This document shows, in pieces, positions 1 through 64,000 of a stretch of DNA of 64,000 nt. Position 1 is the first letter of the stretch. Every line of letters begins with the position of its first letter. Source of the stretch: Roseovarius marisflavi (GTDB lineage Bacteria > Pseudomonadota > Alphaproteobacteria > Rhodobacterales > Rhodobacteraceae); NCBI RefSeq assembly GCF_900142625.1, contig NZ_FRBN01000007.1:1-64000 (forward strand), in the 5' to 3' direction. The notes beneath the pieces were generated by a model. That model saw nothing but the letters and a program-made list of their open reading frames with translations, made no database searches and was not told where the DNA came from. Position numbers and translations under genes: made by a program.

Positions 1-271
1 CAAACAGGCCGGACACATGACTGCTTCTGACAAATGCACAAATCTGATCAAAAATGTCTTGCTATGCAGGAGCCATCCACACAAGACATTCGCTGCACCT
101 GCTAAATGAAGAAATCGTCGAATTCACACATCGCGGACAACAGTGCATATTCTTGCCTTGATCAACTGCAAAGTATCAGCACATCCGCTATGCTAAACTT
201 CCTTTTGAAGGCATTATCCCATGAGCGACAAAAATAGAAAACAACATTCTGATCCAGTTCGGGATTCGATC

Positions 272-493
272 TCAATGGTGGGGCCCTACGCTCGAATCCG
301 CGTCATTGTAGCGGTCCAGAAAGAACGCTTTCAGGGATAGCTCAATGCAATGTAAGCATAGCGTCATTACAGGCGGTGGTGCGGCAAGCTCATATCCGGG
401 CAAAATCCCGACAGTCTTGTCAGCAGCGTCAGCGGCCTCAAAATTGAGTATCGCCAGATACTTGTAGTAGTTTGCCCTTGAGGTTTCACCCAC
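272..493 (-). pseudogene. HEPN-like protein N-terminal fragment
   Basis: A 73-residue frame opens with GTG and ends early. Its segment around residues 43-58 (LCLHCIELSLKAFFL) resembles the first helices of HEPN-domain proteins, which are small helical proteins often found in toxin or RNase systems. The usual remaining helices and the RxxxxH motif are absent, and bases 1-271 hold no continuation that I can recognise. There is no clear ribosome binding site. The surrounding DNA is poorer in G+C than the rest of the window. I read it as a decayed or truncated gene; it may also be a chance frame. Confidence 0.35.
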
Positions 494-664
494 GGGAAGA
501 ACTGTGATTACGATGACGTCCGACGTGAAAGCTCGGTGCAGGCCGTTTCCATTGCAGGGCGCAACCCGCGCTTGCCTGCGGTCTCAAGCCGAGCTTCGCC
601 CGCGTAATCCAAACAAACCGCAAAGCGGCCTGCGCGAAGCGGTCCCTGGCGCGCCGCTCGACGA

Positions 665-1213
665 TCAACGATCGGCGCTTTTCCATTTGACCGGGGTCAC
701 GTAAACCACGCTGTCATCAAGGCTGACCATGATATCGCCGTCCTGAATATTAACCTGAAGCTTCATCGAGCGAGCCGCCAGCTTACTCAGCTCGCTGGTG
801 TCCGCCTCTGAAAAATTCATGACCTGAAGATTATCAAAACGGGTGGTGCTGTTCTTGATCTTCTCCCACCACATCCCGGCCGTCCGGCCGCCATAGCAAT
901 AAACAGCCACCTTGTCGGCTTTGCCGCAGGATTGACGCACAACCTTTTCGCTGGGAAGTCCCAGTGCCACCCACAACTCGAGCTCGTCACTCAGGCTTTT
1001 TTGCCAAATATCCGGCTCGTCATCCGTTGAAATGCCCTTGGTCATTTCCAATTGCTCATTGGCATTCAGGGCAAAGGCGAGAAGACGCACCATCAAGCGT
1101 TCATCGGTCTCTGACGGATGCTTGGCAACGGTCAGTTTATGGGTCTCATAATAGTGACGATCCATATCGGAAACAGAAAGTTCGACTTTATAAATAGTGG
1201 CTTTTTGCGCCAT
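665..1213 (-). CDS. yaeQ: YaeQ family protein
   Basis: 182 residues, the usual length of the family. The opening MAQKATIYKVELSV, the run AKHPSETDERLMVRLLAFAL, the DDEP motif and a late WW pair match YaeQ proteins closely. The YaeQ fold is related to PD-(D/E)XK nucleases; its cellular role is unsettled (the E. coli and Salmonella members were linked to RfaH suppression). The ATG at 1213 is preceded by a GGGA-type ribosome binding site. Base composition is lower in G+C than the genes to the right. It stands alone, with the HEPN-like fragment downstream, which could make this the edge of an acquired segment. Confidence 0.9.
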   Translation of the reverse strand: MAQKATIYKVELSVSDMDRHYYETHKLTVAKHPSETDERLMVRLLAFALNANEQLEMTKGISTDDEPDIWQKSLSDELELWVALGLPSEKVVRQSCGKADKVAVYCYGGRTAGMWWEKIKNSTTRFDNLQVMNFSEADTSELSKLAARSMKLQVNIQDGDIMVSLDDSVVYVTPVKWKSADR

Positions 1214-1572
1214 GATGTTTCCCAGGATTGCGAAGATAGGGATGCCTAGTGCGTCTGGTCACTTTGTGAAAGCAGATAAAGAAAGGCGCGCCAACAAATG
1301 CGCGGCCAAAGAGGTGGTGCCAAGCTGCCTGACGTATCAGGGCATGACATTTGCTGGTGTAAAGAGCCCCCCTTCGTGCCGCGCCTGACGGGCCGAACCG
1401 GAGCTGCGGGCATGCTGGATGTGGTGCTTCGCAACGCAGTCCTGCGCGACACCCCTAGGGTCACTTGACCCGCAATGTTGCAGGATAAGGGCCTTGAGAC
1501 ATAGGGCCCTCTGCGTAAAAACGCGCCGATGGCTGATTTGACCACCGGCGCGTCACAGTCTTGTGATCGCGC
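1214..1572. other. intergenic region between yaeQ and potD
   Basis: 359 bases separate yaeQ from potD. It contains the strong potD terminator (1516-1553) and must contain the yaeQ promoter, but I see no convincing -35/-10 pair. Short frames on both strands (for example 1197-1388 plus and 1246-1545 minus) show no family resemblance and are not called as genes. Confidence 0.6.
1516..1553 (-). terminator. intrinsic terminator of the potABCD operon
   Basis: Read on the minus strand, a 12-bp stem (ACGCGCCGGTGG paired with CCATCGGCGCGT, one G-T wobble) with a 9-base loop is followed directly by a run of T. It lies about 20 bases past the potD stop codon, so it should end the four-gene importer transcript. 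Confidence 0.88.
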
Positions 1573-2598
1573 TTATTTACGCAATTCGGTCCAGATCGCC
1601 GTGTAATATTCCAACGCTTTGGGCGAACAGGTCGGAAGGAAATGACCAGAGGCCTTGAGATCTTCGGGGATCAGGATTTCGGGCGCGTCTTTCATATCAT
1701 CGGGCATGAACGGGTCAGACCCCGAAATGCCATTGGCATAGCGCGCAAAGGCCGAGATCAGGCCAGCGTTCTCGGGCTCCATGATGAAGTTCAGGAACTG
1801 ATAGGCCTCATCGACATTCCTGGCATCCGACAAAAGGGCAACCGAATCCATCCAGAGCGGAAAGCCCTCTCTGGGATAGCCGAACTTGACCTTGTCATTC
1901 TGTAGCCGTGCCCGGAACACCGCGCCGTTCCAATAGACCGAGGCCAGCATGTCGTTCGAGGCAAGCTTCGGCGTCGCTCCATAATCCATCGATTGCCATT
2001 TCGGCTTGGCCGCCATAAGCACATCGCGGGCCTTTTTCAAAACGGCCGTGTCCTCGGTGCAGGCCTCGCCCCCCACATACATCAGCGCCAGCGACAGTAC
2101 GTCGTTCATCTCGGGCGCGACGTTGATCTTGCCCACAAGCTCTTCGGGCGGATCAAGGAAAATGGCCGAGGTATTGATGTCACCGGAGTAGGTGTCAGAA
2201 TTGACAGCCATGCCAACCGAGCCCCACTGCCACGGCACGGTATAATTGCGGCCCGGATCCCAGGGCACATCGCGCCATTCGGGGGCAATATTGACGTGGT
2301 TGGGCAGTTTGGCGAGGTCCAGTTTCTGGATCAGGCCTTTCTCCACGTAAATCTGAATATAGTTTGCCGAGGGCACCACGAGGTCATAGCCGCCACCGCC
2401 GGCCTCGACCTTGGAAAGTGCGGTGTCGTTGCTGTCGTAATCGGTGACCGTGACCTTGATCCCGGTCTCGGCTTCGAATTTCTCAAGCAGTTCAGGATTG
2501 GTGTAATCCCCCCAGTTGAACAGCTGCAATTCTCCCTCGGCACTTGCGAAAGCCGTGCTTGCAAGCAACACCGCAGCTGCGGAAAGTAATTTCTTCAT
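1573..2598 (-). CDS. potD: polyamine-type ABC transporter substrate-binding protein
   Basis: 341 residues. Residues 1-20 form a Sec signal peptide ending in ASA, so the mature protein is periplasmic. The start of the mature chain, ELQLFNWGDYTNPELLEKFEAE, and the later DLVVPSANYIQIY and LWMDSVALLSDARN segments are typical of the PotD/PotF family, which binds spermidine, putrescine or related cations. The ATG follows a GGGAG ribosome binding site. It is the last gene of the order ATPase, permease, permease, binding protein, and a terminator follows. The substrate cannot be settled from sequence; opine- or amino-acid-derivative binding relatives exist. Confidence 0.88.
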   Translation of the reverse strand: MKKLLSAAAVLLASTAFASAEGELQLFNWGDYTNPELLEKFEAETGIKVTVTDYDSNDTALSKVEAGGGGYDLVVPSANYIQIYVEKGLIQKLDLAKLPNHVNIAPEWRDVPWDPGRNYTVPWQWGSVGMAVNSDTYSGDINTSAIFLDPPEELVGKINVAPEMNDVLSLALMYVGGEACTEDTAVLKKARDVLMAAKPKWQSMDYGATPKLASNDMLASVYWNGAVFRARLQNDKVKFGYPREGFPLWMDSVALLSDARNVDEAYQFLNFIMEPENAGLISAFARYANGISGSDPFMPDDMKDAPEILIPEDLKASGHFLPTCSPKALEYYTAIWTELRK

Positions 2599-2645
2599 GG
2601 TCGTCTCCCGGTTGGTTATTATGGTTTGTTGTGGCTTTGGACGCC

Positions 2646-3455
2646 TCAGTCGCCCCGTCGTGTCAGCATGAAAAAGGCCGTCAGCATCACGACCGTCAGC
2701 CCGATCAATAGCGTAGAGATCGCATTGACCTCGACCGTCATGTTCCGTCGAATCTGGCCCAGCATGTAGGTTGGAAGCGTATCCTGTCCGGCGGACTTTA
2801 CAAACAGAGAGATCACCACGTCATCGAGCGAGGTGATAAAGGCAAGCATCAGCCCGGCAATGATCGCCGGCATCAGAAGCGGCAGCGTCACGTGGCGGAA
2901 GGCCTGCCAGGGCGTTGCGTAAAGATCGGCGGCCGCAGTTTCGAGAGCAAGGTCCATCCCTTCAAGCCGTGCCCGTATCGGCAAATAGGCAAAGGGGATG
3001 CAAAACGCCGAATGCGCGATGATAAGATATCCCAACCCCTGATATCCCGTGGCGACTTTAATGAAGCCAAACAGGATCAAAAGGGCCACCGCGGTCACGA
3101 TTTCGGGCACCATCAGGGGCTGATTTATCATCAGGTAAACAAAGGTCTGCCCGCCCGTGCGCTTGCGCCGCGTTGTGCCCAGGGCGGCCAAAACAGCGAC
3201 GAAGGTAGAGATAAGCGCTGCAAACGTCGCGATTGTGAGGGATCTGAAGGTCGCATCCTTGACCTGTTCATTCGCCCATGCGCGCGGATACCACTGAAGC
3301 GAAAACCCTTCCCAAATCGCGGGCGATGGCCCGGCATTGAACGAAAACAACACCAAGAGGCCGATGGGCAGGTAAAGCATCACGAAGACCATGATCGCCA
3401 GGGTGGAAAAGCCCGGCAGGCGTGCAGCGGAAAATGTACGATCAGCCATGGCCAT
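2646..3455 (-). CDS. potC: polyamine-type ABC transporter permease (PotC/PotI type)
   Basis: About 269 residues with six membrane segments and the EAA loop (LETAAADLYATPWQAFRHVTL, residues ~165-185) that docks on the ATPase. It forms the inner-membrane channel with the preceding permease. The frame is open further upstream, but the ATG at 3455 or the one at 3449 ([13 protein letters not shown]) fits the family best; either overlaps the end of potB by only 8 to 14 bases, which implies translational coupling. PotD follows after 47 bases. Confidence 0.88.
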   Translation of the reverse strand: MAMADRTFSAARLPGFSTLAIMVFVMLYLPIGLLVLFSFNAGPSPAIWEGFSLQWYPRAWANEQVKDATFRSLTIATFAALISTFVAVLAALGTTRRKRTGGQTFVYLMINQPLMVPEIVTAVALLILFGFIKVATGYQGLGYLIIAHSAFCIPFAYLPIRARLEGMDLALETAAADLYATPWQAFRHVTLPLLMPAIIAGLMLAFITSLDDVVISLFVKSAGQDTLPTYMLGQIRRNMTVEVNAISTLLIGLTVVMLTAFFMLTRRGD

Positions 3456-4353
3456 TGTCCCTGTTGGCAAAGCGGACATAAACCGCCAGTGCGACGGCAA
3501 CGATGACCAGCAAGGTTACCGAAAGGGCCGCCCCGAGCGGCCAGTTGCGGCCTGCGCCGAACTGCAACTCGATGAAATTGCCGATCATCATATTGCGCCC
3601 GCCGCCAAGGATACGGGGCGTCACGAACGCGCCCAGAGAGGGAATGAACACCAGAATCGAGCCCGCGATCACGCCGGGCTTGACCACCGGGAACACGACA
3701 TGGCGCAGCACCTGCCAGCGGCTGGCATAAAGATCATACGCGGCTTCGAGCAAGCGCATGTCAAACCGATCAAAGGCCGCGAAAAGCGGCAAGACCATAA
3801 GCGGAAGGTAAACATAGGTCATGCCCAGAAAGACCGCGAAATCGGTGTAGATGATCTGAATTGGGGTGTCGATCACGCCCAACCAAATCAGAAAGGTATT
3901 CAAGACACCCTCGTTGCGGATGATCTGGTTGATCGCAAAAGTCCGCACCAAGAGGTTAGTCCAGAACGGAATCGTGATCAGGAACAACAAGGCCGTGCGC
4001 ATGCGCGCGCTGCGCGTGGCGATAAACCAGGCGGTCGGAAATCCAAAAACAAAGGCGAAAAGCGTGGTGTAAAGCGACAGTTTCACCGAGCGCCAGAAGA
4101 TCGAAAGATGAGCATCGGCCAGCTTGTAGGTGCCATCAAAAATGTCGCGTGAATATAAAATTCCAACCCAGGCATCGGTTGAGAACACCCACTCCACATT
4201 GCCATATTTGCCCGGCTCCAAGAAGGAATAGATCAGGATAATGATCAGCGGGCCTGACGCGGCAATGATCAGCAAAAACAGCGCAGGGGCCGACAGCAAC
4301 CAACTGGCGCGCCTGACCTTGCGATCTGCGGCCTGTTCGGCAGCGCTGCTCAT
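3442..4353 (-). CDS. potB: polyamine-type ABC transporter permease (PotB/PotH type)
   Basis: 303 residues. After a polar start a first helix ([22 protein letters not shown]) is followed by five more and by the EAA loop ([21 protein letters not shown], residues ~210-230). This is the first permease of the importer. Its ATG overlaps the potA stop as ATGA, and its own stop overlaps the start of potC, so the three genes are translated as one unit. Confidence 0.9.
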
Positions 4354-5426
4354 TGGACCAACACCTGCAACGCCCCGGGCTCGAACCTGAGACCAACCGC
4401 GTCACCGCGCGCAAGCCCGATTTCGCCCGAGGGTGCGTTTTGCAGCCGGGCCACGATGTGCGTCCCGTCCCCAAGGCGCATGTGACAATGGGTGTCCGTG
4501 CCGAAATACACCGTCTCAACGATGGTCGCGGCCAGACAATTGGCCTCATCTGCGGCGCAGATAGTCACCTGTTCGGGCCGCACGGCAAAGGTCACCTCAC
4601 CTGCATGGCCTGCCACATCGACCGAGAGGGCTTCGCCCGAAGAAAGCCGTGCCTTGCCTGCGTCTGCGCGGCCACTCAGGAAATTCGTTTCGCCAATGAA
4701 ATCAGCCACGAACCGATCAACCGGCTGGTTGTAGATCTCGCGCGGTGCGCCGACCTGCAAGATCTTGCCCGAGTGCATCACCGCGATGCGGTCGGACATG
4801 GTCAGCGCCTCTTCCTGATCGTGGGTGACAAAAATAAAGGTGATCCCGGTCTCGGCCTGCAGGCGTTTCAGTTCTCGCTGCATTTCCTTGCGCAGTTTGA
4901 GATCAAGCGCCGAAAGCGGCTCGTCCAGCAGCAGTACGCGGGGTTGAGGGGCCAATGCGCGGGCAAGTGCGACGCGCTGTTGCTGACCGCCCGACAACTG
5001 TTGCGGCTTTCGCGAGGCAAGGCTTTCCAACTGCACAAGGGCAAGCATTTTTTCGATGGCCTGATGAACCTCGGCCTTGGGGCGGCCCATCATTTGCAAG
5101 CCAAAGCCGATGTTTTCCGCCACGCTAAGATGCGGGAACAAGGCATAACTCTGAAAGACCGTGTTGATCGGGCGCAGATTTGGCGGGTCGGCGGTTATAT
5201 CCTGCCCGTCGAGCAAGATCTGACCGGCCGTTGGTGTTTCAAAGCCTGCAATGAGGCGCAAAAGGGTTGTCTTTCCGCATCCTGAAGGCCCGAGCAATGT
5301 AAAGAACTCGCCCTGATCAATGCGAACCGAAACCTCATTAAGGGCACGTACGGTCTGTGCTCCCGTGCCATAGTCTTTGCGCGCGGCGCGTGCTTCGACC
5401 GCTATTGTTTTGCCCAAAGCTGTCAC
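4350..5426 (-). CDS. potA: polyamine-type ABC transporter ATP-binding protein
   Basis: About 358 residues. It carries Walker A (GPSGCGKTT, residues 46-54), Q-loop, the signature [15 protein letters not shown], Walker B ([12 protein letters not shown]) and the switch His, then a C-terminal TOBE-type domain as in PotA/PotG. It powers import by PotB/PotC. The open frame runs to 5543, but the GTG at 5426 has an AAGGGA ribosome binding site at the right distance and starts just before the domain ([19 protein letters not shown]); the extra 39 residues upstream look non-coding. First gene of the operon. Confidence 0.9.
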
Positions 5427-5586
5427 TCCGATCCCTTTTCGTATCAGTTGAACCGATACCGCCCGAACTGGCAAGGGGGCCGAGCTTTTTGAAGCAATCG
5501 CAGGCATGCTGCGGATTAGAATGCATGCAGTTTGCCAAGCCATGCGTAGGGCGGCGGCAGGTCATCCCCTGCCCGGCCTGTGGCGA

Positions 5587-6318
5587 TTACACCTCGGGGT
5601 TTGGCAGGCTCTCGAACGCAAGCTTGAGGGCATCGCCCCAACCATCGGAAATGGCGGCAAAATACGGGTCATCCGCCTCAATCCGCAGGATGTTGTCACA
5701 TTTGAAACTGTCCGCGTCGTAAAAACACACATCCAGCGGAAGACCGACCGACAGATTGGCCTTGATGGTGGAATCAAAGCTGAGAAGCATCAATTTCATC
5801 GCATCGGCAAAGCTCATGTCCCGCTCATAGGCGCGCACAAGGATGGGGCGGCCATATTTGGTCTCGCCGATCTGGAAAAACGGCGTCTCGACGCTGGCCT
5901 CAATGAAATTGCCTTCGGGATAGATCAGGAAAAGCCGTGGCGGCCCGCCCTTGATCTGACCACCAAGGATCACCGTCGCGTTGAACCCGGAATCGGCGCG
6001 CTGACCGGTGCTGGCGTGGGTGTCGATCACCCCGCGCAGGGTCTCTGCGACAAGGCGCGCGGCCTGAAACATCGAAGGCACCGACAGGATCGAGGGATCG
6101 CGATCGTCATGCGCCTTGGTGCGTTCCTCAAGCAGGCTCACGACCGCCTGGGTGGTGGCAAGATTGCCCGCCGTCATCATGACAAGCGCGCGCTCGCCCG
6201 GCACATCGAAACGGTGCAGCTTGCGAAAGGTCGAAATATTGTCGACCCCGGCATTGGTGCGGGTGTCCGACATGAAAACGATCCCGCGATCAAGGACCAA
6301 CCCGACACAATAGGTCAC
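5587..6318 (-). CDS. Anbu, proteasome-type N-terminal nucleophile hydrolase
   Basis: 243 residues. The start TYCVGLVLDRGIVFMSDTRT shows the Ntn-hydrolase pattern of proteasome beta subunits and HslV: after removal of Met the N-terminal Thr1 would be the nucleophile, with Asp17 and Lys32 in the expected places. This matches Anbu, the 'ancestral beta-subunit' family, reported to assemble into open helical rings. The start codon is GTG at 6318. It is the last gene of a minus-strand operon with a transglutaminase-like protein (16 bases upstream), an alpha-E protein and a circularly permuted ATP-grasp ligase, the classic Anbu neighbourhood. The substrate is unknown. Confidence 0.92.
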   Translation of the reverse strand: MTYCVGLVLDRGIVFMSDTRTNAGVDNISTFRKLHRFDVPGERALVMMTAGNLATTQAVVSLLEERTKAHDDRDPSILSVPSMFQAARLVAETLRGVIDTHASTGQRADSGFNATVILGGQIKGGPPRLFLIYPEGNFIEASVETPFFQIGETKYGRPILVRAYERDMSFADAMKLMLLSFDSTIKANLSVGLPLDVCFYDADSFKCDNILRIEADDPYFAAISDGWGDALKLAFESLPNPEV

Positions 6319-6334
6319 CTGCGCAACCCTTCCC

Positions 6335-7135
6335 TTACTGTTGCTGCGTCACCCTAAGCGACACATCCATGCTTTCCTCGGCCAGCCCATAGCGGTGCCC
6401 CACAATCGGCGCGGCCTCGGTGTAATCAAGGCCGGTCGCCACCCGCACATAGCGCGTATCGGGCGAAATCGCGTTCGAGACATCAAACCCGACCCAGCCC
6501 AATCCATCGACATGCGCCTCGGCCCAGGCATGGGTCGCGCTTTGCTCGTCCTGGCCATCCATCCGCAGATAACCCGAAACATAGCGCGCAGGAAGCCCCA
6601 TTGCGCGCGCGCAGGCAATGAAGACATGCGCGTGATCCTGACACACCCCATGCCCGGCGGCGAGCGCATCCTCGGCATTCCAGGCGATCTCGGATTTGCC
6701 GGTCTCATAGGCAATCGCGCCATGGATGCGAGCCGATAGATCGTGCATCTTTTCCAGATCGCTATCGCCCTCGACCCTGCGCAGCAACTCGCGACAGCCT
6801 TTGCCCGCACGGGTATGCTCGGTCGTTTTTTGAAACAGCCAGAGCGGTGCAAGCCCCTGATGCACGCCAACCACCCCGGCGGCATCGCTCATCTCGACCA
6901 CCCCTTCGGCACGCACGACAAGCTGTGTCACCTCGGGCTCAAAGCTGAACAGAATGACGTGGTTGCGGTGATGGTCGTCAAATTCCACCTGCTGCTGCCC
7001 GCCCTCAACGGTGATCTTCCAGTCTCGCACGACCTGACCGCGCGTCGGTTTCGGCGACAGTCGAATTTGCTGCACCCCGTAAGGCACCGGGGCGGAATAA
7101 TCGTAGCGGGTCGTGTGTTTGATCAAAAGGCGCAT
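6335..7135 (-). CDS. transglutaminase-like cysteine protease family protein
   Basis: 266 residues. An N-terminal beta-rich domain (RLLIKHTTRYDYSAPVPYG, then LSPKPTRGQ) is followed by the transglutaminase core with Cys165 in GHGVCQDHAHVFIACARAMG, His202 in ATHAWAEAH and Asp218 in GWVGFDVSN, a complete Cys-His-Asp triad. Such enzymes cleave or form amide bonds. In the Anbu operon it is thought to act on peptides made by the ATP-grasp ligase. The gene starts 3 bases after alpha-E ends, so it is co-translated. Confidence 0.92.
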   Translation of the reverse strand: MRLLIKHTTRYDYSAPVPYGVQQIRLSPKPTRGQVVRDWKITVEGGQQQVEFDDHHRNHVILFSFEPEVTQLVVRAEGVVEMSDAAGVVGVHQGLAPLWLFQKTTEHTRAGKGCRELLRRVEGDSDLEKMHDLSARIHGAIAYETGKSEIAWNAEDALAAGHGVCQDHAHVFIACARAMGLPARYVSGYLRMDGQDEQSATHAWAEAHVDGLGWVGFDVSNAISPDTRYVRVATGLDYTEAAPIVGHRYGLAEESMDVSLRVTQQQ

Positions 7136-7138
7136 GGC

Positions 7139-8083
7139 TTATCCGTAGAACCTGTAATCAATCTCGATCTGGTTGCTCAGCGCCGACAGGTTTTGCAGCA
7201 CCTCCTGCACATATTCATGCAGCCCATACTCGAAAATCGCGTTGACATCATGGCTTAGAAACCGCCGACACATCGTATCGACCACCTGATGACAAGGCAG
7301 GCGCAGGTCATAATCGCTCGCCAGATACCTCAGGTTGTCGCGCAGCTTGCCGCAACAGAAATTAAGACTGCGCGGCATGCATTTGTCGAGGATCAGAAAC
7401 TGCGCAATGCCGCGCGGGGTGACATCGGGGCCAATCGCCATGCGATACCCGCCTTCGGCACTGACCGAGCGCAGGATCGTATCCCATTGCACATTATCAA
7501 GCCGCGACCCGACCGCGGCGGCCGAGGGCAACAGCACATAATATTTCACGTCCAGAATGCGCGCGGTATTGTCGGCGCGCTCGATAAAGGTGCCGATGCG
7601 CACGAAATCGTAAATCTCGTTGCGCAGCATGGTGCCGTGAATGGCGCCCCGCACCAACGCGCTGCGCTCGCGCACCAGCGCCAGCACTTTGGGCAGATCG
7701 CGGTCGCGCACCTTGCGCGCCATCGCGTCGCGTAACATCATCCAGCACGAATTGACCGCCTCCCATGCCTCGTGGGTGAGGGCCGTGCGCACCAGCCGCG
7801 CGTTCTGGCGCGCCTGCCCCACCACCGACAGAACAGAGGCCGGGTTGTCAGGATCGCGCAGCATCCAGTCGATCGCAAGATCGGCCGTCACCTCGCCGTG
7901 TTTCTCGCCGTAACCCTGCGACATCGCCCCGGCCTGCAACACCGACATCCAGTCATCCGCGCCGCTTCCGGCACGGGTCAGCGCGATGCGCTGACCGGTC
8001 TCGATCATCCGCGCGGTATTCTCCGAGCGTTCAAGCAGACGCGCCATCCAAAACAGGCCACCGGCGGTTTTTCCAAGCATCAC
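7139..8083 (-). CDS. alpha-E domain protein
   Basis: About 314 residues, mostly helical, with the family pattern MLGKTAGGLFWMARLLERSENTARMIETG at the start and repeated ERADNTARILD-type helices. The alpha-E domain has no known catalytic activity; comparative genomics ties it to circularly permuted ATP-grasp amidoligases and transglutaminase-like proteases. The start may be the GTG at 8083 or the ATG at 8080; a GGAGG lies 5 or 8 bases upstream, inside the end of the ATP-grasp gene, whose stop abuts the GTG directly. Confidence 0.9.
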   Translation of the reverse strand: MMLGKTAGGLFWMARLLERSENTARMIETGQRIALTRAGSGADDWMSVLQAGAMSQGYGEKHGEVTADLAIDWMLRDPDNPASVLSVVGQARQNARLVRTALTHEAWEAVNSCWMMLRDAMARKVRDRDLPKVLALVRERSALVRGAIHGTMLRNEIYDFVRIGTFIERADNTARILDVKYYVLLPSAAAVGSRLDNVQWDTILRSVSAEGGYRMAIGPDVTPRGIAQFLILDKCMPRSLNFCCGKLRDNLRYLASDYDLRLPCHQVVDTMCRRFLSHDVNAIFEYGLHEYVQEVLQNLSALSNQIEIDYRFYG

Positions 8084-9499
8084 TTAATCCTCCAGCACCC
8101 AGGTGTCCTTGGTGCCCCCGCCCTGCGACGAATTCACCACAAGCGAGCCCTTCTTCATCGCCACCCGCGTCAGACCGCCGGGGGTGACCTGAATGCCGTC
8201 TTTCGACATCAGCACGAACGGGCGCAGATCGACATGGCGCGGCGCAAGCCCGGCCTTGGTAAAGACCGGCACGGTTGACAGGCTAAGGGTGGGTTGCGCG
8301 ATGTAATTGGCCGGGCGCGCCCGCAACTTGCGCTCGAATTCCTTCAGTTCTTTCTTGCTCGCCGCCGGGCCGATCAGCATGCCATAGCCGCCCGATCCGT
8401 GCACCTCTTTGACAACGAGGTCGGAAAGGTGCGCCAGCACGTAATCAAGGCTTTCCTTCTCGCTGCACCGCCAGGTCGGCACGTTCTGTAAAATGGGGCG
8501 CTCGCCGGTATAGAATTCGACGATCTCGGGCATATAGCTATAGATCGCCTTGTCGTCGGAAATCCCGGTGCCGGGCGCATTGGCGATGGTGATCCCGCCG
8601 GCGCGGTAAACATCCATGATGCCGGGCACGCCAAGCGCCGAGTCGGGGTTGAAATTCAGCGGATCAAGAAAGTCGTCATCGACCCGGCGATAAAGCACAT
8701 CAATCGGGCGATAGCCGCGCGTGGTGCGCATCGCCACGCGCCCGTCCACCACCCGCAGGTCGTGCCCCTCGACAAGCTCGACCCCCATCTTGTCGGCCAG
8801 AAACGCGTGTTCGTAATAGGCCGAGTTGTAAATCCCCGGCGTCAGAACCGCGACCGTCGGCGTGCCGTCACACCCCTCGGGCGCCGAGGCCGCCAGCGAC
8901 CGGCGCAGGTTGCGCGGATAATCCGAGACCGGACGCACCCGCGTCTTGCTGAACAGCTCGGGAAACATCCGCAACATGGTCTCGCGGTTTTCCAGCATAT
9001 AGCTCACCCCCGAAGGCGTGCGGGCATTGTCCTCAAGCACGAAAAACTCGTCCGGGCCAGTGCGCACAAGGTCGATCCCGGTGATATGGGTATAGATACC
9101 GCCGGGTGGCATGACCCCGATCATCTGGGGCAGAAACGCCTCGTTGTTGGCAATCATCTCGCGCGGCACACGGCCCGCGCGCAGAATTTCCTGCCGGTGA
9201 TAGATGTCATGCAGAAACGCGTTGATCGCGCGCACCCTTTGTTCGATCCCGCGCTCAAGGCGTTGCCATTCGCGACCGTCGATAATGCGCGGAATGATGT
9301 CAAACGGGATAAGCCGCTCTTCGGCCTCGGACCGCCCATAGACATTAAAGGTGATCCCGGTCAGACGAAAAAGGTCTTCGGCCTCGCGTTGCTTGGCGCG
9401 AAGCCGGGCCGCGTCTTCCTGACCCAACCAGCCATCAAAGGTCTCATAGGGCCGACGAACCGCCCCGTCATGACCATGCATCTCATCAAACATATCCAT
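8084..9499 (-). CDS. circularly permuted type 2 ATP-grasp protein
   Basis: About 471 residues. Segments such as RPYETFDGWLGQED, GRSEAEERLIPFDIIPRII, LEDNARTPSGVSYMLENRE and VVKEVHGSGGYGMLIGP are those of circularly permuted ATP-grasp ligases, proposed to form peptide-like amide bonds using ATP. It is the first gene of the Anbu operon. The frame stays open to 9598, but the ATG at 9499 (MDMFDEMHG) with an AGGGA about 11 bases upstream is the better start; the extra upstream residues look non-coding. Confidence 0.9.
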   Translation of the reverse strand: MDMFDEMHGHDGAVRRPYETFDGWLGQEDAARLRAKQREAEDLFRLTGITFNVYGRSEAEERLIPFDIIPRIIDGREWQRLERGIEQRVRAINAFLHDIYHRQEILRAGRVPREMIANNEAFLPQMIGVMPPGGIYTHITGIDLVRTGPDEFFVLEDNARTPSGVSYMLENRETMLRMFPELFSKTRVRPVSDYPRNLRRSLAASAPEGCDGTPTVAVLTPGIYNSAYYEHAFLADKMGVELVEGHDLRVVDGRVAMRTTRGYRPIDVLYRRVDDDFLDPLNFNPDSALGVPGIMDVYRAGGITIANAPGTGISDDKAIYSYMPEIVEFYTGERPILQNVPTWRCSEKESLDYVLAHLSDLVVKEVHGSGGYGMLIGPAASKKELKEFERKLRARPANYIAQPTLSLSTVPVFTKAGLAPRHVDLRPFVLMSKDGIQVTPGGLTRVAMKKGSLVVNSSQGGGTKDTWVLED

Positions 9500-9940
9500 G
9501 TTTTCATGCTTTCCCTGTGTCCTCGCGCGCACAATGCTGATGTGCTGAACAAAGAATGAACCCACGGGTTTTTGCCCCTTTGAAACGCGCAGACGCACAA
9601 AAAAAGGGCGTTTCGCATGGGTTTGCAGCAGAGGACTCGTCCAAATGCCGTTTTTTTGAGGATGCCCCCCCCGAGGGCACGCTCAAAAGAAACGCGGGCC
9701 TCGTGGCCCCTCCTCACGCCGCCGGATCTCAGGGGCAAAATGCGCCGAGTCCTGCAAGAGGCGCGCAAAAATTGTCCGTTTCTGGGCTGAGAGTGCTTGA
9801 AATAGCCCCCTATTCCTGCGTTTTCTCGCCTGGAGCTGAAAAAGTTTGGGCTGAAATGGCCGGGGCGTGATCTTTGCCCCAAAGCCCGACCCGGGGATCA
9901 TGAGCATTGGGGCATCCATGCCAGAGAAAATGAGCGGACC
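9500..9940. other. divergent intergenic region, ATP-grasp operon / rsmJ
   Basis: 441 bases between two divergent genes, presumably holding both promoters. It has homopolymer runs (T7, C8, A7) and several short inverted repeats but no motif I can name. A plus-strand frame at 9556-9870 does not resemble the N-terminal domain of RsmJ or any other family. Confidence 0.5.
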
Positions 9941-10543
9941 GTGAAAAAACCTGCTGCGGAGTTGCGCGTTGATTTTGTGAAAGGGGCGGTGGCACACCGG
10001 CTGCGGTTTGGTGGCGGGCGCGGTCAAGCCCTGGCCAAAGCCATGGGGCTGCGTGCCGGCAAAACGCCAATGATTATTGATGCAACCGCCGGCTTGGGCC
10101 GCGACTCTTTTCTTTTGGCGTCGCTAGGCGCGCAAGTGATATTGATCGAGAGGTCAGATACCATGCATGCGCTCTTGGCGGATGGCATGGAACGGGCCGC
10201 AAGAGAGGGTGGCGAATTTCAGGACATTATCAGCCGCATGACCCTTTTGAAGGGCGACGCCAAGGATTTGCTGCCTGAACTGTCGGGGGACGCGGTATTG
10301 ATTGATCCAATGCATCCGCCGCGTAAAAATTCAGCGCTGGTTAAGCAGGAGTTGCGTCAGGTCCGCGAGATCGTCGGAACCGATGATGATGCCGTTGATC
10401 TGGTGCGAGTCGCGCTCAGGCATGCACGTAATCGTGTCGTTCTAAAGTGGCCCGCCAAGGCTGATCCAATGGAAGGACTTAGGGCCTGCAGTCACCAAAT
10501 TTGCGGAAAAACAACGCGGTATGATGTTTTCATGACAGGATAA
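9941..10543 (+). CDS. rsmJ: RsmJ-like 16S rRNA (guanine-N2) methyltransferase, short form
   Basis: 200 residues from a GTG start. The segment VDFVKGAVAHRLRFGGGRGQALAKA followed by the SAM-binding loop IIDATAGLGRDSFLLASLG and the catalytic-type motif LIDPMHPPRK matches RsmJ, which methylates G1516 of 16S rRNA. E. coli RsmJ is about 250 residues; here the first ~70 residues are missing, although the frame is open upstream without a start codon. RsmJ is typical of Gammaproteobacteria, and this gene is a little poorer in G+C than its neighbours, so transfer is likely. Activity of the short form is uncertain. Confidence 0.82.
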   Translation: MKKPAAELRVDFVKGAVAHRLRFGGGRGQALAKAMGLRAGKTPMIIDATAGLGRDSFLLASLGAQVILIERSDTMHALLADGMERAAREGGEFQDIISRMTLLKGDAKDLLPELSGDAVLIDPMHPPRKNSALVKQELRQVREIVGTDDDAVDLVRVALRHARNRVVLKWPAKADPMEGLRACSHQICGKTTRYDVFMTG

Positions 10544-11004
10544 GGAACGCCTCGCGCCGCAACTGTTTAGCCCCCTGGCACTCTCAACCCTAAGCAGACA
10601 CGGTTCCAGAGATTACACGCTGCGTTGCGGTCAACGGAAGCGGATCAGGGCAGCAAAAACACAGGCGCTGGCCGGATCGCGACTTTGACCGAGGCTGACA
10701 TCAAAATCTCAATAGAAAATCGTGGCCCTTGATCTCGCTGTCTCAGTACGTTTGGGTGCCGGTCTTTGCAGGTGAGCCTTGGCATTTTGTTTGCGTTTTG
10801 TCGGAAGTGATATGAAAGAACACGCAACATGACGATGCCGCATGCAACAGATTTTCCAACAAAATAAAACCATTAGAGGGACCGCGCAACACTCTGAAAT
10901 TTTCAACAGATATCTGGACGGCTAAGGTCTTACCATTGCACAGCGCCCGCGCTATGGCCCTGGCTGGGACAGTGTGATTTCATCGTAAGGCGGTTTATCG
11001 TTCG
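10544..11004. other. intergenic region downstream of rsmJ
   Basis: 461 bases between the convergent rsmJ and the sensor/exonuclease gene, lower in G+C than the flanks. Short minus-strand frames (10645-10830, 10709-10906) have no recognisable product. No terminator with a T-run was seen for either neighbour. It may be decayed acquired DNA that came with rsmJ. Confidence 0.5.
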
Positions 11005-13059
11005 CTAGTAATTCTGCGCGCGCCGGATTTTGGTCATCCGGCCCTCTTCGGCGATGGCGCCGCCAAGCGTGGTCACGCCCTTGGCCTTGAGCAATTCGAG
11101 CATATGCACAAACACCTCTGCCGTCGCCAGAGTGTCGCCCATGGCGGTATGGCGTGCCTCTGGCGGGATGGTGATGCCAAAGCGATCGCAGAGCGCATCC
11201 AGCGTATGCGAGCCCGTGTGATCGAACAGCCCCGCCGACATCAGCACCGTGCAGAGCACCGGATTGTCAAAGCGGCGCGCGATCACCTCTTCCTTGAGCC
11301 GCAAAAACGCCAGATCGAAGGGCGCGTTATGGGCCACCAGAACCGCACCCTTGCAAAAATCGTGAAACCGCTGCCCAGCCTGCGTGATGTCCGGCGCATC
11401 CACCACCATATCGTCAGAGATATGATGCACCCGCGTCGAGGCCGCAGGAATGGCGCGCCCCGGATTGACCAGCGTGTCAAAGGTCTCGCCGCGCAGGACA
11501 CGGCCATTGACGATACGAATGCCCGCGATCTGGACAATCTCGTCGCCGCCGCGTGGCGACAGGCCGGTGGTTTCGGTGTCAAACACCACGAACGACAGGT
11601 CCGCCAGCGCCCGCTCTGCCAGATCGCCGAGCGGCGCGTCGGGCAGGTTGAAATCGTAAAACTCGGGGCGGGTATCGCCGGGGCCAAGCGGCGGCGCGCC
11701 CGAGACCAACGGAAGAACGATACGGTGACCGCCGGCGGTCGGTTCGCACCACAGATCGCTTTGATGCCCGCTCAAGGCATCGCGGCTGGTGTAATCGCCG
11801 TAGGCGGTCGATAGCGGCGCCTCAAGCAGATCGGCGATTTCGCCGTCATTGGCCGCCGGTCCCTGCCAGCCAAGGATAAGACGGGTCTCTTCGCCCTCGA
11901 CCTCGGCAGAGAGTGCAAGATCGTGGCGCTCGCCCGCGGCACTTAGCCCGGCGATCACCTGCGCCAGAAGGCTGGTGATGGCAAAGCCGTCACAGATCAG
12001 CGTCGCGTCGGTCTCTATGCGCTTGATCGGCACCTCCACCTGCGCGCTGAGCCCGTCAAAAATATGCGAGACCGCCACCGGCGACATCGGCCAGCGCCGC
12101 GATTTGGCGGCCGAGTGGCGCTTACCCATATCGCCAAGACAGGCAAAGAGCCGCCCGACCTCATCCTCGATCCCCTTGCGAAAGCGCGCGCGGGTTTCGG
12201 GCGGCAAATCATCGCCCGATTGCAGCACTTCCAGAAGCGCACCGATGGTCGCGGCGGGGCGGCGCACGCCCTCAAGCAGGCTGTTGAACAGGTGGTCGTG
12301 ATGGGCATGCGCGCTCAGGTCATCGGTGGCATCGCGAAAGATAAGCACATGCCCGCTCAGCTCTTCATCCGACAGGATCGGGCTGACCCGGCCAAGCAAA
12401 AAGCGCGTGCCATCGGCACTGGCGGCCAGAAATGTCTCGGCGCCGACCCGGCCTTGAATGCGGGCCTCTTGCATGCGTGTCAGGGCGTCGATCACCGGCT
12501 CTGGGCGCAGGAAATCCGCCAGCGGGCGGTCAAGGCCGATCTCGCCCAAAAGCTCTTGCGCCATGCGGTTATAAAGCATCACGCGGTTGTCGGGCGTGGC
12601 CACCACCGCGCCTTCGCCAAGGTCGCGAAACAGCGCCTCGAACAGGGCCTTTTCGCGCATGATCCGCGCGGTTTCGCGCTCGATTGCGCGTTGGCGGGCG
12701 GCGCGGGCCTCACTGAGGGCGGCGTTGATCGCATTGGCGGCGGGGGCCAGCGTGCTCAGGTGTCTGGCCTGAGCCTCGTCAATGTCAAGATCGACATCGG
12801 CGCGCGCCCGCGTGGTGAGGTCCGAGGCCAGCGCCAGAATGGGCTTGGCGACGTTTTCGTCAAACAACAGCCCGATCCAGGCGGCAAGGCCCAACAGGCC
12901 AAGCGAGGCGACAAGACCGCCCACGATATAGCCCTGCACCGAACCGCCCGCGCGCGAATGGCCAAACCAGAGCGCACCGGCGATGATCGCCACCCCGCCA
13001 AGCCCGAGGGCGGCAAAGAAAAGTGCAAAGCGCAGGCGCAACCCCAACCGTTCAGCCAT
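11005..13059 (-). CDS. membrane PAS / degenerate kinase-like / DnaQ-type 3'-5' exonuclease fusion
   Basis: 684 residues. Two membrane helices (residues ~10-30 and ~43-66) precede a HAMP-like linker, a PAS-like domain (~140-250), a helical DHp-like segment (FNSLLEGVRRPAATIGALLEVL, where a kinase would have SHELR and a phospho-His, which is absent), a degraded ATPase-like part, and a C-terminal DEDDh exonuclease (~485-670) with FDTETTGLSPRGGDEIVQIAG, AHNAPFDLAFL and HTAMGDTLATAEVF. The exonuclease residues look intact. It overlaps the receiver gene by 8 bases and ends the acetate cluster; exonuclease plus DUF294 proteins beside acetate symporters occur in other proteobacteria. Its substrate is unknown. 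Confidence 0.85.
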   Translation of the reverse strand: MAERLGLRLRFALFFAALGLGGVAIIAGALWFGHSRAGGSVQGYIVGGLVASLGLLGLAAWIGLLFDENVAKPILALASDLTTRARADVDLDIDEAQARHLSTLAPAANAINAALSEARAARQRAIERETARIMREKALFEALFRDLGEGAVVATPDNRVMLYNRMAQELLGEIGLDRPLADFLRPEPVIDALTRMQEARIQGRVGAETFLAASADGTRFLLGRVSPILSDEELSGHVLIFRDATDDLSAHAHHDHLFNSLLEGVRRPAATIGALLEVLQSGDDLPPETRARFRKGIEDEVGRLFACLGDMGKRHSAAKSRRWPMSPVAVSHIFDGLSAQVEVPIKRIETDATLICDGFAITSLLAQVIAGLSAAGERHDLALSAEVEGEETRLILGWQGPAANDGEIADLLEAPLSTAYGDYTSRDALSGHQSDLWCEPTAGGHRIVLPLVSGAPPLGPGDTRPEFYDFNLPDAPLGDLAERALADLSFVVFDTETTGLSPRGGDEIVQIAGIRIVNGRVLRGETFDTLVNPGRAIPAASTRVHHISDDMVVDAPDITQAGQRFHDFCKGAVLVAHNAPFDLAFLRLKEEVIARRFDNPVLCTVLMSAGLFDHTGSHTLDALCDRFGITIPPEARHTAMGDTLATAEVFVHMLELLKAKGVTTLGGAIAEEGRMTKIRRAQNY

Positions 13060-13435
13060 CGTCGGAGCCGTTCAGCAATTGCCCGATCTGCGAGGTGAGA
13101 TCGCGCGTGGCGAAGGGTTTGGTCATGAACGCATCCGCCCCCACCGCCAGCCCCTTGCGCCGCTCGATCTCGCCGCCACCGGCGGTCATCATCAGCACCT
13201 TGATATCCCGAAGCGCGGCATCGTTGCGGATCATCTGACAGATTTCATAGCCCGAGCGCTCTGGCAGCATCACGTCAAGCACCACCAGATCGGGGGGATC
13301 TTCGGACAGGGCCGCAAGGGCCGCATTGCCGGTTGCGACGCGGCGCAAGCGGTATCCTTCACGCCCCAGAAGATGCTCCAAGGCCAGCGCGATATTGTCC
13401 TCATCCTCGACCAGTAAAACCGATTTTCGGGACAT
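13052..13435 (-). CDS. single-domain response regulator
   Basis: 127 residues forming one CheY-like receiver domain: acidic residues Asp11 and Asp13 near the start, phospho-acceptor Asp54 in LVVLDVMLPERSG, Thr84 and Lys106 (FMTKPF). There is no output domain. A GGAGGAGG ribosome binding site lies 7 bases before the ATG, and the 3' end overlaps the sensor-like exonuclease gene by 8 bases. The overlap suggests that the two proteins work together, but the neighbour lacks the phospho-His, so another kinase must phosphorylate it. Confidence 0.9.
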   Translation of the reverse strand: MSRKSVLLVEDEDNIALALEHLLGREGYRLRRVATGNAALAALSEDPPDLVVLDVMLPERSGYEICQMIRNDAALRDIKVLMMTAGGGEIERRKGLAVGADAFMTKPFATRDLTSQIGQLLNGSDDG

Positions 13436-13468
13436 GGGCGGGCCTCCTCCTGATGGCTTAGTGACGCG

Positions 13469-13975
13469 TCATTTGGCGCAGAGCGCGGCGATCAGCGGGT
13501 CGCTGGCATCCACCTCGCGCCAGATCGCGGCGGCGGGATCAACCAGCGCGCCCTCGGTGAGGTCAGCGCGCGCCGTGGTGGTGCAATTGACCAACTGCGG
13601 GCGTTTGGCGGGCGGTGTCCAGCGGGCAAAGAAATAGAGATCGGCCAGCTGCACATCGGGGGCGTCCGGGTTGGTCTGTACGCCCGCGCGATCAAGCGCC
13701 ATGATCCGCGTGGTTTGCGGCACGACATAAGTCCAGGGTTTCCAGGGGCGGGTTTCGGTCACGCTCACCAGAACCTCGACCCCCTCGGGCAGGCCGGCCG
13801 TGGTGCGCCCGGCCCAGGAATATTCCGACCAGACCGCATAGCCAAGCATCGCCGCCCCCGCCGCGACGGGAATGGACCAGCGCGGCAGGCGCCCGCCGCT
13901 CAGGTGCCCGGCGACAAGGGCCAGACCAGCGGCGCAAATGCCTGCGGCGAATGTGGCGATCAGTTCAAAAAACAT
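13469..13975 (-). CDS. conserved small membrane-anchored hypothetical protein
   Basis: 168 residues with two N-terminal hydrophobic helices (residues ~3-25 and ~33-48) and a soluble remainder that probably faces the periplasm. I do not recognise a named domain. It lies 3 bases after the DUF294 gene and 33 bases before the receiver, inside the acetate cluster, so a role in the same membrane signalling or transport unit is likely but unproven. The ATG at 13975 directly follows the DUF294 stop. Confidence 0.75.
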   Translation of the reverse strand: MFFELIATFAAGICAAGLALVAGHLSGGRLPRWSIPVAAGAAMLGYAVWSEYSWAGRTTAGLPEGVEVLVSVTETRPWKPWTYVVPQTTRIMALDRAGVQTNPDAPDVQLADLYFFARWTPPAKRPQLVNCTTTARADLTEGALVDPAAAIWREVDASDPLIAALCAK

Positions 13976-13978
13976 GTG

Positions 13979-15820
13979 TTATCCCGGTGTTCCGCGGCTC
14001 TGTTGCAGGGCCGATTGCATTGTCTTGACCACCATAAACGCATCGCGCAGGTGGGTGCGCTCTAATTCTGACAAATCCGACGGCGTCATGAAATTGTCGG
14101 GTGCCCGCCCTGCCCTGATCTGGCTCGCCTGATGGCGCAGACGGGTCTCGGCGATAAGGTCATAGGCATCCAGAAGATCGCGCGCGCCGCTCTCGGAAAT
14201 CACGTGACCGGCGCGTGCGCCCTCGATCCGGTCGCGGGTGCCCGCCACCTCAAGCTCGCCCAAAAGCGCATAGATCCGCCCCAGATCGACCACCGGCACA
14301 ACCCCGGAATGCTTGAGATCAATGGTGTTCTTGTGCTCGCCTGAGCGGATCAGGGCAAAGCCGCGAAATAGACCCAACGGCACCGTATGTTTCAAAGAGT
14401 TCGAGATCATATGCGCCACGAAGATCGAGTTCTTGCGCGCCTGTGTCAGAACCTCGTTTTGCAGGTCGTCAAACAGCGCGGCCTCACCCGAAATGGGGCG
14501 CAGATCGAACATCACCGAGGCCAGCATTTGCGCCTCGTTGTCGGGTTGTCTGATCCAGCCCGCGAAATACTCGCGCCAGACGCGGCGGGGCTGGCGCCAC
14601 TTGGGGTTGGTGGCCATCATGTCGCCCGGACAATAGACAAAGCCGCAGGCATCAAGCCCGTCCGAGACAAACTTGGCGAGGGCGGCGAAATAGGTGTCAT
14701 GCTCGGGCAGAACCGCATCACCGAGGATAAGACAGTTGTCCTGATCCGAAACGCCGGTCTGCTCGCGCCGTCCCTGGCTGCCGCAGGCGGCCCAGAGATA
14801 GGGCACGGGCGGCGCGCCCAACTCGGCCTCGGCCAGATGCAACAGGCGGCGGGTGATCGCGTCGGTGATATCGGTGATCCGGCGGGTGATCGACTGCGGT
14901 CGCGCGCCACCATGCACCAGTTGCGCCAAAAGGCTTGGCACGCGTTCCATCACCTGCGCCATGTCCTCGGGCGTATCGGCATGGGCGATATCGGCGACCA
15001 TGTGGCTGGCGGTGGCGGCTTGCTGGCGAAAGAGGTCGGTCTTGCCGATCATCCCTACCACGCGGCCGTTTTGCGCCACCGGCAGGTGATTGACCCCAAG
15101 CTCAGACAGCTTCATCAGCGCATCAAGCCCAAGCTGGTTGGGCGCGATGGTGACCGGATCGGGCGTCATGATCTGCGACACCGGCACCGCCCCGGTCAGG
15201 CCCTCGGCCAGCACCTTGTTGGTCAGGTCATGCGCGGTGATGATCCCAGCAAGCCGCTCGCCCTGCATCACCACGACCGAAGAAATCACGTGATCGCGCA
15301 TCAGGCGCGCCACATCGGTGATCGTCGCCCCGGGCGCACAGGTGATCGGCGTCTGCGCCATCATGTCAGAGACCTGAAGCGCCGTGAGACCGGTGGCATA
15401 GGGGCCGTCGTCGGACGTGCCCGCCGAGGGGCGCGCGCGCTCGAACCATTGGCTGATTTCGGGCGAGCGTTCCATCAGGTCAAGAAACTGCGCCTTGGGG
15501 ATCACCACAAGGCGGCTCGGCTCGACCGCGCGGGCGGTGAGCATGGCATTGCCATCGCGCAACAACCCGCGCTCGCCCATGATGTCGCCGATACCGCGCC
15601 GCGACACAAGGTCGGCATGGCCGGTCTCGATATCAAGCGCACCGCTTTCAACCACGTAAAGCCCGGCCAGCGGGGCGCCCTTTTGGAACAGAAGCTCGCC
15701 GGTGGCGATCTCTACCATCGCCAGATGCGGGCCAAGCTCTGCGCGCAGCGCATCGGGCAGCGCGTTGAACGGCGCATGGCGCGTCAGCGCCTCAAGCGGG
15801 TCGGGTCTGGGATCACTCAT
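13979..15820 (-). CDS. cNMP-binding / CBS-pair / DUF294 nucleotidyltransferase-like protein
   Basis: 613 residues. An N-terminal cyclic-nucleotide-binding-like domain (~15-130) is followed by two CBS domains (~150-275), a DUF294 nucleotidyltransferase-like domain with the GlnD-type motif GSQGRREQTGVSDQDN (~350-365), and a DUF294 C-terminal helical domain. CBS pairs sense adenine nucleotides, so the protein may report energy state. Genes of this type commonly sit beside ActP-like symporters and DnaQ-type exonucleases, as here. Whether it transfers nucleotides is not known. Confidence 0.9.
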   Translation of the reverse strand: MSDPRPDPLEALTRHAPFNALPDALRAELGPHLAMVEIATGELLFQKGAPLAGLYVVESGALDIETGHADLVSRRGIGDIMGERGLLRDGNAMLTARAVEPSRLVVIPKAQFLDLMERSPEISQWFERARPSAGTSDDGPYATGLTALQVSDMMAQTPITCAPGATITDVARLMRDHVISSVVVMQGERLAGIITAHDLTNKVLAEGLTGAVPVSQIMTPDPVTIAPNQLGLDALMKLSELGVNHLPVAQNGRVVGMIGKTDLFRQQAATASHMVADIAHADTPEDMAQVMERVPSLLAQLVHGGARPQSITRRITDITDAITRRLLHLAEAELGAPPVPYLWAACGSQGRREQTGVSDQDNCLILGDAVLPEHDTYFAALAKFVSDGLDACGFVYCPGDMMATNPKWRQPRRVWREYFAGWIRQPDNEAQMLASVMFDLRPISGEAALFDDLQNEVLTQARKNSIFVAHMISNSLKHTVPLGLFRGFALIRSGEHKNTIDLKHSGVVPVVDLGRIYALLGELEVAGTRDRIEGARAGHVISESGARDLLDAYDLIAETRLRHQASQIRAGRAPDNFMTPSDLSELERTHLRDAFMVVKTMQSALQQSRGTPG

Positions 15821-15905
15821 CGGGTCAGTATCCCTTTTGTTTCGTCAGGAAATCCATCTAAAAGCGCCCGTTGTCCGGAAATATCGGGGGCGTGTCGGAA
15901 AGGAC

Positions 15906-15927
15906 GGGGGCGACAGATGCCGCCCCC
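15906..15927 (-). other. GC hairpin between actP and the DUF294 gene
   Basis: A 7-bp perfect stem (GGGGGCG / CGCCCCC) with an 8-base loop lies 11 bases past the actP stop. No T-run follows on either strand, so it is at best a pausing, processing or weak termination signal that could lower expression of the downstream regulatory genes relative to actP. Confidence 0.45.
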
Positions 15928-15937
15928 GCCGAAGTGT

Positions 15938-17722
15938 TTAGTGATCGGTCGCGGCACCCGCGCCTTTGGGCACGCGCACGCTTTCCACAAGATCCTTGAT
16001 CTCTTGCGGGGTTTCCTTGGTCATGCTTGCCACAACATAGGCCACGGTGAAGTTGATCATCGCGCCGACTGCACCGAAGGAGGTCGACTTGATCGTGCCA
16101 AGAAGAGGGTCCGCATCGGTGAAGCTGTTGGTGTCAGGAATGAAGAACCACCCCTTGTGCAGGAAGATATAGACCAGCGTGACGATCAGACCGGCGAGCA
16201 TGCCGGCAACCGCGCCGTGATTGTTGATCTTGGTCGAGAAGATCCCCATCATCAGCGCCGGGAAGATCGACGCCGCCGCCAGACCAAAGGCCAGAGCAAC
16301 CGTTTGCGCCGCAAAACCCGGAGGGTTGAGGCCAAGATAGGTGGCCACGACGATCGCAACACCCATGGCAACACGGGCCGCCATCAGTTCGCTTTTCTCC
16401 GAGATATTCGGGTTCAGCTGACCTTTGATAAGGTCATGGCTGACCGCCGAAGAGATCGCCAGCAAAAGACCCGCCGCCGTTGACAGGGCCGCCGCAAGGC
16501 CACCCGCGGCAACAAGGCCGATCACCCAGCCGGGAAGGTTGGCAATCTCGGGGTTGGCAAGCACGAGGATGTCACGGTTGAACTTTGTAAGTTCGTTGCC
16601 GGTCCAGCCATTGGCCGCCGCTTTTTCCTGCATGGCAGCGTTGGCATCGTTATAGTACTGGATGCGGCCGTCGCCATTCTTGTCTTCCCAATCGAGCAGG
16701 CCGGTTTTCTGCCAGGTCTGCATCCAGTCGTACTTGGGATTGTTTGCGATGTCTTCGACCGAAACGGCCTGTGCGTCGGTGCCATTGGGCCACATCAGCT
16801 CGGTGATGTTAAGGCGGGCCATGGCGCCCACAGCCGGGGCCGTGAGGTAAAGCAGCGCAATAAAGACAAGCGCCCAGCCAGCGGACCAACGGGCATCCGC
16901 CACGCGCGGCACGGTGAAGAAGCGCATGATGACGTGCGGCAGACCCGCCGTACCGATCATCAGCGACAGCGTGAACAGAACCATGTTCAGCGTGTCGGAG
17001 TGGTGTGTCGTATACTCGTTAAAGCCCAGCTCGCGCACGATCTGGTCAAGCTTGGCCAAAAGCGGTTCGCCGCTGGCGACGTGATCCCCAAACAGGCCAA
17101 GCGCCGGAACCGGGTTGCCGGTCAGCTGCAGCGAGATGAAGATCGCCGGAATGGTATAGGCCATGATCAACACGACATATTGCGCAACCTGCGTATAGGT
17201 CACACCTTTCATGCCGCCGAAAACCGCATAGGCAAACACCACACATGCACCGATCAAAAGACCGCTGGTGTTGGAGATTTCAAGAAAGCGGCCAAAGGCC
17301 ACGCCAACGCCGGTCATCTGGCCGATCACATAGGTGGTCGAGGCCACGATCAGACAGATCACGGCCACCATGCGGGCGGTCTTGGAGTAGAACCGGTCGC
17401 CGATGAACTCGGACACGGTGAACTTGCCGAACTTGCGCAGATAAGGCGCAAGCAGCAGAGCCAGCAGAACGTAACCGCCGGTCCAGCCCATCAGGAAGGT
17501 CGAGTTGTCATAGCCGGTAAAGGCAATGAGGCCAGCCATCGAAATGAACGAGGCCGCCGACATCCAGTCAGCCGCTGTCGCCATGCCGTTGGTGACCGGG
17601 TGAACGCCGCGACCGGCGGCGTAGAATTCACTGGTCGAGCCTGCGCGCGCCCAGATTGCGATGCCGATGTAGAGAGCGAAAGACGCGCCCACAAACAGCA
17701 GGTTGAGTGTAAACTGATCCAT
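15938..17722 (-). CDS. actP: sodium:solute symporter, acetate permease type (VC_2705 family)
   Basis: 594 residues with about 13 membrane helices, starting FTLNLLFVGASFALYIGIAIWARAG. The pairing with a DUF4212 small subunit and with acs points to Na+-coupled acetate or other short monocarboxylate uptake. Unlike E. coli ActP it has a long polar insert (~residues 315-395) containing a calcium-binding-like loop, DKNGDGRI. DUF4212 lies 14 bases upstream, so the two are co-translated. Substrate is inferred from context; a broader carboxylate range is possible. Confidence 0.88.
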   Translation of the reverse strand: MDQFTLNLLFVGASFALYIGIAIWARAGSTSEFYAAGRGVHPVTNGMATAADWMSAASFISMAGLIAFTGYDNSTFLMGWTGGYVLLALLLAPYLRKFGKFTVSEFIGDRFYSKTARMVAVICLIVASTTYVIGQMTGVGVAFGRFLEISNTSGLLIGACVVFAYAVFGGMKGVTYTQVAQYVVLIMAYTIPAIFISLQLTGNPVPALGLFGDHVASGEPLLAKLDQIVRELGFNEYTTHHSDTLNMVLFTLSLMIGTAGLPHVIMRFFTVPRVADARWSAGWALVFIALLYLTAPAVGAMARLNITELMWPNGTDAQAVSVEDIANNPKYDWMQTWQKTGLLDWEDKNGDGRIQYYNDANAAMQEKAAANGWTGNELTKFNRDILVLANPEIANLPGWVIGLVAAGGLAAALSTAAGLLLAISSAVSHDLIKGQLNPNISEKSELMAARVAMGVAIVVATYLGLNPPGFAAQTVALAFGLAAASIFPALMMGIFSTKINNHGAVAGMLAGLIVTLVYIFLHKGWFFIPDTNSFTDADPLLGTIKSTSFGAVGAMINFTVAYVVASMTKETPQEIKDLVESVRVPKGAGAATDH

Positions 17723-17736
17723 TGTGCCTGTCCCTG

Positions 17737-17997
17737 TTATTCTTCACCGACGCCGTGTTCGGCATCGAGTTTGTTCATCCGCCAGGCGTAGAAAAAGATC
17801 AGCGCCAGAAAGACCAGAATCGAACCTTGCTGTGCGAACCAAAAGCCAAGATCGGTGCCGCCGACGGCGATCCCCGACAGCATGGGACGCAGCAGAATGC
17901 CAAAGCCGAACGAGACAACAGCCCAGATCAGCAGGCTCCATAGAATAAGACGCACATTGGCTTTCCAATACGCGTTGGATGCTTCTTTATCGGACAA
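17737..17997 (-). CDS. DUF4212 small subunit of sodium/solute symporter
   Basis: About 86 residues with two membrane helices (LILWSLLIWAVVSFGFGILL and LVFLALIFFYAW). DUF4212 proteins pair with VC_2705-type symporters such as the next gene and are thought to be a small accessory subunit. The frame is open to 18045, but a TTG at 17997 (SDKEASNAYWKANVR) lies 6 to 7 bases after a strong AGGGAGG ribosome binding site, so I choose this rare start; the GTG upstream has no such site. Confidence 0.88.
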   Translation of the reverse strand: MSDKEASNAYWKANVRLILWSLLIWAVVSFGFGILLRPMLSGIAVGGTDLGFWFAQQGSILVFLALIFFYAWRMNKLDAEHGVGEE

Positions 17998-18029
17998 AGC
18001 GTGCCCTCCCTTTTTACAGGTTTCCTCCT

Positions 18030-18057
18030 GCCCGCGCGGGACCATCCCGGCGCGGGC
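18030..18057 (-). other. strong GC hairpin between adk and DUF4212
   Basis: GCCCGCGCGGGA and TCCCGGCGCGGGC form a 12-bp stem with one bulged base and a 3-base loop. It lies 7 bases past the adk stop and no T-run follows. It probably acts as an RNA stability or processing element separating acs-adk from the symporter genes. Confidence 0.55.
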
Positions 18058-18063
18058 CGTTCT

Positions 18064-18753
18064 TTACGCAAGCGTCGCTGTGACGACCGCGTTCAGCTCT
18101 TTGGCGACATCCCCGATCGGGGCCATCGCATCGACGCGGGCCAGAACCCCGCGCGCGTCGTAATATGAAATCAGCGGCGCGGTCTGCGCGTGATAGGCGA
18201 CAAGGCGCTGCGTGACGGTTTCGGCGTTGTCATCGGCACGCCGTTTCATCTCGGTGCCGCCGCATTTGTCGCATTTTCCCTCGACGGCCGGGGTCTTGAA
18301 GCTGTCGTGATAGCCCTCGCCGCAGCCGCCACAGGTATAGCGCCCCGAAATCCGGGTCACCATCGCGCTATCGTCAACCTCAAGGCTGATCGCGGCGCGG
18401 ATGTCCTGACCGATATCGGCCAGCAGACCGTCAAGCGCCTCGGCCTGAACGGTGGTGCGCGGAAAGCCGTCAAGGATCACGCCAGCGGCGCAATCGGGCT
18501 CGCCCAAGCGGTCACGCAGGATCGCGATGACGATCTCGTCGCTGACAAGATCGCCCGCCTCCATCACCGCCTTCGCGGCGCGCCCGGCCTCTGTCCCTGC
18601 GGCCACAGCCGCGCGCAGAAGGTCGCCGGTCGAAAGCTGAACCAGTCCAAAGGTTTCCTCAAGCATGCGCGCCTGTGTGCCCTTGCCCGCCCCCGGCGGC
18701 CCAAGCAGGACCAGTTTGGCGGCGGTTTGCGGTGTTTTCACTCCGTCCATCAT
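18064..18753 (-). CDS. adk: adenylate kinase (zinc-lid type)
   Basis: About 229 residues. P-loop LVLLGPPGAGKGTQARML, LSTGDLLR, LDGFPRT and the LID with two CxxC pairs (YTCGGCGEGYH and GKCDKCGG) that bind zinc. It converts ATP plus AMP to two ADP in the cytoplasm. The frame is open to 18975, but that part overlaps acs; the ATG at 18753 (or 18750) follows GGGGGGAAG and lies 15 bases after the acs stop. Being next to acs makes sense: acetyl-CoA synthetase releases AMP, which this enzyme recycles. It may be a second adk in the genome. Confidence 0.93.
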   Translation of the reverse strand: MMDGVKTPQTAAKLVLLGPPGAGKGTQARMLEETFGLVQLSTGDLLRAAVAAGTEAGRAAKAVMEAGDLVSDEIVIAILRDRLGEPDCAAGVILDGFPRTTVQAEALDGLLADIGQDIRAAISLEVDDSAMVTRISGRYTCGGCGEGYHDSFKTPAVEGKCDKCGGTEMKRRADDNAETVTQRLVAYHAQTAPLISYYDARGVLARVDAMAPIGDVAKELNAVVTATLA

Positions 18754-18767
18754 CGTCTTCCCCCCCC

Positions 18768-20708
18768 TCAGGCCAGTGCGGCGCGGTTGCTGATCAGATC
18801 GTCCACGACCGACGGATCGGCGAGGGTCGAGGTGTCGCCAAGGCTGTCGTAATCGTTCTCGGCAATCTTGCGCAGAATGCGGCGCATGATCTTGCCAGAG
18901 CGGGTTTTCGGCAGGCCCGGCGCCCATTGGATGACGTCGGGTTTGGCAATCGGGCCAATCTCGGTGCGGACCCAATTGGCAAGCTCGGTGCGAAGCTCAT
19001 CCGTCGCCTCGACCCCATCCATCAGGGTGACATAGCAATAGATGCCCTGCCCCTTGATATCATGGGGATAGCCGACAACGGCGGCCTCGGAGACGGTGGC
19101 ATGCGCGACCAGGGCACTCTCGACTTCGGCGGTGCCCATGCGGTGACCGGAAACGTTGATCACATCGTCGACACGCCCGGTGATCCAGTAATCGCCGTCC
19201 TCATCCCGACGACAGCCGTCGCCAGTGAAATAATAGCCTTTGAACATTTCGAAATAGGTCGAGACAAAGCGCGCATGATCGCCCCAGACGGTGCGCATCT
19301 GGCCCGGCCAGCTATCCTTGATGCAAAGTACGCCCTCGGTCGCGCCGCTCAGCTCGTTGCCCTGATCGTCAAGAATGACCGGGGTAACGCCAAAGAACGG
19401 CTTGGTGGCCGAACCGGGCTTGGGTTTGGTCACACCGGGCAGCGGCGTGATCAGGATGCCGCCGGTTTCGGTCTGCCACCAGGTGTCGACGATCGGGCAT
19501 TTGCCCTTGCCGACATTCTCGTTGTACCAGTTCCACGCCTCGGGGTTGATCGGCTCGCCGACCGAGCCGAGAAGGCGCAGGCTGCTGAGATCGCTGCCCT
19601 CGACCGGGCCGGTGCCTTTGCCCATCAGCGCGCGAATGGCGGTGGGGGCGGTGTAGAATTGCGTGACCTTGTGTTTCTCGCAAACCTGCCAGAACCGGCC
19701 CGCATCGGGATAGGTCGGCACGCCCTCGAACATCACGGTGGTGGCGCCATTGGCGAGCGGGCCATAGACGATATAGCTGTGCCCGGTGACCCAGCCGACA
19801 TCGGCGGTGCACCAGTAGATATCGCCCTCGTGATAGTCGAAAATATACTCATGCGTCATCGCGGCATAGGCCAGATAGCCGCCCGATGTGTGCACCACGC
19901 CCTTGGGCTGACCGGTGGAGCCGGAGGTGTAGAGGATGAACAGCGGATCTTCGGCATTCATTTCCTCGGGCGGGCAATCGGCGCTGACCCTGGCGGCCTC
20001 TTCGTGCCACCAGAAATCAAGCCCCTCGCGCCATGCGATCTGACCGCCGGTGCGCTTGACCACAAGGCATTTCACGTCGTCGACATCATGCAACAGCGCC
20101 TGATTGACGTTATCCTTGAGCTTGGTCGCCCGGCCACCACGCGGCGCGTGATCGGCGGTGATCACCACCTTGGCGTCACAACCATTGACCCGCGCGCCAA
20201 GGGCGTCGGGGCTGAAGCCGGCGAAAACGATCGAATGAATGGCGCCGATACGGGCACAGGCCAGCATCGAATAGGCGGCCTCGGGGATCATCGGAAGATA
20301 GATCACAACCCGGTCGCCTTTGCCCACGCCCATGGATTTCAGGACATTGGCCATCTTGCTGACCTGGGTGTGCAGCTCTTTATAGGTGATGTGGAGCGCC
20401 TCTTCATCGGGGCTGTCGGGCTCCCAGATGATGGCGGTCTGATCCCCGCGGGTGGCAAGGTGGCGATCGACACAGTTGGCGGCGACGTTCAGGGTGCCGT
20501 CTTCGAACCACTTGATCGAGACATCGTCATAGGCAAAAGAGGTGTTCTTGACGCGGGTATAGGGCTTGATCCAGTCAAGCCGCTTGCCGTGCTCGCCCCA
20601 GAAGGTCGCCGGATCATTGACCGACTGCGCATACATGCGGTCATAGGCCTCTGGATCAATGTGAAAATCCGGTGTCTTTGCACCTGCGGCATTCGATGAT
20701 TGTACCAT
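18768..20708 (-). CDS. acs: acetyl-CoA synthetase (AMP-forming)
   Basis: 646 residues. The ANL-family P-loop [11 protein letters not shown], the WWQTETGG motif, [20 protein letters not shown] and the C-terminal [14 protein letters not shown] with Lys606 (the residue controlled by acetylation in Acs) are all present. It activates acetate to acetyl-CoA with ATP, releasing AMP and PPi. The ATG at 20708 has a GGAGGA ribosome binding site; the longer frame to 20777 is less likely. It heads the acetate cluster with adk 14 bases downstream. Confidence 0.96.
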
Positions 20709-21238
20709 GGCTTGAATTCCTCCGTCCCAATGTCCGCTTGAAAAGCCGATCAAGCTGGATTTTGCATCCCTCCGCATACCTTACCTTGAAATTCGCAAAA
20801 AATTAACAGGTATAGCCTATACGCTTATAAATCAGGTGAAATATTTGCCTTTTTTATAGGCGCCTCTGTAAATTATTTTACTAATTGCGGTTTTATTGGG
20901 GTTCTGAGCGGTTTACCGCTATCATAAACACGGCCACGAACCACCCCTCGCCCGACCTTTGGCGCGTTGCAAGCCGCACTGCGGCAAGATGCCCCGCCCC
21001 TTCGATCTGACGTAACGTCATATCCTCGGCCTGCACAAGCTCGATTCGCCTTAAGCGGGTGCTCTTGCGTCGGTAAAGGGGAATTATCCGGGGTTTACCG
21101 CATGGCGTGACGGCCAAAACCAATCTAAACAGGTGAAACAGGTGCGCAGCACAGGCCGGGCACCGGGCGACGCCCGTCTTTGGGGTTGAACCCCCGTGCA
21201 AAGATCACAAATGTGCTGCTAGCCAGAGGATCGCGCCA
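20709..21238. promoter_or_regulatory. long divergent regulatory region acs / uvrB
   Basis: 530 bases without a convincing gene, AT-rich near acs. It holds several perfect dyads: GTATAG-C-CTATAC (20810-20822, about 100 bases before the acs ATG), AGCGGT-TT-ACCGCT (20907-20920), TGACGT-A-ACGTCA (21008-21020), and CGGTAAA...TTTACCG (21071-21100). The 10-mer GGTTTACCGC occurs twice (20910 and 21092). Such density suggests operators for acs and perhaps uvrB. I looked for a Rhodobacterales LexA box (GTTC-N7-GTTC) before uvrB and did not find one. Confidence 0.55.
20810..20822. promoter_or_regulatory. 13-bp perfect dyad upstream of acs
   Basis: GTATAGCCTATAC, two 6-base arms around one base, lies about 102 bases upstream of the acs start in AT-rich DNA. 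Position and symmetry fit a dimeric regulator's operator. The regulator is unknown. Confidence 0.45.
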
Positions 21239-23437
21239 ATGCCCTATGCCCATTCCGACAAAACGCCGTCTGTTCTCAACAGCCCTGCCCCTGAACTGAT
21301 CAAGCGCCCCAAGCTTGAGGGCGGCAAACGTTTTGTCATGGCCACGGATTTTGAACCGGCAGGCGATCAGCCGACAGCGATCAAGGAGTTGTCGCAAGGC
21401 ATTGTCGACGGCGAGCGCGATCAGGTTTTGCTTGGCGCGACCGGCACCGGCAAGACCTTTACCATGGCCAAGATTATCGAACAGACCCAGCGCCCCGCGA
21501 TCATCCTTGCGCCGAACAAAACGCTTGCCGCGCAACTCTACGGGGAATTCAAGGGATTTTTCCCCGACAACTCGGTCGAGTATTTCGTCAGCTTCTATGA
21601 CTACTACCAGCCCGAGGCCTATGTGGCGCGCTCTGACACCTATATCGAGAAAGAAAGTCAGATCAACGAACAGATCGACCGGATGCGCCACTCGGCCACG
21701 CGCGCGCTTCTGGAGCGCGACGATGTGATCATCGTGGCCTCGGTGTCATGCATCTATGGCATCGGTAGCGTCGAAACCTATGGCGCCATGACGCAGGACC
21801 TCAAGGTCGGCAGCGACTATGACCAGCGCAAGATCATGGCCGATCTGGTGGCCCAGCAATACCGGCGCAACGATCAGTCGTTTCAGCGCGGGTCGTTCCG
21901 GGTGCGCGGCGACAGTCTTGAGATTTTTCCCGCCCACCTTGAAGACCGCGCCTGGCGGCTGTCGTTCTTCGGCGAGGAACTGGAAAGCGTCACCGAGTTC
22001 GACGCGCTGACTGGCGAAAAGACCGATACCTTTGAGCAAATCCGCGTCTATGCCAATTCGCATTACGTAACGCCCAAGCCGACCATGCAACAGGCGCTGA
22101 TCGGCATCAAAAAAGAGTTGCGCCAACGGCTGGATCAGTTGGTCAACGAAGGCAAGCTCCTGGAGGCGCAGCGGCTTGAGCAACGCTGTACCTTTGATCT
22201 TGAGATGTTGGAGGCGACAGGCGTCTGCAACGGGATCGAGAATTACTCGCGCTATCTGACCGGGCGTGCCCCCGGCGAGCCGCCCCCCACCCTGTTCGAG
22301 TTCATCCCCGACAACGCGATTGTCTTTGCCGATGAAAGCCACGTCTCGGTGCCCCAGATCGGCGGCATGTACAAAGGCGACTATCGGCGCAAGTTCACGC
22401 TGGCCGAGCACGGGTTTCGCCTGCCGTCCTGTATGGATAACCGGCCGCTCAAGTTCGAGGAATGGGATGCGATGCGCCCGCAATCGGTCTTTGTCTCGGC
22501 CACCCCCGCCAAGTGGGAGATCGAACAGACCGGCGGCGTTTTCACCGAACAGGTGATCCGCCCTACTGGCCTTATCGACCCCGAGGTCGAAATCCGTCCG
22601 GTCGGGTCACAGGTCGATGACCTTCTGGATGAAATCCGCCGGGTCAGCGCCGAGGGCTATCGCACGCTTGTCACCACCCTGACCAAGCGGATGGCAGAGG
22701 ATCTGACCGAATACCTGCACGAACAGGGCATCCGCGTGCGCTATATGCATAGCGATATCGACACCATTGAGCGGATCGAGATTCTGCGCGATCTTCGGCT
22801 TGGGGCGTTTGACGTTCTTATCGGGATCAACCTGTTGCGTGAGGGGCTTGATATCCCGGAATGCGGGCTTGTCGCCATTCTGGACGCCGACAAGGAAGGG
22901 TTCCTGCGCTCTGAAACCTCGCTGATCCAGACCATCGGACGCGCCGCGCGGAATGCCGAGGGGCGGGTGATCATGTATGCCGACCGCATCACCGGCAGCA
23001 TGGAGCGCGCCTTGGGCGAAACCAACCGGCGCCGGGAGAAGCAGATCGCCTATAACCTCGAACACGGGATCACCCCGACGACGATCAAGAAAAACGTCGA
23101 TGACATCCTGCAAGGGCTCTACAAGGGCGACGTGGATATGAACCGGGTGACGGCCAAGATCGACAAACCGCTGGCCGGGGCCAATCTTCAGGCGGTGCTG
23201 GAGGGGCTTCGCAGCGATATGCGCAAGGCCGCCGAGAACCTGGAATTCGAAGAGGCCGCCCGCCTTCGCGATGAGGTCAAACGCCTTGAGGCGGTCGATC
23301 TCGTGATCTCCGACGACCCCCTCGCGCGCCAACAGGCGGTTGCCAGGGCCAGCGCCGAGGCGGTCAAAGGGCGAGGTCGCTCAACGGCCGGCAGGCCGGG
23401 GCAGCATGGCGGGAATGTGAAACGGCGGGGGCGGTAG
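21239..23437 (+). CDS. uvrB: excinuclease ABC subunit B
   Basis: 732 residues, full length. Walker [10 protein letters not shown] near residue 65, the beta-hairpin [22 protein letters not shown] that clamps damaged DNA, helicase motifs through [30 protein letters not shown] and the C-terminal UVR domain ([21 protein letters not shown]). It verifies lesions in nucleotide excision repair and hands over to UvrC. The ATG has an AGAGGA ribosome binding site. Its stop TAG shares one base with the GTG of the next (broken) gene. Confidence 0.97.
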
Positions 23438-24046
23438 TGACCCAACAAGATATCGAGTTTGAAATATCAAGCCACTTTAAGAGCTGTATTCAATTAGCCC
23501 TTTCTCAGCTGGCTTGTGCCAACGATAACGTTTCACCTTGGAGATGGATCGTGATTGCACTTCATGATGCAATATATTGCGCTCTCGTGATGAAGTTGAG
23601 TCGCACTGACATGTTTGGCGTCTACCCCGATGCTCTCGAAAAAAAAGGCTGGCGAGTTCTATTCTAACGGTCTCTCCAGCCGATCTCCTGAGTGGAATGC
23701 GCTGTCGACCGAACAGGACCAAAGCAAACTGGCCGATTTGAGAACTTTGATAAAATGGGCGGATTTGCCCTCTCAAGCACGAATTCACAATAGTATTTCA
23801 TCCGCTCAGGGGCCCTCCCGCGATCTGAGTTTGCTAAAAAAACGGCGTGATATGTTCGTGCATTCAGGTAATTATTCTCTGGTTGCAACAGATGGTGAAT
23901 TGAAAGAAATTTGCTTAGGAAGCGTCAAAGTCTTGCTTGAAATAGCCTCATTACAGGGCAACAGATATTTTCATCTTAGCCATGATGAATGCATCCATCT
24001 GGTTACGCATCTGAAAACGACGCTTGAGACTTACAAGAATCCTTGA
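23437..24046 (+). pseudogene. HEPN-like protein with frameshift at an A8 tract
   Basis: Two overlapping frames form one protein if one A is removed from the eight-A run at 23639-23646: frame one (23437-23667, from GTG) gives QLACANDNVSPWRWIVIALHDAIYCALVM and frame two continues KKAGEFYSNGL and on to KNP. The joined product is about 202 residues. LLKKRRDMFVHSGNY contains the RxxxxH motif of HEPN RNase domains. The GTG shares a base with the uvrB stop, so it would be coupled to uvrB. G+C is clearly lower than uvrB, suggesting acquisition. The shift may be real decay, sequencing error, or slippage that restores the protein. Confidence 0.72.
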
Positions 24047-24091
24047 TCATAGGTCGCGCATTCATGGCGCACATGGCGTACCCTACGTCTC

Positions 24092-24106
24092 TTAACCCCA
24101 CCTTAA
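24092..24106 (+). promoter_or_regulatory. candidate CtrA box
   Basis: TTAA-N7-TTAAC is the full CtrA consensus of Alphaproteobacteria, and TTAACCCCACCTTAAC at this place matches without mismatch. It lies 25 bases before the ATG of the next gene, close enough to overlap its promoter. Confidence 0.6.
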
Positions 24107-24130
24107 CCACCCTTCGCGCACTCTGCCCGC

Positions 24131-24436
24131 ATGCAAAACCGCAACTCTCCCCTCTCGCCAGAGGTCTGGCTGCATGACCTCTTCACGTCCAAGGCTGTGC
24201 AAGAAGGCGCCGTAATCCGGCGTAAGGCGCGGGATGTTGAGCGCTTCGTGGGCATGGAGCGTTTCATGCGTGAAATCCACCGACGGGGCTACCAGGTGGT
24301 AGAGAACTCGGGCCAAATCATCATTTTTTGCAACCGCGCGCCGATCCGGTGGCTCAGCGGCGGTGACCCCCCGATTTCTTTCAAAGAAATCGGATCGAAA
24401 TCTTTTAAAGATTTCGACGCACGCGATCAGCACTGA
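24131..24436 (+). CDS. conserved small hypothetical protein with palindrome-encoded tail
   Basis: 101 residues. The first ~78 (PLSPEVWLHDLFTSKAVQEG, RRKARDVERFVGMERFMREI, GYQVVENSGQIIIFC) resemble a small Rhodobacteraceae protein family that databases often mislabel as phosphoribosylanthranilate isomerase; it is far too short for that enzyme and its role is unknown. The last ~22 residues (ISFKEIGSKSFKDFDA) come from two tandem 21-bp palindromes at 24372-24416, so the tail looks like the result of a repeat inserted in the 3' end. A CtrA-type box lies just upstream. VanZ-like gene converges 3 bases away. Confidence 0.75.
   Translation: MQNRNSPLSPEVWLHDLFTSKAVQEGAVIRRKARDVERFVGMERFMREIHRRGYQVVENSGQIIIFCNRAPIRWLSGGDPPISFKEIGSKSFKDFDARDQH
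24372..24416. repeat. two tandem 21-bp perfect palindromes
   Basis: CGATTTCTTT-C-AAAGAAATCG (24372-24392) and CGAAATCTTT-T-AAAGATTTCG (24396-24416), each with perfect 10-base arms around one base, separated by three bases. The arms differ from each other at only two positions. They lie inside the 3' end of the 24131-24436 gene and may also act as its transcription end or as a DNA-binding or mobile palindromic unit. Confidence 0.85.
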
Positions 24437-24439
24437 CGC

Positions 24440-24766
24440 TCAGGTCATCCGCCATTTGCGCCCCAGCCCCGCCGCAAGAGCGCCGGACAAAACCCCAATA
24501 CCATCGGCCAGAAGATCGCCCCATTCACCGCGGCGCCCGACATAGGGTTGGATCACCTCGATCATGCCACCAAAGGCCAGCCCCGCCAGCACGATTTGCC
24601 AGAGCGGCAAACGTCCGGTATAGGCCATCGGCATCGCCAGAACGGCAAAGGCCACAAAATGCCCAAGCTTATCAAACCCCGCAATCCCCGGCTCGGGAGC
24701 GCCCGGCGAGGTCAGGGTAAGCGCGGCGATCGCCAAGGCGATCAGAAGTGTGAGTTTTACAGCCAT
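24440..24766 (-). CDS. VanZ-like family membrane protein
   Basis: 108 residues with an N-terminal helix, then GFDKLGHFVAFAVLAMPMAY, a third helix, and the motif EVIQPYVGRRGEWGDLLADGIGVLSGAL, which is the hallmark of VanZ-like proteins (KxxHfxxFa and GRxxxxxDxxxN-type). VanZ itself gives low-level teicoplanin resistance in enterococci; the role of the proteobacterial members is not known. Monocistronic. Confidence 0.85.
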   Translation of the reverse strand: MAVKLTLLIALAIAALTLTSPGAPEPGIAGFDKLGHFVAFAVLAMPMAYTGRLPLWQIVLAGLAFGGMIEVIQPYVGRRGEWGDLLADGIGVLSGALAAGLGRKWRMT

Positions 24767-24860
24767 GCCCAGCCCTTAGGCCGGACAACCCGATAGATCA
24801 ACCGGCCAAGGTTGCGCATTGATCAGCAATCAAACAGTTCTTCCAGAAAACCGCCTGAAA

Positions 24861-25268
24861 TCAACGGATCACATGCACCGCGCATTTGGCGTGACGGACC
24901 ACCTGATTGGCAGTCGATCCAAGCAACAGGTCCTGCATGCCGGGGCGGTGGCTTGCGATGACGATGCAGTCAGGTTTGTTCTCTTCCGCCCAATCCAGAA
25001 TGGTGCGGCCCGAATGCCCCTCGACCACATCCGCAGTGGCATTGGGCAGCGTATCGGCCAGATCCGAGAGTTCCTTCACAACCGCCTTGCGCGCCTCGAT
25101 CAGGTAATCCTGCGGCATGTAAGAGATCGCATAGGCCGGGATATGCTCAATGACGTGAAGCAGGCTGATCCGCCCATCCTTTCCGGCCAAGACCTTGGCG
25201 GCGCTTACGGCGCCCGCTGCGTCACGATCATTATCAAACGAAATCGGCACGAGAACATGCTTGTACAT
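24861..25268 (-). CDS. universal stress protein, UspA family
   Basis: 135 residues, single Usp domain: MYKHVLVPISFDNDRDAAGAV at the start, SLLHVIEHIP, and the C-terminal ATP-binding type signature VIASHRPGMQDLLLGSTANQVVRHAKCAVHVIR (G-2x-G-9x-G/S pattern approximated by HRPGM...GSTA). These cytoplasmic proteins accumulate in stress or oxygen limitation. The ATG at 25268 has a GGAAGGAAA ribosome binding site; the frame upstream to 25298 is not needed. A near-consensus FnrL box sits about 64 bases upstream. Confidence 0.9.
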   Translation of the reverse strand: MYKHVLVPISFDNDRDAAGAVSAAKVLAGKDGRISLLHVIEHIPAYAISYMPQDYLIEARKAVVKELSDLADTLPNATADVVEGHSGRTILDWAEENKPDCIVIASHRPGMQDLLLGSTANQVVRHAKCAVHVIR

Positions 25269-25325
25269 AAGGTTTCCTTCCCTGTTGCGTTCTTGCAAGG
25301 ATCGCGCAATCCGGGGTCGTATGCC

Positions 25326-25339
25326 TTGATCCAGATCAG
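25326..25339 (-). promoter_or_regulatory. candidate FnrL box upstream of uspA
   Basis: TTGAT-CCAG-ATCAG has one mismatch to the Fnr/FnrL consensus TTGAT-N4-ATCAA. Its centre is about 64 bases before the uspA ATG. Usp genes are frequent Fnr targets in this order, which supports oxygen-limited induction. Confidence 0.5.
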
Positions 25340-25353
25340 GTGTATTGCGCGCT

Positions 25354-25638
25354 TTAATTCACGTCTTTCACCTGCCGGGCGATCTGGGCCGCCCATTCGC
25401 CGATGATCGGCAAAAACTCGATCTGGCTCAGCGCCCAGACCAGAAGCGACAATAGCACAGAGGCCCCCAACACAGTACCAAGCCCAACCGCAAGCCCGCG
25501 CGCGAAGTTGAACGCAAGCATGCGCGGGATCGAATTGTGAACCCTGATAAAGCGGTGGCCGTTCAGGCGACGCAATTCTATGCGCAGCGCATGTACTTCT
25601 TTTGTCAGATCCTCGGGGGGTGGCAGGTCATCCTTCAT
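25354..25638 (-). CDS. DUF5665 membrane protein
   Basis: 94 residues. A charged N-terminal part (LTKEVHALRIELRRLNGHRFIRVHNS) precedes a membrane helix region (ARGLAVGLGTVLGASVLLSLLVWALSQI), the arrangement of the DUF5665 family, whose function is unknown. Its ATG overlaps the stop of the preceding monooxygenase-like gene as ATGA, so the pair is co-translated. Confidence 0.82.
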   Translation of the reverse strand: MKDDLPPPEDLTKEVHALRIELRRLNGHRFIRVHNSIPRMLAFNFARGLAVGLGTVLGASVLLSLLVWALSQIEFLPIIGEWAAQIARQVKDVN

Positions 25639-25955
25639 TCAAACGTCGCCACCACGTCATACATGACCGGCTCAAAGCTTTTGCAAAGCTCGCTGATCTG
25701 GCGATTGCGCACACGCATTTCATCGGTCCGCAGCATCGCCTGAAAATCCTCGCGCTGCCGCCATTGCGAGTAGCTGGCAATCCGGGTCTGTGCATCGTTC
25801 ACATGCAGGCCGACCGCGACAAAGCCGGGCTGTTTGGAAATGAAATCCTGATAGGCGCCAGTCAACAGATCAAGTAAATCCTGACAGGTTCCGGGGGTCA
25901 CATCGAACGTTGTGATAACGGTCTGATGGCTGTTGCTTTGGGCGATATGGGGCAT
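25635..25955 (-). CDS. antibiotic biosynthesis monooxygenase (ABM) domain protein
   Basis: 106 residues of one ABM ferredoxin-like domain: TVITTFDVTPGTCQDLLDLL, PGFVAVGLHVNDAQTRIASYSQWRQREDFQAML, DEMRVRNRQISELC. Members are small dimeric enzymes or hydrolase-like proteins; the substrate is not predictable. The ATG at 25955 has a textbook AAAGGAGGTG ribosome binding site, so the longer frame to 26171 is rejected. DUF5665 overlaps its 3' end. Confidence 0.85.
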   Translation of the reverse strand: MPHIAQSNSHQTVITTFDVTPGTCQDLLDLLTGAYQDFISKQPGFVAVGLHVNDAQTRIASYSQWRQREDFQAMLRTDEMRVRNRQISELCKSFEPVMYDVVATFE

Positions 25956-26019
25956 AGCGCACCTCCTTTGCAACACAAGCCTATCACGCGCGGGCAGAGG
26001 GGTAAATTCTCTGGGGCCC

Positions 26020-26054
26020 TTAACCCTCGCTTTACCCTTTTTAACGAGGGTTAA
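26020..26054. promoter_or_regulatory. inverted repeat with CtrA-like half-sites
   Basis: TTAACCCTCG (26020-26029) and its exact complement CGAGGGTTAA (26045-26054) flank 15 bases that include TTTACC. TTAACC is a CtrA half-site. The repeat lies between divergent genes, 14 bases before the ATG of the beta-barrel-like gene, so it may be its operator or a leader hairpin. Confidence 0.5.
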
Positions 26055-26067
26055 CGCAGAGGTAACC

Positions 26068-26727
26068 ATGCTGCGACGGCTCATTCTTGCGTTGATCCTT
26101 TTGCCATGCCTGGCCGTTATGGCGCAGGCGGGGGCATGGGCGCGCGAAAAGGGCAAAACCTTTGTCGCCAACTCGGGTCAGATCGAAGGGCCGGATGCCT
26201 ACGGATTTTATCACCCAAGCTTTACCTTTTACGCGGAACACGGATTGGCCGACCGCTTGACCGCCGGGGCGGATCTGGGCGGTGATGGCGCGCGGATGTC
26301 CAAGGTGATCGGATTTTTGCGCTGGCCCCTTGGCCGTACCGAGCGGCGCCTGAAACTCGCGTTTGAACTGGGCGCGGGGCAAGTGGATGCCCAGACTGCG
26401 TTGCGACCGGGATTGTCGCTGGGGCGCGGGATTTCACTTTGGGGCCGAAACGGCTGGATTGCGGTGGACAGCCGCGCAATCCTGTTCAGCGGCAGCGATG
26501 TGGCTCTGGAAGGCGACTTTACCTTTGGCCTCTCCACCACGCGGAAAACTAAGCTGATCCTGCAGATGCAGGCCGGCCACCCCGTAACCGGCAATAGTTA
26601 CGCCCGCTTTGCGCCCTCGTTCGTCTACGAGACAAAACCCGGCCAACACATCGAATTCGGCCTTAGCCAGACGGTGCTTGGTGGGCGCACGCACGGCGTC
26701 AAACTGGGGCTCTGGCGGAGCTTTTGA
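26068..26727 (+). CDS. outer-membrane beta-barrel-like hypothetical protein
   Basis: 219 residues. A signal peptide (LRRLILALILLPCLAVMAQAGAWA, cleavage near residue 20-24) is followed by alternating amphipathic strands (FTFYAEHGLADRLTAGADLGG, LKLAFELGAGQ, DFTFGLSTTRKTKLILQMQAG) and ends GLWRSF, an aromatic C-terminus like that of outer-membrane barrels. No named family recognised. The ATG at 26068 follows AGAGGT; the frame opens earlier (25933) without a better start. Converges on the beta-helix gene 22 bases away. Confidence 0.7.
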   Translation: MLRRLILALILLPCLAVMAQAGAWAREKGKTFVANSGQIEGPDAYGFYHPSFTFYAEHGLADRLTAGADLGGDGARMSKVIGFLRWPLGRTERRLKLAFELGAGQVDAQTALRPGLSLGRGISLWGRNGWIAVDSRAILFSGSDVALEGDFTFGLSTTRKTKLILQMQAGHPVTGNSYARFAPSFVYETKPGQHIEFGLSQTVLGGRTHGVKLGLWRSF

Positions 26728-26749
26728 ACACCCCGCCAGGGCCCTTGGG

Positions 26750-29041
26750 TCAGAGCGGGTCGTCGATCCGCACCTTGAGGATAACCGTCCCCGAAACCGC
26801 CAATGGCCAGCGCAGGTTGATCTGGTCGCTATTTGCGCCCTGATTGGCCTGATAATAGGGCGTCACATATTCCACCCCATTTGCCCCGTTGCGAAGCGGC
26901 CCGGCAGCCACCACCGATTCCACCACCTGCGCCCAGGCCCCAAACGGCAATCGCGGCGCGGGTCGCACCACCCAGGTGCTGGCGGCGCTGGCCTCGGTAT
27001 GCTCCATCACAAGCGGGCTGGCCGCCGACGTCTCGATGTTGTGAAAGGCGTTGTCATCAAAGGTGACATTGCGGATCCGGTTGTAATCGAGATCGGCAAA
27101 GCTCGTATCCACCGTCTCGACCCGGTCAATCACCCCGCCGATCCCGCGGAATGAATTGCCATTCACCGAAATACCGTTGACGAAATGCCCCGCGCCATGC
27201 GGCTTGACCATGATAAAGGTAAACCAGGGTGCCACATCGCTGGCGAGGAACACATTGTCGGTGATGCTCAGCGCGCTAAACGAAAATTCGCCCGAGAACC
27301 CCGGCGCCTGATCATGCTCGTTGCCCCATTCGATAAAACAATTATCGATGTAATTGCCGTTGATCGTGCCGCGGTTATTGGTGCGCGTCAGAACAAACCC
27401 GGCGGTGCGGATGCCATTAAGCGCGGAATCGCCCTGAAACACATGGTTGCCCGCAATGATCGAGCTTGATCCGCCAACCACGCCGAAGTGCCGGAAATGC
27501 ACCACGCGGTTGTCGCGCACCTTGATGTCATTGGCATTGGAATTGAAGCCGATTGAGACGCGCTCGGTGGACAACAGCGGGCTTTCATCCGACAGGAACT
27601 GACAGCGGTCGATCATCATGCCCTGATCGCCCTCACCGTGGCTGCTTATGCCGCGATCCTTGGGCCGGGTGATAAAGCAATCGCGCAGATGAAACCCGGT
27701 GCCGGTCGGCGGCAAAAGGATGCCACTGCAATCTCCGCTGCACTGAAACTCGATCTCCGACATGACCATGCGCGAAATTTGCTCGAAGCCGCTGAAATCA
27801 AGCATGTATTTAAAGCGCCGAAAGGTGAAGACCTGCGTGCCCGCCGCGTCAAACAACGGCTGGCTGATATCAAGACGCTGCGCCGCGATATTTCGGGCTG
27901 TCACATAGACTTCGCGCCCCACCCCATTGCCGGTGATGACCGAACCGACAGGGATATTGGCGACATTCACCACATTGGCAAGCCGCTTGGCGTTGCCCGG
28001 ATCATAGGTCGCCTGCGAGGTCACAACCTCGGTATCCCAGTTCGGACCTGGAAAAACAGAAAACTGCCCGTTTTCAATCACATGGCGCTGCTTATAGGTG
28101 GTCTTGTTGTTGACTGCGGCCGCCATATCCACCGGCGCTCGCAGCGCCACCTTGCGCCCGCCAAGATCAAGCGTCACATGACCTGCATTGTTCAAAAGCG
28201 CCTGATAGGCCTTTTTGAAGGCCAGTTCGCTGTCGCCAAAGGCATCGATATAGGCAGGCAGATCGAAATTCTTGGTCAGCGCCAGAATGCTGCTCTCCGC
28301 CATTTCAAGCGTGCCCTCAAAGCGGATACGGTTCTGAATGGTGGTGCTTTGGCCAAGAAAATAGGTGCCCGCCGGGACGATGATCTCGCGCCCGTTCGCG
28401 GCTGAATCCGCCGCCTCAAAGGCGGCGTGATCATCCGCAACCCCATCGCCTACGGCACCAAAATCGCGCACATCCACCGCGCTCACGATATCGCGCAGGA
28501 AGAACCGGCTGACATCCTCGATGACGATATCGTCGATGCGCACGATGCCGCCGCTCGCCCCCGTAAGGTCAAGCCCGAAGTGCCCGAAAAGCGTCTGCGT
28601 GCCCCAGGCCATATCGACCCCGTTGCGCGCGCCGCTGCCGACAATGGCCGTCACCTCGACCACGTCGCCATAGGTGCTCAGTGTGACCTGTGGGCCACTC
28701 AAGTTCACCCCCGTAATGGCCAGGCCCCCGGCCCCGCCGGCCCAGGCCGCAATCCGCACAGTCGGCAGATTGCCGGAAATCGCCTTGATCCGCGCCCTGA
28801 TCTGAAGATAGCACCCCGGCAAAATCGGAGTTTCCCCCATATAGCGCAGCCGTTGCACCGCATCGATCTTCTGAATCTCCAGCGCACCGCCAAAATCCTG
28901 ATCACCCGGCACAAAGGCCGCATTCACGGCATTCTGATAGGTGTCCGATCCCGGCGTTCCATCGCCGCTAGACCATTGATCCAACCCCGCCGCAAAGGGT
29001 TGAGGCATGAAAACGATGCCGTCGGTAATTGCCTTGTTCAT
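26750..29041 (-). CDS. pectate-lyase-like beta-helix protein, GTA head-spike (GhsB) like
   Basis: 763 residues. A conserved N-terminal part (ITDGIVFMPQPFAAGLDQWSSGDG, to ~residue 165) is followed by DVRDFGAVGDGVADDHAAF, the standard entry of a right-handed beta-helix (pectate-lyase superfamily), many NxxxxGN-type turns, and a C-terminal beta-rich cap. No signal peptide. Relatives in Rhodobacteraceae are labelled glycosyl hydrolase family 28-related, and I believe one is the capsule-binding head spike of the Rhodobacter gene transfer agent; this is from memory. The ATG at 29041 follows AAAGGGAACC. No phage or GTA genes are adjacent. Confidence 0.72.
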   Translation of the reverse strand: MNKAITDGIVFMPQPFAAGLDQWSSGDGTPGSDTYQNAVNAAFVPGDQDFGGALEIQKIDAVQRLRYMGETPILPGCYLQIRARIKAISGNLPTVRIAAWAGGAGGLAITGVNLSGPQVTLSTYGDVVEVTAIVGSGARNGVDMAWGTQTLFGHFGLDLTGASGGIVRIDDIVIEDVSRFFLRDIVSAVDVRDFGAVGDGVADDHAAFEAADSAANGREIIVPAGTYFLGQSTTIQNRIRFEGTLEMAESSILALTKNFDLPAYIDAFGDSELAFKKAYQALLNNAGHVTLDLGGRKVALRAPVDMAAAVNNKTTYKQRHVIENGQFSVFPGPNWDTEVVTSQATYDPGNAKRLANVVNVANIPVGSVITGNGVGREVYVTARNIAAQRLDISQPLFDAAGTQVFTFRRFKYMLDFSGFEQISRMVMSEIEFQCSGDCSGILLPPTGTGFHLRDCFITRPKDRGISSHGEGDQGMMIDRCQFLSDESPLLSTERVSIGFNSNANDIKVRDNRVVHFRHFGVVGGSSSIIAGNHVFQGDSALNGIRTAGFVLTRTNNRGTINGNYIDNCFIEWGNEHDQAPGFSGEFSFSALSITDNVFLASDVAPWFTFIMVKPHGAGHFVNGISVNGNSFRGIGGVIDRVETVDTSFADLDYNRIRNVTFDDNAFHNIETSAASPLVMEHTEASAASTWVVRPAPRLPFGAWAQVVESVVAAGPLRNGANGVEYVTPYYQANQGANSDQINLRWPLAVSGTVILKVRIDDPL

Positions 29042-29195
29042 ATGGTTCCCTTTCCACATCCCGCGTCACGCGCACATGACCCATGCTTGTCCCGGCACGG
29101 CGCACCGCATCCGATGGGATAGGGAAGTATCAACAGGGGGTTAACCGGCTCTCACACCACCGTCACGGTGCCCTGTCCTGCGCCGCTCATACCGG

Positions 29196-29255
29196 TTTCT
29201 TCTGGCCATAAATATCCCGGGGGAATCGCCCTTGGGCGATGGGGGCGGCGCCCCC
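29196..29255 (+). repeat. dispersed two-hairpin element, copy 1
   Basis: A TTTCTTCTGGCCATAAATA lead is followed by hairpin 1 (ATCGCCC-TT-GGGCGAT, 29225-29240) and hairpin 2 (GGGGGC-GGC-GCCCCC, 29241-29255). A second copy with compensatory changes is at 54009-54070. It lies between the beta-helix gene start and the 3' end of the DUF4864 gene. Confidence 0.75.
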
Positions 29256-29271
29256 TTGATCGGAACGTAGC

Positions 29272-29673
29272 TCAGACCGTACCGGCAGGTATCTTTCGCA
29301 CCCGCACGGCATTGATCTTCCAGCCCTCCTCACCCTCGATCATCTGGTACTCGACCACGTACGGCGCGCCACCGGCATCGCGAACAAGCACGTTCTGCCA
29401 GAGTTTGCCAGCAATCACCTCACTATCCAGAAACGTCACCTCGGACGGCCGCCACACCATCGGATAGCCCTCTCGCACCATGGAGCCAAAGGCGTCGGGC
29501 GATCCAAAACGGTGCTGAATGGTCGGGCTGGCAAACGCCCAGGCGCGCTCCACATCATTGGCCAGAAAGGCCTCGATCTGGGCCGAAATCACCGCCTTTA
29601 CCGCGCTCTCATCGGCGCGGACCGGACCAGTCAGACCAACCGCCAGAAGCACCAGACAGAATAAATGTCGCAT
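29272..29673 (-). CDS. DUF4864 domain protein
   Basis: 133 residues with a Sec signal peptide (LFCLVLLAVGLTGPVRA, cut near residue 20). The mature part (AVISAQIEAFLANDVERAWAFASPTIQHRF, VWRPSEVTFLDSEVIAG, WKINAVRVRKI) is a SnoaL/NTF2-like fold of family DUF4864, a periplasmic protein of unknown role. The cytochrome c gene lies 59 bases upstream on the same strand, so they may share a transcript. Confidence 0.85.
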   Translation of the reverse strand: MRHLFCLVLLAVGLTGPVRADESAVKAVISAQIEAFLANDVERAWAFASPTIQHRFGSPDAFGSMVREGYPMVWRPSEVTFLDSEVIAGKLWQNVLVRDAGGAPYVVEYQMIEGEEGWKINAVRVRKIPAGTV

Positions 29674-29732
29674 AAGCCACCTCCATGCTCATGGCAACCA
29701 GCGCCACCTTGTCGGCCTTCAAGCGCCACGCC

Positions 29733-30140
29733 TTAGCGCTCTTGAAGCCTTTGCAGATAGGCCACCAGATCAACCACCGCTTTGCTGGTCCTGATCTGCG
29801 CGCCCTCTTCAATCTTGAGCACGACATCGCGCCCCTCAAAGAAATCGCCATAAACCGGCATCGGGTCGCCATGGGCCAGCATTGGATCACGCCCATCAAT
29901 CTGGCGCACCACCCGGGCCAGCGGAAAAGCCCCACCGTTGTCTTTGGCCAGCCCCCTAAGGTCGCGCGGCGCCACGGTCAGGACCGGGCGCATCGGGCCA
30001 TCGCCACTGGCATCCGCGCCATGGCAGGCGGCGCAATAACGCTCATAGGTCTTTTGCCCAAGGCGTGTATCCTGCGCCATCACACCAGTCGGCAGACATA
30101 AGGCTGCCATCATGCTGGCCAAAATTGCGATCCGCATCAT
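29733..30140 (-). CDS. small c-type cytochrome
   Basis: 135 residues. Signal peptide (IAILASMMAALCLPTGVMA) then one cytochrome c domain with the haem site YCAACHGADASGDGP and a distal Met candidate in MPVYGDFF. It is a periplasmic monohaem electron carrier of unknown partner. The ATG at 30140 is preceded by a GGGAGA-type ribosome binding site. No oxidase or dehydrogenase that would obviously use it is adjacent. Confidence 0.88.
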   Translation of the reverse strand: MMRIAILASMMAALCLPTGVMAQDTRLGQKTYERYCAACHGADASGDGPMRPVLTVAPRDLRGLAKDNGGAFPLARVVRQIDGRDPMLAHGDPMPVYGDFFEGRDVVLKIEEGAQIRTSKAVVDLVAYLQRLQER

Positions 30141-30227
30141 CGTCTCCCTTTTCGCCCTGTCACTCTATTGCTCCCGAATTTGCAACACCGCGCCTTGATC
30201 TGCGTCATCCGCGCGACTGGCCATGCC

Positions 30228-31205
30228 CTATCCGGCAAGCTCGGCCACCTGCGCCCAAAGTGCATCCGGCACGTCGACGGGGTCGGTCTCGCGTTTGCCC
30301 TGCCCCGGCATCCGCGCGCCTTCGTCAAGCGCCACGCCCTTGACCACCTGCTCAAGTCGATCATAGAACGCCCCCGAGGTGTCCGGATCCATCAACAGAT
30401 AATACTGCCCAAGATCATGCGGCGGCCCTTCGGGCGCTTTCAGCGGTTTGACATCCCGGCTGACCACACCGCCGGTCATGCCTGCGGCCAAAAGCTCGGC
30501 CATGAGCCCAAAACCCCATCCCTTGTAGCCGCCCATGCTGACCAGCGACCCGGCAAGCGCCGCCTCGGGGTCGGTCGTCGGCTGACCCTGCGCATCCAGC
30601 GCCCAGCCCTCGGGAATACGCTCACCGGCGGCCTTGGCCATCGTGATCTTGCCAAGCGCCACGGTGGTGGTGGATTGATCAAACTGCATGGCGATCCCGC
30701 CCTTGCCATCGGGCACCGAAAAGGCAATCGGATTGGTGCCGATCACCCGGCTCTTGCCCCCCGGCGGCGCCACGATGGGCGAGGCATTGGTCATGCCCAG
30801 GCCGACAAGCCCTCGCTTGGCGATCTGCTCGGTGAAAAACCCAAGGCTGGTGCAGGTATGCGCGTGCCCCACCGCAAGGCTCGCCACGCCGCAAGCGCGC
30901 GCCGCCTCAACCGCTTGGTCAATCGCGCGGGCAAAGGCGGGCTGGGCAAAGCCGAACTTTGCATCCACCACCACCGCGCCGGGCTTGGGCTGGCTCACAA
31001 CCGGCTCGACATCGCCCTTGACGCGCCCGGTTTTCAACTGCTGGCAATAGCTTTCAAGGTAATAGAGCCCGCAAATCCGGTTTCCCACACTTTCCGCCTT
31101 GCGCACCGCAAAGGCCACCTCGCCCGCCACCCAATCGACCGCGCCATGGCGCATCAGCGCCGCTTTGGTTTGTGTTTCAATCTCGTCAAGTGATACCTGT
31201 GCCAT
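30228..31205 (-). CDS. Ldh family oxidoreductase (malate/L-lactate dehydrogenase type)
   Basis: 325 residues. QVSLDEIETQTKAALMRHGA at the start, the RVGNRICGLYYLESY-like segment, SLAVGHAHTCTSLGFFTEQIA, GTNPIAFSVPDG and DQSTTTVALGKI identify the type II malate/lactate/ureidoglycolate dehydrogenase family, which reduces or oxidises 2-oxo/2-hydroxy acids with NAD(P). The substrate cannot be told; delta-1-piperideine-2-carboxylate reductases also belong here. Stands alone on the minus strand; an exact 26-bp repeat lies in the gap upstream. Confidence 0.88.
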   Translation of the reverse strand: MAQVSLDEIETQTKAALMRHGAVDWVAGEVAFAVRKAESVGNRICGLYYLESYCQQLKTGRVKGDVEPVVSQPKPGAVVVDAKFGFAQPAFARAIDQAVEAARACGVASLAVGHAHTCTSLGFFTEQIAKRGLVGLGMTNASPIVAPPGGKSRVIGTNPIAFSVPDGKGGIAMQFDQSTTTVALGKITMAKAAGERIPEGWALDAQGQPTTDPEAALAGSLVSMGGYKGWGFGLMAELLAAGMTGGVVSRDVKPLKAPEGPPHDLGQYYLLMDPDTSGAFYDRLEQVVKGVALDEGARMPGQGKRETDPVDVPDALWAQVAELAG

Positions 31206-31275
31206 GCGGCCTCCGTCTGGTCCTGCGCGCTCCGTGTTCTGCGCAATGTGATCAACAAAAACTCATCTGAAAGGG

Positions 31276-31301
31276 GCCCGTAGGGTGGGTGAAACCCACG
31301 C
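31276..31301. repeat. 26-bp exact intergenic repeat, copy 1
   Basis: A 26-base sequence with core GTAGGGTGGGTGAAACCCAC, whose GGGT(GGGT)GAAACCC part is a small hairpin. An identical copy is at 56768-56793. Here it lies just past the 3' end of lolD. Similar short GTAGGGTGGG repeats are widespread in bacteria. Confidence 0.85.
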
Positions 31302-31309
31302 CCTTTCCG

Positions 31310-31996
31310 TTACCCCGCCTCGACAAGACGACCCTGATCAAGCCGCAAAACCCGATCCATTTTCGCCGCCAATTCAAGGTTATGCGTGGCAATCAGCGCC
31401 GCAAGGCCGGTGTCGCGCACCAACCCCTCCAAGGCGCCAAACACCTGATCCGCCGTGCCGGGATCAAGATTGCCGGTCGGCTCATCGGCCAACAAAACGC
31501 TCGGGCTGTTGGCAAGGGCCCGGCAAAACGCCACCCGCTGCTGCTCGCCGCCCGACATGGCCGAGGGGCGATGACCGGCACGCGCGCCAACCCCGACCTG
31601 ATCCAAAAGACCGCGGGCGCGCTCTTCGGCGATCTTGCGCGCCACGCCATCGGCCAGTTGTGGCAGAACGATATTCTCAAGCGCGGTGAATTCAGGCAGC
31701 AGGTGATGAAACTGATAGACAAATCCCACCTCCTGTCGGCGCAGCGCGGTGCGCCGCCGATCGCTCAGCCCGGTCATATCCTCGCCCGCGATTTCAACCC
31801 GCCCCGCATCGGCGGTGTCCAAAAGCCCGGCAATATGCAACAACGTCGATTTCCCGGCCCCCGAGGGCGCCACAAGCGCCACCATCTCGCCGCGCGCAAG
31901 CGCAAGCTCGACCCCCGCCAGCACCTGCACTTCGCCGGTTTCGCCCTTTTTATAGGTCTTCTCGACCCCCGAAAGGCGCAGCATCACATCACTCAT
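31310..31996 (-). CDS. lolD: lipoprotein-releasing system ATP-binding protein
   Basis: 228 residues. Walker [19 protein letters not shown], signature [17 protein letters not shown], Walker [13 protein letters not shown] and the switch His (ATHN) in a MacB/LolD-type ATPase. It drives release of mature lipoproteins from the inner membrane to LolA. It overlaps the lolC/E-type permease by 8 bases. The order proS, lol permease, lolD is frequent in Rhodobacterales. Confidence 0.93.
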
Positions 31997-33278
31997 AGCG
32001 CAGCGCCTCCACCGGGTTCATCCGTGCCGCGCGACGCGCCGGAAAGATCGTCACCACGAACGACAGCCCCAGCGACAGCGACACCGCCGACATCACGTCA
32101 CCAAACTGCAACTTGGCCGGCAGGTGGTAAATCCCGCGGATCGACGGATCCCAGACCTGCCCGCCCATCACCACGTTCACAAAGCTGAAAATCGGGTCGA
32201 TATAAAGCGCGAAGAGACAGCCCAAGACAACTCCCATCGCCGTACCGATCAGGCCGGTGAACGCCCCACAGATGAAAAACACCCGCAGGACCGACCCCTC
32301 GGTCAACCCCATCGTGCGCAAAATCCCGATGTCGCGGCCCTTGTTCTTGACCAGCATGATCAGGCCGCTGGTGATATTCATCGCCGCGATCAGAACAAGA
32401 ATCGACAGGATGATGAACATCACGTTGTCCTCGACCTCAAGCGCGCGCAGGAACGAGCCGCTGGCATCCTGCCAGGTCCAGACCTGCGCCCGCTCGCCCG
32501 CCACGCGCAACAGCGGCAAGGCAAGCTCATCCACATTTTCGGGCTCGGCGACCATCACCTCAAGCTCGTCGGCGCGCCCCTCGCGGTTGAAAAAGCTCTG
32601 CGCCTCGTCAAACGGCAGATAAACCCGCACCCGGTCGATGTCATAGCGCCCGGCCGAAAAGATATAGACCACGTCATAGGCATTGATCCGCGGGCTGGTG
32701 CCAAAGGCGGTCTTGACGCCATTGGGCGAGATCAACTTGATCCGGTCGCCAATCCCGACGCCCAATTCCTGCGCCACGCCCGAGCCAATTGCGATGCCTT
32801 GGGGAAAACTGGCGACATCGCCCCGGCTTGTCTCGGGATCGGCGACACGCGGAATACTGCGCAGGTCATCCGGCGCGATGCCAAAGACCTGCACGCCGGC
32901 ATTGCGGTCGCGGGCATTGGCCATCACCTGGCCCTTGATCAGCGGCGCGGCGCGGGTCACGCCCGGCACCGCGCGCACACGCTCGGCCATCGCCTCGTAA
33001 TCCCGCAAGGTGCGGTCGATCCGGCCGCTTTGGGCATCCACCTCGCCTGCGTTATAGATCGTCACATGCGCGTTCGCGCCAAGAATTGTGTCAACAAACT
33101 CGGCCCGAAACCCGGATCGCACCGCCAGCGTCGCGATCAGCGCAAACACCGCCAGCGTGATGCCGACAAGGCTGATCCAGGTCATCACGCTGACACCGCC
33201 CTCGGCCCGCTTGGCGCGCAGATAGCGCCAGGCGATCATCCATTCAAACGGGGCAAAGGGGGCGGGCGTTCTGGCCAT
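31989..33278 (-). CDS. lolC: lipoprotein-releasing system membrane protein
   Basis: 429 residues: an N-terminal helix ([27 protein letters not shown]), a large periplasmic MacB-like domain (~60-265) and three C-terminal helices ([56 protein letters not shown]), the FtsX-type arrangement of LolC/LolE. Alphaproteobacteria often have one such protein (LolF-like) that serves as both subunits, so the name lolC is by convention. Overlaps lolD by 8 bases. Confidence 0.92.
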
Positions 33279-33563
33279 TCTGACACCTTGGTAAATTTGC
33301 GCGGACAGTGGGGTTTTAGGGTGCGGGCGTCAAGAGAGGGCGATGGCCCCAAGCGATGAGCCGCGCGGGCCCGTCCGCCGGGTGGGCGTTGCAACAGGGC
33401 TGGCTGGCACTTGATGCCAGTAAAATACCTCTGCGCTGTCGATGGCCTGCAACCTCCCAGAGCGCCCGCCCGAGGGGGCGGACGGGCGCTGCGCGGCGGC
33501 GCGCATGCGCGCCTTGGTTCCGCGCATTGGCGCTTGGATAAAACCTCTGCTCCAGTCCCTCTT
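33279..33563. repeat. palindrome-rich spacer between proS and lolC
   Basis: 285 bases that separate two genes usually close together. It holds an 11-base inverted repeat (GCCCGTCCGCC at 33369-33379 with its complement at 33477-33487), a nested hairpin CTGGCA-CTTGA-TGCCAG (33404-33420) and a 16-base palindrome GGCGCGCATGCGCGCC (33498-33513). Frames through it show no family. It may be a non-autonomous repeat element. Confidence 0.55.
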
Positions 33564-34919
33564 CTAGAGACTTGGGCGCAGAACGTGACCTGCGTAAACC
33601 AGCGCCAGCTTTTCAATCGCCTGTTCGGGCGGCAATTCTTCGCTTTCCCCGGTACGGCGACAGGTCAATTCGACCACCCCGTTCTTAAGGCCGCGCGGCC
33701 CCACGGTGATCCGCCAGGGCAGGCCGATCAGATCCATCGTGGCAAACTTGCCGCCTGCCCGCTCGTCGCGGTCGTCATAAAGCGGCTCCAGGCCAAGCGC
33801 GTTCAGCGAGGCATAAATCGCCTCACAGGCCGCGTCGGCCTCGGCGTCGCCCTGTTTCACGTTCACGATACCTGCGTGATAGGGCGTCACACCCTCGGGC
33901 CAGATGATCCCCTTGTCATCATGGCTCGCCTCGATGATCGCGCCGACAAGGCGGCTGACACCGATGCCGTGGCTGCCCATATGCACCGGCGTCGACTTGC
34001 CATCCGGGCCCTGCACCGTGGCGCCCATTGCATCGGAATACTTGGTGCCGAAATAGAATATCTGCCCCACCTCAATGCCACGGCTGGTCTTGCGCCGGGC
34101 CTCGGGGATGGCGTTGAACAGCGCCTCGTCATGGGTCTCATCGGTGCGCGCATAGGGCGTGGTCCATTCCTTTACGATCGCCGCGCAGTCGTCCCAGCTG
34201 TTGTAATCCACCGCCCGCTCGCCAAGGCTCAGATCGGTGATCGCGCTGTCATAGAACACCTCGGATTCGCCGGTCTCGGCCAGAACCAGAAACTCATGCG
34301 TATCATCGCCGCCAATCGGGCCAGAATCGGCGCGCATCGGGATCGCCTGCAATCCCATCCGCTCGTAGGTGCGCAGATAGCTGACCATGTGCCGGTTATA
34401 GGCATGCATGGCGTCTTCTTTGGTCAGGTCAAAGTTATAGCCGTCCTTCATGAAAAACTCGCGGCCGCGCATCACCCCAAAGCGCGGGCGCACCTCGTCG
34501 CGAAACTTCCACTGGATATGATAGAGCGTCAGCGGCAGGTCCTTGTAGCTTCCCACATGGGCCCGGAAAATATCCGTAATCAGCTCTTCGTTGGTTGGCC
34601 CATAGAGCATATCGCGGCCATGCCGATCGGTGATCCGGAGCATCTCAGCGCCGTAATCGTCATAGCGTCCGCTTTCGCGCCAGAGATCGGCGGATTGCAG
34701 CGTCGGCATCAGCATCGGGATATGACCCGCGCGCACCTGCTCTTCGTGCACGATATTCTCAAGCTTGCGCAGGATCTTGAACCCCAGAGGCAGCCAGGAA
34801 TAAATCCCGGCAGTTGCCTGCTTGATCATGCCCGCCCGCAACATCAGGCGGTGCGAGGCAATCTGCGCCTCTGACGGGGTTTCCTTGAGCACGGGCAGAA
34901 AGTAACGGGACAGGCGCAT
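33564..34919 (-). CDS. proS: prolyl-tRNA synthetase
   Basis: 451 residues. Class II motifs: motif 1 and 2 region ([49 protein letters not shown]) and motif 3 ([16 protein letters not shown]), then the anticodon-binding domain. It charges tRNA-Pro. The length, near 450 rather than 570, shows that the editing (INS) domain is missing, which is normal for the alphaproteobacterial form. Monocistronic or first of proS-lolC-lolD. Confidence 0.96.
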
Positions 34920-35066
34920 GTTAGACCTCTGGCAAAGGATATTTGCCCCCGTTTATGGCTTTGCGGCGGTCCAGACAAGGGAGGATCACGCTTTCGCCGC
35001 CCGCCCCCTTGAAACCGCGGGCAGCATGGGCAATGTGGAGGGGCAAAAGAACAAAAGGCGCATCAG

Positions 35067-36134
35067 ATGGCATTGCCGGTCAAGGAACAGGTCAAATACT
35101 GGGGCATCGCTTCTGCGGTCTTCCTGGTGACGCTGTGGTTTCTGGGGGATGTGATCCTGCCTTTCGTGATCGGCGGGGCGATTGCCTATTTCCTCGATCC
35201 GGTGGCGGACCGGCTTGAACGGATGGGGCTTAGCCGGGCGGCATCGGCTGTGGTAATCTCCCTGGTGGCGCTGTTGATCTTCGTGATCATGGCGCTTCTG
35301 GTGATCCCCTTGCTGGTGGAACAGGCGGTTCAGCTCTTCAATATCGCGCCGCAACTGGCGCGCGACCTTCAGGGGTTTTTGTCCAACCATTTCCCGTCGA
35401 TCTTTCAACCTGAATCGACGCTGCACAAAACCCTTCTGTCGCTTGGCGAAACCATCCGCGAGCGCGGCGGTCAGGTGTTTCAGACCCTGCTGAATTCTGC
35501 GGCCTCGCTGATTGATCTGGTGCTTCTCGTCGTGATCGTGCCGGTGGTGGCCTTCTACCTGCTCTATGACTGGGATCACCTGATTGCCAAGATCGACGGG
35601 CTGTTGCCGCGCGATCATGCGCCGGTAATCCGCGATCTTGCCAGCCAGATCGACCACACCCTCGCCAGCTTTATCCGCGGCATGGGCACGGTCTGCCTTG
35701 TGCTGGGCACCTATTACGCGATGGCCCTGATGCTGGTGGGGCTGCAATTCGGGCTTGTGGTCGGGGCCTTTGCCGGATTGATCACCTTCATTCCCTATGT
35801 CGGCTCTATCGTTGGCGGGGTTCTGGCGGTCGGGCTGGCACTTTTTCAATTCTGGGGGGATTGGGTCAGCGTCGGGCTTGTCGCGGCGATCTTTGTCTCG
35901 GGCCAGGTGATTGAGGGCAATGTTCTGACGCCCAAGCTTGTCGGCTCCTCCGTGGGCCTGCACCCGGTCTGGCTTATCTTTGCACTGTCGGCTTTTGGCA
36001 CGCTGTTCGGCTTTGTCGGCATGCTGGTGGCGGTGCCAGTCGCCGCCTCGCTCGGGGTGATCACGCGCTTTGCGACCCTGCAATACAAGGACAGCCGCCT
36101 TTATCGCGGGCTGGATGCGCAGGATCCCGACTGA
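35067..36134 (+). CDS. AI-2E family transporter (PerM/YdiK type)
   Basis: 355 residues with about eight membrane helices. Typical segments are FLGDVILPFVIGGAIAYFLDPVADRLERMGLSR, VPVVAFYLLYDWDHLIAKIDGLLP, GLQFGLVVGAFAGLITFIPYVGSIVGG and EGNVLTPKLVGSSVGLHPVWLIFAL. The family includes AI-2 exporters and Na+/H+ antiporters; the substrate here is unknown. Its TGA stop shares one base with the ATG of the Hda-type gene, so both are co-translated. Confidence 0.9.
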   Translation: MALPVKEQVKYWGIASAVFLVTLWFLGDVILPFVIGGAIAYFLDPVADRLERMGLSRAASAVVISLVALLIFVIMALLVIPLLVEQAVQLFNIAPQLARDLQGFLSNHFPSIFQPESTLHKTLLSLGETIRERGGQVFQTLLNSAASLIDLVLLVVIVPVVAFYLLYDWDHLIAKIDGLLPRDHAPVIRDLASQIDHTLASFIRGMGTVCLVLGTYYAMALMLVGLQFGLVVGAFAGLITFIPYVGSIVGGVLAVGLALFQFWGDWVSVGLVAAIFVSGQVIEGNVLTPKLVGSSVGLHPVWLIFALSAFGTLFGFVGMLVAVPVAASLGVITRFATLQYKDSRLYRGLDAQDPD

Positions 36135-36808
36135 TGGGCGAACAACTCAGCTTTGATCTGCCCGTGCGCGCCGCCCTCGGGCGCGAGGATTTCTATGTCG
36201 CCCCGGCCAATGCACAGGCCGTCGCGATGATCGAGGACTGGCAGGGCTGGCCCTCTCGCAAACTGGTGCTTGTCGGGCCGCCGGGGGCGGGCAAAACCCA
36301 CCTGACCCATGTCTGGGCAAGCCTCACAGGCGCGTTGATCATCGCCGCGCGTGACCTTGCAGAGGCCGATATTGCGGATCTCGCCAGAGGCCCGGTCGCC
36401 GTCGAGGATGCCGATGAGATCGCGGGCAATGCGCCCGGCGAAGAGGCGCTGTTTCACCTTCATAACCTGACCCTCGCCGAGGGGCATTCGCTTCTGCTCA
36501 CGGCTGAAACCGCGCCAAATTTCTGGCCCCTCGCCCTGCCTGATCTTGCCAGCCGGATGCAGGCGACGACGCTGGCGCATCTGCGCGCGCCCGATGACAC
36601 GCTCTTGGCGGCGCTGTTGATGAAGCTCTTTGCCGACCGGCAACTCTCGCCCAGCCCCGAGATCCTGCCCTACCTCGCGCGGCGCATGGACCGCTCGTTT
36701 GATACCGCCCGCAGGCTTGTGGCAACGCTTGATGCAACGGCCCTTTCAACCGGGCGCCCGATCACCCGCGCCATGGCGGCAAAGGTGCTGGACAAAATGG
36801 CCGAATAG
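36134..36808 (+). CDS. hdaA: HdaA, DnaA-related ATPase (regulatory inactivation of DnaA)
   Basis: 224 residues. Near the N-terminus QLSFDLP resembles the sliding-clamp binding motif of Hda; the AAA+ core follows with Walker A GPPGAGKTHL, Walker B-like VAVEDADEI and sensor-II-type RSFDTARRLV. There is no DnaA DNA-binding domain. With the clamp it promotes ATP hydrolysis by DnaA and limits re-initiation. Starts within the TGATG junction with the upstream transporter; ppk follows after 49 bases. Confidence 0.9.
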   Translation: MGEQLSFDLPVRAALGREDFYVAPANAQAVAMIEDWQGWPSRKLVLVGPPGAGKTHLTHVWASLTGALIIAARDLAEADIADLARGPVAVEDADEIAGNAPGEEALFHLHNLTLAEGHSLLLTAETAPNFWPLALPDLASRMQATTLAHLRAPDDTLLAALLMKLFADRQLSPSPEILPYLARRMDRSFDTARRLVATLDATALSTGRPITRAMAAKVLDKMAE

Positions 36809-36857
36809 CGCCACCCTGCGTCACCCCTCTGTCACACTTCAACGCCATAAGGCCGCC

Positions 36858-39032
36858 ATGACAAACGCAGATTTTCTCAAATCCCCGATGCCCGAACCGG
36901 TTGACCTGCCTGATTTGGATATCACCGGGCCGGGGCGGTTTTATAACCGCGAGCTAAGCTGGCTTGGCTTTAACTGGCGGGTTTTGGAAGAGGCACAGAA
37001 CCCGCGCGTGCCCTTGCTCGAGCGGCTGCGCTTTCTGTCGATTTCTGCGACCAACCTTGACGAGTTCTACAACGTCCGCGTGGCCGGTCTTCGCGAGTTG
37101 GCACAGGCGGGCAATACGACCCCGGCCGCCGACGGGCTTACCCCCGCTGAACAGCTTGTGCTGATCAACGAGAACGCGCGCAAGCTTTTGGATGCGCAGC
37201 AAGATACCTACGAGGTCCTGCGCCACGAGATGGAACAGGAACAGATTTCGATCCTCGACAATGCAAGCCTGACAGAGGACGACAAGACGTTCCTGGCGGA
37301 TGTGTTCCTGCACAAGGTGTTCCCGGTGCTGTCGCCGCTGGCCATCGACCCGGCGCACCCGTTTCCGTTTATCCCCAACCTTGGCTATTCCCTCGCCCTC
37401 CAGATGGAGCGCAAATCAGACAAGCGCCCGCTTCAGGCGCTCCTGCCGATCCCGCAACAGATTGACCGCTTTGTCACCCTGCCCGCCCCCGAGGGCACCT
37501 TTCGTGTGCTGCCGCTGGAAGAGCTGTTGCTGTTGCACCTGCACAGCCTTTTCCCGGGCTATAAATACAAGGGCCATTGCGCCTTTCGCGTCCTGCGCGA
37601 CAGCGATCTTGAGGTCGAGGAAGAGGCCGAAGACCTTGTACGCGAATTCGAGGTTGCCCTGAAACGGCGTCGCCGCGGCGAGGTGGTGCGCCTCAAGATT
37701 TCCGCAGATGCGCCCGCGGCGCTGCGCGAAGTGATCATGGAAGAATTGCACGTCACCCCCGAAGAGGTTGTCGAGGTGAACGGCATGATCGGGCTTGCCG
37801 ATCTCAAGGAACTGGTGCTTGAGGCGCGCGCCGATCTGTTGTGGCCGCCCTTTACCCCACGCGTTCCCGAGCGGGTACAGGATCACGACGGCGACATGTT
37901 TGCCGCGATCCGCCAGAAGGACATGCTGCTGCATCACCCCTATGAGACCTTCGACATGGTGGTGCGTTTTCTGGCGCAGGCGGCGCGTGATCCGGATGTG
38001 GTGGCGATCAAGCAGACACTCTATCGCACCTCGCGCAACTCGCCCATCGTCGAGGCACTCTGCGAGGCCGCCGAGGATGGCAAATCGGTCACCGCCCTGG
38101 TCGAGCTCAAGGCACGGTTCGACGAGGCCGCCAATATCCGCCAGTCGCGCCGTCTTGAGCGCGCGGGCGCGCATGTGGTCTATGGCTTTCTTGACCTCAA
38201 GACCCATGCCAAAATCTCGATCGTGGTGCGCCGCGAGGGCGAGAACCTGGTGACCTATACCCATTACGGCACCGGCAACTACCATCCGATCACCGCCAAG
38301 ATTTACACCGACCTGTCGTTCTTTACCTGCGACGTCACGCTTGGGCGCGACGCCACCAAGGTGTTCAACTATCTTTCGGGCTATGCCCAGCCCGACAGCC
38401 TTGAGAACCTTGCAATTTCGCCGATAACCCTCAAATCCCGCCTGATCGAGATGATCGCCGCCGAGGCCGAGCATGTCGCGCAGGGCAGGCCCGGTGCGAT
38501 CTGGGCCAAGATGAACGCACTGATTGATCCCGATGTGATCGACGCGCTTTACGCCGCCTCGCAGGCGGGCGTACAGATCAACCTTGTGGTGCGCGGCATC
38601 TGCGGGCTGCGCCCCGGCATCAAGGGCCTGTCGGAAAATATCCGCGTCAAGTCGATCATCGGTCGCTTTCTCGAACATTCCCGCATCGTCTGTTTCGGCA
38701 ATGGCTCTGGCCTTCCGTCAAAAAAGGCGCGGGTCTACATAAGTTCTGCCGACTGGATGGGCCGCAACCTTGTGCGCCGGGTCGAAACCCTGGTCGAGAT
38801 CGAAAACCCCACCGTCAAGGCCCAGATCGTGAGCCAGGTGATGGCCGCGAACATGGCCGATGTCGCCCAAAGCTGGGTCATGGCCGCCGACGGAAGCTTT
38901 ACCCGCACCGTCAAACCCGAGGGCGAGTTTGCCTTTAACTGCCACCGCTTTTTTATGGAAAACCCGTCTCTCTCTGGGCGCGGCTCGGCGGGGGCGTCGG
39001 ATGTGCCCAAACTTACCCATACGGATGATTGA
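36858..39032 (+). CDS. ppk: polyphosphate kinase 1
   Basis: 724 residues. N-terminal RFYNRELSWLGFNWRVLEEA, then ATNLDEFYNVRVAGL, the catalytic His450 in LKTHAKISIVVRR, THYGTGNYHPITAKIYTDLS, and C-terminal SADWMGRNLVRRVETLVEI. It makes polyphosphate from ATP via an autophosphorylated His. The frame opens at 36630 but overlaps hdaA; the ATG at 36858 (TNADFLKSPMPEP) is the natural start. Ppx follows at once. Confidence 0.96.
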   Translation: MTNADFLKSPMPEPVDLPDLDITGPGRFYNRELSWLGFNWRVLEEAQNPRVPLLERLRFLSISATNLDEFYNVRVAGLRELAQAGNTTPAADGLTPAEQLVLINENARKLLDAQQDTYEVLRHEMEQEQISILDNASLTEDDKTFLADVFLHKVFPVLSPLAIDPAHPFPFIPNLGYSLALQMERKSDKRPLQALLPIPQQIDRFVTLPAPEGTFRVLPLEELLLLHLHSLFPGYKYKGHCAFRVLRDSDLEVEEEAEDLVREFEVALKRRRRGEVVRLKISADAPAALREVIMEELHVTPEEVVEVNGMIGLADLKELVLEARADLLWPPFTPRVPERVQDHDGDMFAAIRQKDMLLHHPYETFDMVVRFLAQAARDPDVVAIKQTLYRTSRNSPIVEALCEAAEDGKSVTALVELKARFDEAANIRQSRRLERAGAHVVYGFLDLKTHAKISIVVRREGENLVTYTHYGTGNYHPITAKIYTDLSFFTCDVTLGRDATKVFNYLSGYAQPDSLENLAISPITLKSRLIEMIAAEAEHVAQGRPGAIWAKMNALIDPDVIDALYAASQAGVQINLVVRGICGLRPGIKGLSENIRVKSIIGRFLEHSRIVCFGNGSGLPSKKARVYISSADWMGRNLVRRVETLVEIENPTVKAQIVSQVMAANMADVAQSWVMAADGSFTRTVKPEGEFAFNCHRFFMENPSLSGRGSAGASDVPKLTHTDD

Positions 39033-39081
39033 CCAAGAGCCCTCCCTGTCGCATAGAGAGGAGCACCACACTGGGGTGAAC

Positions 39082-40626
39082 ATGGACGGTCATAACGATC
39101 CGATGGAACTTGACGGCGGCCCGTTCGGCCGACCTCTTTTTAACAAACCCTCTGCGCGCGCTCTGGCGCGTGTTGGCGTGGTCGATGTCGGCTCGAACTC
39201 TGTCCGCCTTGTTGTGTTTGACGGCGCGGCGCGAAGCCCGGCCTATTTCTACAACGAGAAAATCATGTGCGCCCTTGGCGCAGGCATGGCCGATACCGGG
39301 CGGCTGAACCCGCAGGGGCGCGTGCGCGCGCTCGATGCGCTCAAACGGTTTCAGCTTCTGGCCGAGGGCATGGGCACCGGACCGCTTGTCACCGTCGCCA
39401 CCGCCGCAGTGCGCGATGCCGAGGATGGGCCTGAATTCTGCGCCGAGGTGCTGGCCGCGACCGGCCTCAAACTCTGGGTGATCGACGGGCGTGAAGAGGC
39501 GCGGCTTTCGGCACAGGGTGTGCTCTTGGGCTGGCCCGGCGCTTATGGCCTTGTCTGTGACATTGGTGGCTCGTCGATGGAACTGGCCGAGATTGACGGC
39601 GGCACCGTCGGGGCGCGTGTCTCGTCGCCGCTTGGGCCGCTGAAGCTTCGCGATATCAAGGGCGGCAAAAAGGCCCGCAAGGCGCATATCAAGGAAACCT
39701 TGACCGCAATGCAGGCCGAGCTTGGCGAACAGCGCAACCGGCTTTTCCTTGTCGGCGGGTCCTGGCGGGCGATTGCCAAGATCGACATGGCGCGGCGCAA
39801 TTATCCGCTGCACGTGCTGCATGAATACCGCATGACACCTGCCGCCGTGCGCGAGACGATCAAATATATCGCAGACCACGACCTTGAAACGCTGCGCGCA
39901 CAATCGGGCGTGTCCTCGGCGCGGATCGCGCTTGTGCCGCATGCCGCCGAGGTGCTGCACGAAATTCTCAAGACCTTCCGCCCGCGTGACATTGCGGTGT
40001 CAAGCTATGGCATCCGCGAAGGCATGCTTTACGAACAGATGCCCCAGCAATTGCGCGACCGCGATCCGTTGATCGAGGCCTGCCGCTTTGCCGAACACAA
40101 GGACGCGCGCCTTCCCGGCTTCGGCAAGGTGATCTATCATTTCATCCAGCCGCTGTTCAAAGCTTCCCCGGCAGAGCGGCGTCGCCTTGTTCGCGCGGCG
40201 TGTTTGCTGCATGACGTCAGCTGGCGGGCGCACCCCGATTACCGCGCCGAGCTTTGCTTTGACAACGCCACCCGCGCCAACCTTGGCGGGCTGAAGCATT
40301 CCGAACGGGTCTATCTGGGGCTGGCGCTTTTGCATCGCTATTCCAACAAGCGCGACGGAAGCCGCTTTGCCGACCTCGACCCCCTGCTGCCCGAACGCGA
40401 CCGCGCAGAGGCCGAAGTGCTTGGCAAGGCGATGCGGTTTGCCGCGATGCTCTGGCTGACAAAAAACGCCAAACTTGGTGAAATGCGTTGGTTCCCGAAG
40501 AAGAAACTTCTGGAATTGCGCCTGTCACGCGAAGCGGCCCCGCTCTTTGGCGAAGTGGCGCAAGCGCGGTTTGACTCGCTGGCGGCATCGCTCTCGGCGA
40601 CCGCCGTGGTCAAGAACCAGCGTTAA
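39082..40626 (+). CDS. ppx: exopolyphosphatase, Ppx/GppA family
   Basis: About 514 residues. VGVVDVGSNSVRLVVFDG, TVATAAVRDAEDGPEFC and LVCDIGGSSMELAEI are the three ASKHA phosphate-binding motifs, and a C-terminal HD-like domain (LLHDVSW) follows. It releases phosphate from polyphosphate ends or pppGpp. The ATG at 39082 is chosen; an in-frame ATG at 39025 overlapping the ppk stop, or a GTG at 39076, are possible. Its TAA shares three bases with the convergent gene's stop. Confidence 0.93.
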   Translation: MDGHNDPMELDGGPFGRPLFNKPSARALARVGVVDVGSNSVRLVVFDGAARSPAYFYNEKIMCALGAGMADTGRLNPQGRVRALDALKRFQLLAEGMGTGPLVTVATAAVRDAEDGPEFCAEVLAATGLKLWVIDGREEARLSAQGVLLGWPGAYGLVCDIGGSSMELAEIDGGTVGARVSSPLGPLKLRDIKGGKKARKAHIKETLTAMQAELGEQRNRLFLVGGSWRAIAKIDMARRNYPLHVLHEYRMTPAAVRETIKYIADHDLETLRAQSGVSSARIALVPHAAEVLHEILKTFRPRDIAVSSYGIREGMLYEQMPQQLRDRDPLIEACRFAEHKDARLPGFGKVIYHFIQPLFKASPAERRRLVRAACLLHDVSWRAHPDYRAELCFDNATRANLGGLKHSERVYLGLALLHRYSNKRDGSRFADLDPLLPERDRAEAEVLGKAMRFAAMLWLTKNAKLGEMRWFPKKKLLELRLSREAAPLFGEVAQARFDSLAASLSATAVVKNQR

Positions 40627-40994
40627 AGCTCTACTTCACCCTCGGGCAACGGCTCGATCTCTTGCGGGGTCTTGCGGCGGATGATGATATCGCCATTGGG
40701 CAGAACCTCGGGCGCGTGATAGGCGCTCAGGTCGCCGACCTTGGCCATCAGCTCGCTCAGGGCCGGGCCCATTTCCTCGATAAACTGGCGCAGGGCCGGT
40801 TCCATCTCTTCGGTCATACCGCGCAAATCATCAAGCGCCGGGCCCATTTCGCGTTGAATCCCCTCAAGGAACAAACGCGCGCCCTCTTCCATAAGCGATC
40901 TGCCCTCGTCCTCTTCTGCGTCCTGCGCAGAGAGCGGCAGCGCGCCAAGTGACGTGATAAACAGGGCGGTTATGAGGGGGCGTATCTGTTTCAT
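40623..40994 (-). CDS. small secreted helical hypothetical protein
   Basis: 123 residues. Signal peptide (IRPLITALFITSLGALPLSA) then an acidic helical stretch with a repeated phrase, REMGPALDDLRGMTEEMEPALRQFIEEMGPALSELM, and a C-terminal NGDIIIRRKTPQEIEPLPEG. Homologues in Rhodobacteraceae are sometimes labelled AAA+ ATPase, which cannot be right as no P-loop is present. Periplasmic, function unknown. Its stop and the ppx stop overlap as TTAA. Confidence 0.78.
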   Translation of the reverse strand: MKQIRPLITALFITSLGALPLSAQDAEEDEGRSLMEEGARLFLEGIQREMGPALDDLRGMTEEMEPALRQFIEEMGPALSELMAKVGDLSAYHAPEVLPNGDIIIRRKTPQEIEPLPEGEVEL

Positions 40995-41031
40995 GACCTG
41001 TATATAAGCACTCAAATCGCGGATTTTAAGA

Positions 41032-42063
41032 TCACAGATCAACATCCAGCGTCACCGGAAAATGATCCGACGCCGTCAAAAGCGCATTGCACAGATCCGG
41101 CATGTTCCAGCAGTCGGGATCATCGAACGGATGCCATATACGCCAGACGGGCCCCTGCGCCATAAGATCCGGCGAAATCAGGATGTAATCCAGCAGCGCC
41201 TGCAAATAGCGTTTCTCGCTGGTCAGGTAGAACCGTGACGTGCTGTGCACCTCGCCGACCCGGCGGGTCAGGGCGTTGCGGGCATGCGGATCATAGAGCA
41301 TCGCGCCGGTCTCACCGCCCTCTCCCATGATGATTTCAACCGATGAACGGCCAAAGAGATGCTCGTATTCGTCAAGCCCCGGACCGTCATTGAGATCACC
41401 CAGCACGATCAGCGGCTCGTTTTTGGCAAGGTCTTCCTCGATCCGCTGGCGCAACCAGACCGCTTGCGCCAATTGCTTGCGGCGATTGGCAATCGAGATG
41501 CGCATCGCCTCGTCATGCCCCTGTGCGCCATGCGGCGCCTTGGATTTCAGATGCGCCCCGATCATGCGAAACCTGCGCCCGCCCGAGGTTGTGACCGCCA
41601 CCTCCAGCGGGGGTTTGGAAAACCGCACCTGATCGGCGGCATCGTCAATATCAAGATCAATCCTGAACACCCCGTCAAAGCGCGGCGCGGCGTCGTTGCC
41701 TTTTTGTGCGATCAACTCGCCCTGCGGGTCATGCTCTGCCGAGATGACATCAGGGTCATACAACAGCGCAATTTCCTGTTGGGTATCATTGCGAAAGCCA
41801 ACCAAGGCCTTGCGCGCCCGAAGCTTCATCACGCTGGCGAAATTCTCCAGCGCGCTCACGGTGGTGCGCCGCCCGTTGTGATCCGGGGCCTCGATCACCA
41901 TCACCGCATCGGCATTCATCGCGGTCATCACCATGCCAATCGCCGCGATTTGATCGGCGCGCGTTACATTATAGCGCGCCGACCATTTTTCATCATCCAG
42001 CAGCTGCCCTGCATCGTCGAAGAGCGCGTTGAACCATTCCACGTTATAGGTGGCGATCCGCAT
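41032..42063 (-). CDS. endonuclease/exonuclease/phosphatase family protein
   Basis: 343 residues. RIATYNVEWFNALFDD (metal-binding Asn), VMVIEAPDHNG (Glu), RMIGAHLKSK, VLGDLNDGPG (Asp, Asn), DYILISP and the catalytic ASDHFPVTLDV show a complete EEP hydrolase. The substrate, nucleic acid, phospholipid or inositol phosphate, is unknown. The ATG at 42063 has AAAGGGGG upstream and overlaps the DnaJ-like gene's end by 20 bases. Confidence 0.9.
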   Translation of the reverse strand: MRIATYNVEWFNALFDDAGQLLDDEKWSARYNVTRADQIAAIGMVMTAMNADAVMVIEAPDHNGRRTTVSALENFASVMKLRARKALVGFRNDTQQEIALLYDPDVISAEHDPQGELIAQKGNDAAPRFDGVFRIDLDIDDAADQVRFSKPPLEVAVTTSGGRRFRMIGAHLKSKAPHGAQGHDEAMRISIANRRKQLAQAVWLRQRIEEDLAKNEPLIVLGDLNDGPGLDEYEHLFGRSSVEIIMGEGGETGAMLYDPHARNALTRRVGEVHSTSRFYLTSEKRYLQALLDYILISPDLMAQGPVWRIWHPFDDPDCWNMPDLCNALLTASDHFPVTLDVDL

Positions 42064-42754
42064 CCACGCCCCCTTTGGCAAGCTCATCCTGGATCTCTTC
42101 CCAGGCGCGGTTAATGTAGACAAGCCGCTTTTCCGCAAGCGTCACCGCCTCTAGCGGCACGCCGCGCGCGATCATCTTGTCGGGGTGGTTGTCGCGCACC
42201 ATCTGGCGCCAGACCTTGCGGACCTCTTCCAGCGGCATATCCTCATTCACCCCCAGAACCGAATAGGGATCAGGCCGGGCCTCGGGCACGAACCGCGCCC
42301 GAAGCGCGCGAAAGTCCCTGTCCCTGACGCCGAAAATACCCGCCACCCGCGCCAGGAAGGCATCTTCCTTAGGATGATACACCCCATCGGCCATGGCAAT
42401 GTAAAACAGCCCCTCAAGCAAAACGCAAAGTGTGCCCGGCTCGCTCTCGAACATCCGCTGGATACGCGCGGCATACTCCTCAAAGCCGGCCACATCCTGA
42501 CGGGCAAGATTGAAAACCCGCGCTGCGCCGGCCTCGTCCTCGCTGGCAATCTGAAACACCTGGCGAAACGCCGTGACCTCGTCGCGCGTCACCAAACCAT
42601 CGGCCTTGGCCATCTTGGCCGAAAGCGCAATCACCGCGATCGTAAAGCCGACGCTGCGTTCAGGCGCGGTGCGCAGACGGTCAAATACCGCGCTCAGACC
42701 CTCGCCGCTGGCAAGGGCCGCCAGGGCCTCGGTGATGCGGGTCCAGATCGACAT
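42044..42754 (-). CDS. TerB-like / DnaJ-domain co-chaperone (DjlA type)
   Basis: 236 residues. An N-terminal TerB-like helical domain (VIALSAKMAKADGLVTRDEVTAFRQVFQIA, IAMADGVYHPKEDAFLARVAGIFG) is followed by a C-terminal J domain (PYSVLGVNEDMPLEEVRKVWRQMVRDNHPDKMIARG) with the HPD motif that stimulates DnaK ATPase. No membrane anchor, unlike E. coli DjlA. Its 3' end overlaps the EEP hydrolase gene. Confidence 0.9.
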   Translation of the reverse strand: MSIWTRITEALAALASGEGLSAVFDRLRTAPERSVGFTIAVIALSAKMAKADGLVTRDEVTAFRQVFQIASEDEAGAARVFNLARQDVAGFEEYAARIQRMFESEPGTLCVLLEGLFYIAMADGVYHPKEDAFLARVAGIFGVRDRDFRALRARFVPEARPDPYSVLGVNEDMPLEEVRKVWRQMVRDNHPDKMIARGVPLEAVTLAEKRLVYINRAWEEIQDELAKGGVDADRHL

Positions 42755-42797
42755 GACCGCAGACTATCGGCTTTCTAAAGCCTTGTCAGCGCCGCAG

Positions 42798-43277
42798 TCA
42801 CAGAAGTTTCTGCAAAAGCACAAGGTCCATCCAACGATCGAACTTGCGCCCGACTTCAGGCATATGCGCCACTTGGCGAAAGCTGATCGCGGTGTGAAAG
42901 GCGATCGCACCCGCATTCTCGCCGCTGACCCCTGCCACAAGCGCGTGAAGCCCCTGCGCGCGCGCCACCGCCTCCAGCTCTTTCATAAGGGCCCGGCCCA
43001 CGCCCCGGCCCTGTGCCTCGGGCGCAAGAATAACCGTATGCTCGGCCGTGCGGGCATACCCCGGTCCCGAGCGAAACGCGCCGTAGGTCGCAAAGCCCAA
43101 AATGGCGTGGCCTTCCTGCGCGACCAAAAACGCCGCGCCACGAGCGGCGATATCATCGGCCAGGGCCTGGGGCGTCTTTTCAAGCGTGGTGAAGGTAACC
43201 GATGTGTCGCGGATCAGCGGGTTCCAGATCGCGAGGATCGCCGCACTATCGCCCGGCCCGGCGGGGCGAATAATCAT
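42798..43277 (-). CDS. GNAT family N-acetyltransferase
   Basis: 159 residues, one GNAT domain close to the phosphinothricin/methionine sulfoximine acetyltransferase (Pat) group: IRPAGPGDSAAILAIWNPLIRDTSVTF, ILGFATYGAFRSGPGYARTAEHTVIL, the acetyl-CoA loop QGRGVGRALM, and a C-terminal RKFDRWMDLVLLQ. The ATG at 43277 overlaps the VOC gene stop as ATGA, so the pair is coupled; the open frame upstream to 43337 is not used. Confidence 0.9.
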   Translation of the reverse strand: MIIRPAGPGDSAAILAIWNPLIRDTSVTFTTLEKTPQALADDIAARGAAFLVAQEGHAILGFATYGAFRSGPGYARTAEHTVILAPEAQGRGVGRALMKELEAVARAQGLHALVAGVSGENAGAIAFHTAISFRQVAHMPEVGRKFDRWMDLVLLQKLL

Positions 43278-43882
43278 CCGAGGGTCCGGCGCCCGGATGG
43301 CGTGGCGATCTCGGCCCGCATGCCCGCCGCACCACATTCAAACACAATCCGCGCATCGCCAAGCACCGGGGAAAGCGCCGCTTCAAGCGCCTTGGCCTCA
43401 GGGTGGGCGATCACCAGGCGCTCCAATCGCGCACCAGAGGCGGTCAGCCGGGCACTCGGATGCTGGTCCCCCTCCCATTCGATCACCGCCGGAAAAAGAT
43501 TATCATAAGGCAAGGCCCCATCCTCCGGCACCGCCATCTGCCAGCGCAAATTTCCCCGGCTTAGCGACACCGGCCGCCCGGCCTCCGGGTATCTCGCTAC
43601 CAGATCCGCCAGATCATCGACCTGACATATCCAATTGTTCAGGCGTGGCGCGCCCTCAAAGCGATCCAGATCGAACCAGCGCGGATAACTCGGTGCCGCA
43701 GCCGCGGGATTGATCGCGATCACCTCAAGGTAAATCCCGTCCTCAAGCCCCAGCAAAAGATTATGGGTGCCGAAATGTGCGTGGTTGCCGCCCTGCTGCA
43801 ATCGCAGCCCGAGGCGCGCTTCAACCCAGTCATGCCCTGCCTCAAGGCTCTCTGCCGCCACAGCCAGATGATCAAGCTTCAT
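43274..43882 (-). CDS. VOC/glyoxalase-like domain protein
   Basis: 202 residues: MKLDHLAVAAESLEAGHDWVEARLGL, HFGTHNLLLGLEDGIYLEVIAINP, LNNWICQVDDLADLV. This is the Glyoxalase_3-like group of the vicinal oxygen chelate superfamily, with His and Glu candidates for metal binding (LDHLAV and YLEVI). Substrate unknown. The ATG at 43882 has AAGGGG upstream. Coupled to the acetyltransferase that follows, which could act on the same small molecule. Confidence 0.85.
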   Translation of the reverse strand: MKLDHLAVAAESLEAGHDWVEARLGLRLQQGGNHAHFGTHNLLLGLEDGIYLEVIAINPAAAAPSYPRWFDLDRFEGAPRLNNWICQVDDLADLVARYPEAGRPVSLSRGNLRWQMAVPEDGALPYDNLFPAVIEWEGDQHPSARLTASGARLERLVIAHPEAKALEAALSPVLGDARIVFECGAAGMRAEIATPSGRRTLG

Positions 43883-44066
43883 ATCCGTCCCCTTCTTTTG
43901 ACTCTGAATATCATCGGGAATCGCCACTGTCGCCCTGTTGATCATGAGAGAATGGCATCAGGAGATGGCATGAGAACCCTGCATGGAAGGCAACAGCTTT
44001 TAGACCCAGGAGCGCCCCATCCATGAAAGCCTCGCCGAAGGCCTGCGGCAACAGCCCTGTTGCCAG

Positions 44067-44100
44067 AAAAAACCGCGCACCCAACCCATGGGGTGCGCGG
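44067..44100 (-). terminator. intrinsic terminator of ydcH
   Basis: On the minus strand, a 10-bp perfect stem CCGCGCACCC / GGGTGCGCGG with an 8-base loop is followed by TTTTTT. It lies 35 bases after the ydcH stop and should end that transcript before the VOC gene. Confidence 0.9.
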
Positions 44101-44134
44101 GGGTCCACAATGATCTTGCTGTCCGGCGGCGCCG

Positions 44135-44371
44135 TTAAGCGGTCAACATCTGATAAAGCTTATCCTTCAGCGCCGCGCGCTTCTTGCGCAGTTCAACCTC
44201 GGCGAGCTCTTCCATCGGCTCCACCAGCGTTTCGGCGCGATGTACGGCGCGATTGACCTGATGGTACTCATCCGCCAGCTTGCCGAAGTGCGCGTCTTTC
44301 TGCTTCATCTCGCTGACTTTTTCGGCCAATTCCGGGAATTCGTCATGGAGCTCATGGGGGGTGTGGGACAT
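44135..44371 (-). CDS. ydcH: YdcH family protein (DUF465)
   Basis: 78 residues, a short coiled-coil helix pair: HDEFPELAEKVSEMKQKDAHFGKLADEYHQVNRAVHRAE then LKDKLYQML. The family is common in proteobacteria, cytoplasmic, of unknown function. Single-gene unit with its own terminator (44067-44100). A perfect FnrL-type box lies upstream, which suggests induction when oxygen is low. Confidence 0.9.
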   Translation of the reverse strand: MSHTPHELHDEFPELAEKVSEMKQKDAHFGKLADEYHQVNRAVHRAETLVEPMEELAEVELRKKRAALKDKLYQMLTA

Positions 44372-44431
44372 TGCGCATTTCTCCTCGTTGTTTGCTTGCC
44401 CTACATCTAGGCCCCAACCAAGGCGTGTTCT

Positions 44432-44445
44432 TTGATACGGATCAA
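44432..44445 (-). promoter_or_regulatory. FnrL box upstream of ydcH
   Basis: TTGATACGGATCAA matches the Fnr/FnrL consensus TTGAT-N4-ATCAA exactly. The centre is about 67 bases before the ydcH ATG, compatible with activation at a promoter in between. Confidence 0.72.
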
Positions 44446-44459
44446 AAAGCGCAGCCTGT

Positions 44460-44488
44460 CTTTCATCTTTCCATAAATACTCAAATCC
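44460..44488 (+). repeat. short relative of the dispersed intergenic element
   Basis: CTTTCATCTTTCCATAAATA followed by CTCAAATCC shares its first part with the element at 54009 (CTTTCATCTTTCC-TAAAATACTCC). The two hairpins of the full copies are absent. It lies between the ydcH promoter and the 3' end of the nuclease gene. Confidence 0.55.
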
Positions 44489-44511
44489 ACCGCATGCCGC
44501 AGGGCACAGAC

Positions 44512-45186
44512 CTAACGCTTGGCGCGGCGCCAGCCTGCTGCCCGGGCATTCCTCTCAGAGCAGAACCAGCGTTCTCCCCTTTCAGTACTGATAGAGGTAC
44601 GGTCATAGTGATCCTGACCCGGCATATGATAGATTCGCCGCCCCTTGCTGTTGATATTGCCCTTGATCACACAGGCCGGGTCGGGGGCCGGTTTCTGCGC
44701 AACGCGCTCGGCGCGCACCGCGCGTCGATACTCTTCGGGGCGTGCCATGACATAGGCATGCAGCCCGCGTCCGGCCACGACCGCGCCCTTTTCATCAAGG
44801 TCATAAGCCATGGAATATTTGCGATAAGCCAGTGCAAGGCCCGCCTGCACAAGCACGCGGCCCATATCCTTGCCACGCAGGGTACAGCGCGCGACCGAGC
44901 GGCCATACAGATCCTGCACCACCTCTTCGCAGCGCGCCTTTTGTCCCTCAAAGCGGGCGCGGACCTGGTCGCTCACCCATGTGCCACAATCCCATGCGGC
45001 CCCGCCAGCGTTGGTGCAGGTCTGGCCAATCTCGGGCGCATCTACGCCGTAAAGGCGCACGCGCATGTGGCCGACATCAAAGGTATCGCCGTCAATCACC
45101 TCGATCGCGCCGGAAAATACCTGCGCCCCCACTGGCCCGGCAAAGCCGAGCGCGCCCAGAACCAAAAGTGAACAAATCCTTAACAT
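44512..45186 (-). CDS. secreted thermonuclease-like (SNase) family protein
   Basis: 224 residues. Signal peptide (ICSLLVLGALGFAGPVGA) then an SNase OB-fold domain: AIEVIDGDTFDVGHMRVRLYGVDAPEIGQ (Asp and Arg of the active site), DLYGRSVARC, and LALAYRKYS. It then has a Cys-containing tail (DPACVIKGNINSKGRRIYHMPGQ ... FCSERNARAAGWRRAKR) found in many proteobacterial SNase proteins. Likely periplasmic or extracellular nuclease; activity not certain. Confidence 0.88.
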   Translation of the reverse strand: MLRICSLLVLGALGFAGPVGAQVFSGAIEVIDGDTFDVGHMRVRLYGVDAPEIGQTCTNAGGAAWDCGTWVSDQVRARFEGQKARCEEVVQDLYGRSVARCTLRGKDMGRVLVQAGLALAYRKYSMAYDLDEKGAVVAGRGLHAYVMARPEEYRRAVRAERVAQKPAPDPACVIKGNINSKGRRIYHMPGQDHYDRTSISTERGERWFCSERNARAAGWRRAKR

Positions 45187-45249
45187 GCCCCCTTATCATC
45201 GGGCACCTGATAAAGATCAAGCCACAGAGCGCACGCAGGGTTAACGCCA

Positions 45250-46908
45250 TCAGCGCTGTTGTGTCTGCCAGTTTGGATGCATCCAGGGCTCTGCATTTTC
45301 CGGCGCCAAAGGCGTACGGCCAAGCACGTGGTCGGCGATCTTTTCACCCACCATGATCGAGGGCGCATTGAGATTGCCATTGGTGATGCGCGGGAAAATG
45401 CTGCTATCGGCAACACGCAGGCGCTCGACCCCGATCACCCGGCCCTGCGGATCAACCACCGCGCTCTGGTCGTCAACGCGCCCCATCCGGCAAGTGCCAC
45501 AGGGGTGATAGGCGCTTTCGGCATGCGCGCGGATGAAGTCGTCGATACCGGCCTCGCTGGTCACATCCGCGCCGGGCTGAATTTCATGGCTGACAAAGGG
45601 CTTGAAGGCGTCCTGCGCGAAAATCTCGCGGGTGAGGCGGATGCATTTACGAAAATCAATCCAGTCGCTCTCTTCGCTCATGTAGTTGAAGCGGATCATC
45701 GGCGCATCCGAGGGCTCATTGCTGCGCAGGCTGACCGCCCCGCGCGACGCGCTGCGCATCGGGCCGACATGGGCCTGAAACCCGTGCCCTTCGGCTGCCG
45801 CCTTGCCGTCATAACGCACGGCAATCGGCAGGAAATGAAACTGGATATCGGGATAACTGACGCCCGCATCAGACCGGATAAAGCCGCCGCTTTCGAACTG
45901 ATTGCTCGCCCCCAGGCCCTTGCGCCCCAAAAGCCAGCGCGCGCCGACAAATCCCTTGCCGAAGAGGTTCCAGTATTTGAACAGGCTGACTGGCTGGCTG
46001 GCGGCCATCTGAATGTAAAGCTCAAGGTGATCCTGAAGGTTTTGCCCGACACCGGGGCGGTCGGCCTTGATGGAAATGCCATGCTCCGCCAGATGCGCGC
46101 CCGGACCGACGCCGGACAACATCAAGAGCTTTGGCGAGTTGATCGACGAAGCCGCAAGGATGACCTCGGCCCTTGCGCGCACAACCTCTCGCCGCCCCTT
46201 GCGGAGCGTCTCGACCCCGACCGCGCGGCCCTCTTCAATCACCACGCGGGTCACAAGGGCGCGGATCAGATCGCAATTGTCGCGCTTCAGGGCCGGGCGC
46301 AGATAGGCGTTGGCCGCAGACCAGCGCTGTCCCTGCCAGACGGTCATGTCGAACGGGCCGACGCCCTCTTGCTGCTCGCCATTATAATCGCCGGTGCGCT
46401 GATAGCCGGCCTGCGCGCCGGCCTCGACAAAGGCACGGGTGAGCGGGTTGTCACGCGGCCCCCGGCTGACGTGCAGCGGCCCGTCCGTGCCCCGCCATGC
46501 CGGATCGCCGCCATGCCCGCCGTCATGCCAGCTTTCCATGCGCTTGAAATAGGGCAGCACGTCGGCATAGCCCCAGCCGCCCGCGCCCTGGTCGCGCCAG
46601 TGGTCATAGTCACAGGCATGCCCGCGCACATAAACCATGCCGTTGATGCTCGACGATCCACCAATCACCTTACCGCGCGGACAGGCAAGGCGGCGGTTGC
46701 CGAGATGCGGCTCGGGTTCGCTCTGATAGCCCCAGTCATAGCGCGCCATGTTCATCGGATAGCTCAGCGCGCCGGGCATCTGGATGAAGGGCCCGGCATC
46801 TGTGCCGCCATGCTCGATCACCAGCACCGAATGCCCGGCCTCTGACAGACGGTAGGCCATGGCGCAGCCTGCGCTTCCGGCACCAACGATAACATAATCT
46901 GCTTCCAT
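45250..46908 (-). CDS. betA: choline dehydrogenase
   Basis: 552 residues, a GMC flavoprotein: FAD-binding [51 protein letters not shown] and the C-terminal [13 protein letters not shown] and [21 protein letters not shown] with the catalytic His. It oxidises choline to betaine aldehyde at the membrane. The frame is open to 47016 but crosses a large hairpin; the ATG at 46908 ([13 protein letters not shown]) with AAGGGA upstream is the start. Last gene of betI-betC-betA. Confidence 0.94.
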
Positions 46909-46934
46909 CTCAGAGCGTCCCTTCTGTGCCACAC

Positions 46935-46983
46935 GCCGCCCTGGCGCGACGGGGTGGGTGGGTGGGCGTCGTGCCAGGGCGGC
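46935..46983 (-). promoter_or_regulatory. hairpin with G-quadruplex-type loop upstream of betA
   Basis: 16-base arms (GCCGCCCTGGCGCGAC, 46935-46950, and GTCGTGCCAGGGCGGC, 46968-46983, one mismatch) enclose GGGGTGGGTGGGTGGG (46951-46966) on the plus strand, an ideal G-quadruplex motif. The betA mRNA carries the hairpin with a C-rich loop 27 bases before its start codon. Confidence 0.8.
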
Positions 46984-47046
46984 GGGCCGCCACGAGCGGG
47001 CGGGCAGTGGTTTCAATCCGATAGGTCATTGCACCTGTCTTCGGTT

Positions 47047-47076
47047 GGAGTTTGAGTATTTTCGGAATGGTGAAAG
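47047..47076 (-). repeat. short relative of the dispersed intergenic element
   Basis: Read on the minus strand, CTTTCACCATTCCGAAAATA then CTCAAACTCC resembles the lead part of the element at 54009. It lies 3 bases past the betC stop, in transcript orientation. Confidence 0.5.
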
Positions 47077-47078
47077 GA

Positions 47079-48587
47079 TCATTCATCCCGGGGAAAACGT
47101 TTGTTTTCCTCAAGAACGTTAAGATCCATGTGATTGCGCATGTAGCGTTCGCTGGCCTTTTGCAGGGGCTGATAATCCCAGGGGTAATAGCCGCCCTTGC
47201 GCAGAGCTTCATAGACCACCCAGCGACGCGCCTGGCTTTCGCGCACCGCCGCATCAAAGGCCTCCAGGTCCCACCGTTTTTCGGCCTTGGCCTGAAGCTG
47301 GGCCAACGTACCCACATGGGCCGGATCCCCGGCCAGATTGCAAAGCTCATGCGGATCGGCCTCAAGGTCAAACAGCTGATCGGGATCAAGCGAACAGCGG
47401 TTATACTTCCACTTGCCATAGCGCAGCGAAACCATCGGCGCATAAGAGGCCTCGGCGGCATATTCCATCGCCACCGGTTCGCTGCGCGAGCCCCCCTGCC
47501 CAAGGGCGACAAGCGATTGCCCTTCGGTCCAGGGCATGACATCGGCCATGCTGACACCGGCCAGATCGCAGAGCGTCGGACAGACATCGACATTGCTCAC
47601 CGGATCGGTGACCAGCCCCGGCGCCATGCCGGGCGCCGAAATCATCAGCGGCACCCGCGCCGAGCCCTCGTAAAAGCTCATCTTGAACCAAAGCCCGCGC
47701 TCGCCGAGCATATCGCCGTGATCGCTGACAAACAGGATCACCGCCTCCTGGCGGGTCGTTTCAAGCGCCTCGAGCACCTCACCGATCTTGTCGTCGAGAT
47801 AGCTGATATTGGCGAAATAGGCGCGCCGCGACCGGCGGATATCCTCCTCGGAAATATCAAACGAGCGCCAGTCGTTGGCGTCAAAGATGCGTTTGGCATG
47901 GGGGTCGTGATCCTCATAGGCCATCGCCGGGACCTCGGGCAAAAGATGCTCGCAGTCCTCATAGAGATCCCAGTATTTCTTGCGCGCCACATAGGGGTCA
48001 TGCGGATGCGTAAAGCTGACCGTCAGGCACCAGGGCCGCGCATCCAACCCGCGCGCCAGATCATAGACCTTGGCGCGCGCATGATAAGCGACCTCATCGT
48101 CATATTCCATCTGGTTGGAAATCTCGGCCACACCGGCCCCAGTGACCGAGCCCATGTTGTGATACCACCAATCAATCCGCTCGCCCGGCTTGCGATAATC
48201 CGGGGTCCAGCCGAAATCGGCGGGATAGATATCGGTGGTCAGGCGTTCTTCAAAGCCGTGCATCTGATCGGGGCCGACAAAATGCATCTTGCCCGACAGG
48301 CAGGTCTGATAGCCCGCACGCCGCAGGTGATGGGCATAGGTCGGGATATCGGCGGCGAATTCGGCGGCATTGTCATAGACCCGGCTGCGCGAGGGCAGAA
48401 GACCGGACATGAAGCTGGCGCGCCCCGGCGCACAGAGCGGCGAGGCGGTATAGGCATTGGCAAACCGCGTCGAGCGCGCCGCTAGAGCCTTGAGGTTGGG
48501 CGCATGAAGCCAATCGGCCGGGCCGTCCGGAAACAGAGTGCCGTTCAGCTGATCCACCATGATAATCAGGATGTTGGGGGCGGTCAT
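47079..48587 (-). CDS. betC: choline-sulfatase
   Basis: 502 residues. Type I sulfatase: metal ligands near the start (PNILIIMVDQLNG), the formylglycine site C-A-P-G-R with Cys52 (LCAPGRASFMSG), VSDHGDMLGERGLWFKMS, and a C-terminal SERYMRNHMDLNVLEE typical of choline sulfatases. It hydrolyses choline-O-sulfate to choline and sulfate. Cys52 must be converted by a formylglycine-generating enzyme not in this window. ATGA overlap with betI; betA follows after a hairpin. Confidence 0.94.
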   Translation of the reverse strand: MTAPNILIIMVDQLNGTLFPDGPADWLHAPNLKALAARSTRFANAYTASPLCAPGRASFMSGLLPSRSRVYDNAAEFAADIPTYAHHLRRAGYQTCLSGKMHFVGPDQMHGFEERLTTDIYPADFGWTPDYRKPGERIDWWYHNMGSVTGAGVAEISNQMEYDDEVAYHARAKVYDLARGLDARPWCLTVSFTHPHDPYVARKKYWDLYEDCEHLLPEVPAMAYEDHDPHAKRIFDANDWRSFDISEEDIRRSRRAYFANISYLDDKIGEVLEALETTRQEAVILFVSDHGDMLGERGLWFKMSFYEGSARVPLMISAPGMAPGLVTDPVSNVDVCPTLCDLAGVSMADVMPWTEGQSLVALGQGGSRSEPVAMEYAAEASYAPMVSLRYGKWKYNRCSLDPDQLFDLEADPHELCNLAGDPAHVGTLAQLQAKAEKRWDLEAFDAAVRESQARRWVVYEALRKGGYYPWDYQPLQKASERYMRNHMDLNVLEENKRFPRDE

Positions 48588-49171
48588 TGGCTCTCCTCCG
48601 GGGGCAAGCTTGTGTCGAGATAATGCAGCAGGACATCGACTGCGACGTCCGGTTGCATCGGCCCTTCGCGCAGGGCCTGACGGATATACATACCATCAAT
48701 CATCGCCGCCAGGCCGCGCGTCAGGGTGCGCGATTGGGCGGGAGCAAGACGGCGAAACGCGTCATGCAGGTTCGAGCGAAGGCGGCGCTGATAGATATGA
48801 AGCAGGCGGCGGGCATCCTCTGATCGCTGCGCCTGAACATAGAAATTCAGCCAGGCCGACACCATTTCGGGGCGGAATTGCGAGGGGGTAAAGCTGGCGC
48901 GGATGATCGCCTCGATCCGGTCGCGAGGGCTTTTGGCCATGATCAGCGCGCCGCGCACCTCGGCGCCATAAAGCGTCAGGATATGGCGCATGGCAGCGGC
49001 GAACATCTGTTCCTTGGACCCGAAGTAATGATGCGCCAGAGCGCTCGACATGCCCGCACGGCGCGCAATCTGGGCCACGGTCACATCCAGTGAGCCCCGC
49101 GCGCCGATCTCGGAAATCGTCGCCTCGACCAGCGCGGTGCGCCGGATCGGCTCCATCCCGATTTTGGGCAT
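48584..49171 (-). CDS. betI: transcriptional repressor BetI (TetR family)
   Basis: 195 residues. MPKIGMEPIRRTALVEATISEIGARGSLDVTVAQIARRAGMSSALAHHYFGSKEQMF is the BetI-type helix-turn-helix start; the rest is the TetR ligand domain. It should repress bet genes and release DNA when choline (or betaine aldehyde) is bound. The ATG at 49171 has GGAGG 7 bases upstream, better placed than for the ATG at 49177. Its stop overlaps betC as ATGA, so it controls its own operon. Confidence 0.92.
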   Translation of the reverse strand: MPKIGMEPIRRTALVEATISEIGARGSLDVTVAQIARRAGMSSALAHHYFGSKEQMFAAAMRHILTLYGAEVRGALIMAKSPRDRIEAIIRASFTPSQFRPEMVSAWLNFYVQAQRSEDARRLLHIYQRRLRSNLHDAFRRLAPAQSRTLTRGLAAMIDGMYIRQALREGPMQPDVAVDVLLHYLDTSLPPEESQ

Positions 49172-49213
49172 TGTCATCCTCCGGTAAAATGTTGCCATAC
49201 TGGCCTAATCGTG

Positions 49214-49238
49214 TTTAATTGACCCGTCAATCAATAAA
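49214..49238. promoter_or_regulatory. candidate BetI operator
   Basis: TTTAATTGAC-CC-GTCAATCAATAAA has perfect core arms ATTGAC/GTCAAT (49218-49231), close to the ATTGAAC-GTTCAAT-type palindrome described for BetI. It lies 43 bases before betI and about 190 bases before the divergent substrate-binding protein gene, so it could control both directions. Confidence 0.7.
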
Positions 49239-49430
49239 AATCCACCCAAAGGATCAAGGACCCCCAGGTCAGAATAGCGTTGTAATTCACAGCGGCGTCA
49301 TATTAGCCTTGCTATGGAGACACGGCAGTCGTGCAATTTGCGCACTGCGTTACCAGGACACCCCCCACCCTGCCGCGTGACGGGCAACAGGGCCGGGCAA
49401 TAAAAGAAAAACCAAAGGGAGAGACCATAA

Positions 49431-51005
49431 ATGACACTTATCAACAACGGACGGCTTAACCGACGCGGATTTCTCGCGACCACAGCCGCCACAGCAATTG
49501 CCGCCTCGCTGCCGATGGGCGGTGCGATGGCCGCGCCGAATCGCGGCGGGCATCTGCGTGCCGCTATCGGTCACGGCCAGACCACCGATACGCTGAACCC
49601 CGGCACGTATTCCAACAGCTTCACCACATCGCTGTCCTTTGCCATTCACGGTCGCCTCACCGAGGTTGCCCAGGACGGTTCGCTTATTCCCGAGGTTGCC
49701 GAAAGCTGGGAAGCCTCGGATGATGCGTCGGAATGGCGGTTCAAAATCCGTAAGGGCGTGACCTTCCACTCAGGCAAGCCACTGACTGTCGAAGACGTGG
49801 TCAACTCGATCAACTTCCACCGCGGCGAAGGATCAACATCGGCCGCCGGACCGATCGTGGCGCCAATCAGCGGGATCGCCTGCGTGACTGGCTGCACCGC
49901 CGAAGGTGATGACACCGTTGTCTTTTCTCTCGATGGCGGCAATGCCGACTTCCCTTTCATTCTGAGCGACTATCACCTGGTCATCTGCAAGGCCGCTGGT
50001 GACAGCATCGACTGGCAATCCGGCGATGGCGTCGGCAGCTATATCCTGAAAGATTTCCAGCCCGGCGTTTCCTATTCGCTGGAGCGCAACCCCAACCACT
50101 GGCGCAGCGATGTTGCCTGGTTCGACAGCGCCGAGGTGATCGCCATCGTTGACCAGAACGCCCGCACCACCGCGCTTGTGTCGGGTGACGTGGACATGGC
50201 CGACCGGCTTGACCTCAAGACCGTCGGCCTTCTGGCGCGACGCCCCGACATTCAGATCAACTCGGTTTCGGGCACCCAGCACTATACCTTCGCCATGGAC
50301 ACACGCGCCGAGCCCTACAGCAACGTGCATGTGCGCCATGCCCTGAAATACGGCATCAACCGTCAGGAACTGGTCGACAAGATCCTGTTCGGCTATGGCG
50401 CCGTGGGCAATGACCATCCGATCGGTCCGGGCCAGCGGTTCTTCAACAAGGACCTCGAACAGACCACCTATGATCCCGACAAGGCAAAGTACCACCTCAA
50501 GCTTGCCGGTCTTGAGAGCGTCGATGTTTCGCTCTCGGCGGCGGACGCGGCCTTTGTCGGCGCTGTCGATGCGGCAGTTCTTTACCAGAACTCGGCCGCT
50601 GCGGGCGGGATCAACCTCAAGCCGGTGCGCGAACCCAATGACGGTTACTGGTCCGACGTCTGGATGAAAAAGCCGTTCGCCGCTGTTTACTGGTCGGGCC
50701 GTTCGGTCGAAGATCAGATGTTCTCGACCGCCTATCAGTGCGGCGCGTCCTGGAACGACAGCTTCTGGTGCAATGACCGCTTCGACGAACTTCTGGTCAA
50801 GGCCCGCTCGGAACTCGACGAGGCCAAGCGCCGCGAGATGTATTACGAGATGCAGGCGCTGTGCAGCAGCGACGGCGGCGTGATCGTGCCTATGTTCGCG
50901 AACTATGTCTTCGGCAACTCGACCAAAGTCGCCCACACCGAGCAGATGGGCTCGAACTGGGATGTGGACGGCATGCGCTTTATCGAACGCTGGTGGTTCG
51001 CCTAA
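49431..51005 (+). CDS. family 5 extracellular solute-binding protein, Tat-exported, orphan
   Basis: 524 residues. Twin-arginine signal (LNRRGFLATTAATAIAASLP) then an SBP_bac_5 protein: HLRAAIGHGQTTDTLNPGTY, WRFKIRKGVTFHSGKPLTVEDVVNSI, ALKYGINRQELVDKILFGYG, MYYEMQALCSSDGGVIVPMF. Family 5 proteins bind peptides, opines or other solutes and work with DppBCDF-type permeases, but none is here. Divergent from betI and upstream of choXWV, so it may bind choline sulfate or another choline ester and use a distant transporter. Cargo unknown. Confidence 0.88.
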   Translation: MTLINNGRLNRRGFLATTAATAIAASLPMGGAMAAPNRGGHLRAAIGHGQTTDTLNPGTYSNSFTTSLSFAIHGRLTEVAQDGSLIPEVAESWEASDDASEWRFKIRKGVTFHSGKPLTVEDVVNSINFHRGEGSTSAAGPIVAPISGIACVTGCTAEGDDTVVFSLDGGNADFPFILSDYHLVICKAAGDSIDWQSGDGVGSYILKDFQPGVSYSLERNPNHWRSDVAWFDSAEVIAIVDQNARTTALVSGDVDMADRLDLKTVGLLARRPDIQINSVSGTQHYTFAMDTRAEPYSNVHVRHALKYGINRQELVDKILFGYGAVGNDHPIGPGQRFFNKDLEQTTYDPDKAKYHLKLAGLESVDVSLSAADAAFVGAVDAAVLYQNSAAAGGINLKPVREPNDGYWSDVWMKKPFAAVYWSGRSVEDQMFSTAYQCGASWNDSFWCNDRFDELLVKARSELDEAKRREMYYEMQALCSSDGGVIVPMFANYVFGNSTKVAHTEQMGSNWDVDGMRFIERWWFA

Positions 51006-51126
51006 GCCTCGCCACCTCGTGGACCAAAAAGGGGGGCTCGGCGCAGAATATGCTCCGGGCCCCTCGCCCAAAGGCGGGCCGGCAAGCGGCCGCTTTACGA
51101 CACATCGAAAATGAAAGACTGCCAAT

Positions 51127-52053
51127 ATGACCCTTAAAACAACGCTCTCCGCCATGGCCCTTGCCGTGGCCACAGGCCCCGCTCTTGCCAATTGCGACGA
51201 GGTGGTTTTTGCCGATGTTGGCTGGACCGATATCACCGCCACCACCGCCGCCACCACCGAGGTGCTGCGCGCGCTTGGCTATGCGGCCGACATCAAGGTT
51301 CTGTCGGTTCCGGTCACCTATACCTCGATGGCCAAGGGCGATATCGACGTGTTCCTTGGCAACTGGATGCCCACCATGGAAGGCGACATTGCGCCTTATC
51401 GCGAGGCGGGCACCGTCGACACCGTGCGTGCCAACCTGACCGGCGCGAAATACACGCTGGCGACCAATGCCGCCGGCGCGGCCCTCGGCATCACCAGCTT
51501 TGACAGCATCGCCGCCCAGGCCGAGGCACTGGATTCAACCATCTACGGGATCGAGCCGGGCAATGACGGCAACCGCCTGATCATGGATATGATCGCCGCA
51601 GACGCCTTTGGCCTGAAAGACTTTGACGTCAAGGAAAGCTCTGAGCAGGGCATGCTCGCGCAGGTCAGCCGCGCGGATCGCCGTGAAGAACCGATTGTCT
51701 TTCTCGGCTGGGAACCGCACCCGATGAACGCCAATCACGACATGACCTATCTGACCGGCGGCGACGACTGGTTCGGCCCCGATCTTGGCGGCGCGACGGT
51801 CTATACCAACACCCGCGCGGGATATGTCGATGAATGCCCCAACGTCGGCAAGCTGCTTGGGAACCTCTCGTTCACTCTCGCGATGGAGAACGAGATCATG
51901 GGCGCGATTCTTGACGACGGCGAAAAGCCTGAAGAGGCGGCCACCGCATGGCTTACGGCCAACCCCGCCGTCTTGGACGGCTGGCTTGACGGCGTGACCA
52001 CCCGCGAGGGTGGAGACGCAATGACAGCGGTCAAGTCGGCGCTCGGCCTCTGA
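51127..52053 (+). CDS. choX: choline ABC transporter substrate-binding protein
   Basis: 308 residues. Signal peptide (LSAMALAVATGPALA) then an OpuAC-type domain with the aromatic residues of the choline cage in FADVGWTD, FLGNWMPTMEG and FLGWEPHPMNANHDM. It captures choline in the periplasm. It follows the family 5 protein by 121 bases and leads choW by 73, so it is probably the first gene of the choXWV unit. Confidence 0.93.
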   Translation: MTLKTTLSAMALAVATGPALANCDEVVFADVGWTDITATTAATTEVLRALGYAADIKVLSVPVTYTSMAKGDIDVFLGNWMPTMEGDIAPYREAGTVDTVRANLTGAKYTLATNAAGAALGITSFDSIAAQAEALDSTIYGIEPGNDGNRLIMDMIAADAFGLKDFDVKESSEQGMLAQVSRADRREEPIVFLGWEPHPMNANHDMTYLTGGDDWFGPDLGGATVYTNTRAGYVDECPNVGKLLGNLSFTLAMENEIMGAILDDGEKPEEAATAWLTANPAVLDGWLDGVTTREGGDAMTAVKSALGL

Positions 52054-52126
52054 TCGCTGACCCTGCCCCGGCCCAATGCGGCCGGGGCGGCCCCCTTCCC
52101 CACCGCAAGAACAGAGGTGCGCGCGC

Positions 52127-52963
52127 ATGGACTGGCTGAGCGATCACAAAATCCCCGTCGGCGATGCGGCGGAAAGCTTTTTCCTCTGGCTTCAGGACAA
52201 CGCCGCTTGGTTCTTTGACATGCTCTCGGCCCTGATGGAGGGGCTGATCGACGGTTTTCTCTGGCTGCTTCAGGCACCGCATCCCCTTGTGATCATGGCG
52301 ATTTTCGTCGGTCTCACCTGGGTGCTGCAACGCAACTGGAAGACCTGCGCTTTCGTGTTCCTCGGTTTTCTCTTCATCCACAATCAGGACTATTGGGAAG
52401 AAACCACCGAGAGCCTCACGCTGGTGCTGTCCTCCTGCATCTTCTGCCTGGCGATTGGCGTGCCCATCGGCATCGCCGCCGCGCACCGCCCGCGCCTTTA
52501 TGACTGGCTGCGCCCGGTGCTTGACCTGATGCAGACGCTGCCGCCCTTTGTCTACCTGATCCCGGCCATCGTGTTTTTCGGCATCGGCATGGTGCCGGGC
52601 CTGATCGCCACGGTGATCTTCGTGGTCCCCGCGCCGATCCGCCTCACGCATCTTGGCATTTCCTCCACACCCAAGCCCCTGCTCGAGGCGGCACAGGCCT
52701 TTGGCGCCACCGCCCGCCAGACGCTGTTCAAGGTCGAGTTGCCCTATGCCCTGCCCCAGATCATGGCCGGTCTGAACCAGACGATCATGCTGTCGCTCTC
52801 GATGGTGGTGATCGGCGCGCTTGTGGGCGCTGACGGGCTTGGCGTACCGGTCTTGCGTGCGATCAACACGGTCAATATTTCGCTCGGCTTTGAATCCGGT
52901 CTTATGATCGTGGTCGTCGCAATCGTGCTTGACCGCATGCTTCGGATGGGAGACCCGAAATGA
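52127..52963 (+). CDS. choW: choline ABC transporter permease
   Basis: 278 residues with about six membrane helices and the EAA loop (LLEAAQAFGATARQTLFKVELPYALPQI) of the ProW/OpuAB type. Segments MALIDG-like start (WLSDHKIPVGDAAESFFLWL) and DWLRPVLDLMQTLPPFVYLIPAIVFFGIG are those of ChoW. The ATG at 52127 follows AGAGGTG. Its TGA overlaps the choV ATG as ATGA. Confidence 0.93.
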   Translation: MDWLSDHKIPVGDAAESFFLWLQDNAAWFFDMLSALMEGLIDGFLWLLQAPHPLVIMAIFVGLTWVLQRNWKTCAFVFLGFLFIHNQDYWEETTESLTLVLSSCIFCLAIGVPIGIAAAHRPRLYDWLRPVLDLMQTLPPFVYLIPAIVFFGIGMVPGLIATVIFVVPAPIRLTHLGISSTPKPLLEAAQAFGATARQTLFKVELPYALPQIMAGLNQTIMLSLSMVVIGALVGADGLGVPVLRAINTVNISLGFESGLMIVVVAIVLDRMLRMGDPK

Positions 52964-54003
52964 CCCTGCCCCCCGACGCCCAGCCCATCGTCGATTTCCA
53001 GAATGTCTCGATCATCTTTGGCGACACGCCGCAAACCGCCCTGCCCCTGATGGACCGCGGCCTGTCGCGCAGTGAAATTCAGGCCCAGACCGGCCAGGTG
53101 CTCGGCGTGCATGACTGCAGCCTCTCGGTCGCGCCCGGTGAAATCCTTGTGCTCATGGGGCTGTCCGGGTCGGGCAAATCCACGCTCCTGCGCGCCGTGA
53201 ACGGGCTTAACCCGGTCGCGCGCGGCAAGGTCGAGATATTTGACGGCCAACAGATGGTCGATGTCACCGGCGCCGATGCCCCAACCCTGCGCCGCCTGCG
53301 CCAGCATCACGTGGCGATGGTGTTTCAGCAATTCGGCCTGCTGCCCTGGCGCTCGGTGCGCGAGAATGTCGGCCTCGGGCTTGAACTCGCCGATATCCCC
53401 AAGCCCGAACGCGACGCGCGCGTTCAGGACCAGCTCGACCTCGTCAACCTTTCGGATTGGGCCGACCGCAAGGTGGCCGAGCTTTCGGGCGGCATGCAAC
53501 AGCGCGTCGGCTTGGCGCGCGCCTTTGCCACCGACGCACCGATCCTGTTGATGGACGAGCCCTTCTCGGCGCTCGATCCCTTGATCCGAAGCCACCTTCA
53601 GGATGAATTGCTCGACCTGCAAAAAACCCTCGGGCGCAGCATCATTTTCGTCAGCCACGACCTCGACGAGGCCTTCAAACTCGGCGACCGCATCGCCATC
53701 ATGGAAGGCGGGCGCATTGTGCAATGCGGCACCCCTCAGGACATCTTCACCAACCCCTCAACCGACTACGTGGCCGAATTCGTCGCCCATATGAACCCTC
53801 TCGGCGTGCTCTGCGCACGCGACGTGATGGAACCCGCCAGCGGCACGCCCGCGCATTGCGTTGCCCCCGACGCCACCATCCAACAGGTGATGGAACAGGC
53901 CCAGGGCCACGACAACCCCGTCGGCGTCAGCGATCAGGGTCGGGTCATCGGCCAGATCACCCGCAACCGGATTCTCGCCAAGCTGCTCGATCCGCGCGCC
54001 TGA
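52960..54003 (+). CDS. choV: choline ABC transporter ATP-binding protein
   Basis: 347 residues. Walker [18 protein letters not shown], signature [16 protein letters not shown], Walker [13 protein letters not shown] and a C-terminal half-CBS region ([38 protein letters not shown]) as in ProV/OpuAA ATPases. It powers ChoW. Translationally coupled to choW. A copy of the dispersed two-hairpin element lies 6 bases past its stop. Confidence 0.94.
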
Positions 54004-54008
54004 TCGCC

Positions 54009-54070
54009 CTTTCATCTTTCCTAAAATACTCCGGGGGAGTCGCGCCTCGCGCGACGGGGGCAGCGCCCCC
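54009..54070 (+). repeat. dispersed two-hairpin element, copy 2
   Basis: Lead CTTTCATCTTTCCTAAAATA, then hairpin 1 (GTCGCGC-CTC-GCGCGAC, 54039-54055) and hairpin 2 (GGGGGC-AGC-GCCCCC, 54056-54070). Compared with 29196-29255 the stem of hairpin 1 differs but stays paired. Sits between convergent choV and a DMT transporter; lacks a T-run but could serve as a 3' end structure. Confidence 0.78.
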
Positions 54071-54078
54071 TGCCCGCC

Positions 54079-55002
54079 TCAGACCTTGGTCGCCGAGACC
54101 GGCGGCGTGATCGCGCGCCGCTTGAGCACCGACTCGCGCCAGCTGATGAAACTGATCGCCGCCACGATCACCGTGCCGCCCAGCAAGACAAACACATCCA
54201 CCCCTTCGCCAAAGACCAGCGCCCCAAGCGCCACCGCCCAGACCAGCTGCAGGAAGGTCACCGGCTGCGTCACCGCCAGCGGGGCCGCCCCGAACGCCAG
54301 CGTCATGGTGTAATGCCCCGCTGTCGCAAGACAGGCGACCCCGAACAGGATCGTCAACTCGCCCAAGGTCGGCGTCACCCAGACCGCCGCCGCCAGCGGC
54401 GCCAGCCCGATAGTCACCGTGATCGACAGCATCGCCACCACGATTCCCGCGCTACAGCGCCCCGACAGTACCTTGGCCGTCAGGTAGGAGGCGCCGAAAA
54501 ACACCGCCGTGAACAGCATCGCGAAATGCCCCGGCCCGACCTCGCGAAATCCCGGCCGCAGGATGATCAGCGCGCCGATCAAGGCCGCCACCACCGCCAG
54601 CACCCGGCGCAGGGCAAGCGTTTCACCAAGAAAAAGCGCCGCCCCGAGGGTGACGTAAATCGGCGAGAGGTAATTCATCGCCGTCACATCCGCGATCGGT
54701 ATCCGCGCCATGGCAAAGAACCAGAGCGACACACCAATCGTATGCACCGCCCCGCGCGCGCCAAACATAAGCCAGATCCGCCGCTCAAGCCGCAACCGCA
54801 TCAGCGGGCGCAACATCGGCAGCAGAAACACAAGCCCCATGGCATAGCGCAGAAAGGCCGCCTGTGGTGCGGGCACGCGAGTGCCAAGGATTTTGACAAG
54901 CGCCGTCACCCCGACAAAAAGAATACCCGTGAGAACCATCCAGAAGACGCCCAATACCGGATTTGAGGCCACCTTGGGCGCAAGGGTCGGTTCTGCTCTC
55001 AT
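54079..55002 (-). CDS. EamA/DMT family transporter
   Basis: 307 residues with ten predicted membrane helices in two EamA repeats: GVFWMVLTGILFVGVTALVKILG and VPAPQAAFLRYAMGLVFLLPML in the first, ITVTIGLAPLAAAVWVTP and VTQPVTFLQLVWAVALGALVFGEG in the second. The family exports metabolites such as amino acids or imports small solutes; the substrate is unknown. Stands alone, convergent with choV. Confidence 0.9.
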   Translation of the reverse strand: MRAEPTLAPKVASNPVLGVFWMVLTGILFVGVTALVKILGTRVPAPQAAFLRYAMGLVFLLPMLRPLMRLRLERRIWLMFGARGAVHTIGVSLWFFAMARIPIADVTAMNYLSPIYVTLGAALFLGETLALRRVLAVVAALIGALIILRPGFREVGPGHFAMLFTAVFFGASYLTAKVLSGRCSAGIVVAMLSITVTIGLAPLAAAVWVTPTLGELTILFGVACLATAGHYTMTLAFGAAPLAVTQPVTFLQLVWAVALGALVFGEGVDVFVLLGGTVIVAAISFISWRESVLKRRAITPPVSATKV

Positions 55003-55126
55003 CGCGTCATTAGTTCACGGGACGGCCCGTCTGTCGAGCGTTGCGCGTCGCTTTTTCATGCGCTAAGCGCAATCCTGCATCCCGATGAGCGCATAGCTTG
55101 AGCCGATCCACCCTGGCACAAGCCCT

Positions 55127-55720
55127 TCATCCCGCAAGCAACCGCGCCGCAATCGCCCACATCACGACCCCGATCCCCGCGTCCAGCACCCGCCAGCTTT
55201 TCTCGCGGCGAAACAGCGGCGCCAAAAGCCGTGCGCCGTAGCCGAGGCAAAAGAAGAACACAAAGCTCGCGCCGACCGCGCCAAGCCCGAACCCGGGCCG
55301 GTCGTCATATTGCGACGAGACCGAGCCGACAAGAACCACCGTATCAAGGTAGACATGCGGGTTAAGCCAGGTCAGCGCCAGACAGGTCAGCATCGCGCGC
55401 CGCAAACTGCCCGTGCCCGTGCCCGCCTCAAGCACCGCGCCGCCGCGCCAGGCGGCCAGAAAGTTGCGCGCGCCGTACCAGATCAGAAACGCCGCCCCGC
55501 CAAAGCGCATGACCTGTTCAAGCCCCGGCACCGCCGCCGACAGCGCGCCGAACCCGGCAACGCCAAAGGTGATCAGAACGGCATCCGACAGCGCACAGAT
55601 CAGGACCACGGCCAGCACATGCTCACGCCGCAATCCTTGGCGCAAGACAAAGGCATTCTGCGCCCCGATCGCCAGAATAAGGCTTAGCCCAAGGGCAAAT
55701 CCTGCGATTTCTGCCTGCAT
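55127..55720 (-). CDS. argO: LysE/ArgO-type amino acid exporter
   Basis: 197 residues with five to six helices: EIAGFALGLSLILAIGAQNAFVLRQGL, ALSDAVLITFGVAGFG, ALTWLNPHVYLDTVVLVGSVS are those of the LysE/ArgO group that exports arginine or lysine. The ATG at 55720 follows AGAGGGAAAC; the open frame to 55795 is not needed. Divergent from an ArgP-type regulator, the standard pairing for argO/lysE. Confidence 0.92.
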   Translation of the reverse strand: MQAEIAGFALGLSLILAIGAQNAFVLRQGLRREHVLAVVLICALSDAVLITFGVAGFGALSAAVPGLEQVMRFGGAAFLIWYGARNFLAAWRGGAVLEAGTGTGSLRRAMLTCLALTWLNPHVYLDTVVLVGSVSSQYDDRPGFGLGAVGASFVFFFCLGYGARLLAPLFRREKSWRVLDAGIGVVMWAIAARLLAG

Positions 55721-55791
55721 GTTTCCCTCTCCCCGGCTCTCTGGCTCATTACTGCTCGCTTGCCTAAAGCGGCGCGGCACATTACTCAAAC

Positions 55792-55806
55792 GCATAATTT
55801 AAATGC
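55792..55806. promoter_or_regulatory. candidate LysR-type (ArgP) site
   Basis: GCATAATTTAAATGC is a partial dyad (GCAT-N7-ATGC) of the T-N11-A kind, and the hexamer GCATAA repeats 16 bases on. It lies 17 bases before argP and 72 bases before the exporter, where an ArgP site is expected. Confidence 0.45.
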
Positions 55807-55822
55807 TGCATAAGAGCCGCTA

Positions 55823-56710
55823 ATGAACCTAGACCCACAACAACTCGCCGCCCTCTGCGCCATTCTGCGCTGCGGAACCTTTGACGCCGCCGCCGCAGAC
55901 CTCGGCCTGACCCAATCGGCGATTTCGCAACGTCTCAAGGCGCTTGAAACCCGCGTCGGCGCTCAGCTTGTGCATCGCGGCCAGCCCTCGACCGGTACGG
56001 CGGCCGGGCTGCGCCTTGCCGCGCATGGCGATCAGATCGCCCTGCTCGAGGCCCAACTGGCGCGCCAAATCACCGGCTTTACCCCCGCGCCGCGGACCCG
56101 GCTGCGCCTTGCGGTCAATGCCGACAGCCTTGCCACCTGGTTGCCCGCCGCCCTGGCCGAGCTGCCCGATCACCTGTTTGATCTGGTGATTGATGATCAG
56201 GACGCCGCCCATGACCGCCTGACGCGCGGCGAGGTGCTTGGCGCGCTGACGACCCGTGCAAATCCCCTGCCCGGCTGTGATGTGCTTGCCTTGGGCAGCC
56301 TGCGCTATATCGCGACCGCAAGCCCCGGATTCATGGCGCACCATTTTCCGGATGGGGTTACGGCCTCGGCCCTCGTGCGCGCGCCGATGCTGCGCTTTGA
56401 CGCCAAGGACCGGCTTCAGGAGCAATGGATTGCCCGGCATCTGGGGCGCACAGTTTCGCCACCCTGCCACATGTTTCCCTCCTCAGAGGGCTTTGTCGCC
56501 GCTGCCCGGCTCGGGCTTGGCTGGGGCCTCAACCCCGAGCCTCTGGTCGCCGATGCGCTTGCCTCGGGCGCACTTGTGCCGCTCCTGCCTGACGCCGCGC
56601 TGGATACGCCGCTCTACTGGCAATCAAGCCGGGTGTTGGGCGCGGCCCTGACGCCGCTCACCCGCGCGTTGCGCCGGGCGGCGCGCCAGATGCTCTATCC
56701 GCCCGCGTGA
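55823..56710 (+). CDS. argP: LysR family regulator, ArgP type
   Basis: 295 residues. The N-terminal helix-turn-helix (LDPQQLAALCAILRCGTFDAAAADLGLTQSAISQRLKALE) and the effector domain (LRLAVNADSLATWLPAALAEL) match ArgP/IciA and LysG, which bind lysine or arginine and control the divergent exporter. A hairpin begins 7 bases after its stop and may end its transcript. Confidence 0.93.
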   Translation: MNLDPQQLAALCAILRCGTFDAAAADLGLTQSAISQRLKALETRVGAQLVHRGQPSTGTAAGLRLAAHGDQIALLEAQLARQITGFTPAPRTRLRLAVNADSLATWLPAALAELPDHLFDLVIDDQDAAHDRLTRGEVLGALTTRANPLPGCDVLALGSLRYIATASPGFMAHHFPDGVTASALVRAPMLRFDAKDRLQEQWIARHLGRTVSPPCHMFPSSEGFVAAARLGLGWGLNPEPLVADALASGALVPLLPDAALDTPLYWQSSRVLGAALTPLTRALRRAARQMLYPPA

Positions 56711-56717
56711 CACGAAA

Positions 56718-56747
56718 ACGTCCGGCGCAGAACCCCGCGCCGGACGT
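56718..56747 (-). terminator. terminator hairpin between argP and yebC
   Basis: An 11-bp perfect stem ACGTCCGGCGC / GCGCCGGACGT with an 8-base loop. On the minus strand TTTT follows, so it terminates yebC transcripts; on the plus strand it sits 7 bases past argP but lacks a T-run. Confidence 0.8.
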
Positions 56748-56767
56748 CAAAAACATCGCTCTCGATT

Positions 56768-56793
56768 GCCCGTAGGGTGGGTGAAACCCACGC
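56768..56793. repeat. 26-bp exact intergenic repeat, copy 2
   Basis: Identical over 26 bases to 31276-31301. It lies between the yebC stop and its terminator hairpin, again just past the 3' end of a minus-strand gene. Confidence 0.85.
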
Positions 56794-56810
56794 TCCTGCG
56801 GCGCTGCAGA

Positions 56811-57560
56811 TTACTCCGCCCCGAGCTGTTCCATGACCTCGTCAGAGGCTTCGAAATTGGTGGTGACACGCTGAACGTCGTCGTCATCCTCAAGCGCGTC
56901 AATCAGCTTCATCAGCTTTTGCATGCCCTCAAGGTCCATCTCGGTGGTGGTCACCGGTTTCCACACAAGCTTGGTCGAACTGCTCTCGCCAAGCTCGGCC
57001 TCAAGCGCGGTGGCAACCTCGTTGAGATCACTGTCGGCGCACCAGATCACATGCCCGTCCTCGCCGCTTTCCACATCCTCGGCGCCGGCCTCGATTGCCG
57101 CCATCATCACCGTGTCGCTATCGCCCACTTCGACGGGATAGCTGATCTCGCCCTTGCGCTCGAACATGAAGCCGACCGATCCGGTTTCGCCAAGGTTGCC
57201 GCCATTCTTGGAAAAGGTCGAGCGCACGGTGCTGGCGGTGCGGTTGCGGTTGTCGGTCATCGCCTCGACAATCACCGCCACGCCATTTGGCCCATAGCCC
57301 TCATAGCGGATTTCCTCGTAATCCTCGCCCTCGCCGCCCATCGCCTTCTTGATGGCGCGTTCGATATTGTCCTTGGGCATGGATTGTGACTTGGCTTCCT
57401 TGATGGCAAGGCGCAGGCGCGGGTTTTTATCCGGGTCCGGGTCGCCCATCTTGGCGGCAACCGTTATCTCTTTGGAAAATTTAGAGAAAAGCTTGCCCCG
57501 CACGGCGTCCTGACGCCCTTTGCGATGTTGGATATTTGCCCATTTTGAGTGGCCGGCCAT
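56811..57560 (-). CDS. yebC: YebC/PmpR family protein
   Basis: 249 residues. [84 protein letters not shown] are nearly invariant in YebC/TACO1. The family was called transcriptional regulators; recent work shows that YebC helps ribosomes through polyproline stretches. Single gene with a terminator hairpin downstream. Confidence 0.96.
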
Positions 57561-57667
57561 GATACCGTCTCCTGCATGTCCAGAAAATTTGGCTTGTCAT
57601 ATCCGCTTGGCGCGCGCAGGGCAACGCCTTGCGACACCGAGCGCGCCATGTGCGCCCGCCTGTTGGC

Positions 57668-59449
57668 TCAAAGCGGCCAGATCAGCGGAATAAGCGCCGA
57701 GGCGAGCAAGCCCACACTCAGGTTCAGCGGCACCCCGACCCGCAGGAAATCGGTAAAGCGATAGCCCCCCGGCCCGTAGACAAGCGTGTTGGTCTGATAG
57801 CCGATGGGCGTGGCGAAACTCGCGCTCGCGGCGACCATCACCGCCACCACGAGCGGGCGCGCATCAATCCCCATGGCATCGGCCAGTCCGATGGCAATCG
57901 GCGTGACAACCACCGCCACGGCGTTGTTCGACACCAGTTCGGTCAGCACCGAGGTCAGCAGGTAAATCACCCAGATCACCAGGAACCCCGGCAGAACCGA
58001 GAGCGAGGGCGCAATCACCCCGACGATCAATTCAACCGCCCCCGAGGCCTGAAGCGCCGCGCCGATCGCCAGCATCGCGAAAATCAGCGCAAGCAATTGC
58101 CCGTCGACAAAGGAAAACGCCTCGTCCGCATCAATGCAGCGGGCCAAAAGCACCACCGCCACCGCGATCACCGCTAGCGCAAGGATCGGGGCCATGCCAA
58201 GCCCCGCAAGGATGACGATCCCCAAAAGGGCCACCACCGCCAGCGGCGCGTGGCCCCGTCGAAACGCCCGCGCCGAGGGCCGCGAGACATCGACCATATC
58301 CATATCGCGCGACAGGCGCTGAATATCCTCGGGCGCGCCTTCAAGCAAAAGCGTATCGCCAACCCGCACCACAAGATCGTCAAGCTGGCGGCCGATATTC
58401 TGGTTGCGCCGGTGTACCGCCAGCGGATAAACCCCGTAGCGCCGCCGCAGGCGCATGCCGCCAAGCGAGCGGCCCACCATCTTGCAGCCCGGCGTGATCA
58501 GCACCTCAACGGTGCTTGTCTCAACCGCCGAAACCTGATCGACCCGCTTGAGGCTTTTGTCGCGCTGCAGGCTGAGCAATTCGGTCATCTGCGTGCGCAA
58601 AACCACCCGGTCCCCCACATGAAGCGTCACCCCGCTCAGGTTGCGGCGCAGCGACTGATCGCCCCGGATCACATCAATAAGGCGCACGCCCTCGCGTTTG
58701 AAAAGCTGCACCCCGGTCACTTCGCGCCCGATCAGGTTGCTGTCGGGCGGGATCACCGCCTCGGTGAAAAACTTCATCCGCGAGCGATCGGTCAGCATGT
58801 CGGCCATGCTATCGCGCGCAGGCAGAAGGAACGGCCCGAAAAACCGCAGGTAAATCGCGCCCCAGATCACCAGGATGATGCCAAGCGGCGTGATTTCGAA
58901 GATGCTAAAGGCCGCCATGCCCTGCGTGCGCGCGACCCCGTCCACAAGCAGGTTGGTCGAGGTGCCGATCAGCGTCGTCGTGCCGCCAAGAATGGCCGCA
59001 TAGCTGAGCGGAATCAAAAGCTTGCTGACCGGGATTTGAAGCGTGCGCGCCAGTTGCACGAACACCGGGATCATCACCACCACCACCGGCGTGTTGTTCA
59101 TGAAGGCCGAGGCCACGACCACCGCCACCAAAAGCATGCCGATGGCCGCGCGCGGATTGACCTGTGCCTGGCGATCCGCCAGCGAGGTAAAGGCATCAAG
59201 CGCGCCGGTGCGCACCAAGGCCCCCATCACGATAAACATCGCCGCAATGGTCCAGGGCGCTGGATTGGAAAACACCATCAGAGCGGCCTGATAGGGCAGG
59301 ATTCCAAGCGCCAGAAGAACCGCCACACCGGCGATGGCCACCACTTCTGTCGGATAGGTTTCACGCACGAAAAGCACGAACATCGCCGCGACGACGAGCA
59401 GTGCCATGGCTGCCTGCCCGTTTTGAAACAGACCCAAAAGTTCTATCAC
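57668..59449 (-). CDS. SLC13 family permease with two TrkA-C (RCK_C) domains
   Basis: 593 residues. Two membrane halves (residues ~1-200 and ~400-590) flank two RCK_C domains (~215-300, ~305-385: VQLFKREGVRLIDVIRGDQSLRR, MVGRSLGGMRLRRRYGVYPLAVHRRN). Hairpin-type segments MNNTPVVVVMIPVF and VSNNAVAVVVTPIAIGLADAMG carry the SNNA/MNNT motifs of the family. It likely moves sulfate, dicarboxylate or a similar anion with Na+. ATGA overlap with the DMT gene upstream. Confidence 0.9.
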   Translation of the reverse strand: MIELLGLFQNGQAAMALLVVAAMFVLFVRETYPTEVVAIAGVAVLLALGILPYQAALMVFSNPAPWTIAAMFIVMGALVRTGALDAFTSLADRQAQVNPRAAIGMLLVAVVVASAFMNNTPVVVVMIPVFVQLARTLQIPVSKLLIPLSYAAILGGTTTLIGTSTNLLVDGVARTQGMAAFSIFEITPLGIILVIWGAIYLRFFGPFLLPARDSMADMLTDRSRMKFFTEAVIPPDSNLIGREVTGVQLFKREGVRLIDVIRGDQSLRRNLSGVTLHVGDRVVLRTQMTELLSLQRDKSLKRVDQVSAVETSTVEVLITPGCKMVGRSLGGMRLRRRYGVYPLAVHRRNQNIGRQLDDLVVRVGDTLLLEGAPEDIQRLSRDMDMVDVSRPSARAFRRGHAPLAVVALLGIVILAGLGMAPILALAVIAVAVVLLARCIDADEAFSFVDGQLLALIFAMLAIGAALQASGAVELIVGVIAPSLSVLPGFLVIWVIYLLTSVLTELVSNNAVAVVVTPIAIGLADAMGIDARPLVVAVMVAASASFATPIGYQTNTLVYGPGGYRFTDFLRVGVPLNLSVGLLASALIPLIWPL

Positions 59450-60393
59450 GTATCAGAGCCCTCGTCTGGTTTCGCCCCAGTGTCCACGATGACAGGCGCA
59501 GGGGCAAGCCCGATCCGCGCCCGTGGCTGTACCAGAAAGATACCGCCCAGCATGAGCCCCAGCGCCGCCCAGATATAAGGCGAATAGACCTCCTGCAACA
59601 GCCAGATCGACCAAAGCACGCCAAAGCCGGTCACCAGATAGCTGGTCTGCGCCGCAAAGACCGATCCGGCCCGCCCCACCATCCAGACATAGCCCGCATA
59701 GACCAGCGCATGAATGATTGCCCCCGCCACCAGCGCCGCCTCGGGCGCGCCAAACCCGGCCAAGGGGTCAATCCACTGTCCGCTAATTAGGGCCAGAGGC
59801 AGCATCAGGATCGCCCCAAGCAGCGAGGCGGCCAATAATGTCTGCACGGAATCAAGCCCCTGCGTGCCCCAGCGGGCCACAAGATTGCCCTCGGCCGCAT
59901 AAAGCAGCGGCGCTATGAGGGCGAGCGGCACAAAGGCGGCCATAGCCCGATCCGGCAGGCTGGCCTCGGGGCCGATCAAAAGCGCGATCCCGGCCAACCC
60001 AAGGATGAGGCCCAGCATCCGCCGCCAGGCAAATCGCTCATTGCCAAGGGCAAGCGCGATGGGCAGCGAAAACATCGGCACGGTCGAAATGACAATGGCC
60101 ATCACACCGCCGGGCAAGCGGGCCGCCGAGGCATAGAAAAACACATCCGGCAGAACCGCGCCGAACAGGGCGACCATCGCGAACAGCCGCCAATAGATGC
60201 GCCCCAGCTCCAACCGCTTACCGCGTGCGCGGGTGATGGCACCAAGCACCACCACCGCGATCACCAGTTGCCAGAATATCAGGCCGAAAGGCTGATGGCC
60301 GGTGCTGACCGCGATCTTGGCAAGCGCCACCGACAGGCCCCAGCCCGCGCCCATCGCCATAAGCGCCAGCGTCAGACCGGCGCGTGCTCTCAC
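59446..60393 (-). CDS. EamA/DMT family transporter
   Basis: 315 residues with ten helices in two EamA repeats (LALMAMGAGWGLSVALAKIAVSTG, GGVMAIVISTVPMFSLPIALALGNERFAWRR; then VFAAQTSYLVTGFGVLWSIWLLQEVYSPYIWAALGLMLGGIFL). Exporter of unknown solute. It overlaps both neighbours as ATGA: ymdB upstream and the SLC13 permease downstream, so three genes form one translated unit. Confidence 0.9.
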   Translation of the reverse strand: MRARAGLTLALMAMGAGWGLSVALAKIAVSTGHQPFGLIFWQLVIAVVVLGAITRARGKRLELGRIYWRLFAMVALFGAVLPDVFFYASAARLPGGVMAIVISTVPMFSLPIALALGNERFAWRRMLGLILGLAGIALLIGPEASLPDRAMAAFVPLALIAPLLYAAEGNLVARWGTQGLDSVQTLLAASLLGAILMLPLALISGQWIDPLAGFGAPEAALVAGAIIHALVYAGYVWMVGRAGSVFAAQTSYLVTGFGVLWSIWLLQEVYSPYIWAALGLMLGGIFLVQPRARIGLAPAPVIVDTGAKPDEGSDT

Positions 60394-61202
60394 GGGCCTG
60401 CTTGCTCCAACCGGCCACCTTGGCGGATCATCGAGACCTTGGTGGCCCTGCCGGTCTTGTCGTCGGTCTCGACGTAAACGCCCGACAAGGTTGCCGCGCC
60501 AAGCGCCGGGGTAAAGCGTTCCTTGCCCATGCCGGTCACGAAACGCCGCATCGGTTCGGTCTTTTCCATGCCAATGACGCTAAGATAATCGCCGCACATG
60601 CCGGCATCGCCCTGAAAGGCGGTGCCACCCGGCAGGATTTGTGTATCGGCGGTCGGGATATGGGTGTGGGTGCCCACCACGAGACTGGCGCGGCCATCAC
60701 AGAAATGCCCCATCGCCATCTTCTCCGAGGTCGCCTCGCAATGCACCTCGACAATCGCCGCCTGCACCGCGCCACCGCGAGGATGCGCGCGCAGCACCTC
60801 GTCGATGGCCGAAAACGGATCGTCAAAGGCGCGTTTCATGAAGACCTGACCCAGCACCTGCGCCACCAGAATCTTGCGCCCGCGTCCGTCGGTAAAAACC
60901 CGGTGCCCGCGCCCCGGGGCGCTCTTGGCAAAGTTCAGCGGCCGGATGATCCGGGTCTCATTGCCAATCGCCTGAAGCATGTCCTTTTGATCAAAGGCAT
61001 GATCGCCAAGGGTGACGCAATCGGCCCCCGCCTCGAACAGCCCCTTGGCATGCGCGCCGGTCAGCCCCATCCCGCCCGAGGCATTCTCGCCATTGACCAC
61101 AACGAAATCCAGCCGCCACTCTGCGCGCAAGCGCGGCAGGGTCTCGGCCACCGCCGCGCGTCCCGCACGGCCCATCACATCGCCTAAAAAGAGTATTTTC
61201 AT
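60390..61202 (-). CDS. ymdB: TIGR00282/YmdB family metallophosphoesterase
   Basis: 270 residues. Metal-site motifs: KILFLGDVMGRAGR, VVVNGENASGG, CVTLGDHAFD, VEVHCEATSEK and VVGTHTHIPTADTQI, all as in YmdB, a dinuclear-metal phosphodiesterase that acts on 2',3'-cyclic nucleotides in Bacillus and affects RNA turnover. The ATG at 61202 fits the family start; the frame upstream to 61238 is extra. First of the ymdB-DMT-SLC13 unit. Confidence 0.93.
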   Translation of the reverse strand: MKILFLGDVMGRAGRAAVAETLPRLRAEWRLDFVVVNGENASGGMGLTGAHAKGLFEAGADCVTLGDHAFDQKDMLQAIGNETRIIRPLNFAKSAPGRGHRVFTDGRGRKILVAQVLGQVFMKRAFDDPFSAIDEVLRAHPRGGAVQAAIVEVHCEATSEKMAMGHFCDGRASLVVGTHTHIPTADTQILPGGTAFQGDAGMCGDYLSVIGMEKTEPMRRFVTGMGKERFTPALGAATLSGVYVETDDKTGRATKVSMIRQGGRLEQAGP

Positions 61203-61280
61203 GGAATCGGTGTTATTGACGGACTGCGCGAAGGGCAAGACTCAAACCGCACGCGCTTGGGATTGGGGCCCGTGAGGGAC

Positions 61281-61313
61281 GCCTCCGGCGGGAGTATTTG
61301 TGCCAAGTAGAAG
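61281..61313 (-). repeat. short relative of the dispersed intergenic element
   Basis: On the minus strand CTTCTACTTGGCACAAATACTC followed by CCGCCGGAGGC resembles the lead of the 54009 element, with one short hairpin (CCTCCGG/ CCGGCGGGAG-type). It lies 9 bases past the osmC stop. Confidence 0.5.
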
Positions 61314-61321
61314 GGCGAGCG

Positions 61322-61792
61322 TCAGGCCTTGATGCGGTAGCGCGCAGCAAAGGTGACCGGAAAATTGACCGAACGGGCGATAAAACAGGTCTTGTGTATC
61401 TCGTCGTGCAGCGCATTGGCCTTTTTGAGGTCGGTGCCCGACGGCACGCTGATCGAGGGGCGCAGGGTGGCGCGCAGGAAGCGGCTTGCGCCGGTGGCGT
61501 CGGTTTCGCCCAGTGCAAGCGGGTCGTCTTGATAGGCATGAACGATGACACCCGCGTCGCTGGCAAGATGCAGAAACCACAGCATGTGACAGGCCGACAG
61601 TGCCGCGATCAGCATATCCTCGGGGTTATGCAGGGTCGGGTCGCCCCCCAAGAGCGGATCGTTGGAGCAGTGGATCACCGGCTTGCCGGGGGTCGCGACG
61701 TTCCATGTACGATCATAGCCCCTGTAGTGCTTCGTGCCCTCCCCACGGTTCCCGGTCCACACGACTCGTGCGGTATAATTATGCTCGGCCAT
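61322..61792 (-). CDS. OsmC family peroxide-resistance protein
   Basis: 156 residues. EDMLIAALSACHMLWFLHLASDAG and ANALHDEIHKTCFIARSVNFPVTF carry the two Cys of OsmC/Ohr proteins (thiol peroxidases of organic peroxides). The ATG at 61792 follows AAAGGA. Divergent from a GntR regulator with a palindrome between, so the regulator may control it. Confidence 0.92.
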   Translation of the reverse strand: MAEHNYTARVVWTGNRGEGTKHYRGYDRTWNVATPGKPVIHCSNDPLLGGDPTLHNPEDMLIAALSACHMLWFLHLASDAGVIVHAYQDDPLALGETDATGASRFLRATLRPSISVPSGTDLKKANALHDEIHKTCFIARSVNFPVTFAARYRIKA

Positions 61793-61823
61793 GGCAGCGG
61801 TCCTTTGTTGCGCGAATCATTGC

Positions 61824-61833
61824 ATACATGTAT
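61824..61833. promoter_or_regulatory. palindromic operator candidate between osmC and gntR
   Basis: The perfect 10-base palindrome ATACATGTAT sits in the near-palindrome GCATACATGTATAC, 32 bases from each start codon. FCD-type GntR regulators bind short palindromes of the kind TGTATACA or ATACATGTAT, so this is a likely site for the adjacent regulator. Confidence 0.65.
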
Positions 61834-61864
61834 ACATTTCTGCAAAACACAGGCAACCCACCCT

Positions 61865-62494
61865 ATGACTTCGCCGCAATCCATCGCCGATCAATTGCAG
61901 TCTGACATCCTAAGCGGCGCATTGCCCGTCGGGCAGCCCTTGTCACAAACCGATCTGGCCGCGCGCTTTGGCGTCAGCCGCATCCCCATCCGCGATGCGC
62001 TGGCGCGGCTTGCCGCTCTTGGTCTGATTGATCAGGCCCCCAACCGCACCGCCCATGTGATCCGTATGGATGCGACCGAGGTATCCGAGGCCTATGACCT
62101 GCGGCTGCTGTTGGAATGTGATCTGCTGGCCCGCGCCATCCCGGTGATGACCGAGGCGGATCTGACCCGCATCGACTATGCGTTGGCCCGTTCAAATCTT
62201 GAGGCAAAAAACGCCAACTGGGCAGAGGGAGACCAGATGTTTCACGCCGCCCTCTATGCCCCTGCCATGCGCCCGCGTCAGGCGCAGATGATCACCGGCC
62301 TGCGCCGCACCTGCCGCATCCAGATTTCCGCCTACGATGCCTTGCCCAACGAAACCGAACGCTGGCTGGCCGATCACCAGGCCTTGCGCGATGCTTGTCA
62401 TCGCCGCGATACCAATGCCGCAGTGACCTGTCTTCGCGCCCACATTGAAGGGGCCCTAGACACGCTTTTGCAGAAAATGTCAGGCGACGCCTGA
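61865..62494 (+). CDS. GntR family regulator with FCD domain
   Basis: 209 residues. Winged-helix start IADQLQSDILSGALPVGQPLSQTDLAARFGVSRIPIRDALARLAALGLI, then an all-helical FCD domain with metal/ligand residues (DQMFHAALYAPAM, DHQALRDACHRRD). It probably senses a small carboxylate or similar. The ATG at 61865 is chosen; the frame opens upstream without need. Its TGA abuts the convergent 5-FCL stop. Confidence 0.92.
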   Translation: MTSPQSIADQLQSDILSGALPVGQPLSQTDLAARFGVSRIPIRDALARLAALGLIDQAPNRTAHVIRMDATEVSEAYDLRLLLECDLLARAIPVMTEADLTRIDYALARSNLEAKNANWAEGDQMFHAALYAPAMRPRQAQMITGLRRTCRIQISAYDALPNETERWLADHQALRDACHRRDTNAAVTCLRAHIEGALDTLLQKMSGDA

Positions 62495-63052
62495 TCAGAA
62501 ACTGATCACCTCAGTCTCGGTTACCACCATGTCAAGCGGCTGATCGGTCGGTTCCGACGGCAGGTTGTCTGCCTCTTGCGCGGCATAGGCAAAACCAACC
62601 GCCAGCGTCGGGCGCTTGGCGCGCAAAGCCTCAAGCGTGCGGTCATAAAACCCGCCGCCATAGCCAAGCCGCCCGCCCTGCCGGTCAAACGCCACCAGCG
62701 GCACGATCAGGATTTCGGGCTCGATGAAGTCGTCCTCGGCCGGGATCATCGCGCCGAACGGCCCCTCGCGCAGGGCGCAGCCCGGCGTCCAGCGGGAGAA
62801 TTTGAGCGGCAGGCCAGCCGCTTTGATTACCGGCACGCAGACCGGTCCATGCGCCGCCGCCTCTTGCATGGCGGGCAGCGGATCAATCTCGGAGCGGATC
62901 GCCATATAGGCCGACAGCGGCACCCCGCGATAGCCCGCCAAGACGCTCGACAGCAGCGCCGCCTCGCCATGCGTGCGCGCCGCATGGGCCGCCGCACGAC
63001 GCGCAAAACCCGCCTTGCGGGCGGCGGCCTTGATTTGGCTCAGGTCGGTCAT
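62495..63052 (-). CDS. 5-formyltetrahydrofolate cyclo-ligase
   Basis: 185 residues. ATP-site motif LGYGGGFYDRTL and LIVPLVAFDRQGGRLG, with an N-terminal KAAARKAGFARR and LAGYRGVPLSAYMAIRSEIDPLPAM. It turns 5-formyl-THF into 5,10-methenyl-THF with ATP. Its ATG overlaps the mgtE stop as ATGA, so the two are co-translated. Its stop TCA/TGA abuts gntR as TGATCA. Confidence 0.92.
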   Translation of the reverse strand: MTDLSQIKAAARKAGFARRAAAHAARTHGEAALLSSVLAGYRGVPLSAYMAIRSEIDPLPAMQEAAAHGPVCVPVIKAAGLPLKFSRWTPGCALREGPFGAMIPAEDDFIEPEILIVPLVAFDRQGGRLGYGGGFYDRTLEALRAKRPTLAVGFAYAAQEADNLPSEPTDQPLDMVVTETEVISF

Positions 63053-64000
63053 ACCAGAAACATCGCCGCCAATCCCAGAAAGGCGAAGAACCCGACAACA
63101 TCGGTGACCGTGGTCACGAAGGTGCCCGAGCCAAGCGCCGGATCAATGCCCATGCGATCCATGATCACCGGAATCGCCGATCCGGCAAGCCCGGCAACGA
63201 CCAGATTGATCACCATTGCGGCCGCTATCACATAGCCAAGCTCTGGCCCGCCGAACCACAGGATGCCCACGGCCCCCATGGTAGCGGCAAAAATCAGACC
63301 GTTGATCATCCCAACCATCACCTCGCGCCAAAGCACGCGCCAGACGTTCGAGCCGGTCAAATCCTTGGTCGCAAGCGCGCGCACCGCCACGGTAAGGCTT
63401 TGGGTGGCGGCATTGCCGCCCATCGAGGCCACGATTGGCATCAAAACGGCCAGTGCCACGAATTGGGCGATCGTCGCCTCGAACTGGGAAATGACCAGCG
63501 ACGCCAGGATCGCCGTCAACAAGTTCACCGCCAGCCAGGGCACACGCTGTTTGCTGGTCTCGATCACGCTGTCGTTCAGCCCGCCCTCGCCAACACCGGC
63601 AAGCCGCATGATGTCTTCTTCGTGCTCTTCATCAAGCACTGCCATGGCGTCATCAATGGTGATCACCCCGACAAGCCGGTCATCTTCATCGACCACGGGC
63701 GCGGAAATCAGGTGATACTGGTTGAACATGTAGGCCACATCGCCCTCGTCACGGGTGACGCGGATGGTGTGAAACGTGTCCTCGACCAGATCCTTGAGGG
63801 CCGTCTCGCGGCGCGCGCCCATGATGCGGCCAAGCGTTACATTGCCAACCGGATGCAGGCGCGGATCGACAAGGATCATGTGATAGAATTGCTCCGGAAG
63901 CTCTTCGACATTGCGCATGTAATCAATCGCATCGCCGACGCACCAATGCTCTGGCGCCATGACGACTTCGCGCTGCATCAGGCGGCCAGCGGAATATTCC
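63049..64000 (-). CDS. mgtE: magnesium transporter MgtE (3' part)
   Basis: 317 residues of a longer protein; the 5' end lies beyond the window, as residues EYSAGRLMQREVV read through the right edge. Two CBS domains (HPVGNVTLGRIM..., APVVDEDDRLVGVITIDDAMAVL) are followed by the five-helix transport domain (RVPWLAVNLLTAILASLVISQFE, MPIVASMGGNAATQSLTVAVRAL, AGLAGSAIPVIMDRMGIDPALGSGTFVTTVTDVVGFF), the MgtE channel. The N-terminal helical domain is not seen. Overlaps the cyclo-ligase start. Confidence 0.93.
   Translation of the reverse strand, partial: EYSAGRLMQREVVMAPEHWCVGDAIDYMRNVEELPEQFYHMILVDPRLHPVGNVTLGRIMGARRETALKDLVEDTFHTIRVTRDEGDVAYMFNQYHLISAPVVDEDDRLVGVITIDDAMAVLDEEHEEDIMRLAGVGEGGLNDSVIETSKQRVPWLAVNLLTAILASLVISQFEATIAQFVALAVLMPIVASMGGNAATQSLTVAVRALATKDLTGSNVWRVLWREVMVGMINGLIFAATMGAVGILWFGGPELGYVIAAAMVINLVVAGLAGSAIPVIMDRMGIDPALGSGTFVTTVTDVVGFFAFLGLAAMFLV

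Follow-up and report, generated by a model that had tools for sequence, protein, structure and literature searches.

REP/BIME palindromes with their RAYT transposases, known from Enterobacteriaceae and Pseudomonas, are dispersed imperfect palindromes located mostly 3' of genes. In the puf mRNA of Rhodobacter, intercistronic hairpins are established as elements protecting segments of the mRNA. G-rich motifs of the (G3T)4 type with single-base linkers are among the most stable intramolecular G-quadruplex designs.

Here, we analysed a 64-kb window (the whole stretch of DNA under study) of Roseovarius marisflavi, in which a hairpin with a putative quadruplex as its loop precedes betA. This hairpin is a member of a family of dispersed intergenic hairpins behind genes of Rhodobacteraceae, which has apparently not been described so far. 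Like REP/BIME elements, the family consists of dispersed extragenic imperfect palindromes mostly 3' of genes, with 122 pattern matches in one genome (G136). Unlike in REP/BIME, however, conservation is seen in the loop, whereas arms are free in sequence, an arm being shared only among part of the G136 copies, and placement is strand-specific. With intrinsic (Rho-independent) terminators the family has in common a GC-rich, stable hairpin closely behind the stop codon, in sense; in contrast to these, most members lack a U-tract, the 15-nt loop is nearly fixed and the pairing constraint apparently lies on the opposite strand. Four G3 tracts with single-base linkers are shared with (G3T)4 motifs (a few members have broken tracts), but here they form the loop on top of a covarying ~18-bp stem, in a family with a preferred position and strand. 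The free stem letters together with the largely kept, quadruplex-prone loop suggest a DNA signal at gene ends.

Results

The window contains an 18-bp inverted repeat at positions 46934-46984, centred on the 15-mer GGGTGGGTGGGTGGG and located between the minus-strand genes betC and betA (Table 1). A preliminary description of the locus had proposed a hairpin with a G-quadruplex loop, arms of 16 bases and one mismatch. This was borne out with arms extending to 18 bp, which at full length leave 25 nt to betA rather than the 27 bases given before. The betA start (ATG at 46908) was read by eye, whereas the list of open reading frames places it further upstream. The gene names betC and betA were likewise appropriate: the upstream choline sulfatase carries a Choline_sulf_C domain and the downstream gene encodes a GMC oxidoreductase. 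The only position without a Watson-Crick pair is G46946/T46972, which is a G·T wobble on the plus (G-rich) strand and corresponds to mismatched A·C in the mRNA.

Table 1. Hairpin and flanking genes in the window.
Feature	Position	Strand	Remark
Left arm of hairpin, 18 bases	46934..46951	+	Sequence and hairpin scan
15-base loop GGGTGGGTGGGTGGG	46952..46966	+	The G-rich plus strand is the template of betC-betA; mRNA loop CCCACCCACCCACCC
Right arm of hairpin, 18 bases	46967..46984	+	Sequence and hairpin scan
betC, choline sulfatase	47079..48587	-	Upstream gene; 94 nt from stop codon to hairpin
betA, choline dehydrogenase, GMC oxidoreductase	45250..46908	-	Downstream of hairpin by 25 nt

Chance is excluded as the origin of this hairpin, since the 15-mer is expected 0.00 times in the window (100 shuffles), folding of the betC-betA spacer RNA gives z = -3.68 with none of 200 shuffles as good, and the hairpin threshold (score of at least 9) is attained by only 34 of 20,000 random positions when these are treated as loops of 15 nt. 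In the scan used, it is the sole hairpin of the window with a loop of 5-26 nt and a stem score of at least 13. A chance G-rich microsatellite was also rejected, as stems at the hairpin threshold were found at none of the 23 tested sites with a one-mismatch G-motif in the same genome (40 listed). The idea that the hairpin controls betA translation received little support, the likely Shine-Dalgarno sequence (AGAAGGGA) falling outside of it. In the predicted fold of window positions 46909-47078 (minus strand), UCCUUUC just 3' of the betC stop codon pairs with GAAGGGA, the likely betA Shine-Dalgarno sequence; in the relative G019 (L007) we read GAAAGGA by eye, with which pairing could persist. Such pairing would be a possible translational control without need of a quadruplex.

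In the genome of the window itself (4.08 Mb), all four exact copies of the 15-mer are loops of long hairpins with unrelated arms. An any-linker search added one site, CCCACCCGCCCACCC, which is also a hairpin loop, and all five exact GGGNGGGNGGGNGGG sites of this genome are hairpin loops, again with unrelated arms. A search of the genus returned 19 copies of the 15-mer in 8 of 84 genomes, each of them a hairpin loop. Of 40 genus genomes searched with a covariance model (search R1), 21 have members at E <= 1, including 18 at E <= 0.001; these counts are lower bounds, with 148 first-look candidates scored per genome. A scan of 84,980 species for a 19-base pattern yielded 108 stretches. Among the 80 listed, 73 have Rhodobacterales names (genera placed partly by general taxonomy), one belongs to an unplaced alphaproteobacterium and six are clearly unrelated. 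The six unrelated loci have stem scores of at most 6 and no comparable stem; three Rhodobacterales sites (the second site of L078, L124, and L126 at a locus end) also score 6 or less. At the loci of R. lutimaris (L082, L086) and R. gaetbuli (L107), the hairpins are identical to those of the two nearest genomes, G019 and G009. Three planctomycete loci (L076, L093, L137) with closely similar surroundings have the pattern without a hairpin and are perhaps a conserved coding stretch.

Across the family Rhodobacteraceae, the pattern CCCRCCCRCCCACCC matches 102 of 394 genomes (393 genera), as counted by the pattern alone. One genome, G117, has 36 matches and none of the reversed pattern (10 forward versus 26 reverse, again by the pattern alone), which may represent a different repeat. 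The looser pattern CCCNCCCNCCCNCCC, applied to 149 genomes, was swamped by poly-C runs; such long runs, which swamp loose G-quadruplex searches, occur in G143, G223, G213, G229 and others of the family. No Rfam family matched the window at the gathering threshold, and the matches around the hairpin were all sub-threshold (E >= 1.1) and all to eukaryotic families, so a known Rfam family was rejected. A phage origin was rejected as well, since viral contigs gave no match to the 19-base pattern (exact pattern only). Among the matches listed, open-licence PMC papers contained no description of such hairpins.

The stems were compared in hairpins found at 97 of 111 distinct pattern sites in the fetched loci. 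This set excludes five non-Rhodobacterales loci (a sixth was out of range), loops with a five-C run, sites near locus ends and arms alike at 17 or more of 20 bases; the hairpin threshold was 9 here and 8 for the G136 set described below. A pairing test with fixed register was failed by 41 of 141 sites, and with a shiftable register by 14 of 111. Alignment A1 comprises 78 hairpins (77 distinct), drawn from the 100 sites that passed the fixed-register test with Watson-Crick pairs at 10 or more of 14 inner positions. In A1, 92.4% of the cells are paired as compared to 54.4% in shuffled alignments, a percentage partly built in because rows were chosen for pairing. Not built in are the changes on both sides, which occur at all 18 pairs. 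The covariation score is 0.900 versus 0.198, and pairing falls to 40-47% when the partner is slid by one base; further pair types are not above the shuffles (51 versus 55.1). The arms are almost free in sequence, apart from the innermost two pairs, which are mostly G-C and C-G.

Stems of family members measure ~18 bp and enclose a loop of 15 nt, as a rule with four G3 tracts and one-base linkers on one strand. The constancy of the loop is partly built in, because the pattern that retrieved most sites prescribes the C tracts and, for the most part, A as the linker. The R1 model search permits other loops; the members it found, in which linkers are not fixed, mostly have four C3 tracts on the C strand with a single A, G or T between them, and a few have broken tracts. 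Natural variants include L233, with a 7-nt loop on the arms of L218, which itself has four tracts, L242 with one broken tract as compared to four whole ones in L241, and L267 with three tracts. In three close species, the loop is identical at 15 of 15 positions at all four sites compared. At one of these sites, 50 of 51 hairpin columns are kept, with only 73/214 and 111/224 flanking positions identical, whereas at the other three the stem is only slightly above the flanks (e.g. 33/36 versus 176/200 and 178/201). For the bet site, this comparison gives 18/27 for stem3, which we read as a gap beside an 18-base stem (nine additional bases in G019), the 18 stem bases agreeing.

G136 is the high-copy case: of its 122 pattern matches (some overlapping), 96 sites were fetched, and 90 of these are hairpins. 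One 5' arm is common to 41 of the 90 at 14 or more of 18 bases (for 31 of these, agreement reaches 17 or 18), and double changes occur between otherwise near-equal copies. A C·C mismatch at position 6 of the stem is common. In 37 of the 90 copies (among loci L309-L390), a second hairpin, short and variable in sequence, begins immediately at the following base; within 40 nt, a second hairpin is present in 43 of 90 (2.8 in shuffled sequence), compared to 8 of 88 other members (1.2 shuffled). This second hairpin could be the terminator itself. With regard to the foot tetranucleotide of REP elements, G136 shows a bias towards A at the base preceding the stem and towards GYCC directly after the stem, where the second hairpin has its foot, while the 97 hairpins show no fixed foot. 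Y1 transposase (PF01797) was found in none of eight high-count genomes of other genera and in 3 of 20 genomes overall, all three from the genus of the window; RAYT/REP membership was rejected, as the enzyme is missing from the eight. In G009, four Y1 (IS200-type) transposase matches have open frames of 152 aa; in the genome of the window there is a single match, which is shorter and located on a different contig.

The placement of the hairpins was assessed with neighbouring genes from a simple codon-usage caller in place of annotation. Read on the C-rich strand, the hairpin lies behind a sense gene at 74 of the 84 sites outside G136 with both neighbours called (binomial p = 3e-13) and at 84 of 90 sites in G136 (p = 1e-18). 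Outside G136 (n = 88), neighbours are co-directional in 53, convergent in 21, divergent in 5 and both reverse in 5 cases, with a neighbour missing in 4; the median distance from stop codon to stem is 8 nt. In G136 (n = 90), the respective numbers are 30, 54, 2 and 4, with a median of 30.5 nt. An earlier tally of mixed sites (120 rows) gave ++ 67, +- 25, -+ 7 and -- 6, with some sites double-counted and hairpin-less sites included. Given the orientation of hairpin and preceding gene, the G-rich strand mostly serves as the template of that gene. The convergent share is 54/84 in G136 as compared to a background of 106/349 in loci of many species, whereas outside G136 a preference for convergent ends was not seen (21/74 versus the same background). 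Many copies reside in likely operons and are no full terminators, because 13 of the 53 co-directional cases leave at most 40 nt to the next called start. Few hairpins are followed by a U-tract: TTTT within 12 nt was found in 2 of 97 compared to 8 of 86 ordinary 3' hairpins (8-nt tails), and TTT in the first 5 nt after the hairpin in 1/90 (G136) and 5/88 (others). A classic terminator with a U-tract was rejected for either strand, T-runs being rare after the hairpin on both. In the survey of neighbouring genes, M20 peptidases account for 6 of 76 upstream and arginase-family genes for 6 of 60 downstream genes, in two lists counted separately; they represent a second recurring site, perhaps as pairs that enclose the hairpin.

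Which strand is under selection can be approached through the mismatches left in the stems. In the 97 hairpins (1874 cells), the C strand shows AC/CA 52, CC 30 and CT/TC 32 times, as opposed to GT/TG 5, GG 6, AG/GA 6 and TT 2. On the G strand, the large classes correspond to G·T, G·G and G·A, the more stable mismatches in DNA. The wobble bias is repeated in G136 (AC/CA 27 versus GT/TG 3), where CC (60) comes mostly from related copies and AG (11) runs in the opposite direction. The opposite wobble is found in 86 motif-less 3' hairpins of the same loci (GT/TG 16, AC/CA 10; Fisher p = 1e-6). Only the wobble part of the bias is distinctive, because these ordinary hairpins share the non-wobble excess of C (CC, CT and TC 21 versus GG, GA and AG 9). 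In predicted stem folding of 156 mismatched hairpins, many of them related and thus not independent G136 copies, the G strand was favoured in 143 (DNA) and 130 (RNA) cases and the C strand in 12 and 10, respectively. With the G-quadruplex term switched on, stem and quadruplex are both retained in the fold predicted for the G strand, at -82.8 versus -45.5 kcal/mol without it (RNA parameters). Since wobble-type mismatches fit the G-rich strand (52) over the mRNA strand (5), it is probably the template/antisense strand that is selected and on which pairing is constrained, although the bias would also be compatible with a mere preference of the mRNA strand for C. The comparable counts of G·T, G·G and G·A weakly favour DNA over RNA. 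The emphasis of the preliminary description on the loop and on the G-rich strand as template was thus well aimed, the loop being the part common to the whole family and the wobble pattern marking the G-rich strand as constrained.

The position before betA deserves separate consideration. BetA accounts for 13 of the 60 surveyed genes that start downstream on the C strand of the hairpin, comprising that of the window and 12 with 74-80% identity to it, one of these from the genus. The 76 upstream genes include 12 aldehyde dehydrogenases and 3 choline sulfatases, in a list counted separately from the downstream one. Within the genus, a spacer comparison as suggested earlier recovers the hairpin at 7 of 22 betA loci; the other 15 have none within 300 nt, and the hairpin is therefore dispensable before betA. 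The condition under which the preliminary description was to be rejected, a missing or unpaired structure in close relatives, did not hold. Close relatives keep it: arms are near-equal at the betA loci of G000, G009 and G019, and G012, G003, G013 and G015 have other arms. Stems upstream of betA also differ between genera. With one genome per genus (89 of 109 betA genomes examined), the hairpin precedes betA in 4 of 89 by criterion, or 5 when G175 with its broken-tract loop is counted, and it was not found in 84 of 89 genera within 330 nt upstream. The betA position is thus old or repeatedly used, but not required. A betC-betA device, as originally envisaged, is too narrow a reading, considering the occurrence of the hairpin behind many other genes, at 7/22 betA loci of the genus and in 5/89 other genera. 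For the same reason, and because no copy was found upstream of betA in most genera, a betA-specific regulator was rejected. PMC12442346 describes betTA and betI1C of Ruegeria pomeroyi as separate units; its main text contains neither the word hairpin nor the word terminator.

Discussion

What could be the function of a hairpin with an almost free stem and a largely constant tip? In the reading that we consider best overall, with a probability of roughly 40%, the dispersed hairpin with its G-quadruplex tip would mark gene ends and impede the polymerase. On the observed side, this reading draws on the family, the covariation, the placement 3' of genes in sense and the strand bias of mismatches. 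The form under selection would be a stem of the G-rich strand with a parallel G-quadruplex as its cap, most likely in DNA that transcription has opened. Stalling of the polymerase is our preferred mechanism: a polar barrier is favoured because a polymerase on its way out of the gene would meet the folded quadruplex hairpin on the template directly after the stop codon. Acting as polar punctuation, the hairpin may halt or slow RNA polymerase right after the gene, and transcription into the next gene (here betA) or a convergent neighbour would be ended or thinned. Where the next start is close, as for betA, the element would be a damper more than a full stop. Against this reading stand the variants that lost the quadruplex but retain their arms, the small share of family genomes that match CCCRCCCRCCCACCC (102 of 394) and the 84 of 89 genera without the element before betA. 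The wider proposal of a lineage-wide, structure-based punctuation, in which a template-strand DNA G-quadruplex on a stem behind genes would form a one-way barrier for RNA polymerase, we put forward rather tentatively. If true, it would be a G-quadruplex system of bacteria in which covarying stems and strand polarity attest to selection.

Three alternatives each explain part of the data. An element of the sense RNA, improbable in our view, fares best among them. Here, the mRNA hairpin with its C-rich loop would protect the 3' end of the upstream cistron, or bind a protein via its CCCA repeats, and thereby set separate levels of mRNA within an operon. The sense placement behind stop codons, the strong predicted RNA stem and the many copies between close co-directional genes (the 13/53 with at most 40 nt to the next called start) are in line with such a role, for which the hairpins of the Rhodobacter puf mRNA offer a precedent. 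Selection on RNA predicts the opposite of the observed wobbles, however, as G·U is nearly absent from the mRNA strand (5 of 1874 cells) and A·C is frequent (52), and C·C, A·C and C·U mismatches destabilise just this strand.

An element of the antisense RNA, unlikely too and ranking second among the alternatives, would account for the wobble pattern by placing the G-rich strand into RNA. Convergent or spurious polymerases arriving from downstream would produce a hairpin with a G-quadruplex tip and be stopped by it shortly before entry into the gene, which would be shielded from antisense transcription. The location at the 3' border of genes, the convergent excess in G136 (54/84) and the quadruplex in the predicted G-strand RNA fold agree with this, as does the G-strand base adjoining the G136 stem on that side, a T in 52 of 90 copies. 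Outside G136, however, the downstream gene is mostly co-directional (53 versus 21), and three consecutive T in the 5 nt that follow the hairpin in the G-strand sequence are found in only 7/90 and 6/88. Moreover, G·G and G·A together (62) exceed G·T (52), which, by the stability orders of mismatches in DNA and RNA, is closer to the pairing preferences of DNA.

Least likely of the three is a selfish or neutral REP-like repeat without host role that spreads to 3' ends and owes its complementary arms to template switching at quasi-palindromes. The 5' arm common to 41 of 90 G136 hairpins and the double changes between near-equal copies there would fit such a repeat, as would the limited occurrence in the family (102/394 genomes) and before betA. 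A Y1 transposase (RAYT) is lacking, however, in all eight highest-count genomes tested (G195 being only 77% complete), the conserved part is the loop and not the arms, and the same four sites are kept in three species, one site with far more divergent flanks. Template switching accounts for neither the strand-specific placement nor the four G3 tracts.

Whether bacterial G-quadruplexes are functional or just G-rich sequence is, in our judgement, a debated point on which the family bears. Its covarying stems, its largely kept quadruplex loop and its fixed strand relative to transcription constitute a natural experiment: within one family, there are genomes with no match, with 5 and with 122, and transcript ends at the copies are comparable with those at stop codons without a copy and at natural variants with a broken loop. 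If the role as a barrier holds true, these hairpins would represent a compact, orientation-dependent stop of transcription for which no U-tract is needed.
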